Shown here: in pieces, positions 1 to 64,000 of the stretch | How positions within the stretch are numbered: the stretch's first letter is position 1 | How the letters are laid out: each line of letters begins with the position of its first letter | NCBI GenBank assembly: GCA_017467905.1 | Contig: JAFUKD010000001.1 | Location: forward strand, 1 to 64,000 | Origin: Phascolarctobacterium sp. | Lineage (GTDB): Bacteria; Bacillota; Negativicutes; Acidaminococcales; Acidaminococcaceae | Direction of reading: 5' to 3' | Length of the DNA stretch: 64,000 bases | Notes under the pieces: generated by a model | What the model was told of the DNA's origin: nothing | What the model saw: only the letters and a program-made list of their open reading frames with translations | Database searches by the model: none | Translations under genes and position numbers: made by a program

Positions 1-817
1 GATAGCCAAGCAAATCACATTTCATCTGCAAAAACTCAAGCATAAATTTATTTGCTTGATGGAATACAAAATAGTCAATATCACCTTTAATCAAGTTTGT
101 TTTTACCAAAACTTTTTCTAAAGTATCCGGCACTACTTCGAGTGCAAAATCACTTATGGCAGAGCCATCCATATACAAATCATAATTAGTCCTTGTATTC
201 CCAAAATCGTCTATAGTTTCTTGGATTTTAGTTACGTTAACCCTATTTTTCATTCCACCAACAGGAACGATTAATTTATTACAACCAGAACCATCAGTCC
301 CTAATACAAATCCATTTAATCCAGATTTCTCTGTATCAATACCAGTAATCAAAGTTGCTGTGGCTGCATCACCGAACAATGGCAAAACCGTATTGTCTTT
401 AGGGTTTATATATTTACTATAAGTTTCAGCAGTTATCAGAAGCACATTTTCTGCTTGGTCTGATTCTATCAATCCTTTAGCAATACTCAATCCATAAATA
501 TAACCAGAACATCCCAAATTATAGTCAAAAGCACCACAAGATTTAGGCAAAGCAAGTCTGTCCTGCAAAATACACGCAGTAGTTGGTAAATAATAATCTG
601 GAGACTGAGTACATAAAATCAAATAATCAATTTTATCCTTATCAATACCAGTTTTAAACAATTTTTCTGCAGCCTTGAAAGCCAAATCAGAAGCAATTTC
701 GTTTTCTGAACAAATATGCCTTTTGAATATACCAGTCTTCTTGGTCAATCTATTCTTAGGATTTTCTTCAATCCTTTCAGGTAAAATATACTCTATCTTT
801 GTTACATAAGCCTTCAC
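1..817 (-). CDS. 3-oxoacyl-ACP synthase III family protein (FabH-like), 3' end beyond the window
   Basis: The first 272 residues are visible; the C-terminus lies beyond the left edge. Thiolase-fold condensing enzyme of the KAS III type, which joins an acyl-CoA primer to malonyl-ACP. The active-site cysteine is about residue 103 (NLGCSG) and the catalytic histidine about 253 in the HQAN motif; the third catalytic residue (Asn) would be off-window. The chosen start is GTG at 817, preceded by AGGTGG at good spacing; no suitable in-frame ATG is nearby. It is the last visible gene of a chain with a reductase and an ACP, beside amino-sugar genes, so I infer a dedicated role in making a short 3-oxoacyl-ACP for sugar N-acylation rather than bulk fatty-acid synthesis. 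The family assignment is strong and the substrate is inferred. Confidence 0.88.
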   Translation of the reverse strand, partial: MKAYVTKIEYILPERIEENPKNRLTKKTGIFKRHICSENEIASDLAFKAAEKLFKTGIDKDKIDYLILCTQSPDYYLPTTACILQDRLALPKSCGAFDYNLGCSGYIYGLSIAKGLIESDQAENVLLITAETYSKYINPKDNTVLPLFGDAATATLITGIDTEKSGLNGFVLGTDGSGCNKLIVPVGGMKNRVNVTKIQETIDDFGNTRTNYDLYMDGSAISDFALEVVPDTLEKVLVKTNLIKGDIDYFVFHQANKFMLEFLQMKCDLLGY

Positions 818-829
818 TATTCCACCTAC

Positions 830-1576
830 TTAAGCTAAATAACCACCATCAACTACAACATCAGTACCAGTCATCCATTTGCTTCTATCACTAAGCATAA
901 ATAGAACAACACCGCTAACATCTGCAGGATACCCAATACCCAAAATATGATTTTGGTTGACTTCATCCAGATTATTGGTTTCCTCTAATTTATCAGTCAT
1001 ATTAGTGTTGACCCAACCTGGGCTGATAGTATTAACTCTTAATTTACGTTTCGCCAACTCTTTTGCAAAAGTTTTTGCAGCTATTTGCATCGCAGATTTA
1101 GCTCCTGCATACGCAAATAACCCTTTATCAGTTCTGTGCGAACGCACAGACGAAAACAGTAAAATTGAAGCTCCAGTATTAGAGTTTTTAACCTTGGAAC
1201 ATATCTGCACCAATTTTACTCCTGCCCAAAAACTTACATCTACAACTTTTCGTGCTTCATTTTCATCAAAACTTTTAAGTGGAGTCAGTCCACTTATGCC
1301 AGCAGCATGAACAGCACCATCAAGTTTACCTTTATTTTTAACAAAACCAATTATGCTTTCCTCTAATTTCTCACTGTCACATACATCAATAGCAACAACA
1401 GTAATCCTTTCCGGATACAATGTTTTTAAGGAGAAGAGTGCTTCTTCGCCCCGTGCAATAGCTAAGACATTTGCCCCTGCTTCCGCAAGCTCCATTGCAA
1501 CTTGCTTTCCCATACCAGAAGAAGCACCAGTGACAACAAAATTTTGATTTATAAAATTATAAGTTATATTACTCAT
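830..1576 (-). CDS. SDR-family oxidoreductase (FabG-like 3-oxoacyl-ACP reductase candidate)
   Basis: Classical short-chain dehydrogenase of 248 aa with an N-terminal Rossmann nucleotide site TGASSGMG (residues 16-23), the HAAG structural motif (90-93), active-site serine in FSSV (141-144) and catalytic YAGAK (Tyr156, Lys160). It ends in a GGYLA tail typical of FabG-like SDRs. It starts 1 bp after the ACP stop and is followed by the KAS III gene 12 bp on. With those partners the natural reading is reduction of 3-oxoacyl-ACP to 3-hydroxyacyl-ACP with NAD(P)H. The SDR family is certain. An alternative is a sugar or other carbonyl reductase, which context makes less likely. Confidence 0.88.
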   Translation of the reverse strand: MSNITYNFINQNFVVTGASSGMGKQVAMELAEAGANVLAIARGEEALFSLKTLYPERITVVAIDVCDSEKLEESIIGFVKNKGKLDGAVHAAGISGLTPLKSFDENEARKVVDVSFWAGVKLVQICSKVKNSNTGASILLFSSVRSHRTDKGLFAYAGAKSAMQIAAKTFAKELAKRKLRVNTISPGWVNTNMTDKLEETNNLDEVNQNHILGIGYPADVSGVVLFMLSDRSKWMTGTDVVVDGGYLA

Positions 1577-1577
1577 A

Positions 1578-1787
1578 CTATTTAATCAGGTTGTACAAAT
1601 CGCCAATGGTTTCGGCATTTCTCACATCAGAAGGCTCTACTTTTTTACCGTAAGCAGCATTAGCCATCGCCAAAAAGCTTACGAAGCTCAAAGAATCCCA
1701 CTCGTCAAGTTCATCAAGAACAGTATCCATAGTAATTTCTTCTTCGCAATCTAATAAATCAACCATTTTTTCAATAAATTGTTCCAT
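1578..1787 (-). CDS. dedicated acyl carrier protein
   Basis: Small acidic protein of 69 aa with the ACP phosphopantetheine site in WDSLSF; Ser32 is the attachment residue. It differs from the housekeeping AcpP consensus (DSLD) by having DSLS, which fits a specialised carrier. It sits between a GNAT acyltransferase gene and an SDR gene in one minus-strand transcription unit. I infer that it carries the short acyl chain built by the KAS III and SDR proteins and presents it to the GNAT. It needs a phosphopantetheinyl transferase encoded elsewhere. Confidence 0.9.
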   Translation of the reverse strand: MEQFIEKMVDLLDCEEEITMDTVLDELDEWDSLSFVSFLAMANAAYGKKVEPSDVRNAETIGDLYNLIK

Positions 1788-1802
1788 TATAAAATTCTCC
1801 TT

Positions 1803-2384
1803 TTATAAAAAATTTAAAAGCTGTTCAATTTTTTCACGTATCTTATAATAGGTATCCCTAGTCCTTATATACTCGGACTGTATTAATCCATTAACTAATA
1901 ATTCCTCAGGAAATCTAGTCTTATTTGGATTCAAACTATATCCCCATTTCTTATTTAGAGAAATGACTTTTTTGTTTTGATCTACTACATGTATATACAT
2001 AGTAGCAATATCATATTTTTTATAAAGATAGTCATTAACAAGAAGATATCCCTCGGTTAACTCTTTTGTCCCCCTATATTCCAATTCACCGACTAAAGCT
2101 CTACCTTCAATCATAATTTTTTCATTATCATCATAATCAGTAAATCCAAGAGTTCCAAAAGGTTTATCGTTAGTTTTATCTATAAAAACAAATAACCCTT
2201 GTGTTCCATCCTTCAAATATTTCTCATACCATTTTTGTTGCAACTCTAAGGTCAGTTTATAAGGTTGATTAAGAAATTTATTGAATTCTGGGTTATTACG
2301 CCATTCTATAACATTCTCAAAATATTTGGGAGAAATTTCCTCTACTATTACATACTTACCTTCTAATCTAACGTTTCTCTCCAT
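1803..2384 (-). CDS. GNAT-family N-acyltransferase, probably amino-sugar specific
   Basis: About 193 aa, RimJ/RimL-like GNAT fold (EWRNNPEFNKFLNQP near the N-terminus, a GTLGFTD strand, and VVDQNKKVISLNKKWGY near the C-terminus, typical of acetyltransferases acting on nucleotide-sugar amines or protein N-termini). I chose ATG 2384 because GGGAG lies 7 nt upstream; a longer frame would start at a TTG overlapping the aminotransferase stop. It follows the sugar aminotransferase and precedes the ACP, so it most likely acylates the 3-amino group of a dTDP-3-amino-3,6-dideoxyhexose. Whether the donor is acyl-ACP or acetyl-CoA cannot be read from the sequence. Confidence 0.78.
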   Translation of the reverse strand: MERNVRLEGKYVIVEEISPKYFENVIEWRNNPEFNKFLNQPYKLTLELQQKWYEKYLKDGTQGLFVFIDKTNDKPFGTLGFTDYDDNEKIMIEGRALVGELEYRGTKELTEGYLLVNDYLYKKYDIATMYIHVVDQNKKVISLNKKWGYSLNPNKTRFPEELLVNGLIQSEYIRTRDTYYKIREKIEQLLNFL

Positions 2385-2397
2385 TCGCCAACTCCCA

Positions 2398-3498
2398 TTA
2401 CTCAAATCTATTCAAAGCTTCAATCACATATTCAACTTCTTCGTCGGTCATACCGTAATACATCGGAATACTCAAAACTGTATTACTAATCTCTTCAGCA
2501 ATGGGTAAATCACCTTGCTCTAAGCCAAGCTCTTTATAAGCTTCTTGCAGATGCATCGGAATAGGATACTGTTTAACAGTCCCAATACCACTCTCATTTA
2601 AGTATCTTTCCAATTCATCTCGTCTATCGCAACGAATAACAAATACATGATAGATATGTTCATACTCATCTGTAGAAGCCAAAGGTAATTTGATTAAAGG
2701 ATTTGTAATACCTTGCAAATATTTTTCAGCAATTCTTTTTCTATCTGCATTCCATTTGTCAAGATGCGGTAACTTCACTCTCAAGAAAGCTGCCTGCATT
2801 TCATCTAAACGACTATTAGTTCCTTGATAAATGTGGTGATATTTATAATCAGAACCATAGTTACCTAAAGCACGCACCTTATCTGCAAGCTCTTTATCGT
2901 TAGTAACTACACAACCACCGTCACCTAATGCGCCAAGGTTCTTACCAGGATAGAAGCTGAACCCAGCAGCATCACCCAAAGTACCAACTTTTCTCCCTTT
3001 ATATCTGGTGCCATGTGCTTGCGCTGCATCTTCAATAACTTTAAGATTATATTTTTGTGCAATCGCATTAACTGCATCCATATCTGCAGCTCTACCTTGA
3101 AGATGTACTGCTATGATTGCCTTAGTATTTTCGTTTATTTTTTCTTCTATTTTTGTAACATCAATATTATAGGTTTCAATAGTAGGCTCTACAAAAACAG
3201 GCTTTGCCCCAACGAAGGAAACTGCTAAAGCTGTTGCAATATAAGTATTGGAAGGTACGATTACTTCGTCCCTTTTACCAATCCCCATAGCTTTAAGCAC
3301 CAACCACAAAGCATCTAATCCGGTTGCAACGCCAATACAATATTTGGCATCGCAATAAGCAGCAAACTCTTCCTCAAACTTTGTACACTCTTCCCCTTGG
3401 ATAAAGTAACTTCTATCCAAGACTTGGTTATAGGCTGCATCCAAGTCTTTTCTTATTTCATTATGCATTGGCAAGAAAGTTGCAAAAGGTACTTTCAT
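2398..3498 (-). CDS. fdtB: dTDP-3-oxo-6-deoxyhexose 3-aminotransferase (DegT/DnrJ/EryC1/StrS family)
   Basis: 366 aa PLP-dependent sugar aminotransferase. The [15 protein letters not shown] segment holds the PLP lysine (about Lys186); IEDAAQAHG (about 155-163) is the cofactor-binding aspartate region. The pattern is that of the FdtB/QdtB/TylB group, which converts the 3-keto-6-deoxyhexose made by FdtA/QdtA into the 3-amino sugar using glutamate. It lies 5 bp after the FdtA-type gene in the same orientation, which supports the assignment. Whether the product is Fuc3N or Qui3N depends on FdtA versus QdtA stereospecificity and cannot be decided here. Confidence 0.88.
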
Positions 3499-3503
3499 AA
3501 TAT

Positions 3504-3917
3504 CTACACTTCCTTCTTTTCGTTCTTCACAAATTCTAAGAATTCATCATAATTTCTAATGTAATCTGCTTCGTCATAAAGTTCAGAGGCGAGAACCATA
3601 AGAACTGCATCTTCGGAGAAATCAAACATTTCTCTCCACATAGAGTTAGATACATATAAACCTTCATATGGTTTTTCTAACGGGATAACTTTCTTCTCAA
3701 AACCATTGTCCAAACGAATCTTGCAACTGCCATGAATACAGATTAAGATTTGTTCCAATTTTTTATGAGCATGAAAACCTCTGGTAACATCTTTACCAGT
3801 ATCATACATGTAATAGACGCGTTTTATTTTGAACGGTATATCATTAAATTCTTCCAAAGCAACCAGCTGACCACGATTGTCACCATGTTGCTGAAAGGCG
3901 TATTTAATTACTTGCAT
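3504..3917 (-). CDS. fdtA: dTDP-4-oxo-6-deoxyglucose 3,4-ketoisomerase (FdtA/QdtA cupin)
   Basis: 137 aa single-domain cupin of the FdtA/QdtA/WxcM group. [11 protein letters not shown] holds the paired histidines used in catalysis, and [11 protein letters not shown] near the N-terminus is characteristic. It moves the keto group of dTDP-4-keto-6-deoxyglucose from C4 to C3, giving the substrate of the aminotransferase encoded next. The chosen start is ATG 3917 with GAGGTG just upstream; a TTG 12 bp earlier is possible but lacks a site. RmlA is encoded two genes upstream; RmlB (4,6-dehydratase), also needed, is not in the window. Confidence 0.86.
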
Positions 3918-3931
3918 AAAGCACCTCAAAA

Positions 3932-4903
3932 TTAATCAATCTTATCTCCAGAAAAATATTTACTTTTCCATTCCCTTGCACCATTAATAATTTCAGATAA
4001 ATACTTTTCTGCATTTTTCTCTTCTTGAAGAATATATGCGTTAAATTTCTGAATCACAGCACTATTCTTATTATGATTAAATTTCATCATTTCTCTTTCG
4101 ATTAGATACCTATATTTATATGGGTTTATTATCTTAGGAAACTTACTTTTATCAGTATGTATATACCTATCAATTATTTTTAAATCAGCTTCAAATCTAT
4201 TTCTTACGGAATGATTCTTATTGTTAGATATGCCAACTTCTGATCTATATAATATATAAGGTTCCTGTAACAACTTAATTTCGATTCCATCTTTATCCAA
4301 CAAATACTTCCACATAGGTACATCTTCTATCCATTGGTATCTTTTTAGCTCTTGGAGCAAATAATTATCAATAAGCTTACGGTTAATAAAAGTACCTGGC
4401 GCATCAATACAGTTAGAATATTTCAGACGTTTAATCAAATATTCCTTAAGGCAACCTCTACCTTGGAGCATTATTAATTGCTTGAAGTTATATCTCTTCT
4501 TATCCTGTATGATATGTTCTTTGTCAAAACATATCATCGGTGTAAGAATAAAATCTCCTTTTCGTACAAGTTCGAACACATTATTTTTATAATAAAGGTC
4601 GTCACCAGCAAGAATTTTATAGTGCTGCGTATGTATGTTACTCAACATCATAAGGTAATTAGGTACAATACCTTCATTCTTTTCTTTGGATACTATCGTA
4701 ACTCCAGCAAAAAGTTCTTTATGATTGCCAATCCAGTCCTCTACATATTTAACAGTATTATCTTTAGATGCATCATCACTTAAAACAAAATAAGTTTTTA
4801 CGTCTTTTCCATAATTTTCAATTTGGTACCTAATGCTCTCCAAATGTTCAAAGACATACTCTTCCTGATTGTAAGTAAGCATACCAAAAGTAAATTCTTG
4901 CAT
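3932..4903 (-). CDS. glycosyltransferase family 2 protein
   Basis: 323 aa, GT-A fold inverting glycosyltransferase. The N-terminal FGMLTYNQEEYV, the nucleotide-sugar site SDDASKDNT (about 42-50) and AGDDLYY (about 98-104, the DXD-like metal site) are visible. It lies between rmlA and the fdtA-type gene. I infer that it adds one sugar, possibly the acylated aminodeoxyhexose, to a lipid-linked or LPS-core acceptor at the cytoplasmic face. Acceptor and donor are unknown. Confidence 0.82.
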   Translation of the reverse strand: MQEFTFGMLTYNQEEYVFEHLESIRYQIENYGKDVKTYFVLSDDASKDNTVKYVEDWIGNHKELFAGVTIVSKEKNEGIVPNYLMMLSNIHTQHYKILAGDDLYYKNNVFELVRKGDFILTPMICFDKEHIIQDKKRYNFKQLIMLQGRGCLKEYLIKRLKYSNCIDAPGTFINRKLIDNYLLQELKRYQWIEDVPMWKYLLDKDGIEIKLLQEPYILYRSEVGISNNKNHSVRNRFEADLKIIDRYIHTDKSKFPKIINPYKYRYLIEREMMKFNHNKNSAVIQKFNAYILQEEKNAEKYLSEIINGAREWKSKYFSGDKID

Positions 4904-4922
4904 TTCTATTACTCCAAAATAT

Positions 4923-5801
4923 TTAAGATTTTATTTTTCCATCCAATATTTTCTGTAAATATTGACCATAGGAAGATTTACCATATTCTCTCGCACTTTC
5001 CGCAAGTTGTTCCTTTGTTATCCAGTTGTTGTGATATGCAATCTCTTCAAGCACAGCAATTGCAATACCAGCTCTTGTTTCAACTGCTTTAACAAATTCA
5101 CTTGCGTCATTCAAGCTGTCTACTGTTCCAGTATCGAGCCACGCATAACCGCGACCAAGCGTAACTACCTTAAGCTCATCTTGTTCTAGGTAAATTTTAT
5201 TAAGGTCAGTTATTTCAAGTTCGCCACGCTCAGAAGGTTTTATACTCTTAGCGTATTCACATACACGATTGTCATAGAAATACAATCCCGTTACTGCATA
5301 GTTGCTCTTCGGATTCTCAGGCTTTTCTTCTAAAGAAACTGCTTTACCATGCTCATCAAACTCAACAACGCCAAACCTTTCAGGGTCAGCTACATAGTAT
5401 CCAAAAACAGTAGCACCCTTATCGGAGTTTACTGCCTCCTGCAAGCAATAGGTAAGACCAGCACCATAGAAAATGTTGTCACCCAAAATCATTGCACAGC
5501 TATCGCCAGCAATGAACTCTTCACCCAAAATGAAAGCTTGCGCCAACCCATCGGGAGAAGGCTGCACCTTATAACTGAGTTTCAATCCATATCTGCTTCC
5601 GTCACCTAAAAGACGTTCAAAATTAGGTAAATCTTGAGGAGTAGAAATAATTAAAATCTCCCTAATGCCAGCAAGCATAAGGACAGATAATGGATAAAAA
5701 ATCATCGGTTTATCGTAAATGGGTAGAAGCTGTTTACTTGTTACCATAGTCAATGGATACAAACGAGTGCCACTACCACCTGCTAAAATAATTCCTTTCA
5801 T
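4923..5801 (-). CDS. rmlA: glucose-1-phosphate thymidylyltransferase RmlA
   Basis: 292 aa, full length for RmlA. The N-terminal [11 protein letters not shown] nucleotide-binding loop and [18 protein letters not shown] are diagnostic; [13 protein letters not shown] and ILGDNIFYG follow as expected. It makes dTDP-glucose from glucose-1-phosphate and dTTP, the entry step for dTDP-rhamnose and dTDP-3-aminosugars. Here it sits inside the fdtA/fdtB cluster without rmlB, rmlC or rmlD in view, so it probably supplies the amino sugar. The remaining dTDP genes are likely off-window to the left or elsewhere. Confidence 0.95.
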
Positions 5802-5813
5802 ACAAATACACTC

Positions 5814-6776
5814 CTATTTCAACTTTTTACTCCACAATGACAGCTTTCCATAAATCGTATTGATAAGCTGGCAATTCTTTGCTCCCAAAAGCAAGATTTT
5901 ATTCTTACCATTCAAGTGCTTTACTTCGCCTAAGTCATTAAAGAATTTATCTAATCTTTTTTGACTATCCGTACTTATCGTTCCGCATCCTGCGCACTGC
6001 GCGTTAACTGTTGCAATTGCGTTTTTTGTAGCGTACATTTTGCACTCTTCTATGGCTTTTGGGCAATGCTCAGTTGCAAATTCCAACCTTTCTTGATAAC
6101 CCATAAAACATTCAAATTTGTTTTGTGGGTTAAAAGAGGTTGCAATTATGCTTCCCTCTCTTTTCAGGTAATAGTAATATGCTTTTTTCATATAACCAAT
6201 CTTGTTGGCGTTATGGAAAACCTTGTATGTGGTAGCAACGTCTTCAAACCTTCTACCTACAGGAAACCTTACATCTTTCCAAATGTTTCTCTTAAAAATT
6301 TTGTTGCAGGCAGAATTATCAATTTCATCTACCAGTATTTTGTACAAAGCATCTTCGGCTTCAAAAATTTTGTCGCTGCCAAATTTGTGCCTAACTAAAG
6401 TTTTATTTGCTCTAACTTCCGTTACGTCAAAACAAACTACATCCAGTTCATTCTTTTGCATGTAATCTAATGATTCTGTGTATATGTTTTTATCAACCCA
6501 ATCATCAGAATCTATAAAAGAAATATATTCGCCTAAGGCTTTTTCCAAACCAAAGTTACGCGCGTCACTCAACCCACCGTTCTTTTTATGAATTACTCTT
6601 ACGCGTTCATCCTTTTGTGCGTATTCATCACAAATCTTTCCGCAGTTATCCGGTGAACCGTCATCTACGAGGATGAGCTCAAAATCTTTAAAGGTTTGAT
6701 TTAAGATGGAATCCACGCATTTATGAATATATTGTTCAACTTTATAGACAGGTACGATAATTGAAAGTTTAGGCAT
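5814..6776 (-). CDS. glycosyltransferase family 2 protein
   Basis: 320 aa GT2 enzyme. The first 110 residues carry the classical motifs: LSIIVPVYKVEQYIHKCVDSIL at the start, LVDDGSPDNCGKICDEYA around residue 36, and FIDSDDWVD (about 89-97, DXD-type metal site). The C-terminal part is less conserved and defines the acceptor. It is 12 bp upstream of rmlA in the same unit. It resembles capsule/LPS glycosyltransferases of the WcaA/EpsJ type; exact linkage unknown. Confidence 0.86.
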   Translation of the reverse strand: MPKLSIIVPVYKVEQYIHKCVDSILNQTFKDFELILVDDGSPDNCGKICDEYAQKDERVRVIHKKNGGLSDARNFGLEKALGEYISFIDSDDWVDKNIYTESLDYMQKNELDVVCFDVTEVRANKTLVRHKFGSDKIFEAEDALYKILVDEIDNSACNKIFKRNIWKDVRFPVGRRFEDVATTYKVFHNANKIGYMKKAYYYYLKREGSIIATSFNPQNKFECFMGYQERLEFATEHCPKAIEECKMYATKNAIATVNAQCAGCGTISTDSQKRLDKFFNDLGEVKHLNGKNKILLLGAKNCQLINTIYGKLSLWSKKLK

Positions 6777-6792
6777 TACTTCGCCTCCAAAT

Positions 6793-7539
6793 TTATTTAT
6801 TCAAATAATCCAGCTTAATGTATTTGTTCATTGTATAGTTAGCGTAGTTGGCGCATAACATAAAACCAAGCTTGCCTTCAAGAATGCCCAATTTCAAAAT
6901 ATACATTTTGAAAAAGGCAAAGGCAGGTCTGATGATAATATCAAAAATAAAATTACAGGACTTACCTTCCTTCTTGCTCTTTTCTGCAGCAAGGGTGGAA
7001 TACTGGTTCATCTTGCGCAGGTATTGGTCCCAAGTTTCATAAGTGTAGTGCAGCATGTCCTTGGTAAGCTTTTTATCTTTATGTTGATGCACAATCTTAG
7101 GATGAACAAAGCCTTCCACATAACTGCCTTCGCGTGGCATCAGGCGGCATACCCAGTCCGGACTTAAAGGACCATGTTTGACAAGCTTGTGTTTAAAATG
7201 ATTGATGCGCCTTACCCAGTAACCATATTTGTCACCTTTGGCAACAACTGCTTTAATCTCTTCGCACAACGCAGGGGTACATCTTTCGTCTGCGTCTATA
7301 AAGAAAATCCAATCACAAGAAGCTTGCTGGATAGCGAAGGTTTGCTGCCCGCCCCAATCTCCGTTCATGCTTCTGTTAATAACTTTTGCCCCAAGGCCTT
7401 CGGATATTTCCTTGGTTCTATCTTCACTATTGTCATCAATTACGATTACTTCGTCTGCGAAGGAACAGCTTTCAATGCATTCCTGCATATTTTTTTCTTC
7501 GTTCTTTGCTAAAATCAAAACGCTTATTTTATTTTGCAT
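6793..7539 (-). CDS. LPS-core type glycosyltransferase family 2 protein (WaaE/KdtX-like)
   Basis: 248 aa. SVLILAKNEEKNMQECIES, VIVIDDNSEDRT (about 32-43) and FFIDADERCT (about 78-87) are the GT2 motifs, and the following segments (GGQQTFAIQQA, EGFVHPKI) match the WaaE/KdtX group of core-region glucosyl/glycosyltransferases. That group is found in organisms with lipopolysaccharide, supporting a diderm host. It is the first gene of the cluster, downstream of a possible extended -10 promoter. The exact sugar transferred is not predictable. Confidence 0.84.
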   Translation of the reverse strand: MQNKISVLILAKNEEKNMQECIESCSFADEVIVIDDNSEDRTKEISEGLGAKVINRSMNGDWGGQQTFAIQQASCDWIFFIDADERCTPALCEEIKAVVAKGDKYGYWVRRINHFKHKLVKHGPLSPDWVCRLMPREGSYVEGFVHPKIVHQHKDKKLTKDMLHYTYETWDQYLRKMNQYSTLAAEKSKKEGKSCNFIFDIIIRPAFAFFKMYILKLGILEGKLGFMLCANYANYTMNKYIKLDYLNK

Positions 7540-7627
7540 AACTCTCTCCTAAACTATTAAAGACATTCCTAAATTCAATACTGTTTATAAAATTTATTAC
7601 ATGTTTACTTAATATATACTCAGATAA

Positions 7628-7636
7628 ATTATAACA
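7628..7636 (-). promoter_or_regulatory. possible extended -10 promoter of the glycan cluster
   Basis: Read on the minus strand, TGTTATAAT gives a perfect -10 (TATAAT at 7633-7628) with the extended TG element. No good -35 is seen 17 bp upstream, where the sequence is a run of G. It lies about 90 bp upstream of the first glycosyltransferase gene. Confidence 0.45.
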
Positions 7637-7872
7637 CCCTTGTCCCCCCCGTAAAGACACTTCGGTTTAGAAACTGCCCTAATTTTACTGTCTGCCCGAA
7701 GTGACTTACTATTGTTCGCAGTGGTAGCAAGTTCGTTTTAAGGCAAACCTTTAATTTTACAGCTCTCTTTGTTACAACTTACTCGAACCATGTGCTTTCG
7801 TAGAAACAAGCGGATAAATTTCTAAGGTAACCACAAAACATAACAAGCATCCAAACAAGTAGTTTTTGATTT

Positions 7873-7905
7873 AGTAACTTATGATTTAGTAAGTCATAAG
7901 TTACT
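7873..7905. repeat. perfect 12 bp inverted repeat in the 7540-8018 intergenic region
   Basis: The 479 bp gap holds no gene. AGTAACTTATGA at 7873-7884 is perfectly complementary to 7894-7905, with a 9 nt loop. No T-run follows directly on either strand, so it is not an obvious terminator. A second, weaker inverted repeat (CACTTCGG 7658-7665 with 7696-7703) lies near the cluster promoter. Function unknown. Confidence 0.5.
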
Positions 7906-7923
7906 TAATTTTGATTAGCAAGC

Positions 7924-7962
7924 ATAAAAAATAACACCACTCTAAAAATTAGAATGGTGTTA
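7924..7962 (-). terminator. Rho-independent terminator after the DUF1015 gene
   Basis: On the minus strand a stem ATAACACC...GGTGTTAT is followed by a T-rich stretch (TTATTTTTTA). It lies about 55 bp past the stop of the gene at 8019-9257. Confidence 0.75.
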
Positions 7963-8018
7963 TGTAAAAATTATCGTAGCAAAATATACTGGCAGCTTCC
8001 TCGCGAAGTAACCTTTCT

Positions 8019-9257
8019 TTATTCAACTATCTTTCTAGCCTCAAGGTAGTAACGCTTTTCTTCTGCTTCGCCCATGGAAAAGGTTTTTCTGGGCATTACG
8101 CCGTTGTTAACTATATTTTCAAAAAAGGCGTTTTTGGTTACGTTGGGCATCAGGAAGCCAATCGCCTTTTCTTTTTGGGAAAGTTGTTCTAAAGTTTCGT
8201 CACCGTGGATGTAGTCAATATCGCCTACGTTAGCTTGCAGGTATTTGTCCAAAGCAATTTGGATTACTTCCAAAGGCAGCTCTCCATTTTCGTCATTGAT
8301 TTTCAGCTCGCCAGCTTCACCGTTAGCAAACCATTTGATGGCAGTTCCCTTACCGCCAATTTCTGCTTGCAGGTAGTCAAGCAAGCCTTGCACGTCCACA
8401 TCAGTCAACAAGCGGTGGATGGGTTCAAATACTTGTGCTTCGTCGTAGATGTTTTCCAATTCTACAAGAGCGAAGCGTGCAGGATGGTTAGCAACTTTTT
8501 CAGCTCCCCACTTTGCTTTCAGCTCCTCGTAGCAGGCTTTGGCAGTTGCCAAGGAATGGTTACCGTCCCCTACTGCGTAGGTCATAGGTACTTTGCCGGT
8601 ACCTTCGTATTTTTTCAGCACGTCTTGTTCATAAGCAGCGATTGCTTCGTTAATGGCATCAACCTCTGCGCCATGGAGCAAGTAGCCTGTAATATGACCA
8701 CCGCCTTCCATCAGGTCAAAGTCGTATAATTTTTGCAGCTCTGCTTTTTTCGCAGTAAGGGGTTCAATGATACGCTCCTTTTCGTCATCGCACAAAAGTA
8801 AAACGTGGGGCAGCTCCAGGCTGGCATTACGTCTAATTTCTACGCGGGGCGGGATGCGCTCCAAAACAGTCTGTTCCGTCGCGCGAATTGCAGATTTAGA
8901 ATCCGCATTGTAATCGTACTGCTCCAAATCAATTACGCCAACAATGCCTTTACGCACCACTCCATTTTTCAGAGTGCGTTCCACATAAACGTAAGCATCC
9001 TTATATTCAGCAAAGATTTCTTCATTTAAATACTTTACCATATTTTCGTTGATGCTTTTAATGCGCTCCGCTCTATCTACATTCAGCTCCGCTTCCGGAA
9101 ACACTAAATTTAATGTAGAAAGTTCTTCGCCAACGTTTTCTCGAACACGTTGCCAATATTCCGGCTGGGAAGTGAATTGGTCGCAGGCGATTACTGCCCA
9201 TTTAGTAAAGTCAGCATTTTTAGGTAACAATATATTTGCAGGTGCAAAGGTTTTCAT
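8019..9257 (-). CDS. DUF1015 family protein
   Basis: 412 aa protein that I recognise as DUF1015 (COG4198), a conserved bacterial family of uncertain function. It starts with the typical MKTFAPANILLPK; GGAGG lies 8 nt before ATG 9257, so I reject the longer frame reaching to 9356. Motifs seen include WAVIACDQFTSQPEYW (N-terminus) and VGDGNHSLATAK (about residues 235-246), where many relatives have a GHHR-type motif reminiscent of the ParB/SerK/sulfiredoxin fold. It stands alone between two terminators. Family genes are often near serine biosynthesis genes, but not here. No function is asserted. Confidence 0.85.
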   Translation of the reverse strand: MKTFAPANILLPKNADFTKWAVIACDQFTSQPEYWQRVRENVGEELSTLNLVFPEAELNVDRAERIKSINENMVKYLNEEIFAEYKDAYVYVERTLKNGVVRKGIVGVIDLEQYDYNADSKSAIRATEQTVLERIPPRVEIRRNASLELPHVLLLCDDEKERIIEPLTAKKAELQKLYDFDLMEGGGHITGYLLHGAEVDAINEAIAAYEQDVLKKYEGTGKVPMTYAVGDGNHSLATAKACYEELKAKWGAEKVANHPARFALVELENIYDEAQVFEPIHRLLTDVDVQGLLDYLQAEIGGKGTAIKWFANGEAGELKINDENGELPLEVIQIALDKYLQANVGDIDYIHGDETLEQLSQKEKAIGFLMPNVTKNAFFENIVNNGVMPRKTFSMGEAEEKRYYLEARKIVE

Positions 9258-9385
9258 AATCATATCCTCCGGTAAAATTAATATCTGTTTCTTAAATTTA
9301 TCTGCTAATGAGTTATACATTACTAGTATTTTACCACGCTTGTACTTCTTTCTCAATGCAACTACAAAGTATACAACCTTAAACG

Positions 9386-9417
9386 AAAAACTGCACCCAC
9401 AAAGCTGTGAGTGCAGT
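9386..9417 (-). terminator. terminator after the cobalamin adenosyltransferase gene
   Basis: Minus-strand stem ACTGCAC.CAC.../GTG.GTGCAGT followed by TTTTTCG, directly downstream of the stop at 9426. Confidence 0.85.
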
Positions 9418-9425
9418 CATATTTC

Positions 9426-9938
9426 TTATTCTACTTCTGTTTCAACCCTTGCGAGGATGAAGCACAAATCGGACAAACGATTCAAGCAGATAAGAACTTG
9501 GGGGTTAACTTCTTCGGTTTCTGCCAAGCGAAGCAGGCAACGTTCTGCACGGCGGGTAGTGGTGCGCGCAATGTCAAGAGCTGCTGCGCCAACAGTATCG
9601 CCGGGGATGATGAAGTGTCCCAAAGGTTCAAGCATAGCATCGAATTTATCAATGGTAGCTTCAAATAGCTTAACGTGGTCCTCTTTGATGTAAGGTTCGG
9701 GCAAATTCAAGCTAGCAATATCAGCCATTACGGACATCAACAGCTTTTGGATGTTTAAGATGGTTTCCTTTACGTCTTCGCGTTTTACGTTGGCGCGTGC
9801 CATACCCAAAGCGGAAGTGATTTCATCTACAGTGCCATAAGCTTCAACGCGCAGGCTTTGTTTGGGAACACGTTGACCAGTGTAAAGACCGGTAGTACCT
9901 TTATCCCCTGTTCTTGTATATACGGCTGCTTTCTTCAT
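9426..9938 (-). CDS. PduO-type ATP:cob(I)alamin adenosyltransferase
   Basis: 170 aa. The N-terminal YTRTGDKGTTGLYTG is the ATP-binding signature of PduO/MMAB adenosyltransferases, and RVEAYGTVDEITSALG and RTTTRRAERCL (which holds the conserved Arg/Glu of the trimer active site) follow. It transfers adenosyl from ATP to cob(I)alamin, making coenzyme B12 for enzymes such as methylmalonyl-CoA mutase, as in propionate-forming Negativicutes (inference). ATG 9938 is chosen because AAAGGAGGG lies just before it and falls inside the longer reading frame. It probably forms an operon with ndk upstream. Confidence 0.9.
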   Translation of the reverse strand: MKKAAVYTRTGDKGTTGLYTGQRVPKQSLRVEAYGTVDEITSALGMARANVKREDVKETILNIQKLLMSVMADIASLNLPEPYIKEDHVKLFEATIDKFDAMLEPLGHFIIPGDTVGAAALDIARTTTRRAERCLLRLAETEEVNPQVLICLNRLSDLCFILARVETEVE

Positions 9939-9978
9939 TTTGCACCCTCCTTTCATTATTTAAGAAGCGTATTTAGAA

Positions 9979-10392
9979 TTAGTAAATTTCTTCAGGAGCG
10001 AAGAAGTTGTTGATTTCGCGTTCTGCTGCTTCCGGAGAATCGGAGCCGTGAACGATGTTTTCGCCGATGGACAGAGCATAGTCGCCACGGATGGAGCCGG
10101 GAACTGCTTCCAAGGGATTGGTAGCGCCGTTCAATTGACGAACAGCTTTGATAGCGTTTTCGCCACGGATAACTGCGCAAATCATCGGGCCGCCGGTGAT
10201 GAAGTCAACCAATTCACCGAAGAAGGGTTTGCCTTCATGTTCAGCATAGTGGAATTTAGCTTGAGCTTCGGTAACTTTAACAAGTTTCAAAGCAGCAACG
10301 GTCAAGCCTTTGTGTTCATAACGAGCGATAATGTCGCCAATCAAATTTTTTGCAACGCCGTCGGGTTTAACGAGTACGAGGGTTTGTTCCAT
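9979..10392 (-). CDS. ndk: nucleoside diphosphate kinase
   Basis: 137 aa, full length. [15 protein letters not shown] at the N-terminus and [17 protein letters not shown] at the C-terminus are diagnostic; His115 in VHGSD is the phosphorylated catalytic residue. It exchanges the gamma-phosphate between NTPs and NDPs in the cytoplasm. It is upstream of the cobalamin adenosyltransferase gene (40 bp gap). A short hairpin (10430-10453) separates it from the M42 peptidase gene. Confidence 0.97.
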
Positions 10393-10429
10393 TGTAAATC
10401 TCTCCTTAATATTTAAATATAAAATTTAT

Positions 10430-10453
10430 ACTAAATCGTGAAACGATTTTAGT
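10430..10453. repeat. short hairpin between M42 peptidase and ndk genes
   Basis: ACTAAATCG and CGATTTTAGT form a 9-10 bp stem with a 5 nt loop in the 63 bp gap. On the minus strand it is followed by TATAAATTTT rather than a clean T-run, so termination of the htpX-M42 transcript is possible but uncertain. Confidence 0.4.
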
Positions 10454-10455
10454 CC

Positions 10456-11532
10456 TTACGCCTTGAGCAGCTCTTGGTATTTTGCTGCATCAAGCTTTTG
10501 TACCATGGCAGTGATTAGTTTTACTGCGCCAAGGTAGTCGTCCATGTGAATCACGCTTTGGTGACTGTGGATGTAACGGGTGGGTACGCTAAAGGTTAAG
10601 GTCAGCACGCCTGCACCGCTCATATGAATCTTGCCACCGTCAGTGCCGCCACCTTCGGAAATACTAATTTGAGTGGGGATTCCAAGCTCCTTAGCAGTTT
10701 CAAAAGCAAAGTCGCGGAGTGCAGTGTTAGGAATCATGCTGGCATCAAAGATGGTGATGGCAATGCCCTTGCCAATTTTTGCAGGAGCAATATCGTCGCT
10801 TACACCGGGAGTACCGCCTGCAACGCAGGTATCCAGTACGAAAGCAATGTCCGGGTTGAGCATGGTAGCACTGGTCTGCGCGCCACGCAAGCCAACTTCT
10901 TCCTGAACGGTTGCAACGCCGTAAACAGTGTTGGGGCTGCCTTCCTTGTGTACGTTTTCCATAACGTCTGCCATTACGGCGCAGCCAATGCGATTATCCC
11001 AAGCCTTGCCAAGCAGGGTTTTGCCTTCGCCCATTACAGCCATTTCTGCATACGGGGTTACGGGGCAACCTTCAAAGACACCCATTTCGCGAGCCATCTC
11101 TTCGCTTTCAGCGCCAATGTCCACGTACATTTCTTTCTTGGGCATCATCTTGGTGCGTTCTTCCGGAGAAAGGATATGGGGCGGCTTGCTGCCAATCACG
11201 CCTACCAAATCGCCCTTCTTACCATGAACGGTAACACGTTGGCTGAGCATTACCTGCTCCCACCAGCCACCAAGACAGGTAAATTTCAAGAAGCCTTCCT
11301 TAGTAATGTGCTTCACCATAAAACCAATTTCGTCCATGTGGCTGGCAAGCATTACCTTCGGAGCGCCTTCCTCTTGCGCAGCTTTAGTAAAAACTACGCT
11401 GCCCAATTTATCATAGCTAACCTCTGCCATACCTTCCAAGCGTTCCAGCATCAGGTCTTTCATTCTGCCTTCAAAGCCGGAAACACCACAGGTTTCAGAG
11501 TAGCGTTTAAGCCAAGCTAATTTTTCCTTCAT
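10456..11532 (-). CDS. M42 family metallopeptidase (glutamyl/leucyl aminopeptidase type)
   Basis: 358 aa. Metal ligands of the M42 family are visible: ASHMDEIGF (His65 region), GKAWDNRIG (bridging Asp), QEEVGLRGA (catalytic and ligand Glu), LDTCVAGG (Asp) and SVPTRYIHS (His near the C-terminus). These cytosolic co-catalytic zinc/cobalt aminopeptidases form large tetrahedral dodecamers and trim peptides. The gene starts 2 bp after the htpX stop, so the pair is probably co-transcribed and coupled in protein turnover. Substrate preference is not predictable from sequence. Confidence 0.92.
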   Translation of the reverse strand: MKEKLAWLKRYSETCGVSGFEGRMKDLMLERLEGMAEVSYDKLGSVVFTKAAQEEGAPKVMLASHMDEIGFMVKHITKEGFLKFTCLGGWWEQVMLSQRVTVHGKKGDLVGVIGSKPPHILSPEERTKMMPKKEMYVDIGAESEEMAREMGVFEGCPVTPYAEMAVMGEGKTLLGKAWDNRIGCAVMADVMENVHKEGSPNTVYGVATVQEEVGLRGAQTSATMLNPDIAFVLDTCVAGGTPGVSDDIAPAKIGKGIAITIFDASMIPNTALRDFAFETAKELGIPTQISISEGGGTDGGKIHMSGAGVLTLTFSVPTRYIHSHQSVIHMDDYLGAVKLITAMVQKLDAAKYQELLKA

Positions 11533-11534
11533 TA

Positions 11535-12389
11535 TTATTTACCTCTTCTGTTTTTACGCATTTCTTCTGCTTGTTGACGCAACAGTTTTACACGTTCCGC
11601 AGTAGTGGGGTGAGTGCTGAATAATTTTTTCGCTTCAGCCGCACTAAAGGGGTTGATGATGAACATATGCGCAGTTGCTTCGGTTGCGTTGGGCATTACT
11701 CTACGTTTAGCAAAGGCTTCAATTTTCAAGAGAGCATCTGCCAAAGCGTCCGGATTGCCACAGATTTCGCCGCCAGATTTATCCGCCATGTATTCGCGGC
11801 TACGGCTTACACCCATTTGGATAAGCATTGCTGCCAAGGGAGCAAGAATCATAACCAAAATGGTTGCCACAGGGTTGCGAGCTTCGCCGTCCTCATCACG
11901 AGCACCGCCCAGGAACATACCCCATTGAGCAATTGTGCTGATGGCACCTGCCATGGTAGCAGCGATGGTGCTAATCAAAATGTCGCGGTTTTTAACGTGG
12001 CTCAGTTCGTGAGCCAGTACACCTTCAAGTTCTTCTTCAGTAAGCATATCTGCAAGAGCAGTGTTCACTGCTACAGCAGCGTGTTCCGGGTTACGGCCGG
12101 TTGCGAAGGCATTGGGAACAGGGCTATCAATGATATAAACCTTGGGCATGGGCAACTTAGCCTTATTTGCAAGGCGTTCTACCATGCTGTAAAGCTTGGG
12201 TGCGCTACGCTTATCAACTTGTTTTGCTCTGTATTGAGCCAAAACCATTTTATCACTGTTCCAATACGCAAAGAAGTTCATTGCGATAGAAAACATTAAC
12301 ATTACTTGCATGCCTTTCAGGCCGCCAAAGAAGTCACCAATCAACATTAACAGACCGGTCATGAGACCCATCAATAAAGCTGTTTTCAT
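11535..12389 (-). CDS. htpX: membrane-bound zinc protease HtpX
   Basis: 284 aa M48 peptidase. The two N-terminal hydrophobic segments (about 4-20 and 27-42), zinc site HELSH (127-131), SRSREYMADKSGGEI (third ligand Glu) and the C-terminal THPTTAERVKLLR are all as in HtpX. It degrades misfolded membrane proteins with FtsH under envelope stress; the active site faces the cytoplasm. It has its own upstream gap of 76 bp after the SRPBCC gene and is followed by the M42 peptidase gene. Confidence 0.95.
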   Translation of the reverse strand: MKTALLMGLMTGLLMLIGDFFGGLKGMQVMLMFSIAMNFFAYWNSDKMVLAQYRAKQVDKRSAPKLYSMVERLANKAKLPMPKVYIIDSPVPNAFATGRNPEHAAVAVNTALADMLTEEELEGVLAHELSHVKNRDILISTIAATMAGAISTIAQWGMFLGGARDEDGEARNPVATILVMILAPLAAMLIQMGVSRSREYMADKSGGEICGNPDALADALLKIEAFAKRRVMPNATEATAHMFIINPFSAAEAKKLFSTHPTTAERVKLLRQQAEEMRKNRRGK

Positions 12390-12465
12390 TAGGAAAAATC
12401 CTCCTCAACAAATACATTACTATTCAGGGCAAACTGCCCTTCATATAATTATAACAATTCGTCTA

Positions 12466-12900
12466 TTATTTTTCAATTTGCTCTTTAATAGAGTTCAACA
12501 TATTTTCACTATTTTCCCTAACTTTTTTCTTGAGTATGGGGTTGAGCAAGCCTGCAATCATGGGAATACCAAACTCAAAGTCAACGGCAAGAGTTACCTC
12601 GCAGCCTTCTGCCGCTTCTACAATTGTCCAGGCGCCTTCCATCTTTTTCAAATCGCCTTCCGTTTGGGCGTAGGTAATTTTAAGCTCTTCCGGGTAGAAG
12701 GTATCCCGCTCCGTCCACACAATCTTGCGACCATCCACATTGGAAACCCAATGGGAAACGGTGTAGTCCTCTCCGCGCTCCAAGATTTCCACGCTTACCA
12801 GGTCCTTCATAAAATTAGGATAGGCAGCCATGTCCTTGATAATATCGTAAATTTTCTTGCCATCACCCTTGATGGTAATCTTGCTTTCTACATAGGGCAT
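12466..12900 (-). CDS. SRPBCC (START-like, polyketide cyclase/Coq10-type) family protein
   Basis: 144 aa. Alternating strands with MAAYPNFMKDLVSVEILERG near the N-terminus and a C-terminal helix (PILKKKVRENSENMLNSIKEQ) match the SRPBCC helix-grip fold that encloses a hydrophobic ligand pocket. No catalytic residues can be assigned; relatives are cyclases, lipid-binding Coq10-like proteins or proteins of unknown role. It lies 11 bp after the class III aminotransferase gene in the same direction. Fold assignment is good; function unknown. Confidence 0.78.
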   Translation of the reverse strand: MPYVESKITIKGDGKKIYDIIKDMAAYPNFMKDLVSVEILERGEDYTVSHWVSNVDGRKIVWTERDTFYPEELKITYAQTEGDLKKMEGAWTIVEAAEGCEVTLAVDFEFGIPMIAGLLNPILKKKVRENSENMLNSIKEQIEK

Positions 12901-12911
12901 TGCTTTTCTCC

Positions 12912-14153
12912 TTACAAATCTTCGATTACAGAAGCAGTGAGCTGTACAGCACTGCGGAAGTTTTCCAAAACGTAGTCCACTACTTCTTTGGGCATAATCA
13001 GCGGCGGTTCAATGCGGATAACCTTGGGATTGTTCAAGGTGTAAGCTACGATGATGGATTTGTCAATCATCAGGCTCATGAGCATACCGCCTGCTCCCTC
13101 TTTAGTCAGCTCCACGCCAATCATCATACCCTTGCCGCGCACTTCGGCAACAACTTCCGGGAACTCTTTTTGAATCTGCTCCAAGCCGGCTTTGAAATAG
13201 GCGCCAGTTTCCGCACTGCGGTTAAGCAAATCTTCCTCTTGAATTACTTTTAGAGCAGCAACACCTGCGGCGCAAGCCATCTGGTTGCCACCGAAGGTAG
13301 AGGTGTGCAGGAAGGGAGCTTCAATCAAGCCTTGCCAAGCAGCGGGAGTACCGATGATTGCACCCAAGGGCATTACCCCGCCCCCAAGAGCCTTGGCACA
13401 AGCCATCAGGTCAGGCTTCACGTCGTCGTGTTCCACACCAAACCAAGTTCCGGTGCGACCAATACCAGTCTGCACCTCATCTGCAATGAGGAGTGCACCC
13501 TTCGCTTCGCAAATTGCCTTAACCTTTTGTAAATAACCGGCAGGAGGAACAATAATTCCCCCCTCACCCTGGATGGGTTCTAAGATTACGGCTGCTGTCT
13601 CTTCGTTGACAGCTTCTTCCATAGCAGAAACATCTCCATAAGGAACGTGGGTGAAGCAGTCCAGCAAAGGCTTGAAGGGTTCACGATACAAATCCCGGCC
13701 CGTTGCCGTTAGGCTACCCATAGTTTTTCCATGAAAGGCGTTCTCTGCCGCTACGAATCCGGTGCGCTTAGTTGCAAGGCGTGCCACCTTCAAGCAGCCC
13801 TCCACCGCTTCCGTACCGCTGTTCACAAAGAAGCTGTACTGCAAATCTCCGGGAGTAATTGCCGCCAAAGCTTCGGCAAGCTCGCCCATGGGACGGTTAA
13901 AGAGTACCTTTCCGCACATGGGCATGGCGTGCAGCTCTTTTTCCACTGCTTCCACAACCTTGGGATGACGATGGCCAAGGGCAAACATTCCGTACCCACC
14001 TAAGCAGTCAATAAACTCCCTGCCTTCGCTGTCGGTGATGGTCCAGCCTTGGGCGTGTCCTTCCACGCTTGCCAGTCCCATAAAACGGAACAGCTTGGCT
14101 TGAGCAGGGTTAATATATTTTTCGTATTTAGCGATAGTTTCTTCAACGTACAT
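12912..14153 (-). CDS. class III PLP-dependent aminotransferase (putrescine/4-aminobutyrate aminotransferase-like)
   Basis: 413 aa fold-type I aminotransferase. NSGTEAVEGCLKVAR (about 111-125), IADEVQTGIGRTG (Asp225) and CAKALGGGVMPLGA (PLP-lysine Lys254) are the family motifs. The sequence resembles putrescine aminotransferase (PatA/YgjG) more than acetylornithine aminotransferase, but the donor is not certain. GAGGG lies 5 nt before ATG 14153, which I prefer to ATG 14165; that one overlaps the deacetylase stop and has no clear site. It is downstream of the deacetylase gene and upstream of the SRPBCC gene. Confidence 0.87.
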   Translation of the reverse strand: MYVEETIAKYEKYINPAQAKLFRFMGLASVEGHAQGWTITDSEGREFIDCLGGYGMFALGHRHPKVVEAVEKELHAMPMCGKVLFNRPMGELAEALAAITPGDLQYSFFVNSGTEAVEGCLKVARLATKRTGFVAAENAFHGKTMGSLTATGRDLYREPFKPLLDCFTHVPYGDVSAMEEAVNEETAAVILEPIQGEGGIIVPPAGYLQKVKAICEAKGALLIADEVQTGIGRTGTWFGVEHDDVKPDLMACAKALGGGVMPLGAIIGTPAAWQGLIEAPFLHTSTFGGNQMACAAGVAALKVIQEEDLLNRSAETGAYFKAGLEQIQKEFPEVVAEVRGKGMMIGVELTKEGAGGMLMSLMIDKSIIVAYTLNNPKVIRIEPPLIMPKEVVDYVLENFRSAVQLTASVIEDL

Positions 14154-14164
14154 AGTTTCCCTCA

Positions 14165-15421
14165 TTAATATAGTACTTCAGTTACATGTACAAATTTTAC
14201 GCCAGTCTTGCGGAATTCGTCAGCGTATTTTTCCCACATCTTTACGGTTGCAGGACGAGCGTGGCAAATGGCAATGGCGCTACCATTCTTTTCTGCCATT
14301 TCAATTGCCTTGTAAACCTGCTTACGAATTTCCTCCACGTCCTTGCTATTGTCAAGGAACACGTCGTTGCGGGCAGTCTTGACACCCATTTCCCTCGCCA
14401 TATCTCTGGCAACGGATGTTGCAATGGTCTTGCTGTCAACAAAGAACAGGCCTTGCTTCTTCACTTCGCGCAGTACGGTTTCCATAACGCGCTTATCGCT
14501 GGTAGCCTTGGAGCCTTGATGATTGTTCACACCTACGATGCCGGGCAGGCTTTCGATAGCCTTTTTGGTCATTTTACGAATTTCTTTTTCCTTCATATCC
14601 GTCAAGATAGTGCGGGAGCCTTCACTCATGGCGCTACGATTGCTGGGTTCCATGGGCAGGTGCAGCATGGGCACGTTGCCTGTGGATTTGATTACCTCCA
14701 AGGCATCATTGCTGAAATCCTTGTAAGGTAAAATCGCAAAGCTCAGGGGCAAGCCAAGATCTGTCAAACGACGGACAGATTTAATATCATAACCACAGTC
14801 ATCAACAATGATGGCAAGCTTACCTGTGTACTGCGTTTCTTCCTTAGTAGCTGCCGGCGGGCTAATAACATCATTGCCCTCGCTGCTAAGGTTAGTATTA
14901 TAGAAGAAATAAATGGTATCTACAGTAAATTTCTTATTGATGCCGCCTGCCTTCGCTGCCACACCTAATTGTAATTTGTAGGATTCCCATCCTTTATATG
15001 TACTGGGTTCTCCGCTGATAACGGCAAGTCCGGCTTTGGTTGCCTTGCCCTGTACCCAGTTACCTGCATTTTCCAAGGTTGTAGAAACGGGTACGCCTAT
15101 TGCCAAGGTACGGGTGTTCACCTTAACCGCAGCTGTAGTACCTTCTACATCCACGTTCTTCACACCATGACCCTTTTCAATCAGCTGCCAGTTACCCTTT
15201 TGCAAAAGAATACTGTCTAAAATACGCTGTGCTTCAATGGATTCATCCAACAGGCTTACAATTTCCTTCTTACTTCCGTCAACGGCTTTAACTTCTGTGC
15301 TTTCCTTATCACTGCTGATGGAAGCATAGAACATTCCCGCCATAATGGTCAGCACGGCAATTATTGCCAGCAAAATCCATAGACTGGTTTTATTGGAAGC
15401 TTTTTTTCTTCTTCTTGCCAT
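14165..15421 (-). CDS. divergent polysaccharide deacetylase family protein (YibQ-like)
   Basis: 418 aa. A basic N-terminus (RRRKK) is followed by one transmembrane segment (about residues 14-33), then a variable spacer and a NodB-fold C-terminal half starting near LAIIVDDCGYDIKSV. The motif block LPLSFAILPY, MLHLPMEP, GVNNHQGSKATS and FFVDSKT is that of the divergent polysaccharide deacetylase family (COG2861). The protein is probably anchored in the inner membrane with its domain outside. Some relatives lack demonstrated deacetylase activity, so the enzymatic role is tentative. It is 23 bp after xerD. Confidence 0.87.
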   Translation of the reverse strand: MARRRKKASNKTSLWILLAIIAVLTIMAGMFYASISSDKESTEVKAVDGSKKEIVSLLDESIEAQRILDSILLQKGNWQLIEKGHGVKNVDVEGTTAAVKVNTRTLAIGVPVSTTLENAGNWVQGKATKAGLAVISGEPSTYKGWESYKLQLGVAAKAGGINKKFTVDTIYFFYNTNLSSEGNDVISPPAATKEETQYTGKLAIIVDDCGYDIKSVRRLTDLGLPLSFAILPYKDFSNDALEVIKSTGNVPMLHLPMEPSNRSAMSEGSRTILTDMKEKEIRKMTKKAIESLPGIVGVNNHQGSKATSDKRVMETVLREVKKQGLFFVDSKTIATSVARDMAREMGVKTARNDVFLDNSKDVEEIRKQVYKAIEMAEKNGSAIAICHARPATVKMWEKYADEFRKTGVKFVHVTEVLY

Positions 15422-15444
15422 TTTTACCCTTCCCTTCCTTATAA

Positions 15445-16338
15445 TCAGGCACGCGGATGCGCCTTGGCATACACCTCGCGCAAACGCTTATTGGTTAAAT
15501 GTGTATAAATCTGTGTTGTAGAAATGTCTGCGTGTCCTAAAAGCTCCTGCACCACTCTAAGGTCAGTACCATTATCCAACAGATGTGTGGCGAAAGAATG
15601 ACGCAGAACGTGAGGCGTAACTTCCTTGCTCAGCCCTGCTCTTTTGCCATAGCCTTTAATAATGGTATAAAAACGGTCACGACTCATGGGCTTTCCCAAA
15701 ACACTGACAAACAAGGTCTCCTCTTTAAAATTTTCTATCTTCAATAGCTTAGGGCGTACCTCTGCCAGATAGTGCTCCAAAAATTTAACAGCAATGCTTC
15801 CCAAAGGAATGATGCGTTCCTTCTTCCCCTTGCCTGAAGCAATAAGGTACTGCGCTGACAGGTTCACATTGCTCGTGGGCACGCTGATAAGTTCGGAGAC
15901 ACGCATCCCCGTTGCGTAAAGCACCTCTAACATGGTTCTGTCGCGATAGCCCTCCAAGGTTCCAAGGTTGGGCTCTTCCAAAAGCCTTTCAATTTCTTCC
16001 ACGCTTAAAACCTTGGGCAGGTGCAAGCCTTTCTTAGCAGCTTCCAACACTTCTGCAGGGTCAACGCTGATGTAGCGTTCCGCAGTCAAAAAGCGGTAGA
16101 AGGCTTTAATAGCCGCCAGCTTGCGGGCAAGTGTTGCCGGGCTACGCCCCTGCTCCTTTAGCTGAGCCATATAGTCTAACAGCTGCTGACGGTTTACGCC
16201 TAAAAGCTGCTCATCGTTTTGGAAACCAAAAGCCTCTTTCAATAAACGTAGGTCCCGCTGGTAGGCAAGCACTGTGTTTTGCGACAAACCTAATTCTACA
16301 GTTAAGTATTCAAGAAATAATTTAAGGTAGTTGAGCAT
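15445..16338 (-). CDS. xerD: site-specific tyrosine recombinase XerD
   Basis: 297 aa, the usual XerD length. The N-terminal SAM-like core-binding domain covers about 1-85. The catalytic pentad plus nucleophile is complete: Arg146 (TGMRVSEL), Lys170, His243 and Arg246 (HVLRHSFATHLL), His269 (GHADIS) and Tyr278 (TQIYTH). It resolves chromosome dimers at dif with a partner recombinase. I start at ATG 16338; a TTG 15 bp earlier is possible. No integrated element or att-like repeat is nearby, so this is the housekeeping enzyme, not a phage integrase. Confidence 0.93.
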   Translation of the reverse strand: MLNYLKLFLEYLTVELGLSQNTVLAYQRDLRLLKEAFGFQNDEQLLGVNRQQLLDYMAQLKEQGRSPATLARKLAAIKAFYRFLTAERYISVDPAEVLEAAKKGLHLPKVLSVEEIERLLEEPNLGTLEGYRDRTMLEVLYATGMRVSELISVPTSNVNLSAQYLIASGKGKKERIIPLGSIAVKFLEHYLAEVRPKLLKIENFKEETLFVSVLGKPMSRDRFYTIIKGYGKRAGLSKEVTPHVLRHSFATHLLDNGTDLRVVQELLGHADISTTQIYTHLTNKRLREVYAKAHPRA

Positions 16339-16395
16339 ATCTAATACTTTCAATCACGTCGAAATAGTTAGAAGCGCTGTCTAACGATTGCGTAC

Positions 16396-16429
16396 AGAAA
16401 AAAGGAAAACGGGCTAACCGTTTTCCTTT
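16396..16429 (-). terminator. terminator after hfq
   Basis: Perfect 12 bp stem AAAGGAAAACGG / CCGTTTTCCTTT with a 5 nt loop, followed on the minus strand by TTTTTTCTG. It lies immediately after the hfq stop. Confidence 0.9.
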
Positions 16430-16434
16430 TATTA

Positions 16435-16686
16435 TTAGTCCTTCTTTTCAGGTTGCATGATGGTAATGTTTGTTGCCGGAGATATCGTAGAGATTGCGTG
16501 CTTGTACACAAGCTGCTGCTTCCCTTCGTTTTCAATGATAACAGTAAAATTATCAAAGCCCCTTACCAAACCTCTAAGCTGAAAGCCGTTCATCAAATAG
16601 ATTACTACGCCTAAATTTTCTTTGCGCACATGGTTCAAGAAGCTATCTTGTAAGTTCATTGCAGGTTTATTAGTTGCGTTAAACAT
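16435..16686 (-). CDS. hfq: RNA chaperone Hfq
   Basis: 83 aa Sm-like protein. [21 protein letters not shown] is the Sm1 region and VYKHAIST the Sm2 region with the conserved KHA-type poly(U)-binding motif. It forms a hexamer that pairs small RNAs with mRNAs. Start is ATG 16686 with GGAGGGG 5 nt upstream. The C-terminal tail after Sm2 is short (about 14 residues), as in many Gram-positive Hfq proteins. It is 38 bp downstream of miaA, a conserved miaA-hfq pairing. Confidence 0.96.
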
Positions 16687-16724
16687 ATCTTCCCCTCCAA
16701 AAGTCATTGATATCTATAACCATT

Positions 16725-17654
16725 CTATACCAGTTTAAATTTTTCTACAAGTGTTTGCTCCATGCTGTTCACCACATTTTCATAATTAGGTTCAGCATCC
16801 AGCGCATACCATTGAATATAGGGCATGCGCTTGTAAAAGGTTACCTGTCTTTTGGCAAAATTACGTGTTGCCTGCTTCAATTTATCAACAGCAAAATCAT
16901 AGTCCATACCATCGTTGATGTACCACAGCATTTGACGATAGCCAATGCTTTTCATGGACTGGCAGTCAACGGGCACGCCTTCCTCTAACAAACGGCGCAC
17001 TTCTTTTTCCAAGCCCTGCTCTATCATAATATCAACGCGTCTGTTGATGCGTTCGTACAAAATTTCACGAGGCATGTTCAAGCCAAAGACCACTGCCTCG
17101 AAGGGCATCTCTGCTGCGCCGTACTGGTTTATCTCTTCACCCTTAGATGCTGCTTCAATGGCACGGATGACGCGGCGGGTATCATTAACGTGCAGGCGTG
17201 CGGCAGCCTCCGGGTCCAGCTGTTCCAAGCGGGCGTGGAGCGCTTCCTTGCCATGTTCCAAGGTAAATTGCTCCAACTCCTGGCGCATGGCTTCGTCTGC
17301 ATCTACACTATTAAAGGCGTAGCCCTCAAGGAGCGCCTTAATATACAGGCCTGTTCCCCCTGCGATAATGGGCAGCTTCCCTCGCGCGTTAATATCTTTA
17401 ATCAGCTCTTCCGCACGCTCTTTAAAATCTACTACATTAAACTCTGCATCTGCAGGCAGGATATCCACCAGATGATGGGGCACAGCGTTAAGCTCTGCTT
17501 CCGTAGGCTTGGCAGTGCCAATATCCATCCCACGATACACATACATGGAATCACCGGAAATAATCTCACCGTTCAAGCGCTTAGCAAGCTCTATGGCGCA
17601 ATGGCTTTTGCCTGTCGCCGTAGGTCCTAAAATTACTGCCACTCTTTCTTTCAC
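16725..17654 (-). CDS. miaA: tRNA dimethylallyltransferase MiaA
   Basis: 309 aa. P-loop GPTATGKS (9-16), GDSMYVYRGMDIGTAKP and GGTGLYIKALLEG are the MiaA signatures. It adds dimethylallyl to A37 of tRNAs that read codons beginning with U; MiaB, encoded upstream in the same unit, then methylthiolates the base. It overlaps or nearly abuts the methyltransferase gene (3 bp gap). Confidence 0.97.
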   Translation of the reverse strand: MKERVAVILGPTATGKSHCAIELAKRLNGEIISGDSMYVYRGMDIGTAKPTEAELNAVPHHLVDILPADAEFNVVDFKERAEELIKDINARGKLPIIAGGTGLYIKALLEGYAFNSVDADEAMRQELEQFTLEHGKEALHARLEQLDPEAAARLHVNDTRRVIRAIEAASKGEEINQYGAAEMPFEAVVFGLNMPREILYERINRRVDIMIEQGLEKEVRRLLEEGVPVDCQSMKSIGYRQMLWYINDGMDYDFAVDKLKQATRNFAKRQVTFYKRMPYIQWYALDAEPNYENVVNSMEQTLVEKFKLV

Positions 17655-17657
17655 AGT

Positions 17658-18434
17658 TTACCTCCTGATGATACCAAACTTAATGCGGCTATAACGTCTG
17701 CCTAAAATTTCTGTACAACCATATTCACGTAGTATCTTCTCGCTACGTTCCTTAATGACAATTTTAGGAGCAGCCTTTAGTGCCAGCGCAAGAGTACGCT
17801 GATTCAAAGGCTTCTCGTAGGCAACGGGGCGCAGCGGTTCCATGGCAGAAGAGCCCTGCACCGGATAACGAAACATGGGGTCAAAATACACCACGTCAAA
17901 GGAATCTGCCTCGCAGCTTTCCAGGTACTGCTCCGCTGTAGCCTGCACCGTAGTAATGCGGCGCAAAGCCTTTGTCAAATCGCAGTCCTCTGCTTCATAA
18001 GCACGCAAGCCCTTTTCTACAACAAAGTGTAATAATAAGGAAGCCTCCGTACCCACGACCCTTCCCTCTTCGCCCACAAGGTAGCTGGCAATGGCAGCAT
18101 CTCCTGCCAAGCCCAAGGTTCCGTCTAAAACGCGCATGCCTTCTTTAAGCTCTAAGGCACTGGCGAAATGGTCGTGTTCATTATTTTTTAAACGCTGCAA
18201 GCGCAAAACAGCCATTCCCAGATGATAGAAGAAAGTTCCTTCCTTATTATATATCTGGGGTCCATCTGCAGTTGCAACCAAAATTGCTTCTAAATTATGT
18301 TGCCGGAGTAATTCTTCCAGGCTGCCCTTGGATGCTCTTTCAAGATAGGGCACGCCAAAATGTTCAGCCCAGGATTTGGCAGCTTCCAACAAATCACCGC
18401 TGCCCTTGCGCCCTACAGTTACTGCAAAACGCAT
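17658..18434 (-). CDS. class I SAM-dependent methyltransferase, RsmJ/DUF548-like
   Basis: 258 aa. A Rossmann-like SAM site is seen as MRVLDGTLGLAGDA (about 110-123), with VVYFDPMFRYP (an acidic DPxF active-site motif) about 80 residues later; both are characteristic of the DUF548/RsmJ-like group. RsmJ methylates G1516 of 16S rRNA in gammaproteobacteria, but Firmicute relatives are uncharacterised. ATG 18434 starts 1 bp after the mutL stop (translational coupling); a longer frame overlapping mutL is less likely. Its position between mutL and miaA suggests an RNA substrate (inference). Confidence 0.8.
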   Translation of the reverse strand: MRFAVTVGRKGSGDLLEAAKSWAEHFGVPYLERASKGSLEELLRQHNLEAILVATADGPQIYNKEGTFFYHLGMAVLRLQRLKNNEHDHFASALELKEGMRVLDGTLGLAGDAAIASYLVGEEGRVVGTEASLLLHFVVEKGLRAYEAEDCDLTKALRRITTVQATAEQYLESCEADSFDVVYFDPMFRYPVQGSSAMEPLRPVAYEKPLNQRTLALALKAAPKIVIKERSEKILREYGCTEILGRRYSRIKFGIIRR

Positions 18435-18435
18435 T

Positions 18436-20457
18436 TTAAAAGCCCGTCCTTTTAAACATTTTGTAAAGGTCATTCGTGCCAATCTCTATCATACAGGGGC
18501 GACCATGGGGACAGGTAAAGGGATGCTCCGTATTGCAAAGGTCAATAATCAGCTGACGCATCTGGCGCATATTCAGAAGCTGTCCTGCTTTGATGGCTGC
18601 CTTGCAGGCGGTCATGTGCAATACCTCTTGGCGCAGGTCTGCTCCGTTAATGGTGCGCAGCTCTCGCAGCATCTTGCTGATTTCCAAAATAAATTCTTCG
18701 CAGTCATCCGCCTTGATATCTGTAGGCAAGCTGGAAACGCGCAGCATCTCCTCACCTGCCGGAGCGATATCCACGCCTAAACGGAGGAATTCTTCGTGAT
18801 GTTCCTCAATGAGGGCAATATCCTGCGCCTGTACGTCAACGTAAATGGGCAGCAGTAATTGCTGAGCAGGAATGTCGCCTTTAGTTGCCATCAGCTTGTC
18901 AAACAAGATGCGTTCGTGAGCAGCGTGCTGGTCTATCAAATACAGGGTATCCTCTGATTGAGCAATGATAAAGGTTTTATCCACCTGACCAATGGGCCAG
19001 ATGGTATCTACACCGCTGTCAGTATCAGTAAAGGCAATGGCTTCCACCGGAACAGTGGCAAAGGGTTCGCCTTTGGCAAATTCTTCCCGCGCTTCGTTAA
19101 TGGTGAACACAGGCTCCTGCACAGCAGTATAGGTACAATCCCTTTGCTTAAATACATTAGGGGTGTATTCTTTTGCTTGTGCAACAGGTTGTTTCACGTG
19201 AAACATTTCTTCTGCTTCTTGAGAAGGTCTTTCCGGAGTTTTGAAAATGTCGCCCATACCAATATCACTTTTAAAAATAGGCTCAAAGACTTGGGGTTTG
19301 GGCGGCTCGTATTTCACAGCGGGCTTTGCTTCCCCGTAGGGACTGCCAGCTTCGCTAGCCAGGGCAGGCTGTGCAAATACAGAAGCTTCCTTCTGCTCCG
19401 GCACAAACACGTTCAGCTCGGAATCCTCCAGCAGGGTAACCTCTGCCTTTTTCGCACTCATGGGTCTGGTCAAAGCATCAGTCAGTGCCTTGAACATTGC
19501 CTTGTAAACAGTGCTTTCGTCACTGAATTTAATCTCGCTCTTTTGAGGATGTACGTTAACATCTATGGAAGCAGTGTCCACAGTAATATTTAACACCACA
19601 AAGGGGAAACCACTCTTGGGAATTTGAGATTGGTAAGCGTGGTCAATAGCCTTCGCCAGCATTTTGTTACCAATCATACGACCGTTGACGAAAAGGGTTT
19701 GCCACTGACGAGTGCCTTTCAATAAGGTTGGCTTGCCAATGTAACCGTTAATTTTAATCTTCTCATCTCTAAAATCTACGGTCAGCAGCTCTTCCGACAC
19801 GTTCTTACCGTACAGGGCACGAATTGTTGTGGTTAAACTGCCATCTCCGGGAGTGCTAAGCACTTCCTTATCGTTACTTACCAATTTAAAACGCACATCA
19901 GGACGGGACAGGGCAAGCTTAGTCAACAGCTCGCTGATGTAACGCCCCTCTGTACCAACTGTCTTTAAAAATTTACGACGGGCAGGCACGTTGAAGAAAA
20001 GGTTTTCTACAATTATAGTAGTACCTGCGTTGCCACCTGCCTTAGTACATTCCAAGTCCTCACCGCCGTCGATACGGATGGATGTCGCAAACTCCTCTGC
20101 TTCGGGACGGGTGAGCAGGGTGAAATTAGAAACGGAAGCAATACTGGGCAGAGCTTCGCCGCGGAAGCCCAAGGTATTCAGGCTCAGCAAATCATCTGCC
20201 GAGGTAATCTTACTGGTTGCGTGGCGCAACACTGCCAATTTAGCATTGGCTTCACTCATACCGCTGCCATTATCCACAACGCGAATGTACTCCGTACCGC
20301 CGGCAAAAATCGTTACTTCTACCTTGTCCGCTCCTGCGTCCAAGGCATTCTCCACTAATTCCTTAACTACGGAAGCAGGCTTCTCTACAACTTCGCCTGC
20401 AGCAATCTGGTTGGCGGTATTGGTGTCCAAAAGCTGTACGTTTTTTACTTCCATCAT
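18436..20457 (-). CDS. mutL: DNA mismatch repair protein MutL
   Basis: 673 aa. The N-terminal GHKL ATPase has IAAGEVVEKPASVVKELVENALDAG, DNGSGM and the GFRGEAL loop. After a poorly conserved linker (about 370-480), the C-terminal dimerisation domain has DQHAAHERI, and later ACKAAIKAGQ and CPHGRP, which are parts of the endonuclease metal site of MutH-less bacteria. It overlaps mutS by 4 bp. It acts with MutS to nick and remove mispaired newly made strands. Confidence 0.97.
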   Translation of the reverse strand: MMEVKNVQLLDTNTANQIAAGEVVEKPASVVKELVENALDAGADKVEVTIFAGGTEYIRVVDNGSGMSEANAKLAVLRHATSKITSADDLLSLNTLGFRGEALPSIASVSNFTLLTRPEAEEFATSIRIDGGEDLECTKAGGNAGTTIIVENLFFNVPARRKFLKTVGTEGRYISELLTKLALSRPDVRFKLVSNDKEVLSTPGDGSLTTTIRALYGKNVSEELLTVDFRDEKIKINGYIGKPTLLKGTRQWQTLFVNGRMIGNKMLAKAIDHAYQSQIPKSGFPFVVLNITVDTASIDVNVHPQKSEIKFSDESTVYKAMFKALTDALTRPMSAKKAEVTLLEDSELNVFVPEQKEASVFAQPALASEAGSPYGEAKPAVKYEPPKPQVFEPIFKSDIGMGDIFKTPERPSQEAEEMFHVKQPVAQAKEYTPNVFKQRDCTYTAVQEPVFTINEAREEFAKGEPFATVPVEAIAFTDTDSGVDTIWPIGQVDKTFIIAQSEDTLYLIDQHAAHERILFDKLMATKGDIPAQQLLLPIYVDVQAQDIALIEEHHEEFLRLGVDIAPAGEEMLRVSSLPTDIKADDCEEFILEISKMLRELRTINGADLRQEVLHMTACKAAIKAGQLLNMRQMRQLIIDLCNTEHPFTCPHGRPCMIEIGTNDLYKMFKRTGF

Positions 20458-23033
20458 CTACCGCTCTCCTTTCTTGCCTCTTCCTGCAATTTATACAAAG
20501 CGTTCAGTGCTTCAATGGGTGTCATGCTCATAACATCCAGCTTCAATATTTGTTCTGCCAAGCCGCTGCTGAACAGGGAACCCATCATATCAGGCTGCTC
20601 CACAGCAACCTGAGCTTGTCCATGCGCGGGACGCAAGCCATTTTCACAACGGTCATACTCCTGCAAAATCTCGTTGGCTCTTTCCAAAACCTTCTTGGGT
20701 AAGCCAGCCAAGCGTGCCACATGTACGCCATAGCTTCTATCTGTACCACCGGCAACAATGCGGCGCAGGAACACAATGTCGTTGCCACGCTCCTTAACTG
20801 CGACGGAATAATTCTTCACGCCACTCAGTTCGCCTTCCAAGGCAATCAGCTGGTGATAATGGGTAGCGAACAAAGTCTTAGCCTTAATTTTGCTATGGAT
20901 GTATTCCATTACCGACTTGGCAATACTCATACCATCAAAGGTACTGGTTCCGCGACCAACCTCGTCCAAAATAATCAGGCTGTCCTTGGTAGCGTAGCGC
21001 AGGATTTGCGCCACCTCGTTCATCTCTACCATAAAGGTGCTTTGCCCTGTGGCAAGGTCATCGCTGGCACCAACGCGGGTAAAGATTTTATCCACGGGGC
21101 ACACGCTTGCCTGTCGCGCAGGAATGAAGCTGCCCATCTGGGTCATCAGTACCAGCAAGGCAACCTGACGCATATAAGTAGACTTACCTGCCATGTTAGG
21201 ACCGGTAATAACAATCATGCTTTCGTCGTTGTTGTTAAGGTTCACATTATTAGGGACGAAAATTTCTTTTTCCAGCAAACGTTCAACAACGGGGTGACGT
21301 CCATCGGTAATCTTAATTTCGCCACCGTTATTAAGTTCGGGGCGAACATAATTATATTTGTAGGCAACTATGGCTAAGGAGCACAGCACATCCACTGTGG
21401 CCAAAGCTCTTGCTGTTTCCTGCAGCTCGGTAATCTTGGAGCGGATCAGCTCCCTTAGCTGACTAAAGAGATAGTATTCCAGCTGCTCAATCTTTTCTTT
21501 CGCACCTAAGATTTTATTTTCAAAATCCTTCAGCTCAGGAACAATGTAGCGCTCCGCATTGACAAGGGTTTGCTTACGGACGAAGTAATCGGGTACATTT
21601 TCACTTTGTCCCTTGCTTACTTCAATATAATAGCCAAAGACCTTATTGAAGCCAACCTTCATTGTCTTGATGCCGGTCTCTTCCTTAATTTTCAGCTCGA
21701 AGTTCTGCATCCAAGACTTGTTATCCTTGGCAATCAGGTGCAGCTCATCCAGCTCTGCATTATAGCCGGTTTTAATCATGCCTCCTTCACGCACGGAAAA
21801 GGGTGGTTCGTCCACAATGGCAGCTTCCAAAACGGAATGAATGTCCTCGTGAACGTGCAGATTATTATAAAGCTTTTGCAGCTTTCGGCTACGGCAATTA
21901 CGCAAAACAGCCTTTACCTCCGGCAGCATCGCCAAAGATGTACGCAATGAAACCAAATCACGCGCGTTGGCACTACCCACCTCCAAGCGGGAAACAATGC
22001 GCTCCAAATCGTAAATGGCCTTCAAGCGCTCCACCACCGCCTCACGCAGGGTAGTGTTCTCTAAAAGTTCCGCCACTGCATCCTGACGTTCGTAAATTTT
22101 GCCCAAGTCCAACAAGGGACATTCAATCCAGCTACGCAGCTTGCGAGCACCCATGGAGGTATTGGTAAAATCCAAAACGTCCAGCAAGGTTCCGCGCTTG
22201 GAACCGTCACGCATATTACGCACCAGCTCCAAATTACGGATGGCAGTTGCATCAAGATTCATAAAATTATCTATTAAAATTTCGTTTAAGCTGTTAATGT
22301 GGCTCAAATCAGCCATGACAGTTGCGTGGAGGTAGTTAAGTAAACGCTCCACCGTTGCTTCGACGAAGGCAGGAACCTTAGCTCCGGCAAAATGCTTGGC
22401 AAAATAATTCTCTCCCTCGCCTTCCTTATAAAAGCTTACGGCACATTCCGGCAGCTTGCCTGTTACCCACTCTGCCAATTTGTTCCACTGGCCAATGCCT
22501 TCCACCGCTACTATTTCCGCAGGCTGCATTCTGAAAAGCTGCTCCACAATGCTCAGCATGCGTTCGCCGCCTTCTGCCACCACCCACTGACATTCACCGG
22601 TAGAGACATCTGCTGCGGCAAGGCACAGGCTGTTACCCTGCTCGTTAAGCAGCACCAAATAACGGTTGTGCTTGTCCTCCAAAAGCTGCTCGTTCAGCGC
22701 AGTACCGGGAGTAATAATTTTTATTACCTTACGCTCCACAATACCCTTGGCTTCCTTGGGGTCCTGCACCTGCTCGCAAATAGCAATGCGATAGCCCTTC
22801 TCAATCAGCTTGGCAATGTACCCATCCACAGAATGATAGGGCACACCGCACATAGGCATATGCTCATCACCGCCCGCACGTTTGGTTAAAGTAATATTCA
22901 GTTCACGGGATGCAGTAATGGCATCCTCAAAAAACATTTCGTAAAAATCTCCCAAACGGAAAAACAACAAATCATTCGGGTGCTGCTTTTTAACATCCAA
23001 ATATTGCTGTACCATAGGGGTGTAATTAGCCAT
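20454..23033 (-). CDS. mutS: DNA mismatch repair protein MutS
   Basis: 859 aa, full length. The mismatch-binding N-terminus contains FFRLGDFYEMFFEDA (with the Phe-X-Glu wedge, FYE), and the C-terminal ATPase has GPNMAGKSTYMRQ (Walker A), SLIILDEVGRGTST (Walker B and signature) and FATHYHQL. It begins within the last codons of miaB (8 bp overlap) and ends in mutL (4 bp overlap), so the three are co-translated. The short C-terminal helix-turn-helix dimerisation region is present. Confidence 0.98.
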   Translation of the reverse strand: MANYTPMVQQYLDVKKQHPNDLLFFRLGDFYEMFFEDAITASRELNITLTKRAGGDEHMPMCGVPYHSVDGYIAKLIEKGYRIAICEQVQDPKEAKGIVERKVIKIITPGTALNEQLLEDKHNRYLVLLNEQGNSLCLAAADVSTGECQWVVAEGGERMLSIVEQLFRMQPAEIVAVEGIGQWNKLAEWVTGKLPECAVSFYKEGEGENYFAKHFAGAKVPAFVEATVERLLNYLHATVMADLSHINSLNEILIDNFMNLDATAIRNLELVRNMRDGSKRGTLLDVLDFTNTSMGARKLRSWIECPLLDLGKIYERQDAVAELLENTTLREAVVERLKAIYDLERIVSRLEVGSANARDLVSLRTSLAMLPEVKAVLRNCRSRKLQKLYNNLHVHEDIHSVLEAAIVDEPPFSVREGGMIKTGYNAELDELHLIAKDNKSWMQNFELKIKEETGIKTMKVGFNKVFGYYIEVSKGQSENVPDYFVRKQTLVNAERYIVPELKDFENKILGAKEKIEQLEYYLFSQLRELIRSKITELQETARALATVDVLCSLAIVAYKYNYVRPELNNGGEIKITDGRHPVVERLLEKEIFVPNNVNLNNNDESMIVITGPNMAGKSTYMRQVALLVLMTQMGSFIPARQASVCPVDKIFTRVGASDDLATGQSTFMVEMNEVAQILRYATKDSLIILDEVGRGTSTFDGMSIAKSVMEYIHSKIKAKTLFATHYHQLIALEGELSGVKNYSVAVKERGNDIVFLRRIVAGGTDRSYGVHVARLAGLPKKVLERANEILQEYDRCENGLRPAHGQAQVAVEQPDMMGSLFSSGLAEQILKLDVMSMTPIEALNALYKLQEEARKESGR

Positions 23034-24366
23034 GCTGTACCGCCTTGCCTTTCACTAACCAGGTTTGTGCTGTATCAATTTTCACATAAACCTTTTCGCC
23101 AACTTGGTAGGTTTTGCCTTCCAAGGGCCACAATACTAATTTGCCGGTACGAGTTCTACCGTTCCAAACATCCTTATTTTTGCTGGGGCCTTCTGCCAAA
23201 ACCTCAACCACTTGCCCAATAAGCTTTTCATTGCATTTCAGGCTGTTAATGTTTTGAGCTTCCATCAATCTGTTCAAACGCGCCTTCTTCACATCTAAAG
23301 GAACTTGGTTATCCATCTTCGCCGCAGGAGTACCGCTGCGTTTAGAATAAATGAAGGTAAAGGCAGCATCAAAGCCAACCTCTTTCACAAGGTTAAGAGT
23401 ATCTTCAAAATCAGCTTCCGTTTCACCGGGGAAGCCTACAATAATATCGGTGGTAATAGAACAATCAGGCACATACTTACGGATGAGACTGATTAGCTCT
23501 AAATATTTTTCACGGCTGTAGCCACGGTTCATGCGACGTAAAATTTCTGTGCTTCCGGATTGAAAGGGTACGTGGAAGTTTTCGCAAACGTGCTCACATT
23601 CCGCAACAGCCTTGATTACCTCTTCGCTCATATCACGGGGATGGCTTGTCATATAATGAATACGGTCAACGCCTGGAATTTCATTAACACGGCGCAGCAG
23701 TTTGGCGAAGGCTTCTTCCTCACCAAAATCCTTGCCGTAAGAATTAACGTTCTGTCCAAGCAGAGTAAATTCCTTATAGCCTTCCTTCACAGCCTGCTTT
23801 ATTTCTGCAACAATATTTTCTACGCTACGGCTACGCTCGCGGCCACGCACATAGGGAACAATACAGTAAGTACAGAAGTTGTTGCAGCCATACATAATGG
23901 GAATCCACGCTTCAAAAGAGCTTTGGCGAACCATTCTGCCCTCAAATTCACTTTGGTGAATAGTAAGGTCATCAAAAACTCTATTCTTACGCTTGCCGCC
24001 ACGGTCAGCAAGGAAATCTAAAAAGATTTGCTTAAAATCATTTACATAGGCAGTACCCAAAAGCAAATCCACTTGAGGATGCTTCTTGATAAGCTTTTCC
24101 CCATCCTTTTGCGCCATGCAGCCAGCAACACAGATTACAAGGTCAGGATTTTTGGTTTTAACAGCCTTCAGCTCGCCAATCTTACCGGCAATCTTTTTCT
24201 CTGCACTTTCGCGCACGCAGCAGGTGTTAACAATAATCACATCAGCATCGTGAAAATCTGCAATGGGTTCATAGCCAAGCTCTTCCAATTGACCAGCGTA
24301 ATGCTCGGTGTCGGATTCGTTCATTTGGCAACCATAATTTAACAAGGCATAAGTTTTTTGTTTCAT
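23026..24366 (-). CDS. miaB: tRNA-2-methylthio-N6-dimethylallyladenosine synthase MiaB
   Basis: 446 aa radical-SAM methylthiotransferase. The UPF0004 domain has NYGCQMNESD, NTCCVRE and CVAGCMAQ (three cysteines for the auxiliary cluster); the radical-SAM motif CNNFCTYCIVP (CxxxCxxC) follows near 157; a TRAM domain closes the protein (GPSKNKDVWNGRTRTGKLV). It methylthiolates i6A37 of tRNA, downstream of MiaA. First gene of the miaB-mutS-mutL-methyltransferase-miaA-hfq unit. Confidence 0.97.
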   Translation of the reverse strand: MKQKTYALLNYGCQMNESDTEHYAGQLEELGYEPIADFHDADVIIVNTCCVRESAEKKIAGKIGELKAVKTKNPDLVICVAGCMAQKDGEKLIKKHPQVDLLLGTAYVNDFKQIFLDFLADRGGKRKNRVFDDLTIHQSEFEGRMVRQSSFEAWIPIMYGCNNFCTYCIVPYVRGRERSRSVENIVAEIKQAVKEGYKEFTLLGQNVNSYGKDFGEEEAFAKLLRRVNEIPGVDRIHYMTSHPRDMSEEVIKAVAECEHVCENFHVPFQSGSTEILRRMNRGYSREKYLELISLIRKYVPDCSITTDIIVGFPGETEADFEDTLNLVKEVGFDAAFTFIYSKRSGTPAAKMDNQVPLDVKKARLNRLMEAQNINSLKCNEKLIGQVVEVLAEGPSKNKDVWNGRTRTGKLVLWPLEGKTYQVGEKVYVKIDTAQTWLVKGKAVQHG

Positions 24367-24524
24367 TTATTCTAAACCTCCGTCTTTAAAAGCGTTGGAC
24401 ACTATTTTTCTAATATAATATTATACAAAAATTTCATAGTTACCCGCAAGGGTTAAGAGCATTTTTCTAATAGTTAAAAATCTACACCGCGTTGCCGCAC
24501 CCAAATAACTCTCTTTGTCGCTAC

Positions 24525-24560
24525 AAAAAAACAAAAAAGACGCAGACCTAAGTCTACGTC
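24525..24560 (-). terminator. terminator after the tRNA Trp-Gly-Asp cluster
   Basis: Minus-strand stem GACGTAGACTTAGGTCTGCGTC followed by TTTTTTG, directly after tRNA-Trp. The stretch between it and miaB (24367-24520, about 150 bp) shows no gene. Confidence 0.85.
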
Positions 24561-24572
24561 CATGAAGTCATA

Positions 24573-24648
24573 TGGCAGGGGCAGTAGGAATCGAACCCAC
24601 AACCAACGGTTTTGGAGACCGCTACTCTACCAGTTGAGCTATACCCCT
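24573..24648 (-). tRNA. tRNA-Trp (CCA anticodon)
   Basis: 76 nt cloverleaf on the minus strand: AGGGGTA acceptor, D-arm AGCTC...GAG, anticodon loop CTCCAAA, T-arm GGTTCGATTCC and an encoded 3' CCA. Anticodon CCA reads UGG. Confidence 0.96.
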
Positions 24649-24649
24649 G

Positions 24650-24726
<77 letters not shown>

Positions 24727-24727
24727 A

Positions 24728-24804
24728 TGGCGACCCGGAAGGGACTCGAACCCTCGACCTCCGCCGTGACAGGGCGGCATTCTAACCAACTGAACCACCG
24801 GGCC
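24728..24804 (-). tRNA. tRNA-Asp (GTC anticodon)
   Basis: 77 nt on the minus strand: GGCCCGG acceptor, anticodon loop CTGTCAC, T-arm GGGTTCGAGTCCC, encoded CCA. First tRNA of the three-gene unit. Confidence 0.96.
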
Positions 24805-24908
24805 ATTCGTCAGTCGCCTGACATTTATAAATATTACCATATGTCTTAGATAAAAGCAAGCACTTTTGTAAAATATTTTATAAAATTATCAAAAGCTCTC
24901 TTTCTAAA

Positions 24909-24937
24909 TTGTCAACGCTGTGGTTTCATATTATAAT
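24909..24937 (+). promoter_or_regulatory. sigma-70 type promoter for the AlkA-like gene
   Basis: TTGTCA (24909-24914), 17 bp spacer, TATAAT (24932-24937), with the gene start 28 bp further on. The complementary strand of the -35 reads TTGACA and could serve a divergent promoter for the tRNA cluster, but no good -10 is found at normal spacing there. Confidence 0.75.
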
Positions 24938-24964
24938 GAAGAAAAAAGAAAAAGGAGGGCGCTT

Positions 24965-25591
24965 ATGTGCAATACCCCTAACTGGTCCCTTGGCGATGCC
25001 TACCTGCGTGCAAACGTTCCAGAGCTGGCTCCCTTGGTTGATAAGTTTTCTCCCTGCCCCCTACAACCACAAAATCCTAACACATACTTTACCATCTTAC
25101 TGACGGGTATCGTTTCCCAACAGCTTCCTCCAGAAGTGAGTCAGGAGCTGATGCAAAAGTTAGAAGCCTTTTTGGGCAAGCCCATCACTCCCCAAGCAGT
25201 ACTTGCTGCCAACGAAGAAGACTTTGTTATTGCAGGCCTGATGGCTCAAAAAATTGACTACGTTCGTAGCTTCGCCAAAGCAATTGTCCAAGGGCAGGTT
25301 ACCATAGATAAATTTGCAGAGATGACCGACAGCCAGATAAGCAAACAGCTTTTAGCAGTGCGTGGTTTAGGCCAGTGGACAATTGAAATGTTCCTGCTGC
25401 TTGGCTTGTGCCGTACAGACGTTGTTCCCACAGCGGACTTCATCTTCAAAAAAGAACTGCAAGCTTTGCTAAACCTTCCCGCAGAACCCAAGCGCGGTCA
25501 AATCAATAAGCTTACGGAGCCTTGGCGCCCCTGGCGTTCCTTGGCAGTGTGGTACATGTGGCAGAACGCCAACAGCAAAACTAAAAAATAA
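24965..25591 (+). CDS. DNA-3-methyladenine glycosylase (AlkA-type HhH-GPD)
   Basis: 208 aa HhH-GPD base-excision glycosylase. The hairpin-helix-hairpin LLAVRGLGQWTIEMFLLL is followed by VVPTADFIFKK, whose Asp aligns with the catalytic aspartate of AlkA. It lacks the extra N-terminal domain of E. coli AlkA and the Cys cluster of Nth/MutY. It excises alkylated bases. GGAGGG lies 6 nt before ATG 24965. It is monocistronic between a clear promoter and a strong terminator. No Ada regulator is nearby. Confidence 0.88.
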   Translation: MCNTPNWSLGDAYLRANVPELAPLVDKFSPCPLQPQNPNTYFTILLTGIVSQQLPPEVSQELMQKLEAFLGKPITPQAVLAANEEDFVIAGLMAQKIDYVRSFAKAIVQGQVTIDKFAEMTDSQISKQLLAVRGLGQWTIEMFLLLGLCRTDVVPTADFIFKKELQALLNLPAEPKRGQINKLTEPWRPWRSLAVWYMWQNANSKTKK

Positions 25592-25607
25592 CCCTGTTAA
25601 TTCACAG

Positions 25608-25644
25608 AGGAAGCTGATGTTTAGTAGCGTCAGCTTCCTTTTTC
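25608..25644 (+). terminator. terminator after the AlkA-like gene
   Basis: AGGAAGCTGA / TCAGCTTCCT stem followed by TTTTTCTG on the plus strand. Confidence 0.9.
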
Positions 25645-25673
25645 TGTTATAGTATCCACAAAGCAGCTGCAAG

Positions 25674-25701
25674 TAAAAATGGCGGGCACAAAGCTCGCCA
25701 T
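25674..25701 (-). terminator. terminator after the ArgA-like acetyltransferase gene
   Basis: Minus-strand stem ATGGCGAGC / GCCCGCCAT followed by TTTTTAC, 8 bp past the stop at 25710. Confidence 0.85.
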
Positions 25702-25709
25702 CACATATT

Positions 25710-26195
25710 TTAGAACATAATATTTCCAGGTTCGTAATCCACCGTCGTCTTTACAAAAGCAATCTCGTTGCAGTAGGGATATTGGGGACAGTACACACAT
25801 TCCTTCCATACCTTTTGAGGAAGCTTCTCCTTAGCGGTTTCAATATAATTACATTTGGCAAAAAATCCCGGCTGGTAAGTAAGGGTGAAGAACATCTTTA
25901 CACCGCGTTCAACACCTTCCTTTTCCAACAGCTCCACTATCTTTCTGCCAATGCCTGTGCATTTTAACTCCGGGTCAACAGCAAGGGAACGAATCTCTGC
26001 CAAGCGGTCCCACACAAAATGCAAAGCACCGCAGCCAATCAAGCGATTATTTTCTACTGCGATGATGTAGTCACGCAAGTTCTCATAAATTGAATTACGA
26101 GAACGAGGAAGCATCAAGCCTTCCTTAGCATAATCGTTAAGCAGCTTATGGATTTTTTCTACATCGTCAAATTTTGCGGTTCTATATACAATCAT
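25710..26195 (-). CDS. N-acetyltransferase, single-domain ArgA-like (N-acetylglutamate synthase candidate)
   Basis: 161 aa GNAT. LIGCGALHFVWDRLAEIRSLAVDPELKCTGIGRKIVELL contains the acetyl-CoA site (core GIGRKIV) and, with GFFAKCNYIETAKEKLP, follows the layout of short ArgA proteins such as mycobacterial ArgA. Such proteins make N-acetylglutamate for arginine synthesis. It has extra C-terminal cysteines (YCPQYPYC) that could bind a metal (inference). The gene is alone, downstream of the hyf-like operon and a degenerate palindrome. Confidence 0.8.
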   Translation of the reverse strand: MIVYRTAKFDDVEKIHKLLNDYAKEGLMLPRSRNSIYENLRDYIIAVENNRLIGCGALHFVWDRLAEIRSLAVDPELKCTGIGRKIVELLEKEGVERGVKMFFTLTYQPGFFAKCNYIETAKEKLPQKVWKECVYCPQYPYCNEIAFVKTTVDYEPGNIMF

Positions 26196-26229
26196 AAATA
26201 ACCTCTCACAGAAATTATTTTACCGAATT

Positions 26230-26342
26230 ACACTAAACATGTCAGAAATTTCTAGTAGCAATACGTGCAAATCGTACTCAGACCTGCTCAAGGCACGTTA
26301 AGCAAGTGAAGCTCCAACAAAATTAGTGCTCATAAGGATTTT
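26230..26342. repeat. possible degenerate copy of the 121-123 bp palindromic element
   Basis: The gap after the hydrogenase small-subunit stop has motifs resembling the better copies (CGTTAAGCAAG, GCTCCAACA, TTAGTGCTCATA) in the same order, but the left half is poorly conserved and the outer arms do not pair. Like the other copies it follows the 3' end of a minus-strand gene. Confidence 0.3.
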
Positions 26343-27071
26343 CTACATACGTTCGCGCAACAAATCCGCCGCCGCACACAACGCCACAATCATGGCACTT
26401 GGCCTGGGGGGGCATCCCGGCACTGCGATATCAACAGGTACCACATCAGCAGCCTTCCCCACGATTGCATAGGTATTGCCATAGGTTTCGCCGCCGGCAG
26501 CGCAAGCACCGCACGCCATAACAAGGCGGGGCTCCGGCATGGCATCGTAGGTCATGCGCAAAGCTTGTTCCAAATTGCGGGTAACAACGCCGGTTATCAT
26601 AATCATATCTGCATGACGAGGCGAAGCAACAAAAGCAATACCATAGCGATGCAAATCGTAAATAGGATTGCTTAAAGCGCACATTTCAAAATCGCAGGCG
26701 TTACAGCTTCCTGCATCAACATGGCGCACATGCAGGGAACGACCAAGCTTAGCAGTTACCAGCTCCTTAACCTCAGCCTGAGCTTCCGTCAGAATTTCTG
26801 CCAAGACCTCTTTATTGCTGTGCTGCAGCACTCCTTCGGCGCAGGCTTCTACACAACGTCCACAAAAGATACATTTTTTATAATCAATGCTTGGCTTGCC
26901 GCCATCCATACTTACTGCCTTTACAGGACAAGCTTCAATACACTTGCCACAGCAGGTATAGTTCTTGCCATACATAACCTTTAACTGGCCACGCATACGT
27001 TTATCGCCAGTGGTCTTAACACCTTCAGTTACTATTCTTTTCGCCAAAATGGCTTCTATCATCTTTAACAC
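26343..27071 (-). CDS. hyfI: fused 2x[4Fe-4S] ferredoxin / [NiFe]-hydrogenase small subunit (HyfH-HyfI-like)
   Basis: 242 aa. Residues 30-80 form a dicluster ferredoxin: the second motif is complete (C67, C70, C73, C77), while the first has C41, C44 and C48 but Tyr38 in the usual first-Cys position, with Cys40 as a possible substitute. Residues 110-240 are a NuoB/HycG-like small subunit with proximal-cluster cysteines C123, C126, C190 and C220 (GSCNAC, CGACA, GCPPRP). In E. coli these are separate proteins (HyfH, HyfI). It would pass electrons to the large subunit. GTG 27071 with GGGGG 7 nt upstream is the start; it follows the large-subunit stop by 11 bp. Confidence 0.85.
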   Translation of the reverse strand: MLKMIEAILAKRIVTEGVKTTGDKRMRGQLKVMYGKNYTCCGKCIEACPVKAVSMDGGKPSIDYKKCIFCGRCVEACAEGVLQHSNKEVLAEILTEAQAEVKELVTAKLGRSLHVRHVDAGSCNACDFEMCALSNPIYDLHRYGIAFVASPRHADMIMITGVVTRNLEQALRMTYDAMPEPRLVMACGACAAGGETYGNTYAIVGKAADVVPVDIAVPGCPPRPSAMIVALCAAADLLRERM

Positions 27072-27082
27072 AATAGTTCCCC

Positions 27083-28591
27083 CTATCGGTCAAGGCAAGC
27101 GTAACATAATTCAAAGCTTTTATTTATTAACGGGAAATCCGGAATAATATCTCCCTGCACCGCTACGGTCAAAGCAGGCCAATTGGGATAGGATGCAGAA
27201 CGCACGAACAATCTGTCAATACGTCCCTGCTCGTCCAACATCAGCCAATGAACATTGTCACCGCGTGCAGATTCACTAATGCCCCAGCTTCCCTCCAAGG
27301 TGCGCAGGCTTCCTAAGTCCACACATAAATCCTTGCTATTATCGTAACGCAGAACGCTAATCGCTTGGCGCACAAGCTTCAAGCTTTGAGCAACCTCGGC
27401 TATGCGCACCTTTATGCGGGCTTCCACGTCACCGGATTTCTCTGTTACTACATCAAAATCAAGGTCATCATAAATACCGTAGCCCATATCCTTACGGCTA
27501 TCACGCTGCACACCGCTGGCACGCGCGCCCACGCCAACCATTGCAAGGTCAAAGGCAGTACGCTCCTTAATAATACCAGTGGTTCGTACACGGTTGATAA
27601 AATTATTCTGCTCCCACATAATGTGTTCAACAACAGCATATTCCCTCTCAACCTCACGCAGCACTTCTTCTATTTCTTCTAATATATGGTCATCTACATC
27701 ATACTTAACGCCGCCGGGAACAATCAAGCCTCGCAGGAAGCGATTGCCTGCCAGCACCTCGTTTAACTGCATCAAATATTCCTTCAAGCGGGAGCCCATG
27801 CTGATTATGGGAGAAAAGCCTACGCCTGCGCATACATTACCCGTATCACCAGCATGGTTGTACAAGCGTTCCAGCTCTGCCGCCATAACACGAATGTACC
27901 AGGCGCGGTCAGGAACCTTCACATCAGAAAGCTTTTCTACCGCCTGACAAAAGCTTAAAGTATTGGCAACGGTGCAGGCTCCGCAAATGCGCTCCACTAT
28001 GGGCAAAGCTTCCCAAGGAGTTTTGCCTTCCACAGCCTTTTCAATACCACGGTGGGTATAAAATAATTTGGCATCCAGCTGGAGCATTGCCTCACCTGCT
28101 TGGCTAAAGCGGAAGTGTCCTGGTTCGATGATACCTGCGTGAATGGGACCGACAGGAACTTCAAAAAGCCCTTCACCCTTCGCGGCAATCATATCGTATT
28201 CCCGCTTGCCACGCACTTTAATATTCACCGGCAAGCGTTTACGCAATGGGTTAAAGCCGTTGGGGAAGGTTTCGTGCAGTACTAAGGGTCGTAAATCAGG
28301 ATGACCTTCGGGAATAAAGCCAAACATATCGTGCAGCTCGCGCTCGTACCATGCCGCTGCAGGCAACAAGGTAGTTAAACAGGGATAGCTAAGCTCGCCA
28401 TCCGCAGGGAACTCTGCCTTCACAGTGTCTAAGGTACGTTTATCCTTATTATAGAACAGGCAATAGATGGCAAGTCCGCCGCCACGATGAGTTTCATCTG
28501 CGCCGAACATGGCTGCCAAAGGATGCTTGCCGCCGTCGCCGCAAATATTAGCAGCGCCACGTAAGTTTTCAGGTTTTACATGCATCACCAT
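27083..28591 (-). CDS. hyfG: [NiFe]-hydrogenase group 4-like large subunit (HyfG/HycE-like, NuoC-NuoD fusion)
   Basis: 502 aa. About residues 1-125 are NuoC-like and the rest is NuoD/HycE-like (VGPIHAGIIEPGHFRF at 147-162). The nickel-ligand pairs are retained: N-terminal C203/C206 (RICGAC) and C-terminal C496/C499 (SFELCYACLDR). The usual DPCxxC is changed: Asp-Pro is replaced by Glu-Leu. The protein ends directly at the Arg after this motif, so no C-terminal extension needs a maturation protease. It probably catalyses H2 evolution or oxidation coupled to ion transport. Hyp maturation genes are not in view. Confidence 0.86.
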   Translation of the reverse strand: MVMHVKPENLRGAANICGDGGKHPLAAMFGADETHRGGGLAIYCLFYNKDKRTLDTVKAEFPADGELSYPCLTTLLPAAAWYERELHDMFGFIPEGHPDLRPLVLHETFPNGFNPLRKRLPVNIKVRGKREYDMIAAKGEGLFEVPVGPIHAGIIEPGHFRFSQAGEAMLQLDAKLFYTHRGIEKAVEGKTPWEALPIVERICGACTVANTLSFCQAVEKLSDVKVPDRAWYIRVMAAELERLYNHAGDTGNVCAGVGFSPIISMGSRLKEYLMQLNEVLAGNRFLRGLIVPGGVKYDVDDHILEEIEEVLREVEREYAVVEHIMWEQNNFINRVRTTGIIKERTAFDLAMVGVGARASGVQRDSRKDMGYGIYDDLDFDVVTEKSGDVEARIKVRIAEVAQSLKLVRQAISVLRYDNSKDLCVDLGSLRTLEGSWGISESARGDNVHWLMLDEQGRIDRLFVRSASYPNWPALTVAVQGDIIPDFPLINKSFELCYACLDR

Positions 28592-28592
28592 C

Positions 28593-30068
28593 TTAGCCTC
28601 CTATTACCTTTACAGCATTATTCAAAAGATTATTAATCCAAGTGATTTTTTCAAAGCCTGCGCCTACTATGCAGGTCAAAAGCAACAAGGTTGCCAGCAC
28701 AGGTACATCTATCTTGCCAAGCAAATCTCCCAAGGGTTTACGCTTGGCAGTATCACACAGCATACGCATACCATGATACAAAATACCAATGAGCACGCCG
28801 GTTAAGAGAACAATCAGCAAACCGCCTGCAATCCAATGGTCGTGACGGAACATATCCGTCAGAATGTAGAACTTACTAAAGAACAAGCCCATGGGAGGCA
28901 AGCCTAAAATGCCCAGCATACCTGTCAACCAGAAGGTTGCCGTATGAGGAACATCGTGCATCATACCGTGGATGCGCATCATATTACGGGTTTGGTATTC
29001 TTGGATGATGGTACCTGCAACATAGAACAGCACGAACTTAATCATGGCGTGGCTATACATGTGAAGCAGCACTGCCTTCAAGGAGAAAGCGGTGAATACA
29101 CCAATACCAGCCATCATAATGCCAATGTTTTCCATGGAAGAATAAGCAAGAATACGTTTTACGTCACGCTGCACCACCACGAAGGGTACGGCAACGGCAA
29201 CGGTCAGCACTGCAAAAAACAGTACCATGCTACCCATCAGCTCTGCTCCCGCAGTGGGCAACAGTATTACCAGATTGCGCATCATTACATACAGGGCGCA
29301 GGTACACAGCGCACCGGAAAGCATACCACTGGTTAAAGAAGGAGCTTCCGCATAGGCATCGGGCAGCCAAGTGTGCATGGGTGCCATACCAATTTTGGTA
29401 CCATAGCCAATCAAAATAAACATCAATGCCAATTTAGTTAAGGCAGGGTCAAGCATGGTAGCGTGATTATGCAGGTATAACCAGCTTAATGCTCTATCAC
29501 TACCCAAGGCACTAATCTGCGCATAATACAAAATCAAAGTGCCTAAAAGCGCCAAGCAGATACCTACGGTACAAACCATAACGTACTTCCAGGTTGCTTC
29601 CAACGCCGCACGGGTAAACTTAAAGGAAATAAGCAGTGCGGAAATCAAGGTTGTCGCCTCGATTGCAACCCACATCAAGCCCAAGTTCTTTACCAGCAGC
29701 ACGAGGAACATTGTCCAGACGAACATCTGCATTAAAGCAAAGTAGCGTCCCGTCTGTAAACGCTCCCCTTTCAAAACGCCACAAATCTCTTCACGGGTCA
29801 GGTAGGAGCGCGCCGTCCAGCTTGCAGCTAAATATAATGTAGTAATTATCAGAAGCATCCACGCGCTTAAAGCATCAATATAAAAATACTCGCTGTCAAA
29901 AGGATGAGCAGGATTCAGATTATACAGAATAGCTGCCACCAAAAGCCCAACACCTGTCGCGGTCAAACGGTGCATCCAATGCAGGGTGTTGTTTTCAAAG
30001 CTTCCCTTCACTGCCAAAACTGCACAAATAGGGGGCAAAAGTAAAAGCACAATAATTAAATCAAGCAT
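28593..30068 (-). CDS. hyfF: membrane antiporter-like subunit, HyfF-like
   Basis: 491 aa, highly hydrophobic (about 13-14 transmembrane segments). MRP/NuoN-type features are visible: a glutamate in the fifth helix region (LMWVAIEATTLISALLISFK), a central lysine region (KIGMAPMHTWLPDAYAEAPS) and DVKRILAYSSMENIG. It is one of two antiporter-like subunits in this operon and probably carries protons or Na+ across the inner membrane. It starts 4 bp after hyfE; hyfG follows after 1 bp. Confidence 0.87.
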   Translation of the reverse strand: MLDLIIVLLLLPPICAVLAVKGSFENNTLHWMHRLTATGVGLLVAAILYNLNPAHPFDSEYFYIDALSAWMLLIITTLYLAASWTARSYLTREEICGVLKGERLQTGRYFALMQMFVWTMFLVLLVKNLGLMWVAIEATTLISALLISFKFTRAALEATWKYVMVCTVGICLALLGTLILYYAQISALGSDRALSWLYLHNHATMLDPALTKLALMFILIGYGTKIGMAPMHTWLPDAYAEAPSLTSGMLSGALCTCALYVMMRNLVILLPTAGAELMGSMVLFFAVLTVAVAVPFVVVQRDVKRILAYSSMENIGIMMAGIGVFTAFSLKAVLLHMYSHAMIKFVLFYVAGTIIQEYQTRNMMRIHGMMHDVPHTATFWLTGMLGILGLPPMGLFFSKFYILTDMFRHDHWIAGGLLIVLLTGVLIGILYHGMRMLCDTAKRKPLGDLLGKIDVPVLATLLLLTCIVGAGFEKITWINNLLNNAVKVIGG

Positions 30069-30072
30069 ATCC

Positions 30073-30702
30073 TCACCCCTTCAACTTGTTCAGCTCGTTG
30101 GTATCGGTAGTTTTGAAAGATACGCGCAGGCGGCTGGTCAAAATAACCAAAATCACAACGGCAATCAATACGTCGAGGAAAACACCCAGCTCGATAATCA
30201 CGGGCAAGCCTTCGGTCATAACCAAACCGAACAGGTAGATACCGTTTTCCAAGGTAATCAGGCCAATCATCTGCATAATGGCACGACTGCGCATTACAAT
30301 CAGAATCAAGCCTGTCATAATCATAAACAAGGAGGACGCTAAAATATCGCGACCTTCAAAATGGGGCAGCAGGCTATCAAAAACCATATAGCTTAACGCC
30401 AAGGCACAGGCTGCTACCGCTGTTGAATAGTTAACATTAATATCACTGACAATCTCAGATTCATCCTGCAGGTTACGCACAACCTTCAAGATAGCGTAAG
30501 GAATGAAGATAACCTTAACCAAAATTGTCAGGACACCGGGTAAAAAGGCGTGCAGCCCTCCCCCGTGGCTCATGCCGATAACCAGGCAAGCCGCTGCAAT
30601 CAGTGCAGATTGTACGCCAAGACAGTAAACACCGCGGCGCAGGTCCATAATGCGAGTTTGCAGGAATACTACAAACATCAGCGCTACTACTAAATACTCC
30701 AC
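30073..30702 (-). CDS. hyfE: membrane subunit, HyfE-like (NuoK-related)
   Basis: 209 aa with about six to seven hydrophobic helices. The C-terminal half (MQMIGLITLENGIYLFGLVMTEGLP) contains the helix glutamate typical of NuoK/MrpC/HyfE proteins. It is in the conserved gene order hyfB-C-E-F. It is an integral membrane part of the ion-translocating arm. Confidence 0.87.
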   Translation of the reverse strand: MEYLVVALMFVVFLQTRIMDLRRGVYCLGVQSALIAAACLVIGMSHGGGLHAFLPGVLTILVKVIFIPYAILKVVRNLQDESEIVSDINVNYSTAVAACALALSYMVFDSLLPHFEGRDILASSLFMIMTGLILIVMRSRAIMQMIGLITLENGIYLFGLVMTEGLPVIIELGVFLDVLIAVVILVILTSRLRVSFKTTDTNELNKLKG

Positions 30703-30713
30703 AGCTTACCTCC

Positions 30714-31601
30714 TTAACGCGCTACAACTGCCAACAGCATCATAATGCCTGCAGCCGCCAAATAAATGCGCACTTTAAACAAACGCATTTTATTATTCAA
30801 GGTTTCCATCACAGCAACACCTGCCGCACCCAACAGAACCTTTACCGCCAAGGGCAGGTTCAAAGGCAAATACAACAGGGAGAAAATCAAAAGGAAAACC
30901 AAAAGCTTCAATTGACTAGCCCAATGGATAAGGCTTAACAATCTACCGGAATATTCCAGAGTCATACATTCATGCACCATGGTCAATTCCAAATGGGTAT
31001 CAGGGTTGTCAACAGGAATACGGGCGTTCTCCGCCAACATCACCAGGAAGAAGGCAATACCCGTCAGCACACTTGCTACAGTTAAATTCACTTCATTAGG
31101 ATTCAAGGTCATCCCAGTCAAGGAAGTACTGCCTGTATGCAAAGCATTGGACAGAATACCAAGCATAATTACCGGTTCTACAAATGCCGCAATATAAACC
31201 TCGCGGCTGCCGCCCATTCCTCCAAAAGCAGTTGCCGCATCCATGGAAGAAACCGCCATGAAGAAACGTCCAAGAGCAAAGAGATATACGAAAACAAAAA
31301 CGTCACCAAAATTTGCCTTACCACCAATGAAGTTAGGCAGCATGCTGGCAGCAGCCAAGGTAGTGATGAAGTACACACAAGGAGCTGCTACGAAGATGAT
31401 GCTGGTATTGGGAGTGAGCATGGTAGGCTTGCGCCACCATTTGTAAATATCGTAGTATTCCTGAAAAATGCTGGAGCCAATACGATTTTGCATAAAGGCT
31501 TTCAGCTTTTTCACAATACCGCTTACCAGGGGAGCAAGCAACAGCAAGATTACAGCCTGACCCAGGCAATATAATAAATTCATGAGTACATCATTCATCA
31601 T
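30714..31601 (-). CDS. hyfC: membrane subunit, HyfC/HycD-like (NuoH-related)
   Basis: 295 aa with eight predicted membrane helices. AFMQNRIGSSIFQEYYDIYKWWRKPT (cytoplasmic loop near residues 35-60) and VDNPDTHLELTMVHECMTLEYSGR (near 195-218) are the acidic NuoH/HycD loop motifs that line the interface with the hydrogenase module. It overlaps hyfB by 4 bp. Confidence 0.9.
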   Translation of the reverse strand: MMNDVLMNLLYCLGQAVILLLLAPLVSGIVKKLKAFMQNRIGSSIFQEYYDIYKWWRKPTMLTPNTSIIFVAAPCVYFITTLAAASMLPNFIGGKANFGDVFVFVYLFALGRFFMAVSSMDAATAFGGMGGSREVYIAAFVEPVIMLGILSNALHTGSTSLTGMTLNPNEVNLTVASVLTGIAFFLVMLAENARIPVDNPDTHLELTMVHECMTLEYSGRLLSLIHWASQLKLLVFLLIFSLLYLPLNLPLAVKVLLGAAGVAVMETLNNKMRLFKVRIYLAAAGIMMLLAVVAR

Positions 31602-33583
31602 TTATACATCGCCCCCCAAATCAGAACTATAACCATTGCCACCATAACGTAGCTCACATAAAGCCTTACGCTGCCCTGCTGCAAACGGCGCAGGAAAGCA
31701 GAAGCACTTACAAAATATTTATTGAACGGCTGATATAATTTTTCGGTAATCATATCAGGAATTTCTAATTTATAGAACAGCTTGCGACCAAAATAGGAAT
31801 GATCATTTTGAGTATAGGTACGTTCCCGTTTGGGCTTCAACAGGTAATCGAAGGCACGACGCACCGGCTTGGAAAAGCCTGTTGCGGAATATTGCTGACG
31901 TGCAGTGGGATAAGTGCCACAGTTCCAAGTAACATCCTTTGGGATGCAAATCTTCTGACCCACAACAAAGTACAGCACTACCACACCGATAATACCCAAA
32001 ACAACAGCCACCAGAATAGGATTATAGGTTACGAAAGTACCACTGCCACTCCAAATCAAGCGACCGCCTACCCCTAACACCATATAATCACTCATATGAA
32101 GAGCATTGCACAGCAAATATATTACATAACCGGGGAAGATACCGCAAATAAGCACCAACGCACTGCTCATTCCCATGGCAGCAAGCATAAAGGTATCGGA
32201 TTCGTGAGCACGCTCTACCAATTTACTGCGGGCAGCTCCCAAGAAGGTAATGCCAAAGTAACGGACGAAGCAGCCCAAAGCCAAAGCTCCCGTCAATCCC
32301 ATGAGCACGAACGCCAAAGCAGTCCACAGGCGCACATCCTGCGTAAGTCCGTTATGCCCCAGAGTGATGAAGCTTTGCAGCACCATCCATTCACCAACAA
32401 AGCCATTGGTCAAGGGCAAAGCCGCCAAGCCCATGGCGCCGATAAAGGTAAAGATGGCAGTATAAGGCATCTTATTAGCCAAGCCGCCAAAGAGTTCTAA
32501 ATTCTTACTGCCTGTTCCGTGCATAATACTGCCAGCACTCATGAACATCAGAACCTTCATAATAGAATGGTTGAAAGCATGCAGCAACGCAGCCAAGAAA
32601 CCTATTTGACACCAGTTGGAATCGGTAACAACCTTTAGAAGCATGCCACAACCAAAGGCAGCGAAGATGATACCCATGTTTTCCACAGAGGAATACGCCA
32701 GCACACGTTTAATATCCACTTCCATTTGCGCATACAGCACACCCAAGAAAGCAGAGAGCAGACCAATCACCATAACGATAACCGCCCACCAGTAATTCCA
32801 TTCCGGAAGGAAGTCGAACATAAAACGTCCGAAGCCATACAGAGCAATCTTCAACATAACACCGCTCATCAGAGCAGAAACATGACTGGGCGCAGCAGGG
32901 TGAGCATTGGGCAGCCATACATGCAGGGGCACAAAACCAGCCTTCAAGGCAAAGCCAATGAAGGCAGCTGCAAAAACTGCGTGCAGCCAGCCACCTTCCA
33001 AGGTATTATTAGCCATAGCCGCAAAGGTAAAAGAAGCGCTATGGGTTGCGGTCAGGAAGAAGGCAATCATAATTGCCGCAGTACCAATGGAAGTCATTAC
33101 CAAATATTGGTAAGCAGCATTCCAGGTAGTACGTTTTTCTGCCTCGTGGTTCACCAAAAGGAAGGAAGCAACCGCCATTATCTCCCAGAACAGCAGGAAG
33201 CTTAACGCATCTCCTGCCAAAAGCACCAATACCATGGAGCAGATGAACAGGTTCCACAAGCCATTAAGCATGCGTAAGCGTTTACCCTCGTAGCTTTCGG
33301 CATAGCCAAGAGCGTAAATGCTGGCAATGATTCCGGCTAAACCAGTAAGCATTAAAAAGGCAGCACTCCAGCCGTCGCAGGTAAGGACATAGCTTCCCCA
33401 CTTCACCGCCCGCACAGGAATATCACTTGCCAAAATAGACCACGCATTAAAAAATACTAAGCCACTGCCCATAACAGCAGCAAGATTTGCTACATAATGC
33501 GCCATAATCTGCCTTTGATGAGGCGCGAACAAAGTTAAAATGCCTATGCTATAACAAAGCACAGCCGCAAAAAACATATCCAT
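31598..33583 (-). CDS. hyfB: membrane antiporter-like subunit, HyfB-like
   Basis: 661 aa with about 14-16 membrane helices. It contains the NuoL/HyfB signatures LLFWEIMAVASFLLVNHE (glutamate helix), AGFVPLHVWLPNAHPAAPSHVSALMSGVMLK (lysine/histidine channel) and DIKRVLAYSSVENMGIIFAAFG. First gene of the operon; AGGTG precedes ATG 33583. The upstream 150 bp region is AT-rich and may hold the promoter, but I could not identify boxes with confidence. Confidence 0.89.
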   Translation of the reverse strand: MDMFFAAVLCYSIGILTLFAPHQRQIMAHYVANLAAVMGSGLVFFNAWSILASDIPVRAVKWGSYVLTCDGWSAAFLMLTGLAGIIASIYALGYAESYEGKRLRMLNGLWNLFICSMVLVLLAGDALSFLLFWEIMAVASFLLVNHEAEKRTTWNAAYQYLVMTSIGTAAIMIAFFLTATHSASFTFAAMANNTLEGGWLHAVFAAAFIGFALKAGFVPLHVWLPNAHPAAPSHVSALMSGVMLKIALYGFGRFMFDFLPEWNYWWAVIVMVIGLLSAFLGVLYAQMEVDIKRVLAYSSVENMGIIFAAFGCGMLLKVVTDSNWCQIGFLAALLHAFNHSIMKVLMFMSAGSIMHGTGSKNLELFGGLANKMPYTAIFTFIGAMGLAALPLTNGFVGEWMVLQSFITLGHNGLTQDVRLWTALAFVLMGLTGALALGCFVRYFGITFLGAARSKLVERAHESDTFMLAAMGMSSALVLICGIFPGYVIYLLCNALHMSDYMVLGVGGRLIWSGSGTFVTYNPILVAVVLGIIGVVVLYFVVGQKICIPKDVTWNCGTYPTARQQYSATGFSKPVRRAFDYLLKPKRERTYTQNDHSYFGRKLFYKLEIPDMITEKLYQPFNKYFVSASAFLRRLQQGSVRLYVSYVMVAMVIVLIWGAMYK

Positions 33584-33792
33584 TCATATCACCTTTTATT
33601 TATATTTATTGTTCATAAAAAAATCACCTTTAACTTAGTTAGCATATCACTTTCTACTGCGTTCTTCAAGCATTTTGAAGAGGAAAAGCCTATAAATTTT
33701 GCCTTCGCTTTAAATAGGAAACGCCTCGTAAAAACTTGCCTTTACTACGAAAATATTATAGAATTCTTCTATATATAAAGGAGTGTGATTTT

Positions 33793-34581
33793 ATGAAAAT
33801 ATACGCCTTACTGGAAAACATTTCTAACGACGAAAGCCTTGCCTGCGAACATGGCTTGAGCCTGTACATAGAAGCTGACGGCAAAAAGATTTTGTTCGAC
33901 ACAGGTGCTTCTGACTTATTCGCAATCAACGCCGAGAAAATGGGCATTGACCTGAAAGCGGTAGACTTCGCTGTTATTTCTCACGGACATTACGATCATG
34001 GCGGTGGCTTGAAAAAATTTATTGAACTGAATGAGACAGCGCCCATCTACATCAGCGACAAGGGCTTTGACCAATACTATTCCGGCACAGATTTTAACGT
34101 AAGCATTCCCGAAGGCTTGGCTGGTAACGAACGCTTCGTTCTCACTTCCGCCCCTATCAAGCTTTCTGAAAATATTACCCTGCTCAACTGCAACGAACGT
34201 CAGGCAAAATACTACGCCGACACCTACGGCTTAAACAAGCTTGTTAACGGTGAGTTTATTCCTGACGACTTCCTCCACGAGCAGTACCTTATTATTGAAG
34301 AAAATGGTAAGCGCATTGTCATTAGCGGCTGTTCTCACAAGGGCATCCTTAATATTATGGAATGGCTACAGCCAGACATCCTTGTTGGCGGCTTCCACTT
34401 CTTCCGCCTTACTACTGCAGGCGAAGATGCGTTAACCCTAGACAAATCTGCAAATATTCTTAACCAGCACAACGCAACCTACTACACCTGCCATTGCACC
34501 GGCGTAGAACAGTATGAGTATCTTAAAGCCCAAATGCCCAAGCTGAACTACCTCGCCACCGGCGACATCATTGAATTTTAA
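33793..34581 (+). CDS. MBL-fold metallohydrolase (dihydropterin-phosphate synthase-like, COG1237)
   Basis: 262 aa metallo-beta-lactamase fold. SHGHYDHGGGL (HxHxDH; about residues 65-75) provides the metal ligands, SGCSHKGILN is the next ligand region and CHCTGVEQYEYL closes the site. The arrangement is that of the COG1237 group, annotated as 7,8-dihydropterin-6-methyl-ribofuranosylaminobenzene-phosphate synthase; that activity is known in methanogens and doubtful in bacteria. GGAG lies 9 nt before ATG 33793. It is monocistronic and divergent from the hyf-like operon. Confidence 0.84.
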   Translation: MKIYALLENISNDESLACEHGLSLYIEADGKKILFDTGASDLFAINAEKMGIDLKAVDFAVISHGHYDHGGGLKKFIELNETAPIYISDKGFDQYYSGTDFNVSIPEGLAGNERFVLTSAPIKLSENITLLNCNERQAKYYADTYGLNKLVNGEFIPDDFLHEQYLIIEENGKRIVISGCSHKGILNIMEWLQPDILVGGFHFFRLTTAGEDALTLDKSANILNQHNATYYTCHCTGVEQYEYLKAQMPKLNYLATGDIIEF

Positions 34582-34593
34582 AACATAAGTAAG

Positions 34594-34632
34594 AAAAGAG
34601 TACACTACGAGTCAATTCGTAATGTACTCTTT
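34594..34632. terminator. bidirectional terminator between convergent genes
   Basis: An imperfect long stem AAAGAGTACACTACGAG / TTCGTAATGTACTCTTT with a 4 nt loop sits between the MBL gene (+) and the P-loop/Asp23 gene (-). T-rich runs follow on both strands, better on the minus strand (TTTTCTTACTT). Confidence 0.75.
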
Positions 34633-34638
34633 CAATCT

Positions 34639-35472
34639 TTACAGCACCTTTTCTTTTTTAACAGAAAGGCTTCTGATGGACACGTTCACATTCTTCACCT
34701 GCATTGCCGTCATATATTCAACCTTTTCTTTTATCTTAGCCTGCAGCTGACGAGTGATGGTAAAGATGTTCATCCCATAGAACAGAATAACCTCCATGGA
34801 AATGGTAATCCCCTTACTGTCAGTACGACGACGGATACGCACATTCATTACCTTGTCCACGCCCAACATCTTGTTGGCAATAATTTCAATAATACTTTCA
34901 ATAGCAGTATCCGCAATGAGCAGCTTGCCATAAAAACTGAAAGCAGGACGAACGATGGAACGGTCAGCATCCTTTTTCTCACGGCGCTGCTTGGAAAAAA
35001 TATTGTAGGGCAAATCTGCAAAATAGCCAGTAAAATGAGGCTTGAGCTCTACGGAGGGCACAGGCACAATATGCTTGCCTTCCTGCAAGCGGGAATGACG
35101 TGCCTTCTTAATCTCGGACTTAGTTGCAATCTGACTGATGTAGACAGTTTTCACAGGAGCATCCAGATTAAGCCTATTACAGATTTTCTTAATCATATTG
35201 TCAGAGGTAGCAATGATTAGCAGCCTGCGAATATTATTCTTGCCTAAAGCCTCACGCACCACTCTAGCGTGCTCGTTATCCGTAAAGATTGCGCGCTTTA
35301 CTGCCTGTATTCTGTTTTCTTCATTCTTAGCAGACGTGCCTGCTAAGATTCTTGTTCCCTTAATTAGGAGACCATCATCAATAATGGCATCACATTTATT
35401 ATCAAAGGCAACCCCAATGGCGCGGTGGCTTTTGCCCGTACCGCTAGGACCAACAAAGGCAACAACTTCCAC
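34639..35472 (-). CDS. P-loop NTPase fused to an Asp23/Gls24-like domain, uncharacterised
   Basis: 277 aa. The N-terminus has a Walker A motif GPSGTGKS (8-15) and a short nucleotide-binding domain (IIDDGLLIKG may supply the Walker B-like acidic residues). From about residue 185 (GKLLIADTAIESIIEIIANKMLGVDKV) to the end the sequence looks like an Asp23/Gls24 domain, a fold linked to envelope stress in Firmicutes. The middle part is lysine/arginine-rich. No transmembrane helix is apparent. I know no experimentally described protein with this arrangement. It is downstream of the PHP gene with a 26 bp gap. Confidence 0.7.
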   Translation of the reverse strand: MEVVAFVGPSGTGKSHRAIGVAFDNKCDAIIDDGLLIKGTRILAGTSAKNEENRIQAVKRAIFTDNEHARVVREALGKNNIRRLLIIATSDNMIKKICNRLNLDAPVKTVYISQIATKSEIKKARHSRLQEGKHIVPVPSVELKPHFTGYFADLPYNIFSKQRREKKDADRSIVRPAFSFYGKLLIADTAIESIIEIIANKMLGVDKVMNVRIRRRTDSKGITISMEVILFYGMNIFTITRQLQAKIKEKVEYMTAMQVKNVNVSIRSLSVKKEKVL

Positions 35473-35498
35473 AACGACCTGCCTGCCTTTCTAATTTT

Positions 35499-36314
35499 TT
35501 ATTTATATTGTATCACACCTGCAACATTTTGCCACTCTACCTTAAATATTCCCAACTCCTTCGGGAATCTGTCAGGTATACCATGAAAATCGCTGCCCCC
35601 ACTTACAAGCAGGTTGTACTTCTGCGCCAGCGCCAACCACTTTTTCTGTGCGGCTTCATCTGCACTGGGATGATAGACTTCAATACCATCAAAGTCAAAT
35701 GTGGTTACCAAGCGTTCCGGCAAGGAAGCATCTGTTAGCTCACTGGGGTGAGCAAGAATGGCAATGCCCCCTGCTCCATGAATAAGCTCCACTGCTTCTT
35801 CCGGAGAAAGCTTTGGCTGTGGAACATAAGCAGGCCCGCCCCGACGAAGCAAGGCATCGAAGACTTCCTGCACATTTTCAAAATACCCCTTAGCTACTAA
35901 CGCCTTGGCAACGTGAGGTCTACCCACCGCTCTGTTTTTGGGGTCACAGGCTTCAACCTCAATATCATAGCCCAAATTATGCAGCTTCTCCAGCATTTTC
36001 AGAAGGCGTGTTTCACGGGCGTGGCGCATCTCATTCATCTTAGCTAAAAGAGGAGCGTAGTCCATGCGCACATGGTACGCCAGCACATGCACGCTGTCAT
36101 CAGCATACTGCGTTCCCAGTTCCACTCCGGTAATAACCCGCAAGCTATTACCTAAAGCAGCTGCCTCTTTCTGTGCTTCTTCCACACCATTCCAAGAATC
36201 GTGGTCAGTAACAGCAAGAACCTTCAAACCCTTTGCCATTGCCTCCCGTACTAACTGGGCAGGTGTGTAACGTCCATCTGAAAATGTACTATGAGTATGT
36301 AAATCAACCAACAT
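35499..36314 (-). CDS. PHP-domain phosphoesterase (RNase AM / nucleoside 3',5'-bisphosphate phosphatase-like)
   Basis: 271 aa. DLHTHSTFSDGRYTP, AVTDHDSW, GVELGTQY and the C-terminal SGGSDFHG carry the metal-binding histidines and aspartates of the PHP fold. The arrangement matches the YciV/RNase AM family, whose members trim RNA 5' ends or hydrolyse pAp. The start codon shares one base with the pepA stop (translation coupling). Substrate not determined. Confidence 0.88.
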   Translation of the reverse strand: MLVDLHTHSTFSDGRYTPAQLVREAMAKGLKVLAVTDHDSWNGVEEAQKEAAALGNSLRVITGVELGTQYADDSVHVLAYHVRMDYAPLLAKMNEMRHARETRLLKMLEKLHNLGYDIEVEACDPKNRAVGRPHVAKALVAKGYFENVQEVFDALLRRGGPAYVPQPKLSPEEAVELIHGAGGIAILAHPSELTDASLPERLVTTFDFDGIEVYHPSADEAAQKKWLALAQKYNLLVSGGSDFHGIPDRFPKELGIFKVEWQNVAGVIQYK

Positions 36315-37798
36315 TATAAAGTACCTGCGTATCTAATCAGGGTCATAGTGCCAAAGCCGGTACCACCCTTTACCTTAAAGCCAGCTGTCTTAGTTGCGGT
36401 AGAAGTACCGCCAATATCGAGGTGCGCCCATTCCACACCTTCCTTGACAAATTCACCAATGAACAAGCCACCGGTGATGCAGCCGCCTGCACGCCCTGCA
36501 CTGTTAAGCAAATCAGCAACGTCACTCTTAATTGCTTCCTTACATTCCGGCAAGGACGGTAACTGCCAGAAGCCTTCTCCTGCTTTTTTGCCTGCGTCCT
36601 TAATGGCTTCTGCCAAAGCATCCGTATTCGTAATAATGCCACTGGTTTCGTTGCCCAAGGCAATAATTACCGCGCCTGTTAATGTAGCAATGTCAATAAC
36701 ACGAACAGCACCTTGCTCGCAAGCGTACCATACCGCGTCAGCCAAAACCATTCTGCCCTCTGCATCAGTGTTCACAACTTCAATGGTCTTACCATTGGCA
36801 GCCTTCACCACGTCGCCGGGGCGCTGGGCATTACCGCCAGGCATATTCTCTGCGCAGGAAAGAACGGCAAGCAAATTACAGGGCAGCTTCATTTGGGCAA
36901 TAGCCTGCACAGCACCAAGAACAGCACCTGCTCCCGCCATATCGTCCTTCATCTCACCCATGTTCTCTCCCGGTTTAATAGAGATACCACCACTGTCAAA
37001 GGTAATACCTTTACCCACGAAAGCAGTGTAAGGCGCATCACCTGCGCCATTATATTTTAAAGTAATCAAACGCGGAGGGTTCTTGCTACCCTGACCAACT
37101 GCAAGAATAGCATTCATGCCTTTGGCAGCCAAAGTTTCTTCATCTAATACTTCGATTTCTAAATTATATGCTTCCGCCACCTTGCGAGCTTCTTCCGCCA
37201 TAACAGCAGGGTTCACCCAGTTACCGGGACGATTCACCAAATTACGTGTTAGGGTTACACCCTTAGCAATGGCTTCTGCCTGCGCCAAAACCTGTGAGCC
37301 ATTTTCAACAGCACTGGTAATCTGAACCGTGCAGGAAGTAGCAGGCTTGCTTTCACCCTTACATTCAGTGAAGCTGTAAGCGCCAAGGTACAATCCTTCT
37401 GCAATAGCTTGCAGATAATGAGCTCTGGTAGCCTTCAAGAGCAGGGGCACTGCTACGATAGCAGTAGTAGCCTTTTGTTTTTGCAAAGTGCGTACCGCCG
37501 CACCTGCTGCCTTGCGAAAATTGGCGGGCGTACACTCCTTACCCTCGCCACAGCCTACGATTGTTAACTGCACAAGCTTATCCCCTTGAAAGAGTGCCAG
37601 CTCATGCACGCTTTCCACTTCATAAAAATCAGGATATCTGTTTATCAAAGCCTTTACTGCAGCCTGCAGTTCTTCCGGCAAATTTATCTTGCCAATACCT
37701 GCCACACATTCCTTGCACAGCAAAACCACAATGCTTTCAGCAGCTTCATATTCTACTGTTTGGAAATCAATGGCAGTACATTCAATATTATTAAGCAT
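36314..37798 (-). CDS. pepA: leucyl aminopeptidase PepA (M17)
   Basis: 494 aa, full length. KGITFDSGGISIKPG (lysine and metal site), NTDAEGRMVLADAV (family signature) and the carboxyl-end EWAHLDIGGTSTA are visible. It is a hexameric cytosolic aminopeptidase with two metal ions; PepA can also bind DNA in some bacteria. The stop overlaps the PHP gene start; the NlpC/P60 gene follows downstream of none of these, being transcribed upstream (37814-39109). Confidence 0.95.
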   Translation of the reverse strand: MLNNIECTAIDFQTVEYEAAESIVVLLCKECVAGIGKINLPEELQAAVKALINRYPDFYEVESVHELALFQGDKLVQLTIVGCGEGKECTPANFRKAAGAAVRTLQKQKATTAIVAVPLLLKATRAHYLQAIAEGLYLGAYSFTECKGESKPATSCTVQITSAVENGSQVLAQAEAIAKGVTLTRNLVNRPGNWVNPAVMAEEARKVAEAYNLEIEVLDEETLAAKGMNAILAVGQGSKNPPRLITLKYNGAGDAPYTAFVGKGITFDSGGISIKPGENMGEMKDDMAGAGAVLGAVQAIAQMKLPCNLLAVLSCAENMPGGNAQRPGDVVKAANGKTIEVVNTDAEGRMVLADAVWYACEQGAVRVIDIATLTGAVIIALGNETSGIITNTDALAEAIKDAGKKAGEGFWQLPSLPECKEAIKSDVADLLNSAGRAGGCITGGLFIGEFVKEGVEWAHLDIGGTSTATKTAGFKVKGGTGFGTMTLIRYAGTL

Positions 37799-37813
37799 TT
37801 TTAGAAACTCCTT

Positions 37814-39109
37814 TTATTTATACTCTATTGCTGTAGTCAAATCGCCCAGCATGCTATTGCCGGTGTGACGTCCCAATGTCAAATCGCTTACTACAACACG
37901 CATAGTCCTTATGGTTTTACCATTATTATAGTAGCTTCCCAAGGAATGTAGTACAAAAGGCACATCATTAGATTTACCCAAGTACAACATGCAGTGACCA
38001 TCCATGTACAAGCCTGCACCGGGAACCAACTGCTTAATGGCAGTTAGCCTGCCTTCGTCATCCATTCTTCCTAAATCGATATGGATACCGGCACTGCTTT
38101 CCTGTTCATCTGCGTTACGAGGAAGATAAATACCAACGGTACGATAAACATTATAAAGCAGGCTTGAACAATCCACACTATTTTTCAAGCCACCCCAACC
38201 ATAGGGCATACCATAGAATTTAAATGCACCACGCAGAATATTATTAGAAGTATAAGACAGGTACCCTTCGTTCAGAGCAACGCTTTTGGCAACCTTAACC
38301 TTTACCTTGTCCAAATTACCATCCTTACCACGACCGGCAACATTTAAAACATAACCTGCTTCTTCTACATGATGGATGGGGATGCGGCTGCCCTGCTGGT
38401 ATTCTACAGTCTCGCCCCAAGTTTTCAGCTTCACGCTCTTACCAACAACTACTACAAATTTTTTAGGAGCAACATACTGCAGCCAAGTTCCCCTATCTGT
38501 AAAGGCAATATCGTAAGTGCTAACCCAGCCACTATAATTTACTGATTGCACATAATGAAATTGTCCGTTCTCACTAGTGTGCAGCACAACCACCGGCTCG
38601 CAAGGGTCCAAGGCTGTTTCCTGCAGGGCATCAAAATCTTTATCTGCCGCAAAATAGAATAAGCCCTCACCCGTAGGAAGATTGCGTAAATTACTGCGCC
38701 TTACTACAACGGCGTACTTAACTTCCACATTGCTGGCAACAGCCGAAGCATTTACTTGCTGGCGCAGGATGCCTTTGTAATTATCGCTTACCTTATTGCC
38801 ACGCAGATACAAATCTTCATCTAAAGCCTCAAAATTACTAATTCTGTTTTTTACGGCGCGTCCCTTAACAGTTTCAGGATAATCTGCCAAATCAATCACT
38901 GTTGGCGAAGCCTTACGGATAGCTTTATTGAAAGCCTCCACTCCTTTGGCATCCAACATTACAGTATCTCCATCCGTATTATTTTCTATCCAGTAATCAG
39001 CAGTAACCAGCTTGCTGAAATTTGTAATACCCGCTGCATTTGCCGGCATAGCTACGCAACACAGACAAAGCATGCACAAGCATAAAAATCTTTTGAGCAA
39101 GACAGACAC
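37814..39109 (-). CDS. SH3b and NlpC/P60 peptidoglycan endopeptidase, secreted
   Basis: 431 aa. A signal peptide is evident (LLKRFLCLCMLCLCCVAMPANAA, cleavage near residue 25). An N-terminal NlpC-stabilising region is followed by SH3b-like segments (VVRRSNLRNLPTG, YSGWVSTYD) and a C-terminal NlpC/P60 domain with YGWGGLKNSVDCSSLLYNVY (catalytic Cys about residue 317) and DGHCMLYLG (His about 376). It probably cleaves stem peptides in the periplasm. A cysteine-rich hydrophobic core near the signal peptide leaves open lipoprotein-like processing, but no lipobox is clear. Confidence 0.88.
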   Translation of the reverse strand: MSVLLKRFLCLCMLCLCCVAMPANAAGITNFSKLVTADYWIENNTDGDTVMLDAKGVEAFNKAIRKASPTVIDLADYPETVKGRAVKNRISNFEALDEDLYLRGNKVSDNYKGILRQQVNASAVASNVEVKYAVVVRRSNLRNLPTGEGLFYFAADKDFDALQETALDPCEPVVVLHTSENGQFHYVQSVNYSGWVSTYDIAFTDRGTWLQYVAPKKFVVVVGKSVKLKTWGETVEYQQGSRIPIHHVEEAGYVLNVAGRGKDGNLDKVKVKVAKSVALNEGYLSYTSNNILRGAFKFYGMPYGWGGLKNSVDCSSLLYNVYRTVGIYLPRNADEQESSAGIHIDLGRMDDEGRLTAIKQLVPGAGLYMDGHCMLYLGKSNDVPFVLHSLGSYYNNGKTIRTMRVVVSDLTLGRHTGNSMLGDLTTAIEYK

Positions 39110-39217
39110 TCCTTCCTATTTCTTTCGTACTTATTTAAATTCGGTACTATTAAGAAAATTCCTGCCTACCTCTTATCGTAAAAGGAAGGAACATTTAGAG
39201 GATGATTATAAAGCAGA

Positions 39218-39254
39218 ACTCCCTCAGGCATCGCATAGCAATGACGGAGGGAGT
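39218..39254. repeat. hairpin after dapA
   Basis: ACTCCCTC (39218-39225) pairs with GAGGGAGT (39247-39254), with a partial inner stem. It is 43 bp past the dapA stop. The minus strand shows TTCTGCTTTA after it, so it may act as a weak terminator. Confidence 0.45.
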
Positions 39255-39296
39255 ATATTTTACTTTAAGATTTAAATGGTAACTACAATATGTTTA

Positions 39297-40190
39297 CTAT
39301 ATTAAACCGTATTCCGCAAGAATAGCATCCAATTTTTCTGCGTTGACAGCGCTGAGAGGAGTAAGCGGCAAGCGCGGATTACCTGCATAAATACCTGTAA
39401 CCTTGGTTACTGCATATTTTACAGGGATGGGATTGCTTTCAATAAACATGGAGCTTGCCAGAGGAACAAGCTTTTTGTTAAGCTCAGCTGCTTCTGCAAC
39501 CTTGCCTTCACTGTACAAACGCATTACATCCTGCAGCATTTGACCACCGATGTTACCCAATACGGAAATTACACCGCGAGCACCAACGGACATAAAGGGA
39601 AGAACTAAACCGTCGTCACCGCTGTAAATGGTAACATTGTCCGGAAGCCCGCGGAAGAGTTCTGCAGTTTGCGCTACATTGCCGGCAGCTTCCTTCACTG
39701 CAACAATGTTGGGGAACTCTGCTGCTAAGCGGGCAATGGTCTTAGGTTCGATATTAGAACCTGTACGACCAGGAACATTGTAAACAATAATAGGCAGGCT
39801 TGTGGATTTAGCCACAGCTGCAAAATGTTGATAGTACCCTTCTTGAGTAGGTTTGTTGTAGTAAGGGCCAACAACTAACAAGCCATCAACACCGCAGGCT
39901 TCCACTGCGTTAATCAGTTCAATGGTGCTTGCAGTGCAGTTGGTACCTGCACCTACGATTACAGGAGCACGACCATTCACACGTTCCACAACCGCTTTCA
40001 GTACAGCAATCTTTTCATCCATAAACATAGTAGCTGCTTCACCAGTGGAGCCTTCAACAACCAAACCATCACTACCATTTGCCAATAACCACTCTGCAAA
40101 ATCAGCTGCTGCTTCGCAGTTAACGCTACCATCTTCGTTAAAGGGAGTAACCATTGCCGTCAACAATCTACCAAAATATGCTTCTGCCAT
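39297..40190 (-). CDS. dapA: 4-hydroxy-tetrahydrodipicolinate synthase DapA
   Basis: 297 aa class I aldolase. GLLVVGPYYNKPTQEGYY with the catalytic Tyr, IVYNVPGRTGSN and NIVAVKEAAGN (Schiff-base Lys near residue 163) are diagnostic. It condenses pyruvate with aspartate semialdehyde. It is the last gene of the lysine operon, separated from lysC by palindromic element copy A. Confidence 0.96.
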   Translation of the reverse strand: MAEAYFGRLLTAMVTPFNEDGSVNCEAAADFAEWLLANGSDGLVVEGSTGEAATMFMDEKIAVLKAVVERVNGRAPVIVGAGTNCTASTIELINAVEACGVDGLLVVGPYYNKPTQEGYYQHFAAVAKSTSLPIIVYNVPGRTGSNIEPKTIARLAAEFPNIVAVKEAAGNVAQTAELFRGLPDNVTIYSGDDGLVLPFMSVGARGVISVLGNIGGQMLQDVMRLYSEGKVAEAAELNKKLVPLASSMFIESNPIPVKYAVTKVTGIYAGNPRLPLTPLSAVNAEKLDAILAEYGLI

Positions 40191-40231
40191 TTTATTTCAC
40201 CTCATAACAATCTATTATAACTATCTTCATT

Positions 40232-40352
40232 AAACTTTTCAGAAGTACTGTATAGCTAGGCGGAACAAGATTGTGCAGCGCCAGCGTACTAGAAGTACGT
40301 CAAGCAAGCAATCGTAGTTCCAACAACGCTAGACTGTGCTTATGGAAGGTTT
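40232..40352. repeat. 121 bp imperfect palindromic element, copy A
   Basis: Lies between lysC and dapA. The central tip CGTACTAGAAGTACG (40285-40299) is exactly at the midpoint. Outer arms AAACTTTTC (40232-40240) and GGAAGGTTT (40344-40352) pair fully when G-T pairs are allowed. The right arm overlaps the lysC stop codon. On the minus strand (the coding strand) the hairpin ends with TTTAA. Core motifs are shared with copies B, C and D. Confidence 0.85.
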
Positions 40353-41571
40353 ATAGTTTAAATGCTTCGTGCAACGCCTTAACAGCTTCCACCAAATGTT
40401 CCTCTTTGATAATTGCAGAAATAGTAGTGTCGCTGTCCACAGTTTGCAAGATTGCAATCTTCTTGCCAGCCAATGCTGCAACGAAGGTAGCCATAACGCC
40501 GGGAACACCGCGCATTGCGTTACCAACAACGGTAACCTTACCGCAGCCAGTGTTCAGAACATATTTAAATTCAGTATTATCAAGAACTTCACAGGTGCGT
40601 TCCACATCAGGAGTGAAGACTGCAAACATTGCTTCTTTTTCAGAAAGGTTCAAGCTACCAACAGAAATTCCTGCGGAAGCAAGGTCTTCAAACAATTTTC
40701 TACCAGCGGATATATCCTCCGGATTCAAAGCAATACGGAATTGAGCCAAATCGCTCAAGCTTGCTACGCCACTTGCCATATTGTCACTAATGCTGATATC
40801 GCTCCCCAAACCTCCGGCAGCACGTTCATTAGTAATAATAGTACCAGGTGCATCACTAAAGGTGGACTTAACAATCAGGGGAACATTGCTGCTCATAGCA
40901 ATTTCTACTGCACGAGGATGAATAACCTTTGCGCCATTGTGTGCCATTTGGCAAACCTCTGCGTAAGAAATTTGTTCCAAAATGCTTGCACCTTCTACGA
41001 TGCGGGGGTCAGCAGTCATGATGCCATCAACGTCAGTGTAGATTTCTACAAAATCTGCGTGCATAGCTGCGCCCAAGGCTGCTGCAGTAGTGTCACTGCC
41101 ACCACGACCAAGAGTGGTAAATTTAAAGTTATTCTCAGTTACACCTTGGAAGCCGCAAACAACAGGAATAATACCGGATTCCAACAAGTGATGTAAATTG
41201 GCAACGTTAATATTTTTAATACGAGCTGCGCCAAATTGAGAATCGGTGATAATACCTGCTTGACCACCGGTGAGCGCCATAGCATTGATGCCATGCTTTT
41301 GCAGATGAGCTGCCATGATGCAGGAAGAAATGATTTCGCCACAGCACATCATAACATCCATTTCACGAGGGTTAACAGAAATATTTTCTTCCTTTAATAC
41401 ATCAATTAAGGTGTCAGTTGCATAGGGTGCCCCCTTGCGACCCATAGCAGAAACTACCACGATGGGAGCATAGCCCTTTTGAATAGCTTGTTGAATTTTA
41501 TCTTTAACAGCGATACGAGATTCCTCGCTTGCTACGGAAGTACCGCCAAATTTTTGCACTATGATTTTCAT
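40351..41571 (-). CDS. lysC: aspartate kinase
   Basis: 406 aa. IIVQKFGGTSVA (N-terminus), LGRGGSDTTAAALGAAM (aspartate-binding), VDGIMTADPR and a C-terminal tandem ACT region (GVASLSDLAQFRI and EAMFAVFTPD) are those of a lysine-sensitive monofunctional aspartokinase. It phosphorylates aspartate, the first step to lysine, methionine and threonine. It is 25 bp downstream of asd in the L-box operon. The ACT domains suggest feedback by lysine (with or without threonine), not testable here. Confidence 0.95.
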   Translation of the reverse strand: MKIIVQKFGGTSVASEESRIAVKDKIQQAIQKGYAPIVVVSAMGRKGAPYATDTLIDVLKEENISVNPREMDVMMCCGEIISSCIMAAHLQKHGINAMALTGGQAGIITDSQFGAARIKNINVANLHHLLESGIIPVVCGFQGVTENNFKFTTLGRGGSDTTAAALGAAMHADFVEIYTDVDGIMTADPRIVEGASILEQISYAEVCQMAHNGAKVIHPRAVEIAMSSNVPLIVKSTFSDAPGTIITNERAAGGLGSDISISDNMASGVASLSDLAQFRIALNPEDISAGRKLFEDLASAGISVGSLNLSEKEAMFAVFTPDVERTCEVLDNTEFKYVLNTGCGKVTVVGNAMRGVPGVMATFVAALAGKKIAILQTVDSDTTISAIIKEEHLVEAVKALHEAFKL

Positions 41572-41596
41572 TTACAATGTCTTCCCTTCACTTGGC

Positions 41597-42628
41597 TTAG
41601 ATCCAGCCGTTTTTAATCATGGTTTCTGCAATTTGCAAGGTATTCAAGGCAGCGCCTTTACGGATTTGGTCGCCAACAACCCACAGGTTAAAGGTATTGG
41701 GATTGGATTCGTCACGGCGCAGACGACCGATGAAGCAGTCATCCTTGTCGGAAGTATACAGCGGCATCGGGTACTCCTGTTCTTGAGGATTATCCAACAT
41801 CTGTACACCGGGGAATGCTTCAATTGCCTTAATCATATCAGCCAATTCAAGGTCATGCTCAAACTCGATGTTAACAGATTCACTATGGCTACGATATACG
41901 GGAACACGAACGGTGGTTGCAGTAATGCGCATGTCATAGTCTTCCATAATTTTTTGAGTTTCGTTAATCATTTTCATTTCTTCCTTGGTGTAGAGGTTAT
42001 CAAGGAATACGTCGATTTGCGGAATCAAGTTGAAGGCGATGGGATAGTGTTTTGCCAAGCTTGCAGAAGGCAGAATTTTAGCTACCATTTCTTTACCCTC
42101 GCTGTAAGCTTTTACTTGGTCGGTCAATTCGTCAACGCCTTCTTTACCAGCACCGGAAACAGCTTGATAAGTGGATACTACTACGCGTTTAATCTTTGCC
42201 AAATCATACAAGGGTTTAAGTGCCATAACCATAATAATGGTAGAACAGTTGGGATTAGCGATAATGCCTTTATGTTTTAAGATTGCTTGGGGGTTAACTT
42301 CGGGAACAACCAGGGGAACTTCCGGATCCATACGGAAGGTACTGGAGTTATCAATTACAACAGCGCCTGCTTCCACAGCATAGGGAGCAAACTCTTTGGA
42401 GATACTACCGCCGGCAAACAGGGCAATATCAATACCCTTAAAGGAATCTTTAGTTGCTTCTTCAACAACATAGGTTTTACCCATCAATTCGATTTCAGTA
42501 CCTGCACTGCGTTTAGAAGCCAAAAGACGCAATTCATTGAACGGGAAATTACGTTCTTCGATAAGCTTTAAAAATTCGCCGCCTACCGCACCGGTAGCAC
42601 CTAAAATAGCAACATTATATTTTTTCAT
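41597..42628 (-). CDS. asd: aspartate-semialdehyde dehydrogenase
   Basis: 343 aa. The N-terminal NADP site AILGATGAVGGEFLKL, the active-site NPNCSTI (cysteine about residue 127) and the C-terminal histidine-bearing region (PVYRSHSESV) are typical. It reduces aspartyl-phosphate to the semialdehyde. Between dapB (21 bp) and lysC (25 bp), so expressed with them. Confidence 0.96.
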   Translation of the reverse strand: MKKYNVAILGATGAVGGEFLKLIEERNFPFNELRLLASKRSAGTEIELMGKTYVVEEATKDSFKGIDIALFAGGSISKEFAPYAVEAGAVVIDNSSTFRMDPEVPLVVPEVNPQAILKHKGIIANPNCSTIIMVMALKPLYDLAKIKRVVVSTYQAVSGAGKEGVDELTDQVKAYSEGKEMVAKILPSASLAKHYPIAFNLIPQIDVFLDNLYTKEEMKMINETQKIMEDYDMRITATTVRVPVYRSHSESVNIEFEHDLELADMIKAIEAFPGVQMLDNPQEQEYPMPLYTSDKDDCFIGRLRRDESNPNTFNLWVVGDQIRKGAALNTLQIAETMIKNGWI

Positions 42629-42649
42629 AATGTTCTCCTCCCCAATTAT

Positions 42650-43426
42650 TTACAGTAATTTGTCAAGTCCGTATACCAGACCTGTTCTATCCATAATCTT
42701 ACGACAGCCAAGAGCTACACCCGGCATATAACATTCACGGTTGATAGGTTCAGTGCTGATTCTGAGCACTTCGCCCTGCCCACCGAAGATAACTTCTTGA
42801 GAAGCAACATAGCCTGGAAGACGAATGCTGTGAATTTTCATGCCTTCGTAATCTGCGCCGCGGCAACCTGCCATAGTTTCCTTTTCTTCGGGATGACCTT
42901 GCTTCATAGCCTCGCGTACCTCTGCAATCTTTTGTGCAGTGATGATTGCTGTACCGGAAGGTGCATCCAATTTTTTATCGTGATGTTTTTCAATGATTTC
43001 TACGTTAGAGAAGTATTTGGCAGCTTCACAAGCAAGCTTCATCATCACAACTGCGCCCAATGCAAAGTTAGGAGCAATCAAAAGCGCAGTGTTGTTTGCT
43101 TTAGCCAGGGCATCCAACTCGTCCAAATCAGCTTGCTTGAAGCCTGTTGTGCCTACAACGGCACGCACCCCCAGCTTCAATACCTTACGCAAATTATCCA
43201 TTACTACGTCAGGACGGGTGAAGTCTACAACAACATCAGGAGAGCAAGCTTGAATGGCAGCTTCCAAATCAGTTTGGGTTGTCATTACTGTACCATTTTC
43301 CAATGCTATGTTGGCTTCTTTAATGTCTACAACTGCTGCTAATTCTAAATCAGTTTCAGAAACTACTTTTTTTACTACTTCGCTACCCATGCGCCCTAAC
43401 GCACCATTTACCAATACGCGAATCAT
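42650..43426 (-). CDS. dapB: 4-hydroxy-tetrahydrodipicolinate reductase DapB
   Basis: 258 aa. VLVNGALGRMGSEV (NAD(P)H site), VGTTGF, APNFALGAVVMM and EKHHDKKLDAPSGTA (catalytic His and Lys) are the DapB hallmarks. It reduces the DapA product in the diaminopimelate/lysine pathway. First gene after the lysine riboswitch, although about 255 bp separate its ATG from the riboswitch terminator; this leader contains palindromic element copy B. Confidence 0.96.
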   Translation of the reverse strand: MIRVLVNGALGRMGSEVVKKVVSETDLELAAVVDIKEANIALENGTVMTTQTDLEAAIQACSPDVVVDFTRPDVVMDNLRKVLKLGVRAVVGTTGFKQADLDELDALAKANNTALLIAPNFALGAVVMMKLACEAAKYFSNVEIIEKHHDKKLDAPSGTAIITAQKIAEVREAMKQGHPEEKETMAGCRGADYEGMKIHSIRLPGYVASQEVIFGGQGEVLRISTEPINRECYMPGVALGCRKIMDRTGLVYGLDKLL

Positions 43427-43560
43427 TTAGTTCACTCCTTAATCTTTATCAAAATCCAGAAAACCAGTATTTTATCTTGTTACTATTTTACTAGAAACCT
43501 GTTCTTTTAACAAGTACAAGTGTGCTACAAATCCCAACTCTACTCTTAAAAGTTTCGTTT

Positions 43561-43683
43561 AAAACGCGTCAGAAGTACTGGATAACAAGGCGGAACAAAA
43601 TTGTGAAGCGATGGCGTACTTGAAGTACGTCGAACGAGCAATTACAGTTCCAACACAGTTAGACAGTGCTTATCACGCGTTTT
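43561..43683. repeat. 123 bp imperfect palindromic element, copy B
   Basis: Located in the dapB leader between the riboswitch terminator and the gene. Tip CGTACTTGAAGTACG (43615-43629) is at the exact midpoint. Outer arms AAAACGCGT (43561-43569) and ACGCGTTTT (43675-43683) are perfectly complementary. Inner GGAAC...GTTCC stems match the other copies. It is the copy that does not follow a stop codon. Confidence 0.87.
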
Positions 43684-43726
43684 GTAAAACAAAAAGCTGT
43701 TGAGATACAACTATCTCAACAGCTTT
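43684..43726 (-). terminator. riboswitch-controlled terminator before dapB
   Basis: Perfect 15 bp stem (43693-43707 with 43712-43726), 4 nt loop, followed on the minus strand by TTGTTTTAC. It lies 14 bp after the lysine aptamer. The segment TATCTCAAC occurs both in the aptamer 3' side and in the terminator stem, which suggests mutually exclusive pairing. Confidence 0.9.
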
Positions 43727-43740
43727 GAAGCTTCACTTTA

Positions 43741-43903
43741 GTTGAGATAGCCCTCCGCTAATACAAGCGACAGTCCGGCAACTTTCGTTGACGACCCAGC
43801 ACAACAACATGGCTGCTGCTGCACTTCGGCGGTTACCCTTTCGCCTGTTTCTTCGCTCCCGCTCCACAGGGTACTCTTGCTTCCCGCGCCTCTATCCTAC
43901 TGG
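43741..43903 (-). ncRNA. lysine riboswitch (L box)
   Basis: Read on the minus strand: GATAGAGGCGCG, AAGAGTA, GCCGAAGTGC, GCTGGG, GGACTGTC and GGAGGGCTATC occur in the order of the lysine riboswitch consensus, with P1 formed by GATAG and CTATC. It is followed by a terminator and the dapB-asd-lysC-dapA genes, whose pathway it would control; lysine binding should favour termination (established mechanism of the class). Confidence 0.96.
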
Positions 43904-43924
43904 TTCAATTATTTTATTAAGAAA

Positions 43925-43953
43925 ATTATATTACTCTAGACGAAGCTTGTCAA
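43925..43953 (-). promoter_or_regulatory. sigma-70 type promoter of the lysine operon
   Basis: Minus strand: TTGACA (43953-43948), 17 bp spacer, TATAAT (43930-43925). The start site is predicted about 15-20 bp before the riboswitch P1. Confidence 0.88.
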
Positions 43954-44013
43954 ATTAGTGAACGACTAATTATAAAAAACTTCCTAAACTGTACAAATTT
44001 TACACAAACTTAT

Positions 44014-44134
44014 AAAATCGTTAGGAGTGCTGGATAACAAGGTGGAACAAAATTGTGAATCGATGGCGTACTTAGCGTACGTCGAGCAAGCAATTGCAGT
44101 TCCAACGCAGGAAGACAGTACTTATAACGATTTT
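44014..44134. repeat. 121 bp imperfect palindromic element, copy C
   Basis: Between dut and the lysine operon promoter. Tip 44067-44081 (CGTACTTAGCGTACG) is at the midpoint. Outer arms AAAATCGTTA (44014-44023) and TAACGATTTT (44125-44134) are perfectly complementary and differ from those of the other copies. The right arm reaches 2 bp into the dut stop codon. On the dut coding strand the hairpin ends in a short T-run. Confidence 0.88.
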
Positions 44135-44585
44135 ACTTAGAAGTGCTACCGAAGCCGCCACCCCTAACCTCTTTCTCTGTTTCAGCATCCCCATCTACTA
44201 CTAAATAATTGTAGAAGATACCTTGCGCCACGCGTTCACCTTTGGGCAGAGCAACAGGTTCAGTACCCATATTGAGGAGCGCCAACATAATATGACCTTC
44301 ATTATCTTCATTATTATAGTAGTCAGCATCAATGATCCCCACATTATTCACCAACATAATGCGTTTCTTAACTGCCATGCTGCTACGGATGTGCATACCC
44401 AGGTATTCATCATCTTTCATGTAAGCTTTAACGCCAGTGGGAACAAGCTGAAGCTTGCCAGGTTCCAGCACTACATCTTCCGGCAAGCAAAAGTCGTAGC
44501 CAGCAGACTTTTGAGTTTTACGTTCCGGCATTTGGAAGTCAACATCAGCGTATTTAGCGATTTTTTCAAAGCCTCTTACTTTCAT
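44133..44585 (-). CDS. dut: dUTP diphosphatase family protein
   Basis: 150 aa. All five dUTPase motifs are recognisable: SAGYDF (I), RSSMAVK (II), NNVGIIDADYYNNEDNEGHI (III), GERVAQGIF (IV) and RGGGFGST (V). The Tyr-Tyr-Asn insert in motif III differs from the usual GVVDSDYRG/GLIDSDY and is worth noting. It hydrolyses dUTP to keep uracil out of DNA. AGGAGG lies 6 nt before ATG 44585; a strong hairpin ends 5 nt before that site. Confidence 0.92.
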   Translation of the reverse strand: MKVRGFEKIAKYADVDFQMPERKTQKSAGYDFCLPEDVVLEPGKLQLVPTGVKAYMKDDEYLGMHIRSSMAVKKRIMLVNNVGIIDADYYNNEDNEGHIMLALLNMGTEPVALPKGERVAQGIFYNYLVVDGDAETEKEVRGGGFGSTSK

Positions 44586-44602
44586 AATTATCCTCCTATA
44601 GA

Positions 44603-44629
44603 AAAAGGCAGAGTCAAACTCTGCCTTTT
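44603..44629. terminator. strong bidirectional hairpin directly before dut
   Basis: Perfect 12 bp stem AAAAGGCAGAGT / ACTCTGCCTTTT with a 3 nt loop. The plus strand is followed by ATTTTTATC and the minus strand by TCTATAGGAGG, i.e. the dut ribosome site. It could end the pnp transcript or attenuate dut. Confidence 0.8.
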
Positions 44630-44651
44630 ATTTTTATCAACATAATAGCTC

Positions 44652-44774
44652 AAAAATTGTTAGAAGTGCCGGAAGGCGCGAAGCAGTGAAGTTTGTGAAG
44701 CGACGGCGTACTTGAAGTACGTCGAGCAAGCAAACGAACTGCGACAAAGCATAACGGTGCTTATAACTATTTTT
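44652..44774. repeat. 123 bp imperfect palindromic element, copy D
   Basis: Downstream of pnp. Tip 44707-44721 (CGTACTTGAAGTACG) is at the midpoint. Outer arms AAAAATTGTTA (44652-44662) and TAACTATTTTT (44764-44774) pair at 10 of 11 positions. The right arm includes the pnp stop codon (44767-44769) and its last codons. On the pnp coding strand the element ends in a run of five T. The inner left half diverges from copies B and C. Confidence 0.84.
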
Positions 44775-46854
44775 GCAAGCCTTTGGTCAGAACTGCTTTA
44801 CGGGAAAGGTTGATACGACCTTTGCTGTCGATTTCAGTTACCTTAACAACGATTTCGTCACCAACGGAAACTACGTCTTCAACTTTTTCTACACGTTCAG
44901 TAGAGAGTTGGGAGATGTGAACCAAGCCTTCTTTGCCCGGCAGAATTTCCACAAATGCACCGAAGTTCATCAAGCGGGTAACTTTACCAGTGTAGATTTT
45001 ATCTACTTCTGCATCAGCGGTAATACCGGTAATGATATCAATTGCTTTGTAAGCAGATTCGCTGTTTACAGCAGCAATGAAGATGCGACCGGTATCATCA
45101 ATATCAATTTTAGCACCGGTTTCTTCAACAATCTTTTTGATAGTTTTGCCGCCGGGGCCAATTACCTTGCTAATTTTATCAGGGTCAACATTGATAGTAG
45201 TAATCTTCGGAGCATATTTGGAAAGTTCAGCACGCGGAGTATCAATACAAGCCATCATTTTGCCCATGATGAATTCGCGACCACGTTTAGCTTGTGCCAA
45301 TGCTTGGGTGAAGATATCTTTGTTGATACCATCAATCTTGATATCCATTTGGATTGCAGTAATACCTTTATCGGTACCAGCAACCTTAAAGTCCATATCG
45401 CCCAGAGCATCTTCCAAGCCTTGGATGTCAGTCAAGATGGTGAAGTATTCACCGTCTTTAACGAGACCCATAGCTACGCCGGCAACAGGAGCTTTAATGG
45501 GAACGCCAGCATCCATCAAGGACAGGGTGCTTGCGCATACGGAACCCATAGAAGAAGAACCATTGGATTCCAAAACTTCGGAAACCAGACGGATTGCGTA
45601 CGGGAATTCATCCTCGGAAGGAATTACCGGCAGCAAAGCGCGTTCTGCCAAAGCACCGTGACCAATTTCACGACGACCGGGGCTACGCAGGGGTTTGGTT
45701 TCGCCTACGCTATAGGGCGGGAAGTTGTAGTGGTGGATGTAACGTTTAGTATCTTCTGCGCCAAGACCGTCCAAGGTTTGTGCTTCACGCAGCGGAGCCA
45801 AAGCCAAAACGTTCAAGATTTGGGTTTGACCACGAGTGAAGAGCGCACTGCCGTGAGGACGAGCCAACAGACCAACTTCGCAGGTTACAGGACGAACTTC
45901 ATCCAATTGACGACCGTCGGGACGGATTTTATCAACAGAAATGGTACGACGAACGATTTTCTTAACCAGCTTTTGGGTAATGTAAGCAACGTCTTTAGCG
46001 TTGTCAGGATATTTGTCAATGAAAACTTCTGCGATTTCTGCTTTAACACGAGCAACGTTTTCTTCACGTTCCAGCTTGTTAGCATCCATCAAAGCTTCTT
46101 TCAATTTAGCAGCACCGTAAGCTTCAATCTCTTCTGCGATTTCTGCAGGAGGATTGTACACGGGAACTTCCATTTTGGTTTTGCCAATTTCAGCAACAAT
46201 TTTTTCTTGGAATTCAACCAATTCTTTGATTACGCCGTGAGCAAACCAGATAGCGTCCAGCATAGTTTCTTCGGAAACTTCTTTAGCACCTGCTTCTACC
46301 ATCAGGATAGCGTCTTTAGTACCTGCAACAGCAAGATTCAAAAGACTTGCGCGAGCTTGTTCAACGGTGGGGTTGATGATGAATTCGCCATCAATCAAGC
46401 CAACGCGAACACCTGCGATGGGACCTTCAAAAGGAATGTCAGAAATGGACAGTGCGCAGGAAGCACCTACCATTGCCGGCATATCAGGAGCATTGTCCGG
46501 GTCAACGGAAACTGCGGTTGCTACGATTTGTACGTCATTATGATATCCGTCAGGGAACATAGGACGGATAGGACGGTCAATCAAGCGGCTGGTCAAAATA
46601 GCTTGTTCGCTAGGACGACCTTCACGTTTAATAAAGCCACCGGGAATTTTACCTACGGCATACATTTTTTCTTCAAAGTCAACGGTCAAAGGGAAAAAGT
46701 CTACACCTTCACGAGGTGTTTTGGTGCCGGTAACTGCTACTACAACTGCAGTATCACCATAACGAACTAACACAGCACCATTAGCTTGTTTTGCAATCTT
46801 GCCGGCTTCGATGGTAAGGGTTCTGCCGCCAAGGTTCATGCTGTAACTATGCAT
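44767..46854 (-). CDS. pnp: polyribonucleotide nucleotidyltransferase
   Basis: 695 aa. Two RNase PH-like domains are joined by an all-alpha linker (about 220-300), followed by a KH domain ([22 protein letters not shown]) and an S1 domain ([26 protein letters not shown]). Full length for PNPase. It degrades RNA 3' to 5' with phosphate. rpsO, often upstream, is not adjacent here; a VTT membrane protein gene precedes it by 93 bp. Confidence 0.97.
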
Positions 46855-46947
46855 ATTCTTATGCCTCCTCTAATTTTTCACATTTTTGTGTACCTCGTGT
46901 CTATTCGACGCAAATCGCAAAACTCCTCTTTATTTTTTCAAAAAGAA

Positions 46948-47658
46948 TTATATTTTTTTAGAATCCTTCCTATTCCTAATCTTCCTATACCCCCAAAAAA
47001 TTAACAGCACCACAATTACCAGAAGCGCCAAGCGCTCACTATGCTCCTTGTAATTTACAAGGTCATGTCCAATTACGACCTCAAGCGCCGTAGAAGGAAA
47101 CTTACCTATTAAATTGGCAATGATATAATCGCGCACACTAATACTGCTAACCGCACCAACAGCTGTTAAAATTCCTGAAGGAAAATAGGGCAACGCTCTG
47201 GCAAATGCCATCCATTCCAAGCCATGCTTGCCACTTGCTTCGTCAATATGTTGCAGGCTGTTGCTTTTAGCAATAATCTTTTCCGCAGTACTGCGAAAGA
47301 AAAAACGCATCAACAGAAAGCTAATAACAACCCCAACCGTTTCTGCCAGCCAGGAGATTAAAATACCAAGAGGCAAGCCAAAAATCAAACCATTGGCTGT
47401 AGAAAGGAAGATGGAAGGAAAAACACTTCCCGCGTTAATCAGTACATCCAGCAGAAAGCTGATAACTACTGCCCACGGGCCAAAGGAGCGTAAATATTCC
47501 ACCAAGCCATTTACGTTACCGCTTATGGCAAGTTTAAAAGAGGTATCGAAAAAATCTTGGGCAAAAAAATGAATCAGCCCAAACAATGCCACTAACAGCA
47601 CTGCAACCACTACCTTTGAAATTGTATCAGGGTTTTGAAGCCAATTCTTTTTATCCAA
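46948..47658 (-). CDS. TVP38/TMEM64 (VTT domain) family membrane protein
   Basis: 236 aa with about six membrane helices. The VTT (SNARE-associated/DedA-like) signature is seen in the middle: VFPSIFLSTANGLIFG and FARALPYFPSGILTAVGAVS with the conserved Arg/Pro. Members of this superfamily are thought to act as lipid scramblases or ion-coupled membrane transporters; the exact role is unknown. It is 12 bp downstream of recG. Confidence 0.85.
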   Translation of the reverse strand: MDKKNWLQNPDTISKVVVAVLLVALFGLIHFFAQDFFDTSFKLAISGNVNGLVEYLRSFGPWAVVISFLLDVLINAGSVFPSIFLSTANGLIFGLPLGILISWLAETVGVVISFLLMRFFFRSTAEKIIAKSNSLQHIDEASGKHGLEWMAFARALPYFPSGILTAVGAVSSISVRDYIIANLIGKFPSTALEVVIGHDLVNYKEHSERLALLVIVVLLIFWGYRKIRNRKDSKKI

Positions 47659-47670
47659 AATAGAAACCTC

Positions 47671-49728
47671 TTACACGTTAAAAATCATTTGAAAACGATC
47701 ATCAAGCTGTCTTTCCACATAGGTTAACATTTCCTGCCAATCGCTTTCATTTTTCAGAAGGCTTTGTGCCATAGCGCGTGCCTGCACAATAACCTCCGTA
47801 TCCCTAAGTATATCAGCAATACGCAAATCAGGCAAACCATGTTGTCGTAAACCAAATAGCTGGCCTGCTCCCCGCAGCTCCAAATCCTTTTCGGCTAAGT
47901 AAAAGCCATCGTCACTATCCCGTAAAACCTGTAACCGTGCCAAAGCCTCCGGGCTATCCACAGGAGTAAGCAGTACGCAGTAAGACTGCTCGCTGCCGCG
48001 CCCAACACGTCCACGTAATTGATGCAGCTGCGCCAAGCCAAAACGTTCAGCGTTTTCTACCACCATCAAGGTTGCATTGGGTACGTTAACACCTACTTCA
48101 ATAACCGTGGTACTTACCAGCACCTTTATCTTACCGGAAGAAAACTCTTCCATTATATTATCCTTCTCCGAAGCCTTTAGCTTGCCATGCAGTAAGGCGC
48201 AGGGAATATCCTTGAGGAAGTCCTGCACAAGCTCATCATATACATTTTCTACACTGCGTGCTTCAATCATACCAGTATTTTCAATTAAGGGACACACTAC
48301 ATAAACCTGCCTACCCGCCTGCACCTGACGTACCACACCTGCGTAAACCTCTTGACGTTTTTCCTCAGTATAGCACAAGGTCTTTACCGGCTTGCGTCCA
48401 GGAGGCTTTCCCTTCATTAAAGATACATCTAAATCTCCGTACACTGTCAGTGCCAAGGTTCTGGGGATGGGAGTCGCCGTCATAATCAAAACATCGGGAG
48501 CGTATTCTGATTTATTGGTAAGCTTCGCTCTTTGCTCCACCCCAAAACGGTGCTGCTCATCTGTAACTACCAAGGACAGCTTGGCGAACTTAACATCCTC
48601 CTGCAAAAGAGCATGGGTTCCAACCAAAACATCTATTAAGCCCAGCTCCAAATCCATAAGCAGATTTCTGCGTTTCTTCACACGCATGCCACCGGTAAGC
48701 AGGGCAACACGCATACCAAAGGGAGCCAAATATTCCTTTAAGGTTTCGTAATGCTGCACTGCTAAAATTTCTGTGGGTGCCATAATACAGCCCTGATAAC
48801 CGTTTTCCGCTGCCTTTGCCAGGGCAAGCGCGCTTACAACGGTTTTGCCGCTGCCAACATCACCCTGTAAAATACGGTGCATAGGCTTTACGTCCTGCAT
48901 ATCTAAAGAAATTTCCTGCCACACTCGTTTTTGGTCAGCAGTAAGCTCAAAAGGCAAATGCTCCAGCACTTGACGTAGCTTTTCGCCATCAATACCATGC
49001 TTAACGCCCTGCCTTTCCTCCTGCCTATGACTGCGATAATATAATAAGCCACACTGCAATAAAAATAATTCTTCAAATATAAAGCGCCTGCGTGCTTCAG
49101 CCAACAACTGCCAATTAGCAGGAAAGTGAATGTTCTTTAGGGCACTTACCCTATCCGGCAAAGCACACTTTTCCAAAACGCTGGCAGGTAAGCTTTCCGG
49201 CAACTCCTGTTCCGCTTTGGCAAGAGCATTCTTAATCAAAATGGTCATGCCCTTTTGGGTCAAATTGCCTGCCAAATTATATGTAGGAACAATTCCCAAG
49301 CCCTGCTCGTAATCTGCATCAATGACCTGACAATTTACCTCGGATACCATTTTTACATTACGTCCACCCTTCACGCGTCCTGTAATCATCAGCACTGTAT
49401 CCGGTTTATATTTTCTTGCAAAAAAGCGCTGCGCCATGAAAAAATATAAATCTGCATAACCTGTTTCATCCCTAACAGTTACAATGGTAAAGCGTTGCTT
49501 ACCATTAAAGCCATTGCGGACACGATACACTGTTGCCTTAAAAAGCTGCTTGCTTCCATCCACGGTAAGCTCCGCTATCTTTTTAAGACGAGAAAAATCT
49601 GCGTAGCCATCCTGTCTGGGATAATGCTCCAATAAATCGCCAACAGTATAAATATTGAGAGCAGCTAAATCTGCTGCCTTTTTGTTACCTATACCTCTTA
49701 TTGAGGTGACTGATTCTTTCCACCACAT
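47671..49728 (-). CDS. recG: ATP-dependent DNA helicase RecG
   Basis: 685 aa. The N-terminal wedge domain (about 1-200, starting with VTSIRGIGNKKAADLAALNIYTVGDLLEHYPR) is followed by helicase motifs: QGDVGSGKTVVSALAL (Walker A), MAPTEILAVQHYE, VVTDEQHRFGVEQR (DEXH-like), MTATPIPRTLALT and QLRGRVGRGSEQSYC (motif VI). It reverses stalled replication forks and migrates Holliday junctions. It is divergent from rpmB, whose promoter lies in the intervening gap. Confidence 0.97.
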   Translation of the reverse strand: MWWKESVTSIRGIGNKKAADLAALNIYTVGDLLEHYPRQDGYADFSRLKKIAELTVDGSKQLFKATVYRVRNGFNGKQRFTIVTVRDETGYADLYFFMAQRFFARKYKPDTVLMITGRVKGGRNVKMVSEVNCQVIDADYEQGLGIVPTYNLAGNLTQKGMTILIKNALAKAEQELPESLPASVLEKCALPDRVSALKNIHFPANWQLLAEARRRFIFEELFLLQCGLLYYRSHRQEERQGVKHGIDGEKLRQVLEHLPFELTADQKRVWQEISLDMQDVKPMHRILQGDVGSGKTVVSALALAKAAENGYQGCIMAPTEILAVQHYETLKEYLAPFGMRVALLTGGMRVKKRRNLLMDLELGLIDVLVGTHALLQEDVKFAKLSLVVTDEQHRFGVEQRAKLTNKSEYAPDVLIMTATPIPRTLALTVYGDLDVSLMKGKPPGRKPVKTLCYTEEKRQEVYAGVVRQVQAGRQVYVVCPLIENTGMIEARSVENVYDELVQDFLKDIPCALLHGKLKASEKDNIMEEFSSGKIKVLVSTTVIEVGVNVPNATLMVVENAERFGLAQLHQLRGRVGRGSEQSYCVLLTPVDSPEALARLQVLRDSDDGFYLAEKDLELRGAGQLFGLRQHGLPDLRIADILRDTEVIVQARAMAQSLLKNESDWQEMLTYVERQLDDRFQMIFNV

Positions 49729-49756
49729 AATTTTGTTACCAACCCTTAAAATTGAC

Positions 49757-49785
49757 TTGCTTTTCTTGTATGTTTATGGTATGAT
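49757..49785 (+). promoter_or_regulatory. probable promoter of rpmB
   Basis: TTGCTT (49757-49762), 17 bp, TATGAT (49780-49785). The -10 is good and the -35 moderate; rpmB starts 57 bp downstream. Confidence 0.6.
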
Positions 49786-49842
49786 ACTTTTGTTAAATTT
49801 GATGCAATGAACCTTTTAATACGTTCAAGGAGGTGGGAAATC

Positions 49843-50034
49843 ATGGCATCTATCTGCGAAGTTTGCGGTAAAGGCACAATGTCTGGCAACAATGTCAGCC
49901 ACTCCAATAGACACACCAAACGTGCTTGGAAACCGAATATCCAACAAGTAAGAGCAGTTGTAGACGGCAGCACCAAACGCGTAAACGTTTGCACCCGTTG
50001 CCTGCGTTCCGGTAAAGTTAACCGCGCTATCTAA
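49843..50034 (+). CDS. rpmB: 50S ribosomal protein bL28
   Basis: 63 aa. CEVCGKG (C5, C8) and CTRCLRSGK (C50, C53) form the zinc-ribbon C+ version of bL28; [18 protein letters not shown] is the conserved core. AGGAGGTG lies before ATG 49843, so the reading frame that begins further upstream is rejected. It is monocistronic with a strong terminator. Confidence 0.97.
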
Positions 50035-50051
50035 TCCGTTCGGATTTAAAA

Positions 50052-50089
50052 AGAAGCCAAATACCTTTCGGTATTTGGTTTCTTTTTTA
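50052..50089 (+). terminator. terminator after rpmB
   Basis: AGAAGCCAAATACC / GGTATTTGGTTTCT stem with a TTTC loop, followed by TTTTTTAT on the plus strand. Confidence 0.92.
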
Positions 50090-50095
50090 TTGTGT

Positions 50096-50497
50096 CTATT
50101 TAATTTTCGCGCCACATTCCGGACAGAACTTAGCCAAAGAACTAATTTTCTCGCTGCATTGAGGGCAAAGTACGAAAGCTCTAAATTCACGCAGCTTCTT
50201 TTCAAACAAGCCGTAGAAAGTTTCTACTTCTTTGGTTTCTTTCTTCCAAGAATAGATTTGCAAACGTTCCTTGGTAGAATCCATAATTACATGTACAGTT
50301 TCTTCATCAATAGTTTGTACTGCAACCTGCATAATTTTATCCTTGTTGTGGAATTTGATGATGTAGTTAGCCTGGTCAAGCTCGTCAACAGTAACGCCCA
50401 TCTCATTAACGCTCAACAAAACAACATTCCACGCTAAATCTTTATCAAGATCATAAATGCGGTCATCAAAGCAGCCGCCAGCACCTTCTATTCTCAT
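50096..50497 (-). CDS. small zinc-ribbon protein of unknown function
   Basis: 133 aa. The first 105 residues are a mixed alpha/beta region I cannot assign (DDRIYDLDKDLAWNVV, a possible nucleic-acid or metabolite-binding fold), and the C-terminus is a zinc ribbon with C111, C114, C125 and C128 (CPQC and CPEC). ATG 50497 has GGAGG 8 nt upstream; a longer frame starting at 50539 is less likely. It is convergent with rpmB and shares its terminator region. Confidence 0.72.
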   Translation of the reverse strand: MRIEGAGGCFDDRIYDLDKDLAWNVVLLSVNEMGVTVDELDQANYIIKFHNKDKIMQVAVQTIDEETVHVIMDSTKERLQIYSWKKETKEVETFYGLFEKKLREFRAFVLCPQCSEKISSLAKFCPECGAKIK

Positions 50498-50629
50498 AAA
50501 CATAACCTCCATAAAATTACTGCTATCATTATAGCACAAAAAAGCTCTACAGGCATTAATGCGAATAAGAAAAGTATGTAAAAAATCAAAGCTTCTTTAC
50601 TATACAATTTTCCCTACCTATTTAATATG

Positions 50630-50638
50630 TGCTATAAT
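50630..50638 (+). promoter_or_regulatory. extended -10 promoter of the thioesterase gene
   Basis: TGCTATAAT gives the extended TG element and a perfect -10 (50633-50638). No convincing -35 was found. The gene starts 37 bp downstream. Confidence 0.6.
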
Positions 50639-50675
50639 TTAACCATAGCATTACATTTTTTACAGGAGCAGAAGT

Positions 50676-51398
50676 ATGTTTTTTCAACATAATGTCAAAC
50701 CACTTGCAGATACTTGGGGTATCAGCGGCAAAATAACCATTAACGCTATTCTCAATTTATTAGATGACATTGCCATGCAGCACGCAGCAAGCACTGGCGA
50801 TGATGTTTTGGCGCGCAGTCAAAACGCAGTAAACTGGATAATGACAGGCTGGGACATTCGCATCTTACACTTGCCAAAGAACAATGAAGGCATAAAAATA
50901 AAAACCTGGGTCAACAGCAAGCTTAGCATTTCCAGCAGCATCCGTGAATTCTTGTTAATGGATGCTAATGACAGCGACTGCGTTCATGCTCAAGCCTATA
51001 TCTCCATCTTCGACCTAAACAAAAATAGACCTGTACGCATTACGGACGAAGACTTGGCAAGATACCAGCCGGAAGCAGCCACGGTTATTACTGACCCAAT
51101 AAAAAGAATTTCCACTCCTACAAGCTACTGCTTTGAAAAAAATATGGTTATCCGTAGAAGCGATATAGATTTTAACGGACATGTCCACAACACCAACTAT
51201 CTAACCCTTGCCATGGAGGTCTTGCCGGAAAAATTATACAACGAGCAAAATTTGCAAGCCATCAGAATAAATTACAAAAAGCCTTTGCTTTTGGATGATG
51301 TTGCTACGATTAGACTAGCTACTACTGAACAAGGTTATGTTGTTGGAATTTATAAGAGTGGTTCCCAATTATGCGCGCTCATAGAATTTGTAGTTTAA
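50676..51398 (+). CDS. acyl-ACP thioesterase
   Basis: 240 aa double hot-dog protein. The N-terminal hot-dog runs through LLDDIAMQHAASTG; the second contains DIDFNGHVHNTNYLTLAMEVL, whose Asn/His residues match the FatA/bacterial acyl-ACP thioesterase catalytic region. It releases fatty acids from ACP. AGGAG precedes ATG 50676 by 7 nt. It is monocistronic upstream of a tRNA cluster. Chain-length preference cannot be predicted. Confidence 0.87.
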   Translation: MFFQHNVKPLADTWGISGKITINAILNLLDDIAMQHAASTGDDVLARSQNAVNWIMTGWDIRILHLPKNNEGIKIKTWVNSKLSISSSIREFLLMDANDSDCVHAQAYISIFDLNKNRPVRITDEDLARYQPEAATVITDPIKRISTPTSYCFEKNMVIRRSDIDFNGHVHNTNYLTLAMEVLPEKLYNEQNLQAIRINYKKPLLLDDVATIRLATTEQGYVVGIYKSGSQLCALIEFVV

Positions 51399-51411
51399 AG
51401 CTATTAAAAAC

Positions 51412-51440
51412 TTGACTTTTTTAGTCTGAGCAGTTATAAT
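51412..51440 (+). promoter_or_regulatory. strong sigma-70 promoter of the tRNA Pro-Gly-Arg unit
   Basis: TTGACT (51412-51417), 17 bp, TATAAT (51435-51440). The tRNA-Pro begins 13 bp after the -10. Confidence 0.9.
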
Positions 51441-51452
51441 ATTTTTCGTATT

Positions 51453-51529
51453 CGGGGCGTGGCTCAGTTTGGTAGAGCACCTGCCTTGGGAGCAGGGGGT
51501 CGCAGGTTCGAATCCTGCCGCTCCGACCA
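51453..51529 (+). tRNA. tRNA-Pro (TGG anticodon)
   Basis: 77 nt: CGGGGCG acceptor, anticodon loop CTTGGGA, T-arm AGGTTCGAATCCT and encoded CCA. The second proline tRNA (CGG) lies at 62744-62820. Confidence 0.96.
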
Positions 51530-51547
51530 ATTAAATAGCTTATGCAC

Positions 51548-51621
51548 GCGGGTGTAGTTTAGTGGTAAAACCTCAGCCTTCCAAGCTGATGTTGTGGGTT
51601 CGATTCCCATCGCCCGCTCCA
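51548..51621 (+). tRNA. tRNA-Gly (TCC anticodon)
   Basis: 74 nt: GCGGGTG acceptor, anticodon loop CTTCCAA, T-arm GGGTTCGATTCCC, CCA encoded. It complements the GCC tRNA-Gly at 24650-24724. Confidence 0.96.
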
Positions 51622-51631
51622 TAACATATAT

Positions 51632-51708
<77 letters not shown>

Positions 51709-51714
51709 GTAAGA

Positions 51715-51745
51715 AAAGACTCTGGAATTTTCCAGAGTCTTTTCA
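51715..51745. terminator. bidirectional terminator between tRNA-Arg and citC
   Basis: AAAAGACTCTGGAA / TTCCAGAGTCTTTT, a nearly perfect stem with T-runs on both sides; it ends the tRNA unit and the convergent citC gene. Confidence 0.85.
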
Positions 51746-51767
51746 TTTATATATTAGCTTTGTAATT

Positions 51768-52817
51768 TTATCTAATGCCTTTTTTGATGGTTTCCATAAG
51801 CTGAATACGTTTTGCAATCTCCTGCCCTTTGTCGCTCTTGAGATAAATCAAAGTGCTGGGCGGAACCATTGCTTCAACCGTAGCCCAATCTCCCTTGATG
51901 AAAGCAGCACGCACTTTAGACGCACTAATAACTTCTTTACCATCCTTCTTACGCGGAACGATGTAGAGCTCGATACCATTGTCAGGGAACACTTCCTTCA
52001 TCGCTTCGTTGTATGCCAAGGTTGTTTTATCAGTAGGCTCTTCACCAACGTAACGGGCAGTGATGTTCAATTCCGGAGCAATGCGTTGTGCAAATACCAT
52101 TGCATCCAAATGAGTTTGCGCTGCCAATTCGTCAGTACCTTTGATGAAGTACGTCGGGAAGGTTGCGTTAGAAATAATATAATCGCCGCCGCTGACAATG
52201 CTAACGTTGCGTAAATCGGCAACACCCTGCTTCATCAAAGAGAAGCGGTCCGAAAAAGGGATAGCAGAACGGTCTTCCTGCACAGCGAAGATAATTACCT
52301 CGTCACTGTTGCGAGAAGCCTCTTCAATTAAAGCACGATGTCCATAAGTGAAAGGATTGCAGTTCATAACAATGGCAGAACGTTTTTTACCATTGCCTGC
52401 ACCTAAGATACGTGCAATTCTATCAATATATTCATCCATAGTATTGGTACCGGATTCCAACAACGCAGCGTAAGGAGCTGCCACTGCTACTTTCTTGAAG
52501 CCTACATGCTTGAAGATTTCTACGTTGCCCGGCTTAGTGAAAACTTGATTCCCACGCACACCACGACGATAAGATTCTATTTGCAGATTACGGATAATAC
52601 GACGGGTCAGCCCCCTGCCTTGATAAGACAGCTTGATTGCAATATCCCTCATTACGCGTCCACCAAGAGAACCTGTACCAATCAACTCCCCATCATCATA
52701 AAGTCCCATAGTGTAATCAATATTACCAGTAAACGTCAATTGGAACGAGCCTAAAAATTCGACTACTTTCTTTTTCTCCTCCGGATTAGTTAAATAAATC
52801 TCGCGTTCTGTAATCAT
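51768..52817 (-). CDS. citC: [citrate (pro-3S)-lyase] ligase CitC
   Basis: 349 aa. The N-terminal GNAT-like domain (YQGRGLTRRIIRNL, about 70-84) precedes a nucleotidyltransferase domain with NCNPFTYGHRALI (the HxGH-like site) and VISASKVR (the ISxSxxR motif). CitC acetylates the prosthetic group of citrate lyase acyl carrier protein using ATP and acetate. No citD, citE, citF, citG or citX is present in the window, so it is an orphan or its partners lie elsewhere. Confidence 0.91.
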   Translation of the reverse strand: MITEREIYLTNPEEKKKVVEFLGSFQLTFTGNIDYTMGLYDDGELIGTGSLGGRVMRDIAIKLSYQGRGLTRRIIRNLQIESYRRGVRGNQVFTKPGNVEIFKHVGFKKVAVAAPYAALLESGTNTMDEYIDRIARILGAGNGKKRSAIVMNCNPFTYGHRALIEEASRNSDEVIIFAVQEDRSAIPFSDRFSLMKQGVADLRNVSIVSGGDYIISNATFPTYFIKGTDELAAQTHLDAMVFAQRIAPELNITARYVGEEPTDKTTLAYNEAMKEVFPDNGIELYIVPRKKDGKEVISASKVRAAFIKGDWATVEAMVPPSTLIYLKSDKGQEIAKRIQLMETIKKGIR

Positions 52818-53009
52818 AATTTTCTCCTTCCCAATGGCATTTACATATTTGTAATCTTAAAACTCAGCCATAGTTTTTCTAATGATTGCCAATATTAAAT
52901 TGTTACCCCTATTTTACCACATCCATATACATTTTTCACCTGAAAGTAGTTATTTTATCTTTCCTGTTACAATTAAATTCCAGTGTTTAATCAGGCATAT
53001 ACCTAAAAA

Positions 53010-53058
53010 TAAGAAGAAACCAGTAATTGAAAGCCCGTGCCTTCAACTACTGGTTTTC
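53010..53058 (-). terminator. terminator after metK
   Basis: Minus-strand imperfect stem AAACCAGTAGTTGAAG / CTTTCAATTACTGGTTT, followed by CTTCTTATTTTTA. The rest of the 52818-53068 gap holds no recognised gene. Confidence 0.75.
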
Positions 53059-53068
53059 TTATGTGAAT

Positions 53069-54247
53069 TTACAGACCAGCTTGCTCTCTCAAGATTGCTG
53101 CCTTATCAGTGTTTTCCCAAGGCAAATCTACGTCTGTTCTGCCAAAGTGACCATAAGCCGCGGTTTGTTTATAGATAGGACGCAACAGGTCTAATTCTTT
53201 GATAATGCCGCTAGGGCTGAGAGAAAAGTTTTTCTTAACCAGCTCTGCAATTTTTTCTTCATCAATCTTTGCTGTACCAAAGGTTTCAACCAATACAGAT
53301 ACCGGCTGCGCAACGCCAATCGCATAAGCCAATTGGATTTCGCATTTATCTGCCAAGCCTGCAGCAACAATATTTTTCGCAACGTAACGAGCTGCATAAG
53401 CTGCACTGCGGTCAACCTTGGAAGGGTCTTTGCCGGAGAAAGCACCGCCGCCATGACGAGCCATACCGCCGTAAGTATCTACAATAATTTTACGACCAGT
53501 CAAGCCAGCATCACCTTGAGGACCACCAATTACAAAACGACCAGTGGGATTGATGTAGTACTTGGTGTTTTCGTCCAGCATTTCTGCCGGAACAACAACA
53601 TTGATTACATGTTCAATAATATCCTTGGTGATTTGTTCGTTAGTTGCTTCCGGAGCGTGTTGGGAAGAAATAACGATGGTATCAATACGAACAGGTTTGC
53701 CATCAACATATTCTACAGTCACCTGAGTTTTACCGTCAGGACGCAGGTAGGGCAACAAGCCGCTCTTACGAACCTGAGTCAAACGCAAGGAGAGTTTATT
53801 AGCCAGGTATGCAGGCATAGGCATATAGCTTTCAGTTTCATTGGTTGCATAACCAAACATCATACCTTGGTCGCCAGCGCCGGTTTCCTCTTCTGCAGCA
53901 TTACCCTCTTTAGCTTCCAAAGCTTTGTCAACGCCCATCGCAATATCAGGAGATTGTTCGTCAATGGAAATCAGCACGCCACAGGTATTGCCGTCAAAGC
54001 CATATTTCGCACGATCATAACCAATATTGATTACGGTGTTACGGGCAATGCTGGCAATGTCAACATAACAAGTAGTGGAAATTTCACCGACAACATGGAT
54101 TTGTCCGGTAGTAACAACAGTTTCGCAGGCAACACGACCTTTGGGGTCTTGTGCCAAAATAGCATCTAATACGGAATCAGAAATTTGGTCAGCAATTTTA
54201 TCAGGATGACCTTCGGTTACGGATTCAGAAGTAAACAATTTTCTCAT
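53069..54247 (-). CDS. metK: S-adenosylmethionine synthetase MetK
   Basis: 392 aa, full length. [16 protein letters not shown] (ATP/methionine site), [33 protein letters not shown] and [19 protein letters not shown] are the MetK motifs. It makes SAM from methionine and ATP. It is alone in a unit controlled by a SAM-I riboswitch, with a 70 bp gap from the riboswitch terminator. Confidence 0.98.
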
Positions 54248-54317
54248 TCTGCAATCTTCCTTTCTAAATATTAAATCATTTATTGTGCTTGCCTTATTAA
54301 CAATAATCTACGACTCA

Positions 54318-54350
54318 CAAAAAAACGGCGCTCTCCTCCGAGAACGCCGT
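54318..54350 (-). terminator. terminator of the SAM-I riboswitch
   Basis: Minus-strand stem ACGGCGTTCTC / GAGAGCGCCGT followed by TTTTTTTGTG, 18 bp after the aptamer. Confidence 0.92.
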
Positions 54351-54367
54351 AAACTTTTGTATCAGCA

Positions 54368-54474
54368 TTCTCATCTTACGTTACACGCAGGACTTAGCAC
54401 CTTTTTGCAGGCATCAACCTGCAATGGTTGCTGCGGTTTCACAGGGCCATTCCCTCCGCCGCTCTTGATGAGTA
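54368..54474 (-). ncRNA. SAM-I riboswitch (S box) upstream of metK
   Basis: Minus strand: CTCATCAAGAGCGGCGGAGG, TGGCCCTGTGAAACC, CAGCAACC, AGGTGCTAAGTCCTGC and a closing GATGAG occur in S-box order; P1 is CTCATC/GATGAG. It would switch off metK when SAM is abundant (established for the class). Confidence 0.97.
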
Positions 54475-54495
54475 GTTGTAAAATTAACGTACCTT

Positions 54496-54524
54496 ATTAT
54501 ATGATATAATACCTAACTTTGCAA
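54496..54524 (-). promoter_or_regulatory. promoter of the SAM-I/metK transcript
   Basis: Minus strand: TTGCAA (54524-54519), 17 bp, TATAAT (54501-54496). It sits about 22 bp upstream of the aptamer. Confidence 0.78.
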
Positions 54525-54565
54525 GAGAAACGTAATAAAATTCACATCTTTCCGCAAAAATTATC

Positions 54566-55771
54566 TTACTTCTTTGCTTTCAGTTCCATAACTGCGTCAA
54601 GCAGCATATTAGCAACTTCCGTCTTTGCCATTTGCTCCAAAGAACGAACCTCTCCACTGGGATACAGGAATTTTACGATATTAGTATCGCTATTAAAACC
54701 AGCTCCAGCCGCGGTTACGTCGTTGGCAACAATCATGTCCAAATTTTTCTTAACAATTTTTTCGCGGGCATTATCTAAAAGATTTTGAGTCTCTGCAGCG
54801 AAGCCCACCAAAACCTGATGCGCCTTGCGAGCACCTAATTCTTTTAGGATGTCCGGGTTTTTATCCATAATGACAGTCAATGCATCGTCAGTTTTCTTCT
54901 TAATTTTTTGGTCAGCCACATCACGAGGACGGTAATCAGCTACAGCAGCAGCCTTGATGACTACATCCATCTTAGGATATGCATCCATGCAAGCTTCCAG
55001 CATTTCATTAGTAGTTTCTACCCTGATGCCTTTTACGTTGGGAGGAATAGCCAAAGCAGAAGGACCGGTAACCAGCAAAACATCCGCACCACGTTGCGCA
55101 GCCATTTGAGCAATGGCATAACCCATTTTCCCAGAGGAACGGTTACCTACGAAGCGGACAGGGTCAATAGGTTCACGAGTGCCTGCCGCGGTAACGAGAA
55201 CCTTCAAGCCAACCATATCACCATCTTTTTTCGCAAAGAAAGCGTCAATAAATTCCACAATCTGCTGAGGTTCAGGCAAACGACCGGGGCCAGTTACGCC
55301 ACAAGCCAAGAAGCCAACTGCAGGCGGCATTACGGTTACACCGTGCGCCTCAAGCTTGGCAATGTTTTCTTGAGTAATCGGATTTTGGTACATGCCGGTG
55401 TTCATGGCAGGACATACGATGATGGGAGCCTGCGCCGCCAACAAGGTTGTGGAAAGCAAATCATCAGCAATGCCATTAGCCATTTTAGCTAAAATATTTG
55501 CAGTTGCCGGAGCTACGACAAAAGCATCAGCCCAATTAGCAAGAGAAATATGTTCTACATTAAATTCCTGGTTGGAATCCCACATGGAAACAGCAACCTT
55601 ATTGCCGCTAATTTCCTTAAAGGTTAAGGGAGTTACAAATTCCTGTGCGTGTTCAGTCATAATAACGCGCACCTCTGCCCCTTGCTTACGCAAACGGCTA
55701 ACCAAATCTACAGCTTTATAAACGGCGATACCGCCGGTAACACCTAATGCGATTTTTTTACCATTCAGCAC
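54566..55771 (-). CDS. coaBC: bifunctional phosphopantothenoylcysteine decarboxylase / phosphopantothenate-cysteine ligase CoaBC
   Basis: 401 aa. The N-terminal CoaC flavoprotein part has LGVTGGIAVYKA, APATANILAKMANGIADDLL and PAMNTGM (PxMNxxM motif); the CoaB part has VTAAGTREPIDPVRFVGNRSSGKMG and ends with the nucleotide-binding lysine cluster (KKTDDALTVIMDKNPDIL). It makes 4'-phosphopantetheine for coenzyme A. Last gene of the yicC unit, 18 bp after rpoZ. Confidence 0.96.
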   Translation of the reverse strand: MLNGKKIALGVTGGIAVYKAVDLVSRLRKQGAEVRVIMTEHAQEFVTPLTFKEISGNKVAVSMWDSNQEFNVEHISLANWADAFVVAPATANILAKMANGIADDLLSTTLLAAQAPIIVCPAMNTGMYQNPITQENIAKLEAHGVTVMPPAVGFLACGVTGPGRLPEPQQIVEFIDAFFAKKDGDMVGLKVLVTAAGTREPIDPVRFVGNRSSGKMGYAIAQMAAQRGADVLLVTGPSALAIPPNVKGIRVETTNEMLEACMDAYPKMDVVIKAAAVADYRPRDVADQKIKKKTDDALTVIMDKNPDILKELGARKAHQVLVGFAAETQNLLDNAREKIVKKNLDMIVANDVTAAGAGFNSDTNIVKFLYPSGEVRSLEQMAKTEVANMLLDAVMELKAKK

Positions 55772-55789
55772 GATGGCTTCCTCCTAAAC

Positions 55790-55984
55790 TTATACGTTTT
55801 TAGTACGTTCGTAAGTAATGGTGTCAACAGAAATTTCTTTTAAAGCGCTGCTCACTTCTTTTTCTGCAGCGTTCACGCCGGGAACAGTAAGCTCGCGGGC
55901 GCGTTTAGCAGCCAAAATAACTAAGGTGTATTTGCTGTCCACCTTTTCAGCCAAATAATCAATGGAAGGATCTACCATGGACAT
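55790..55984 (-). CDS. rpoZ: RNA polymerase omega subunit
   Basis: 64 aa. DYLAEKVDSKYTLVILAAKRARELT is the conserved omega core; the rest is a short acidic tail (VSSALKEISVDTITYE). It stabilises the beta' subunit. ATG 55984 with AGGAG 9 nt upstream. Between gmk (6 bp) and coaBC (18 bp), the usual Firmicute order. Confidence 0.95.
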   Translation of the reverse strand: MSMVDPSIDYLAEKVDSKYTLVILAAKRARELTVPGVNAAEKEVSSALKEISVDTITYERTKNV

Positions 55985-55990
55985 TTTCTC

Positions 55991-56629
55991 TCACTCCTCA
56001 TTCTTCAATTTCAATTTGCAAATCTCATCAATAATAAAATAGGTTCGTGCCACACGATAACGCTCTGCTTCCATAATGGTAAGCACCTTTTTGGTAGCCT
56101 TTTCAGCAATATCGTTGACAATGATGTAATCATATTTGGAAGCGTAGGCCAGTTCGTCAGCAGCAGAAGCCATGCGACGCTTGATAACCTCTTCGCTGTC
56201 AGTTCCACGTTTATAAATGCGGGCACACAATTCATCCAGAGAAGGCGGTGTTATGAAAACAAATACTCCTTCCGGAAAATGCTCTTTAATTTGCAACGCC
56301 CCTTGAATATCAATTTCCAGCAGCACGTCCCTGCCTGCGTTAAGCTGTTCCATAACGTAAGCACGCGGCGTGCCGTAATAATTTCCGTACACCTCTGCGT
56401 ATTCCAGCAGTTCGTCTTTAGCAATCATTTCCTTAACCTCATCAACGGTTTTAAAGAAATAATTTACACCATCCACCTCACCAACTCGCGGTTGACGCGT
56501 AGTAACGGATACGGAATATCCCAAGTCAGGCATTTGCTCACGCAGCATTCCGCAAATGGTTCCCTTGCCTGCGCCGGAAGGACCGGAAACTACAAGCAGC
56601 ACCCCCTGAGGTCTAACTTCATTTCCCAT
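55991..56629 (-). CDS. gmk: guanylate kinase
   Basis: 212 aa. VVSGPSGAGKGTICGML (P-loop), SVTTRQPRVGEVDGVNYFF (GMP-binding) and LLEIDIQGALQIK are diagnostic. The start is ATG 56629 with GGTGG upstream; a longer frame to 56662 overlaps remA and is rejected. It converts GMP to GDP. Confidence 0.97.
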   Translation of the reverse strand: MGNEVRPQGVLLVVSGPSGAGKGTICGMLREQMPDLGYSVSVTTRQPRVGEVDGVNYFFKTVDEVKEMIAKDELLEYAEVYGNYYGTPRAYVMEQLNAGRDVLLEIDIQGALQIKEHFPEGVFVFITPPSLDELCARIYKRGTDSEEVIKRRMASAADELAYASKYDYIIVNDIAEKATKKVLTIMEAERYRVARTYFIIDEICKLKLKNEE

Positions 56630-56642
56630 CAGCAGCCACCAC

Positions 56643-56903
56643 CTATTCTTCGTCCTCGTCATCAGTTTGAATCAAGCGATTAGCAACAGTTTCCGGCTGC
56701 ACTGCAGAAAGAATAATGTGACCGCTATCAGTAACAACAACGGCACGAGTACGACGACCATAGGTTGCATCAATGAGCATACCTTTATCGCGCGCTTCTT
56801 GGATAATGCGTTTGATAGGCGCAGATTCCGGACTAATAATAGAAATGATGCGGTTAGCGGCAACAATGTTACCAAAACCGATGTTGATTAATTTAATATC
56901 CAT
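56643..56903 (-). CDS. remA: RemA family regulator (DUF370)
   Basis: 86 aa. [31 protein letters not shown] with [18 protein letters not shown] is the DUF370/RemA signature. In Bacillus RemA is a DNA-binding activator of matrix and osmoprotection genes; the role in this diderm lineage is unknown. It lies between yicC (15 bp) and gmk (13 bp), a conserved arrangement. Confidence 0.92.
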
Positions 56904-56918
56904 AAAAGCCTCCCGTGT

Positions 56919-57818
56919 TTATTCAATGTTTTGAATTTGCTCACGAATCTTTTCAATTTCAGCTTTAATTTCTACTACAATTTGTGCCAAAGTATAATCG
57001 TTGGCTTTAGAAGCAATGGTGTTGGCTTCACGATTGAACTCTTGAATCAAAAAGTCCAGCTTACGACCAACGGGTTGGTCAGAATCAATGATAATCTTGA
57101 ATTGTTTGATGTGACTCTTCAAGCGGACAATTTCTTCTGTAATGCTTGCGCGGTCTGCAAAAATGGCAACCTCTTGCAGCAAGCGTTCCGGTTCTACGGT
57201 AATATTATGTTCTGCCAACAGGTTGTTCAAACGATCAGTCAGCTTAGCTTGGTATTCATCCACAACCTTCGGGGAACGCGCTTCTATTTGGGTAAGCTTT
57301 TCTACAATCAAATCTGCACGATAAATGAAGTCACCATAAATGTTGCCACCTTCAGTTTCACGCATGGCAACCAAATTCTGCAACGCTTCCTTAACAGCCT
57401 GCTCTACTTTGGGCCAAACGGTTTCAACATCAAAGAAGCCTTCCTTAACATTGATAACGTCTTGGCAGCGGGAAAGGTACATAATTTCTTGAGCGCTGTT
57501 AATATTCAGCTCTTCTAAGCCGATAGCAGAACCAACCTCTTGCAAAGCCTTATGATAAGCAGCAGCCAGGTTCTTATCAACTTTCAAGGTGCAGTTTTCA
57601 CTTGAAGTGTAATCTGCATTGATGAACACGTCAATGCGGCCACGGTTCACGGTTTTCAAAATGCTCTTACGAATTTTATCCTCTAAGGGATTCAAGAAGC
57701 GGGGCAAGCGAATTGCCACTTCGTTATAACGATGGTTCACGGTTTTCATCTCTACGGTAACAGAAAAGTTTTCGTCCTCGTATTGACCGCGACCAAAACC
57801 GGTCATACTCTTTAACAC
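56919..57818 (-). CDS. yicC: YicC family endoribonuclease
   Basis: 299 aa. SMTGFGRGQYE at the N-terminus, EMKTVNHRYNEVAIRLPR and the C-terminal DFLIQEFNREANTIASKANDYTLAQIVVEIKAEIEKIREQIQNIE match YicC and DUF1732. YicC was recently characterised as an endoribonuclease. GTG 57818 is chosen: AAGGAGG lies 6 nt upstream, and the longer ATG frame would place that site inside the gene. First gene of the operon, behind an extended -10 promoter. Confidence 0.92.
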   Translation of the reverse strand: MLKSMTGFGRGQYEDENFSVTVEMKTVNHRYNEVAIRLPRFLNPLEDKIRKSILKTVNRGRIDVFINADYTSSENCTLKVDKNLAAAYHKALQEVGSAIGLEELNINSAQEIMYLSRCQDVINVKEGFFDVETVWPKVEQAVKEALQNLVAMRETEGGNIYGDFIYRADLIVEKLTQIEARSPKVVDEYQAKLTDRLNNLLAEHNITVEPERLLQEVAIFADRASITEEIVRLKSHIKQFKIIIDSDQPVGRKLDFLIQEFNREANTIASKANDYTLAQIVVEIKAEIEKIREQIQNIE

Positions 57819-57905
57819 AAGTTTCCTCCTTACTGGCAGCATGCACTGCCCAACGAACTTTCTTCAATAGATAAGCGCCTTCACACTTGCTTATCTTGAC
57901 ACATA

Positions 57906-57914
57906 ATTATACCA
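57906..57914 (-). promoter_or_regulatory. extended -10 promoter of the yicC operon
   Basis: Minus strand TGGTATAAT: perfect -10 (57911-57906) with extended TG. The -35 region (CTGAAA) is weak. About 90 bp upstream of yicC. Confidence 0.65.
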
Positions 57915-58051
57915 TACTTTTTTCGTTTTTTCAGCGTTTTTCTTCTTCGCTCTTCTAAAATCTTTGCTGTTTCATTGCTTATAATATATAATTGGATTAG
58001 CTTATAGTTTGATTATAGCAATTTAATACTTTTCGCAGTAATAACTAAGAA

Positions 58052-58218
58052 GCTATTTATTAGCTTCCAAGCGACATTTAGAAATGTAGCGACTCTGTAA
58101 TAAAGAAAATATTACAGCGAGCAAACTTGTTTGAGCAAAGCGAGTTGTTTGCGAGGTAATATTTTCATACTAAAGGGAGCGTTAAGCATTTCTGTATGAG
58201 CGGGAAGCAATAAATAGC
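58052..58218. repeat. 167 bp nested palindrome upstream of rqcH
   Basis: Four pairs of inverted repeats share one centre (near 58135): outer 58052-58068 with 58203-58218 (16 of 17 positions), 58080-58086 with 58187-58193, the perfect 11 bp pair 58105-58115 with 58156-58166, and 58121-58126 with 58147-58152. It fills most of the gap between yicC and rqcH. It is unrelated in sequence to the 121-123 bp family. The right arm ends next to an unused ATG at 58219. Confidence 0.85.
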
Positions 58219-58245
58219 ATGATGAACAATTCACGAGGAACACTT

Positions 58246-59979
58246 ATGAACTTAGAAGGCTTAACCCTAAAACTTGTAACCGACAATTTAATAGAACAAC
58301 TTGAAGGCGGAAAAATTTACAAAATCTTTATGCCAACCCCCAATAGCTTGCTGCTGATGGTTCGTCGTGACCGCGACACCACAGCCTTGCTGGCAGATAT
58401 GGGCGGCGGCAGCCCTGCACTTTACTTCCCTGCAAAGCTACCGGAAAACCCGGAAGTTCCTCCCACATTATGCATGCTCTTACGCAAGCATTTGGAGGAA
58501 GGACGCATTGCCAAGATTACTCAAAGCGGACTGGACCGCGTTATTACTATGGAAATTGATTTGCTTGGAGCGAGCAGTAAGATTATTACTAAGAAGCTGA
58601 TTTTTGAACTTACCGGTAAGAACAGTAACATCATCTTCGTACAGGACGATGTAATCTTGGATAGCTTGAAGCACGTTAACGCTGCCCAAAGCAGTTACCG
58701 TATTGTTCTTCCCGGCAAGCCCTACATAGCTCCGCCTCCGCAAACAGGATTAAACCTGCTCACCGCCAATGCCTTAAAAATTGCAGAAGCAGCAGCGAAG
58801 CTTCCTGCTGCCAACATCTCTAAGGCTCTTATCAGCGTAACAACTGGTATTGGCAAGTTCAGCGCTAACGAGCTCTTGACTGCCGCAGATATTTTACCGA
58901 ACAAAGTTGGCTTGGAGCATCACGACCTGCCCCGTTTGGCAAAGGCTATCGAAAATTTGCAGGAACGTATGGAACAGGACAAGCCTGTTTACGCATTGGT
59001 AAGCCGTACCAATCAGGTTAAGACCATTTTGCCCATGGCTCCCCAAAATCTGGAGCAAGGCATGCAGGTTAAAGAATTCCCCAATATTAATGAAGCAATC
59101 TGCTTTGCCATGAGCTTGAAGCCCATCCAGCTTCCCCAACACGAGCAGCTACAAAAAATTATCACCGCAGAAATTAGCAAGCTTACCAAAAAATTAGACG
59201 CTCTGGAAAATGATTTGCTTACCGCCAGCGATGCAGAAGCACAACGGATGCTTGCGGATACCATCATGGCAAACATCTACCAAATTAAAAAAGGTCAGCA
59301 AAGCGCCGAGCTTATCAACATTTACGATGGCGAGCCTGTAACCGTAGCGCTGTCACCCATCCTGACTCCTACGGAAAACGCCCAAGCCTATTACAAACGC
59401 TACAATAAATATAAGCGTGCTCAAACGGAGGTGCAGTTGCAGCTAGAAGCAACTCAGGAAATGCTTACCTACCTTGCCAGCATAGAAGCTTCCCTCCTAA
59501 CCGCCACTACCAAAAGCGAAATTGAAGAAATCACCCAAGAGCTTACAGTGGCTGGCATCATCAAGGAAACCGGCAAAAAGAAGAATAAAGCTGGCTGGCA
59601 AAAATCCCAGCCCCTGCACATCAAGCTAAGCGCTGACAGCGACTTGTATATTGGCAAGAACAACAAACAAAATGATTACGTGACCTTCAACATTGGCAGT
59701 CCTAATGATTTGTGGTTCCACACCAAGGATATTCCCGGCAGTCACGTCATTTTGAAAACCTCTTTGCCGGAACCAAGCGAGCAGGACATTGACATTGCTT
59801 GTCAGCTGGCAGGTTACTTTAGTAAAGCACGCAACGGCAGCAACATTCCTGTTGACTGTACCAAACGTCGCCATGTGAAGAAGCCCAGCGGAAGCAAGCC
59901 GGGGTTCGTTATTTTTACGAATCAAAGCACTTACTACACAACTCCTGATGAAAATTTAATAAACGAACTTCTGAAGTGA
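58246..59979 (+). CDS. rqcH: ribosome quality control protein RqcH (NFACT/FbpA family)
   Basis: 577 aa. The N-terminal NFACT-N domain (MNLEGLTLKLVTDNLIEQLEGG) is followed by a coiled-coil/CCM region (about 310-420) and the C-terminal NFACT-R domain (WFHTKDIPGSHVILKT). RqcH binds stalled 50S-nascent chains and drives alanine tailing. GAGGA lies 6 nt before ATG 58246, better than ATG 58219/58222, which abut the palindrome. It is divergent from yicC. Confidence 0.94.
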   Translation: MNLEGLTLKLVTDNLIEQLEGGKIYKIFMPTPNSLLLMVRRDRDTTALLADMGGGSPALYFPAKLPENPEVPPTLCMLLRKHLEEGRIAKITQSGLDRVITMEIDLLGASSKIITKKLIFELTGKNSNIIFVQDDVILDSLKHVNAAQSSYRIVLPGKPYIAPPPQTGLNLLTANALKIAEAAAKLPAANISKALISVTTGIGKFSANELLTAADILPNKVGLEHHDLPRLAKAIENLQERMEQDKPVYALVSRTNQVKTILPMAPQNLEQGMQVKEFPNINEAICFAMSLKPIQLPQHEQLQKIITAEISKLTKKLDALENDLLTASDAEAQRMLADTIMANIYQIKKGQQSAELINIYDGEPVTVALSPILTPTENAQAYYKRYNKYKRAQTEVQLQLEATQEMLTYLASIEASLLTATTKSEIEEITQELTVAGIIKETGKKKNKAGWQKSQPLHIKLSADSDLYIGKNNKQNDYVTFNIGSPNDLWFHTKDIPGSHVILKTSLPEPSEQDIDIACQLAGYFSKARNGSNIPVDCTKRRHVKKPSGSKPGFVIFTNQSTYYTTPDENLINELLK

Positions 59980-60021
59980 ACACCTTTCAATCTCATCCCT
60001 AAACATTCTTAGATTCAAAAC

Positions 60022-60078
60022 AAAAACCTCTCTCGTACCATAAAATTATGAATCGAGAGAGGTTTATTTTTTATTTTT
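60022..60078. terminator. bidirectional terminator between rqcH and brnQ
   Basis: AAACCTCTCTCG (60024-60035) pairs perfectly with CGAGAGAGGTTT (60054-60065), flanked by A- and T-runs on both sides (ATTTTTTATTTTTT on the plus strand). Serves the convergent rqcH and brnQ. Confidence 0.85.
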
Positions 60079-61387
60079 TAGAAGTAGCCTTCCAAATCAT
60101 ACCAACAACAATGCCTAAAAGACAGGGCGTAATCCAACCAAAGCCAATATTATACAGGGGAACGTAGGTTCCTAAAAGCTCGCCCACATAACCGATATCA
60201 GTACCGCTGGCACGCAAGCCGTCAAAAATTGCGAACACCGTGGTAAAGAACATGCAAGGACGATAAATTTTAGAATCTCGATGGAAAATTGCGTTACCCA
60301 AATTCAACAGCACTACAACGATGGTAATAGGGTATAAAATGCACAGCACAGGAATTGCAAACTGAATCAGCTTGCTTAAACCTACGTTGGAAACCACAAA
60401 GCTGAAGATACAAATAGCAGCAACGTAACGGTCGTACTGCATCTTCTCTTTAAAAACAACATTGAAGTAACCGGAAACAGAACTTGTAACGCCAATACTG
60501 GTCGTAAGGCAGGCAAAGAAAATAATCAAAGCCAAAATTACCTTACCATACCAGCCAAAATAATGATTGGTAATATTGCTCAGAAGCTGACCGCCATTAG
60601 CAGTCAACCCCATCATGCTCACACTGGATGCACCCATATAAGTTAAGGAAGCATAAATCACAGCAAGGAACACTGCCGCAATAATGCCGGAATAAATGCA
60701 CAGCTTGGTAAGCAGGCGTTGGTTTAAAATACCCTTTGCTTCAATAGCGTTGATGGTAGCCGCACCAAAAAGCAAGGAAGCCAAAAGGTCCATAGTATTA
60801 TAGCCTTCTTGGAAGCCCTTGAAAAAAGGAATACTTGCGTACTCTCCGTTAGCAGGCTGCACCGCACCCATGGGGCTAACAACCACAAAGGTTATCAAAA
60901 TTCCCAAGCACAAAAGCAGCATCGGGGTAAGGATTTTGCCAATGTTATCGATAATCTTAGACGGGTTCACCGCCAAGAAATATGTCATGCAAAAAAACAA
61001 GAAGGAATAAATCATCAGCGCATTGCTTTCCCAACCGGCGGGAATGAATGCCAAAATACCAGTATCAAAGGATACTGCCGCAGTACGCGGAATAGCAAAG
61101 AAAGGCCCAATGGTCAAAGAAGTAATGACAATCAACGCCTTGGCGTATATGGGATGCACCGGGTTCACCATGGTTTCCGGGTTGTCGCTACGAGTAAGTG
61201 CCATGGCAATAACACCGGTCAAAGGCAAACCAACACCGCTAATGCAGAAGCCTACGATAGCAGTGAGCATATTATCCCCTGCCTGCTGTCCCAGAATGGG
61301 CGGAAAAATAAAGTTGCCCGCACCAAAGAAAAAGGAAAACAGCATCAGTGCTATGGGTAAAATTAAAGTTACAGATGCATTTGCCAT
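60071..61387 (-). CDS. brnQ: branched-chain amino acid Na+/H+ symporter BrnQ
   Basis: 438 aa with about 12 membrane helices. FFFGAGNFIFPPILGQQAG near the N-terminus, LTGVIAMAL, TIGPFFAIPRTAAVSFD and GASSVSMMGL are characteristic of the LIVCS family. It imports leucine, isoleucine and valine. It begins 1 bp after the tyrS stop, so the two are probably co-transcribed. Confidence 0.94.
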   Translation of the reverse strand: MANASVTLILPIALMLFSFFFGAGNFIFPPILGQQAGDNMLTAIVGFCISGVGLPLTGVIAMALTRSDNPETMVNPVHPIYAKALIVITSLTIGPFFAIPRTAAVSFDTGILAFIPAGWESNALMIYSFLFFCMTYFLAVNPSKIIDNIGKILTPMLLLCLGILITFVVVSPMGAVQPANGEYASIPFFKGFQEGYNTMDLLASLLFGAATINAIEAKGILNQRLLTKLCIYSGIIAAVFLAVIYASLTYMGASSVSMMGLTANGGQLLSNITNHYFGWYGKVILALIIFFACLTTSIGVTSSVSGYFNVVFKEKMQYDRYVAAICIFSFVVSNVGLSKLIQFAIPVLCILYPITIVVVLLNLGNAIFHRDSKIYRPCMFFTTVFAIFDGLRASGTDIGYVGELLGTYVPLYNIGFGWITPCLLGIVVGMIWKATSKK

Positions 61388-61388
61388 C

Positions 61389-62609
61389 TTATTTAACTAC
61401 TAAACGGAAATATTTTTTCTTGCCTTTACGAATCAAAAGGCTTTCTTCCGCATCAAACATATCTTCTGCCAGGCAAGCTTCCGGGTCGGTTACAGCAGTA
61501 TCTTGCAAATACAAACCGCCTTGGGTAATCATTTGACGTGCTTCACGTTTGCTGGAGAACACTTTATTCACAGTCAAAACGTCAATAATTTTAGCGGTCT
61601 TGTCCGCAGAGGTAATTTCAATGGTAGGAACATTTTCCATGTTACCGCCACCACCAAAGAGAGCTTCTGCTGCTTGCTGCGCTTTAAGAGCTTCTTCCTC
61701 ACCGTGAACCAGCTTGGTAACTTCAAAAGCGAGAACCTTTTTCGCAGTGTTGATTTCTGCATCCTTCAATGCGCCCAAACGACGAACCTCATCCATGGGC
61801 AGGAAGGTAAGCAGGCTCAAGCAGTTTTCAACGTCGCTGTCGCCAACGTTACGCCAGTATTGGTAGAAGTCGTAGGGAGAAGTTTTTTCCGGGTCAAGCC
61901 ACAAAGCCCCCTTTTCGGTCTTGCCCATCTTACGGCCATCACTGGTAGTGAGCAGTTTGCAGGTCATACAGAAGGCAGGCTTTTGTTCTTTACGACGGAT
62001 GAGTTCAACGCCGGCAAGCATGTTGGACCATTGGTCGTCGCCGCCCAATTCCATAACGCAGCTATGGTGCTTGAACAAATGCCAGAAGTCATAGCCTTGC
62101 ATAATCATATAGTTAAATTCAAAGAAGGTCATGCCCTTTTCCAAACGTTTCTTAAAGCATTCAGCTGCCAGCATACGGTTTACGGAGAAATGTACGCCAA
62201 CTTCGCGGAGCAGTTGGATATAGTTCAAGTCCATCAGCCAATCCGCATTGTTTACCATAATAGCCTTGTCATCAGCAAAATCAATGAAACGGCTCATTTG
62301 TTTTTTGAAGCAAGCAATGTTGTGCGCAATAAATTCCGGGGTGAGCATTTTGCGCATATCGTCCTTGCCACTGGGGTCGCCTACCATACCGGTACCACCA
62401 CCCAACAGGCAGATGGGACGGTGACCAGCCTTTTGCATATGGCTCATCAACATCAAAGCGATGAAGTGACCAACGTGCAGGCTATCAGCGGTAGGGTCAA
62501 AGCCAATATAAAAAGTTACCTTCTCTTTTTCTAAAAGCTCTTTAATCTCTTCCTCGTGGGACATTTGTTTAATGAAACCACGTTCTTGTAACACGTCAAA
62601 AACAGACAT
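61389..62609 (-). CDS. tyrS: tyrosyl-tRNA synthetase
   Basis: 406 aa. Class I synthetase: SLHVGHF (HIGH motif, about 45-51), [22 protein letters not shown] and [13 protein letters not shown] (KMSKS-like, KMGKT). The C-terminal S4-like RNA-binding domain ([19 protein letters not shown] region) completes it. No T box is visible in its short leader; a promoter with a good -10 lies 69 bp upstream. Confidence 0.97.
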
Positions 62610-62677
62610 CTTGCAACCTCCTCAATATCTTAAAGCCTTTGTAAAAACAGAGCACCTATTAAACTACAGACTACATT

Positions 62678-62706
62678 ATTATACAATATAGTTCAGGTTT
62701 AGGCAA
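62678..62706 (-). promoter_or_regulatory. promoter of tyrS
   Basis: Minus strand: TTGCCT (62706-62701), 17 bp, TATAAT (62683-62678). The -35 overlaps the T-run of the tRNA-Pro terminator. Confidence 0.75.
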
Positions 62707-62734
62707 ACAAAAAAGGACTGCCAAAGCAGTCCTT
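62706..62734 (-). terminator. terminator after tRNA-Pro(CGG)
   Basis: AAGGACTGC / GCAGTCCTT stem with a T-run TTTTTTGTTTG on the minus strand. Confidence 0.88.
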
Positions 62735-62743
62735 AATTTTCAA

Positions 62744-62820
62744 TGGTCGGGGATGCGAGATTCGAACTCACGGCCTCTTGTACCCGAAACAAGCGCGCTA
62801 CCAAACTGCGCCAATCCCCG
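62744..62820 (-). tRNA. tRNA-Pro (CGG anticodon)
   Basis: 77 nt on the minus strand: CGGGGAT acceptor, anticodon loop TTCGGGT, T-arm GAGTTCGAATCTC and encoded CCA. It is single, upstream of tyrS. Confidence 0.95.
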
Positions 62821-62901
62821 TAGTTACTAACATCTAAACCGTAGCAACATAAAGTATTTTACTTGATGTTCGCCTAAATGTCAATACCTTTTTAGAAAAT
62901 T

Positions 62902-63243
62902 TTAACCTTGAGTTACAACACGGATGTTATCAACTTCAAAAGCCTTTGCGATAGCAGGCAGCAGCTCACGTTCAATGTTGGTGCGGTGCAATTCGCTATT
63001 AGCTACAATCAAAATACGCGGAGCAGCGTAGTTGATATTGTGAATTCTGCTTACCAGACGTTTAAAGGTTTCTTCGCCAATAATTTCTTTTAAAATTTGC
63101 AGGCGTTCAAATACTTCCGGTTTTTCTTTTTCCATACGCACTTCCAAAGGAGAGAACGGAATGGTTACAACGCGAGCGTTCTCGTTGACAACAAAATTTT
63201 CCTCGCCTTCGCCAGGAACTACTAAGTCTTCTCTAATTGCCAT
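62902..63243 (-). CDS. small protein resembling DnaA domain I (DnaA_N-like)
   Basis: 113 aa. After a charged, probably flexible N-terminus (about 1-40), residues 43-112 (VFERLQILKEIIGEETFKRLVSRIHNI, ILIVANSELHRTNIERELLPAIAKAF) have the helix-helix-strand-helix pattern and Glu-rich helix of DnaA domain I, the protein-protein interaction module. No AAA+ or DNA-binding part follows. ATG 63243 with GGAGG 8 nt upstream. I cannot name a known protein; it may be a DnaA-interacting regulator or a paralogous stand-alone module (inference). Confidence 0.6.
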   Translation of the reverse strand: MAIREDLVVPGEGEENFVVNENARVVTIPFSPLEVRMEKEKPEVFERLQILKEIIGEETFKRLVSRIHNINYAAPRILIVANSELHRTNIERELLPAIAKAFEVDNIRVVTQG

Positions 63244-63407
63244 GGGTGTGACCTCCATAAATTTATTTTGAAATCCTGCGCCACCTTCTGCGCAGGAGGC
63301 TAAAGTTCTATATAATTATATGATAGGAATACTTTTCCGTCAAGAAGCAGGAAATTTCGAAAGTAGGCAGAATAACTTTATTATGAAATTTTATAGGGGG
63401 TTATAGT

Positions 63408-63851
63408 ATGTCCTTTTTTGACGAGTTTAAAAAATTTGCCGTTCGTGGCAACGTAATTGATTTAGCAGTCGGCGTTATCATCGGCGGTGCTTTTGGTAAA
63501 ATAGTTTCTTCCTTAGTTTCCAATGTTATCATGCCTCCCTTGGGTATGCTCATGGGCAAGGTAGATTTTACCAACCTCTTCATCAGCCTGAACGGTCAAA
63601 ATTATCCTACCTTGAAGGCAGCTCAAGATGCAGGCGCTCCTGTAATCGCTTACGGTGCCTTCCTTAATACTGTTCTTGACTTTGCCATCTTGGCTTTCGT
63701 CGTATTCGTAATGATTACCCAAATCAACAAGCTTATGCCGGCAAAACCGCCTGCTCCCGATCCGCGCAAGTGCCCGTTCTGCAAATCCGTCATTGCTGAC
63801 GACGCTACCCGTTGCCCGCATTGCACCTCTCAACTGGAAGAAGCAAAATAA
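63408..63851 (+). CDS. mscL: large-conductance mechanosensitive channel MscL with C-terminal zinc ribbon
   Basis: 147 aa. [31 protein letters not shown] is the first transmembrane helix; the second is about residues 84-104. The usual cytoplasmic helix is replaced or extended by a zinc-ribbon-like tail with C122, C125, C136 and C139 (CPFC and CPHC). GGGGG precedes ATG 63408. It releases solutes on hypo-osmotic shock. A clear terminator follows. Confidence 0.95.
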
Positions 63852-63869
63852 TTTATTACGAATTACTCC

Positions 63870-63899
63870 AAGCCTCGTTAAAGCGGGGCTTTTATTTTT
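63870..63899 (+). terminator. terminator after mscL
   Basis: AAGCCTCG / CGGGGCTT stem (one G-T pair) with TTTATTTTTG on the plus strand. Confidence 0.87.
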
Positions 63900-63908
63900 G
63901 TAAAAATC

Positions 63909-63937
63909 TTTCCAATATTTTCTGAAAATGATATAAT
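63909..63937 (+). promoter_or_regulatory. possible promoter at the right edge
   Basis: TTTCCA (63909-63914), 17 bp, perfect TATAAT (63932-63937). A GCTCC/GGAGC hairpin followed by TTTTTATTTT (63963-63991) lies about 25 bp downstream of the predicted start, suggesting a short RNA or an attenuated leader of an off-window gene. Confidence 0.45.
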
Positions 63938-64000
63938 TGACATACGATATTTGCACAAGCTTGCTCCAAATTACAAGGAGCTTTTTATTTTGTCATCACC

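What the first reader, a model, noticed from the sequence alone, without database searches (positions are those of the whole stretch)
26343..33583. Hyf-like hydrogenase operon with fused ferredoxin/small subunit and altered C-terminal nickel motif
The large subunit keeps both CxxC pairs for nickel, but the C-terminal DPCxxC is replaced by ELCYAC and the protein stops right after it. The small subunit is fused to a dicluster ferredoxin whose first cluster motif lacks the usual first cysteine (Tyr38, with Cys40 next to it). Only two antiporter-like subunits (HyfB, HyfF) are present and no formate dehydrogenase or hyp genes are adjacent. This may be a distinct group 4 subtype or a non-hydrogenase relative with nickel ligands retained.
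Basis: partly seen in the sequence, partly recalled or inferred. Interest (0 to 1): 0.6.

Follow-up and report, generated by a model that had tools for sequence, protein, structure and literature searches.

The report
Hydrogenase-like ion pump lacking hydrogenase makers
A gut bacterium (Phascolarctobacterium) carries a well-preserved, complex I-like membrane machine that looks like a nickel-iron hydrogenase, but it and many relatives lack the genes needed to build the nickel-iron centre, so the machine probably pumps ions using a different, still unknown reaction.

Summary
In detail: an intact six-gene hyfBCEFG(HI) operon at 33583-26343 (- strand) with all four NiFe-type cysteines, DPCxxC replaced by ELCYAC, and a ferredoxin-small subunit fusion. 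About 50 relatives share the end DFPLINKSFELCY[AS]C. They form one family with cysteine-less relatives (DFPLINKSFNLSYAG), including the Cupriavidus metallidurans hyfBCEFGI operon. With active-site columns removed, the family separates from all DPC hydrogenases and complex I by a 100/100 branch. Every member examined carries a HyfC loop signature, THLELTMxHE, absent from the hydrogenases compared. The host genome (99.7% complete) has no HypC, HypD, HypE or HypF. In the tree, 17 of 51 four-cysteine members lie in HypD-less genomes, against 0 of 19 DPC hydrogenases, yet the operon is under strong purifying selection (dN/dS 0.03-0.07). So this is very probably not a [NiFe] hydrogenase but a ferredoxin-linked ion-translocating complex of the Ehr / HydDB-4f kind that keeps a Cys4 site. 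The acceptor is unknown; the host lacks a UbiA/MenA-type prenyltransferase, so quinone is doubtful here. The Hyp-independent, graded-cysteine picture and the HyfC signature look new; suspicion that such operons are not hydrogenases is partly in the literature.

The parts
31598..33583 (-). HyfB-like antiporter subunit (661 aa)
   Evidence: NF005086 hydrogenase 4 subunit B 7e-174; best PDB HycC 7z0s_C; E134, K214, H335, H339, K343 invariant and K245 in 54 of 55 operons
30714..31601 (-). HyfC (ND1/NuoH-like) membrane anchor (295 aa)
   Evidence: PF00146; HycD 7z0s_D 3.7e-29
30969..31010 (-). HyfC TMH5-6 loop signature DNPDTHLELTMVHE (residues 198-211): two family-specific His and a 3-residue insertion against HycD
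   Evidence: present in all family members examined, absent from the DPC hydrogenases compared
30073..30702 (-). HyfE-like membrane subunit (209 aa)
   Evidence: NF008556 hydrogenase 4 membrane subunit 1.6e-21
28593..30068 (-). HyfF-like antiporter subunit (491 aa)
   Evidence: NF005044 hydrogenase 4 subunit F 1e-98; K225, H340, K344 invariant, E137 in 54 of 55
27083..28591 (-). HyfG: fused 30 kDa + 49 kDa (hydrogenase large subunit-like) protein, 502 aa
   Evidence: PF00329 + PF00346; best PDB HycE 7z0s_E by sequence and fold
27974..27985 (-). HyfG L1 cysteine pair C203-G-A-C206
27095..27112 (-). HyfG L2 motif E494-L-C496-Y-A-C499 in place of DPCxxC
26343..27071 (-). Fusion of dicluster ferredoxin (HyfH-like) and small subunit (HyfI/NuoB-like), 242 aa (GTG start as listed)
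   Evidence: Fer4 models + PF01058; proximal-cluster CxxC C123/C126 as in MbhJ/HycG
26841..26960 (-). Ferredoxin cluster motifs of the fusion (Y38 to C77); first ligand Cys replaced by Tyr38, with C40/C41

Best explanation
The operon encodes a complex I-like, ion-translocating oxidoreductase, not a [NiFe] hydrogenase. Electrons from reduced ferredoxin enter at the fused two-cluster domain, pass the proximal [4Fe-4S] cluster of the small-subunit domain and reach the cavity in HyfG, where a hydrogenase would hold NiFe and complex I binds quinone. The cavity is bounded by the HyfG end DFPLINKSFELCYAC and the HyfC loop THLELTMxHE. Reduction of a so far unidentified acceptor there drives ion pumping by HyfC/E and the two antiporter subunits HyfB and HyfF (the direction could be reversed). 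In this branch the four cysteines persist and probably bind a metal or cluster that does not need the Hyp machinery; in sister branches they were lost piece by piece. Shown here: architecture, conservation, absence of hyp genes, monophyly, selection, conserved pumping residues. Inferred: electron entry from ferredoxin, pumping, the nature of the Cys4 occupant, the acceptor.
For: Own genome, 99.7% complete: no HypD, HypC (11), HypF (10) or HypE (71) over cut-off, while controls ring. In the same bacterial family, genomes at least 90% complete with this operon: 0 of 14 have HypD; those with only a DPC-type group 4 enzyme: 11 of 11 have it, usually a few kb away. In the tree: 17/51 ELC members in HypD-less genomes against 0/19 DPC hydrogenases, at least 6 changes of hyp status within ELC. 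Family branch 100/100 with active-site columns removed, one change of label. Sister branch and Cupriavidus/Bradyrhizobium homologues lack the cysteine pairs yet keep DFPLxNKSFN and the same six genes; intermediates lost some (L117, L140, L146, L147). HyfC signature in all members examined, in none of the hydrogenases. The canopy Asp of DPC, described as strictly conserved in hydrogenases and complex I (PMC9474812), is Glu here and Asn in the sister branch. dN/dS 0.03-0.07. Pumping residues conserved in 55 operons.
Against: All four cysteines are invariant in nearly all ELC members, which argues for a metal there; many ELC genomes do have hyp genes; the AlphaFold model is closest to HycE (TM 0.92); no activity data exist. 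The hyp-less genomes are mostly one lineage (Acidaminococcales), so plain counts overstate independence. HypA/HypB were not searched.
Confidence: 0.77

Rival explanations
1. A narrower version of the best explanation: a ferredoxin:menaquinone oxidoreductase. The cavity binds a quinone as in complex I or Fpo, and the cysteines are structural or an extra electron relay.
For: Relation to complex I; most hyp-less relatives outside Acidaminococcales have a UbiA-family prenyltransferase; ESARG in place of EAPRG is also found in Nqo4.
Against: The window genome, P. faecium and all Acidaminococcales carriers tested lack any UbiA-family prenyltransferase (controls 14/14), so they should not make menaquinone and would have to take it up whole; the quinone-binding Tyr87 of Nqo4 (named from memory) falls next to the first cysteine and is not conserved.
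Confidence: 0.3
2. A real hydrogenase with a Hyp-independent metal centre in the Cys4 site (for example mononuclear Ni or an Fe-S cluster) that evolves H2.
For: Four cysteines, the RGxE region, the beta1-beta2 loop Glu, the canopy Arg (mostly) and a hydrogenase-type CxxC proximal cluster are kept.
Against: No precedent known to me; sister branches with the same operon and motifs lack the cysteines; the host already has [FeFe] hydrogenases.
Confidence: 0.08
3. An ordinary [NiFe] hydrogenase whose hyp genes are missing only because assemblies are incomplete.
For: Four NiFe-type cysteines; HydDB-based work calls such operons hydrogenases (PMC9888536).
Against: HypC, D, E and F are all absent from genomes 95-100% complete; HypD- and HypE-less carriers include single-contig ones (G061, G078, G252).
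Confidence: 0.03
4. A narrower version of the best explanation: a sulfane/polysulfide or other disulfide reductase working like Pyrococcus MBS.
For: The family shows partial cysteine loss similar to MBS, which keeps two of four (PMC7684303; L117); this would explain function without Ni or quinone.
Against: The proximal cluster keeps the spaced CxxC of hydrogenases, whereas MBS activity rests on a three-Cys cluster.
Confidence: 0.12

Closest known systems
E. coli Hyd-3/Hyd-4 (FHL-1/FHL-2, group 4a)
   Same: Subunit homology B, C, E, F, G, H, I; HyfG fold (TM 0.92 to HycE); 30+49 kDa fusion.
   Different: No FdhF/HycB module beside it, no HyfD/HyfA, no C-terminal extension, ELC for DPC, different HyfC loop, no Hyp genes; other side of a 100/100 branch.
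HydDB group 4f ('putative formate-coupled'), e.g. Desulfitobacterium hafniense ACL22288-93
   Same: Six-gene complex in an anaerobic Bacillota member (PMC9888536).
Ehr (energy-converting hydrogenase-related) complexes and Cupriavidus metallidurans CH34 hyfBCEFGI
   Same: Same six-gene set, DFPLINKSFNLSYAGHDL end and same HyfC signature in CH34; its authors thought a hydrogenase role unlikely (PMC2864759).
   Different: Ehr are defined by lack of the Ni/Fe ligands (PMC6349859); here all four cysteines remain.
Pyrococcus furiosus MBS
   Same: Group 4-derived, ferredoxin-driven, not a hydrogenase; lost part of the cysteines.
   Different: MBS has an Mrp-type membrane arm and a three-Cys proximal cluster; here a Hyf-type membrane arm and a CxxC proximal motif.

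Membership tests
[NiFe] hydrogenase | Four cysteines in two CxxC pairs | tested here: met
   C203/C206 and C496/C499
[NiFe] hydrogenase | C-terminal DPCxxC with canopy Asp | tested here: not met
   ELCYAC; every hydrogenase in the comparison set has Asp at this place
[NiFe] hydrogenase | HypC/D/E/F for the Fe(CN)2CO group in the genome | tested here: not met
[NiFe] hydrogenase | H2 activity, Ni and CN/CO bands | not testable with these tools
   needs biochemistry
Group 4a formate hydrogenlyase | Placement with HycE; FDH module; C-terminal extension | tested here: not met
   tree; no FDH next to operon, no extension
HydDB group 4f | Phylogenetic placement with HydDB 4f reference sequences | not tested
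   reference sequences not held; only the D. hafniense label in PMC9888536
Ehr complexes | Loss of the Ni/Fe-coordinating residues | tested here: not met
   four cysteines kept
Ehr complexes | Shared family with cysteine-less hyfBCEFGI operons | tested here: met
   (that these operons are the published Ehr set was not checked against Ehr sequences)
Complex I / Fpo (quinone reductase) | No NiFe cysteines; quinone available | tested here: not met
   cysteines present; no UbiA-family gene in the host
MBS sulfane reductase | Shortened three-Cys proximal cluster loop | tested here: not met
   SCNACDFEM keeps CxxC

The most novel reading that the evidence does not exclude
The conserved Cys4 site holds a new, Hyp-independent cofactor (for example a rubredoxin-like Fe or an Fe-S cluster) that, with the two invariant histidines of the HyfC loop, reduces an acceptor that is neither protons nor quinone. 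This would make the enzyme a further working type in the complex I superfamily beside hydrogenase, sulfane reductase and quinone reductase, and the main ferredoxin-oxidising pump candidate of Phascolarctobacterium lineages that lack Rnf.
Probability: 0.25. Interest if true: 0.8.

Novelty: new variant of a known kind. Interest (0 to 1): 0.6.

Why it matters
Operons of this sort are labelled H2-evolving group 4f hydrogenases in HydDB-based work (for example PMC9888536), so gut and environmental H2 budgets could count enzymes that make no H2. The family also offers a graded series from four cysteines to none in one operon type, which makes the step from hydrogenase to non-hydrogenase in complex I evolution testable. 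In lineages without Rnf, Ech or a quinone of their own it may be the main ferredoxin-driven ion pump of a common human gut genus.

Tried and rejected
Assembly gaps as the cause of missing hyp genes: rejected (many genomes 97-100% complete, some single-contig). Pseudogene or decay: rejected (dN/dS, intact ORFs). G046, an ELC genome with a HypD fragment, also holds an Ech-like fragment at a contig end and is 4% contaminated; it was not counted as hyp-less. Neighbourhood search for a redox partner: nothing conserved across families; only a GNAT acetyltransferase downstream in Acidaminococcaceae and an ArsR-like regulator at the operon end in 8 other loci. The geometry of the four cysteines could not be measured because model coordinates are not exposed. 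A review of energy-converting hydrogenases (PMC11636919) is not held. A paper search for Phascolarctobacterium + hydrogenase + Hyf gave nothing. Mycobacterium tuberculosis Rv0081-Rv0087 came to mind as a possible relative (memory only); papers were listed but no sequence was tested.

Full report
What is there. The window comes from a Phascolarctobacterium relative: the closest named records are Phascolarctobacterium MAGs and P. faecium DSM 14760. Six ORFs on the minus strand from 33583 to 26343 form one tight operon: hyfB, hyfC, hyfE, hyfF, hyfG and a ferredoxin-hyfI fusion. HyfG (502 aa) carries C203/C206 and C496/C499; the usual DPCxxC is ELCYAC. The Tyr38 oddity in the ferredoxin is limited to the genus-level relatives seen; other Phascolarctobacterium lineages have the full motif. 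Stopping just after the last cysteine pair is normal for MbhL/Ech-type subunits. The ferredoxin-small subunit fusion is also a trait of most relatives.

Relatives. Genome searches found the same six-gene operon in many genomes of the class and phylum. Aligning them showed one family with the shared HyfG end DFPLINKSF. The larger part, here called ELC, has four invariant cysteines (RxCxxC and SFELCY[AS]C). A second part has none of them (ERISGDETF... and SFNLSYAGNDL). Single sequences lie between: L117 lost the first Cys of each pair, L140 one Cys of L2, L147 the second Cys of L1, L146 three of four. The megaplasmid operon hyfBCEFGI of Cupriavidus metallidurans CH34 and one of Bradyrhizobium end in DFPLINKSFNLSYAGHDL and DFPLCNKSFNCSYSGHDL and belong to the type without the cysteine pairs. 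The genome authors of CH34 already thought a role in hydrogen-based growth very unlikely (PMC2864759).

Phylogeny. A careful maximum-likelihood tree of 86 large subunits, with the L1, L2, canopy and neighbouring motif columns removed, puts all 19 DPC hydrogenases (HycE and MbhL included) and complex I Nqo4 on one side of a 100/100 branch and the whole DFPLINKSF family on the other. The cysteine-less part is one clade (100/99). L146 and L147 are long branches and their exact place is unsure.

A second signature. [quoted passage not shown] In this family it reads (D/N)PxTHLELTMxHE, with a three-residue insertion against HycD and two invariant histidines. It is present in all family members examined, with four cysteines or none, and in none of the 15 hydrogenase HyfC homologues compared. 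A DNA pattern for it hit 70 of 152 loci, all of this family. So what defines the family is not the cysteines.

No machinery for the NiFe site. The window genome (99.7% complete) has no HypD, HypC, HypF or HypE over cut-off; the weak HypF and HypE hits are short and probably reflect domains shared with other enzymes (inference). In the same bacterial family, among genomes at least 90% complete, 14 of 14 with this operon lack HypD and 11 of 11 with only a DPC-type group 4 enzyme have HypD, often about 5 kb away together with hypF and hypC (Fisher p 2e-7, which ignores common descent). Across the tree set 17 of 51 ELC members are in HypD-less genomes, 0 of 19 DPC hydrogenases (p 0.003, same caveat). 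Allowing for descent, hyp status changes at least six times within ELC. HypD-less carriers include single-contig genomes (G061, G078, G252). The genes are not decaying: dN/dS is 0.03-0.07 for all six genes against a congener. The key residues of the antiporter subunits and HyfC are invariant or nearly so in 55 operons.

Active-site reading. Compared with HycE, the family changes the canopy aspartate of DPC (Asp529), which the FHL paper calls strictly conserved, to Glu in ELC and Asn in the cysteine-less part; EAPRG becomes mostly ES[AP]RG in ELC; HSHLL becomes YNHxGD in ELC. The beta1-beta2 loop Glu, the canopy Arg (Lys or Gln in three ELC-side members) and a hydrogenase-like CxxC proximal cluster are kept. 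The AlphaFold model (pLDDT 87) is closest to HycE (TM 0.92), then complex I NuoCD.

What it may do. Carriers in Acidaminococcales have no UbiA-family prenyltransferase (0 of 9, same; controls 14/14), so they should not make menaquinone; carriers elsewhere mostly have one. The window genome and several close relatives lack NQR2/RnfD/RnfE proteins; P. faecium has one. The window genome has four [FeFe] hydrogenase hits, so H2 can be handled without this complex. The most economical reading is a ferredoxin-linked ion pump whose acceptor is not protons; quinone is possible in many carriers but doubtful in this one. The Cys4 site probably holds something that does not need Hyp proteins.

Relation to the literature. 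D. hafniense ACL22288-93, a multi-subunit complex, was labelled HydDB group 4f (PMC9888536). [quoted passage not shown] Ehr complexes are described as relatives lacking the residues that bind Ni and Fe (PMC6349859). MBS shows that a group 4 relative can drop part of the cysteines and change its reaction (PMC7684303). In the papers I could read I found neither the Hyp-less distribution of the four-cysteine type nor the HyfC signature.

Limits. The two narrower rivals (menaquinone, sulfane sulfur) are special cases of the best explanation, so their confidences are parts of its 0.77, not additions to it.

Noticed in passing
window 830-7539 (-): Low-GC stretch (about 35% against 46%) with glycosyltransferases, a sugar nucleotidyltransferase, a DegT aminotransferase, a GNAT and a short-chain dehydrogenase: probably a horizontally acquired surface polysaccharide cluster.
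   Followed up: partly
window 25710-26195 (-): GNAT N-acetyltransferase (NF005840) directly downstream of the operon; the same gene follows the operon, median gap 66 bp, in 8 Acidaminococcaceae loci.
   Followed up: partly
L048 6051-6386; also L049, L050, L051, L052, L055, L056, L140: ArsR-like regulator directly at or overlapping the end of the operon in 8 loci outside Acidaminococcaceae.
   Followed up: partly
L061, L062, L063 (G084, G115, G080): A different group 4 branch with L1 motif ERVCSLCSNNH instead of CGxC but intact DPC; in L061 and L062 next to very long HyfB-like ORFs of about 1270 codons.
   Followed up: no
L051 (G083:C33): Two ELC operons in tandem in one genome, one of each sub-branch; one has the canopy Arg replaced by Lys (ESSKG), as in L056.
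   Followed up: no
L112 (G439): Group 4 large subunit with ERICAICDHSE and FDHCYGC instead of DPC in a HypD-positive genome.
   Followed up: no
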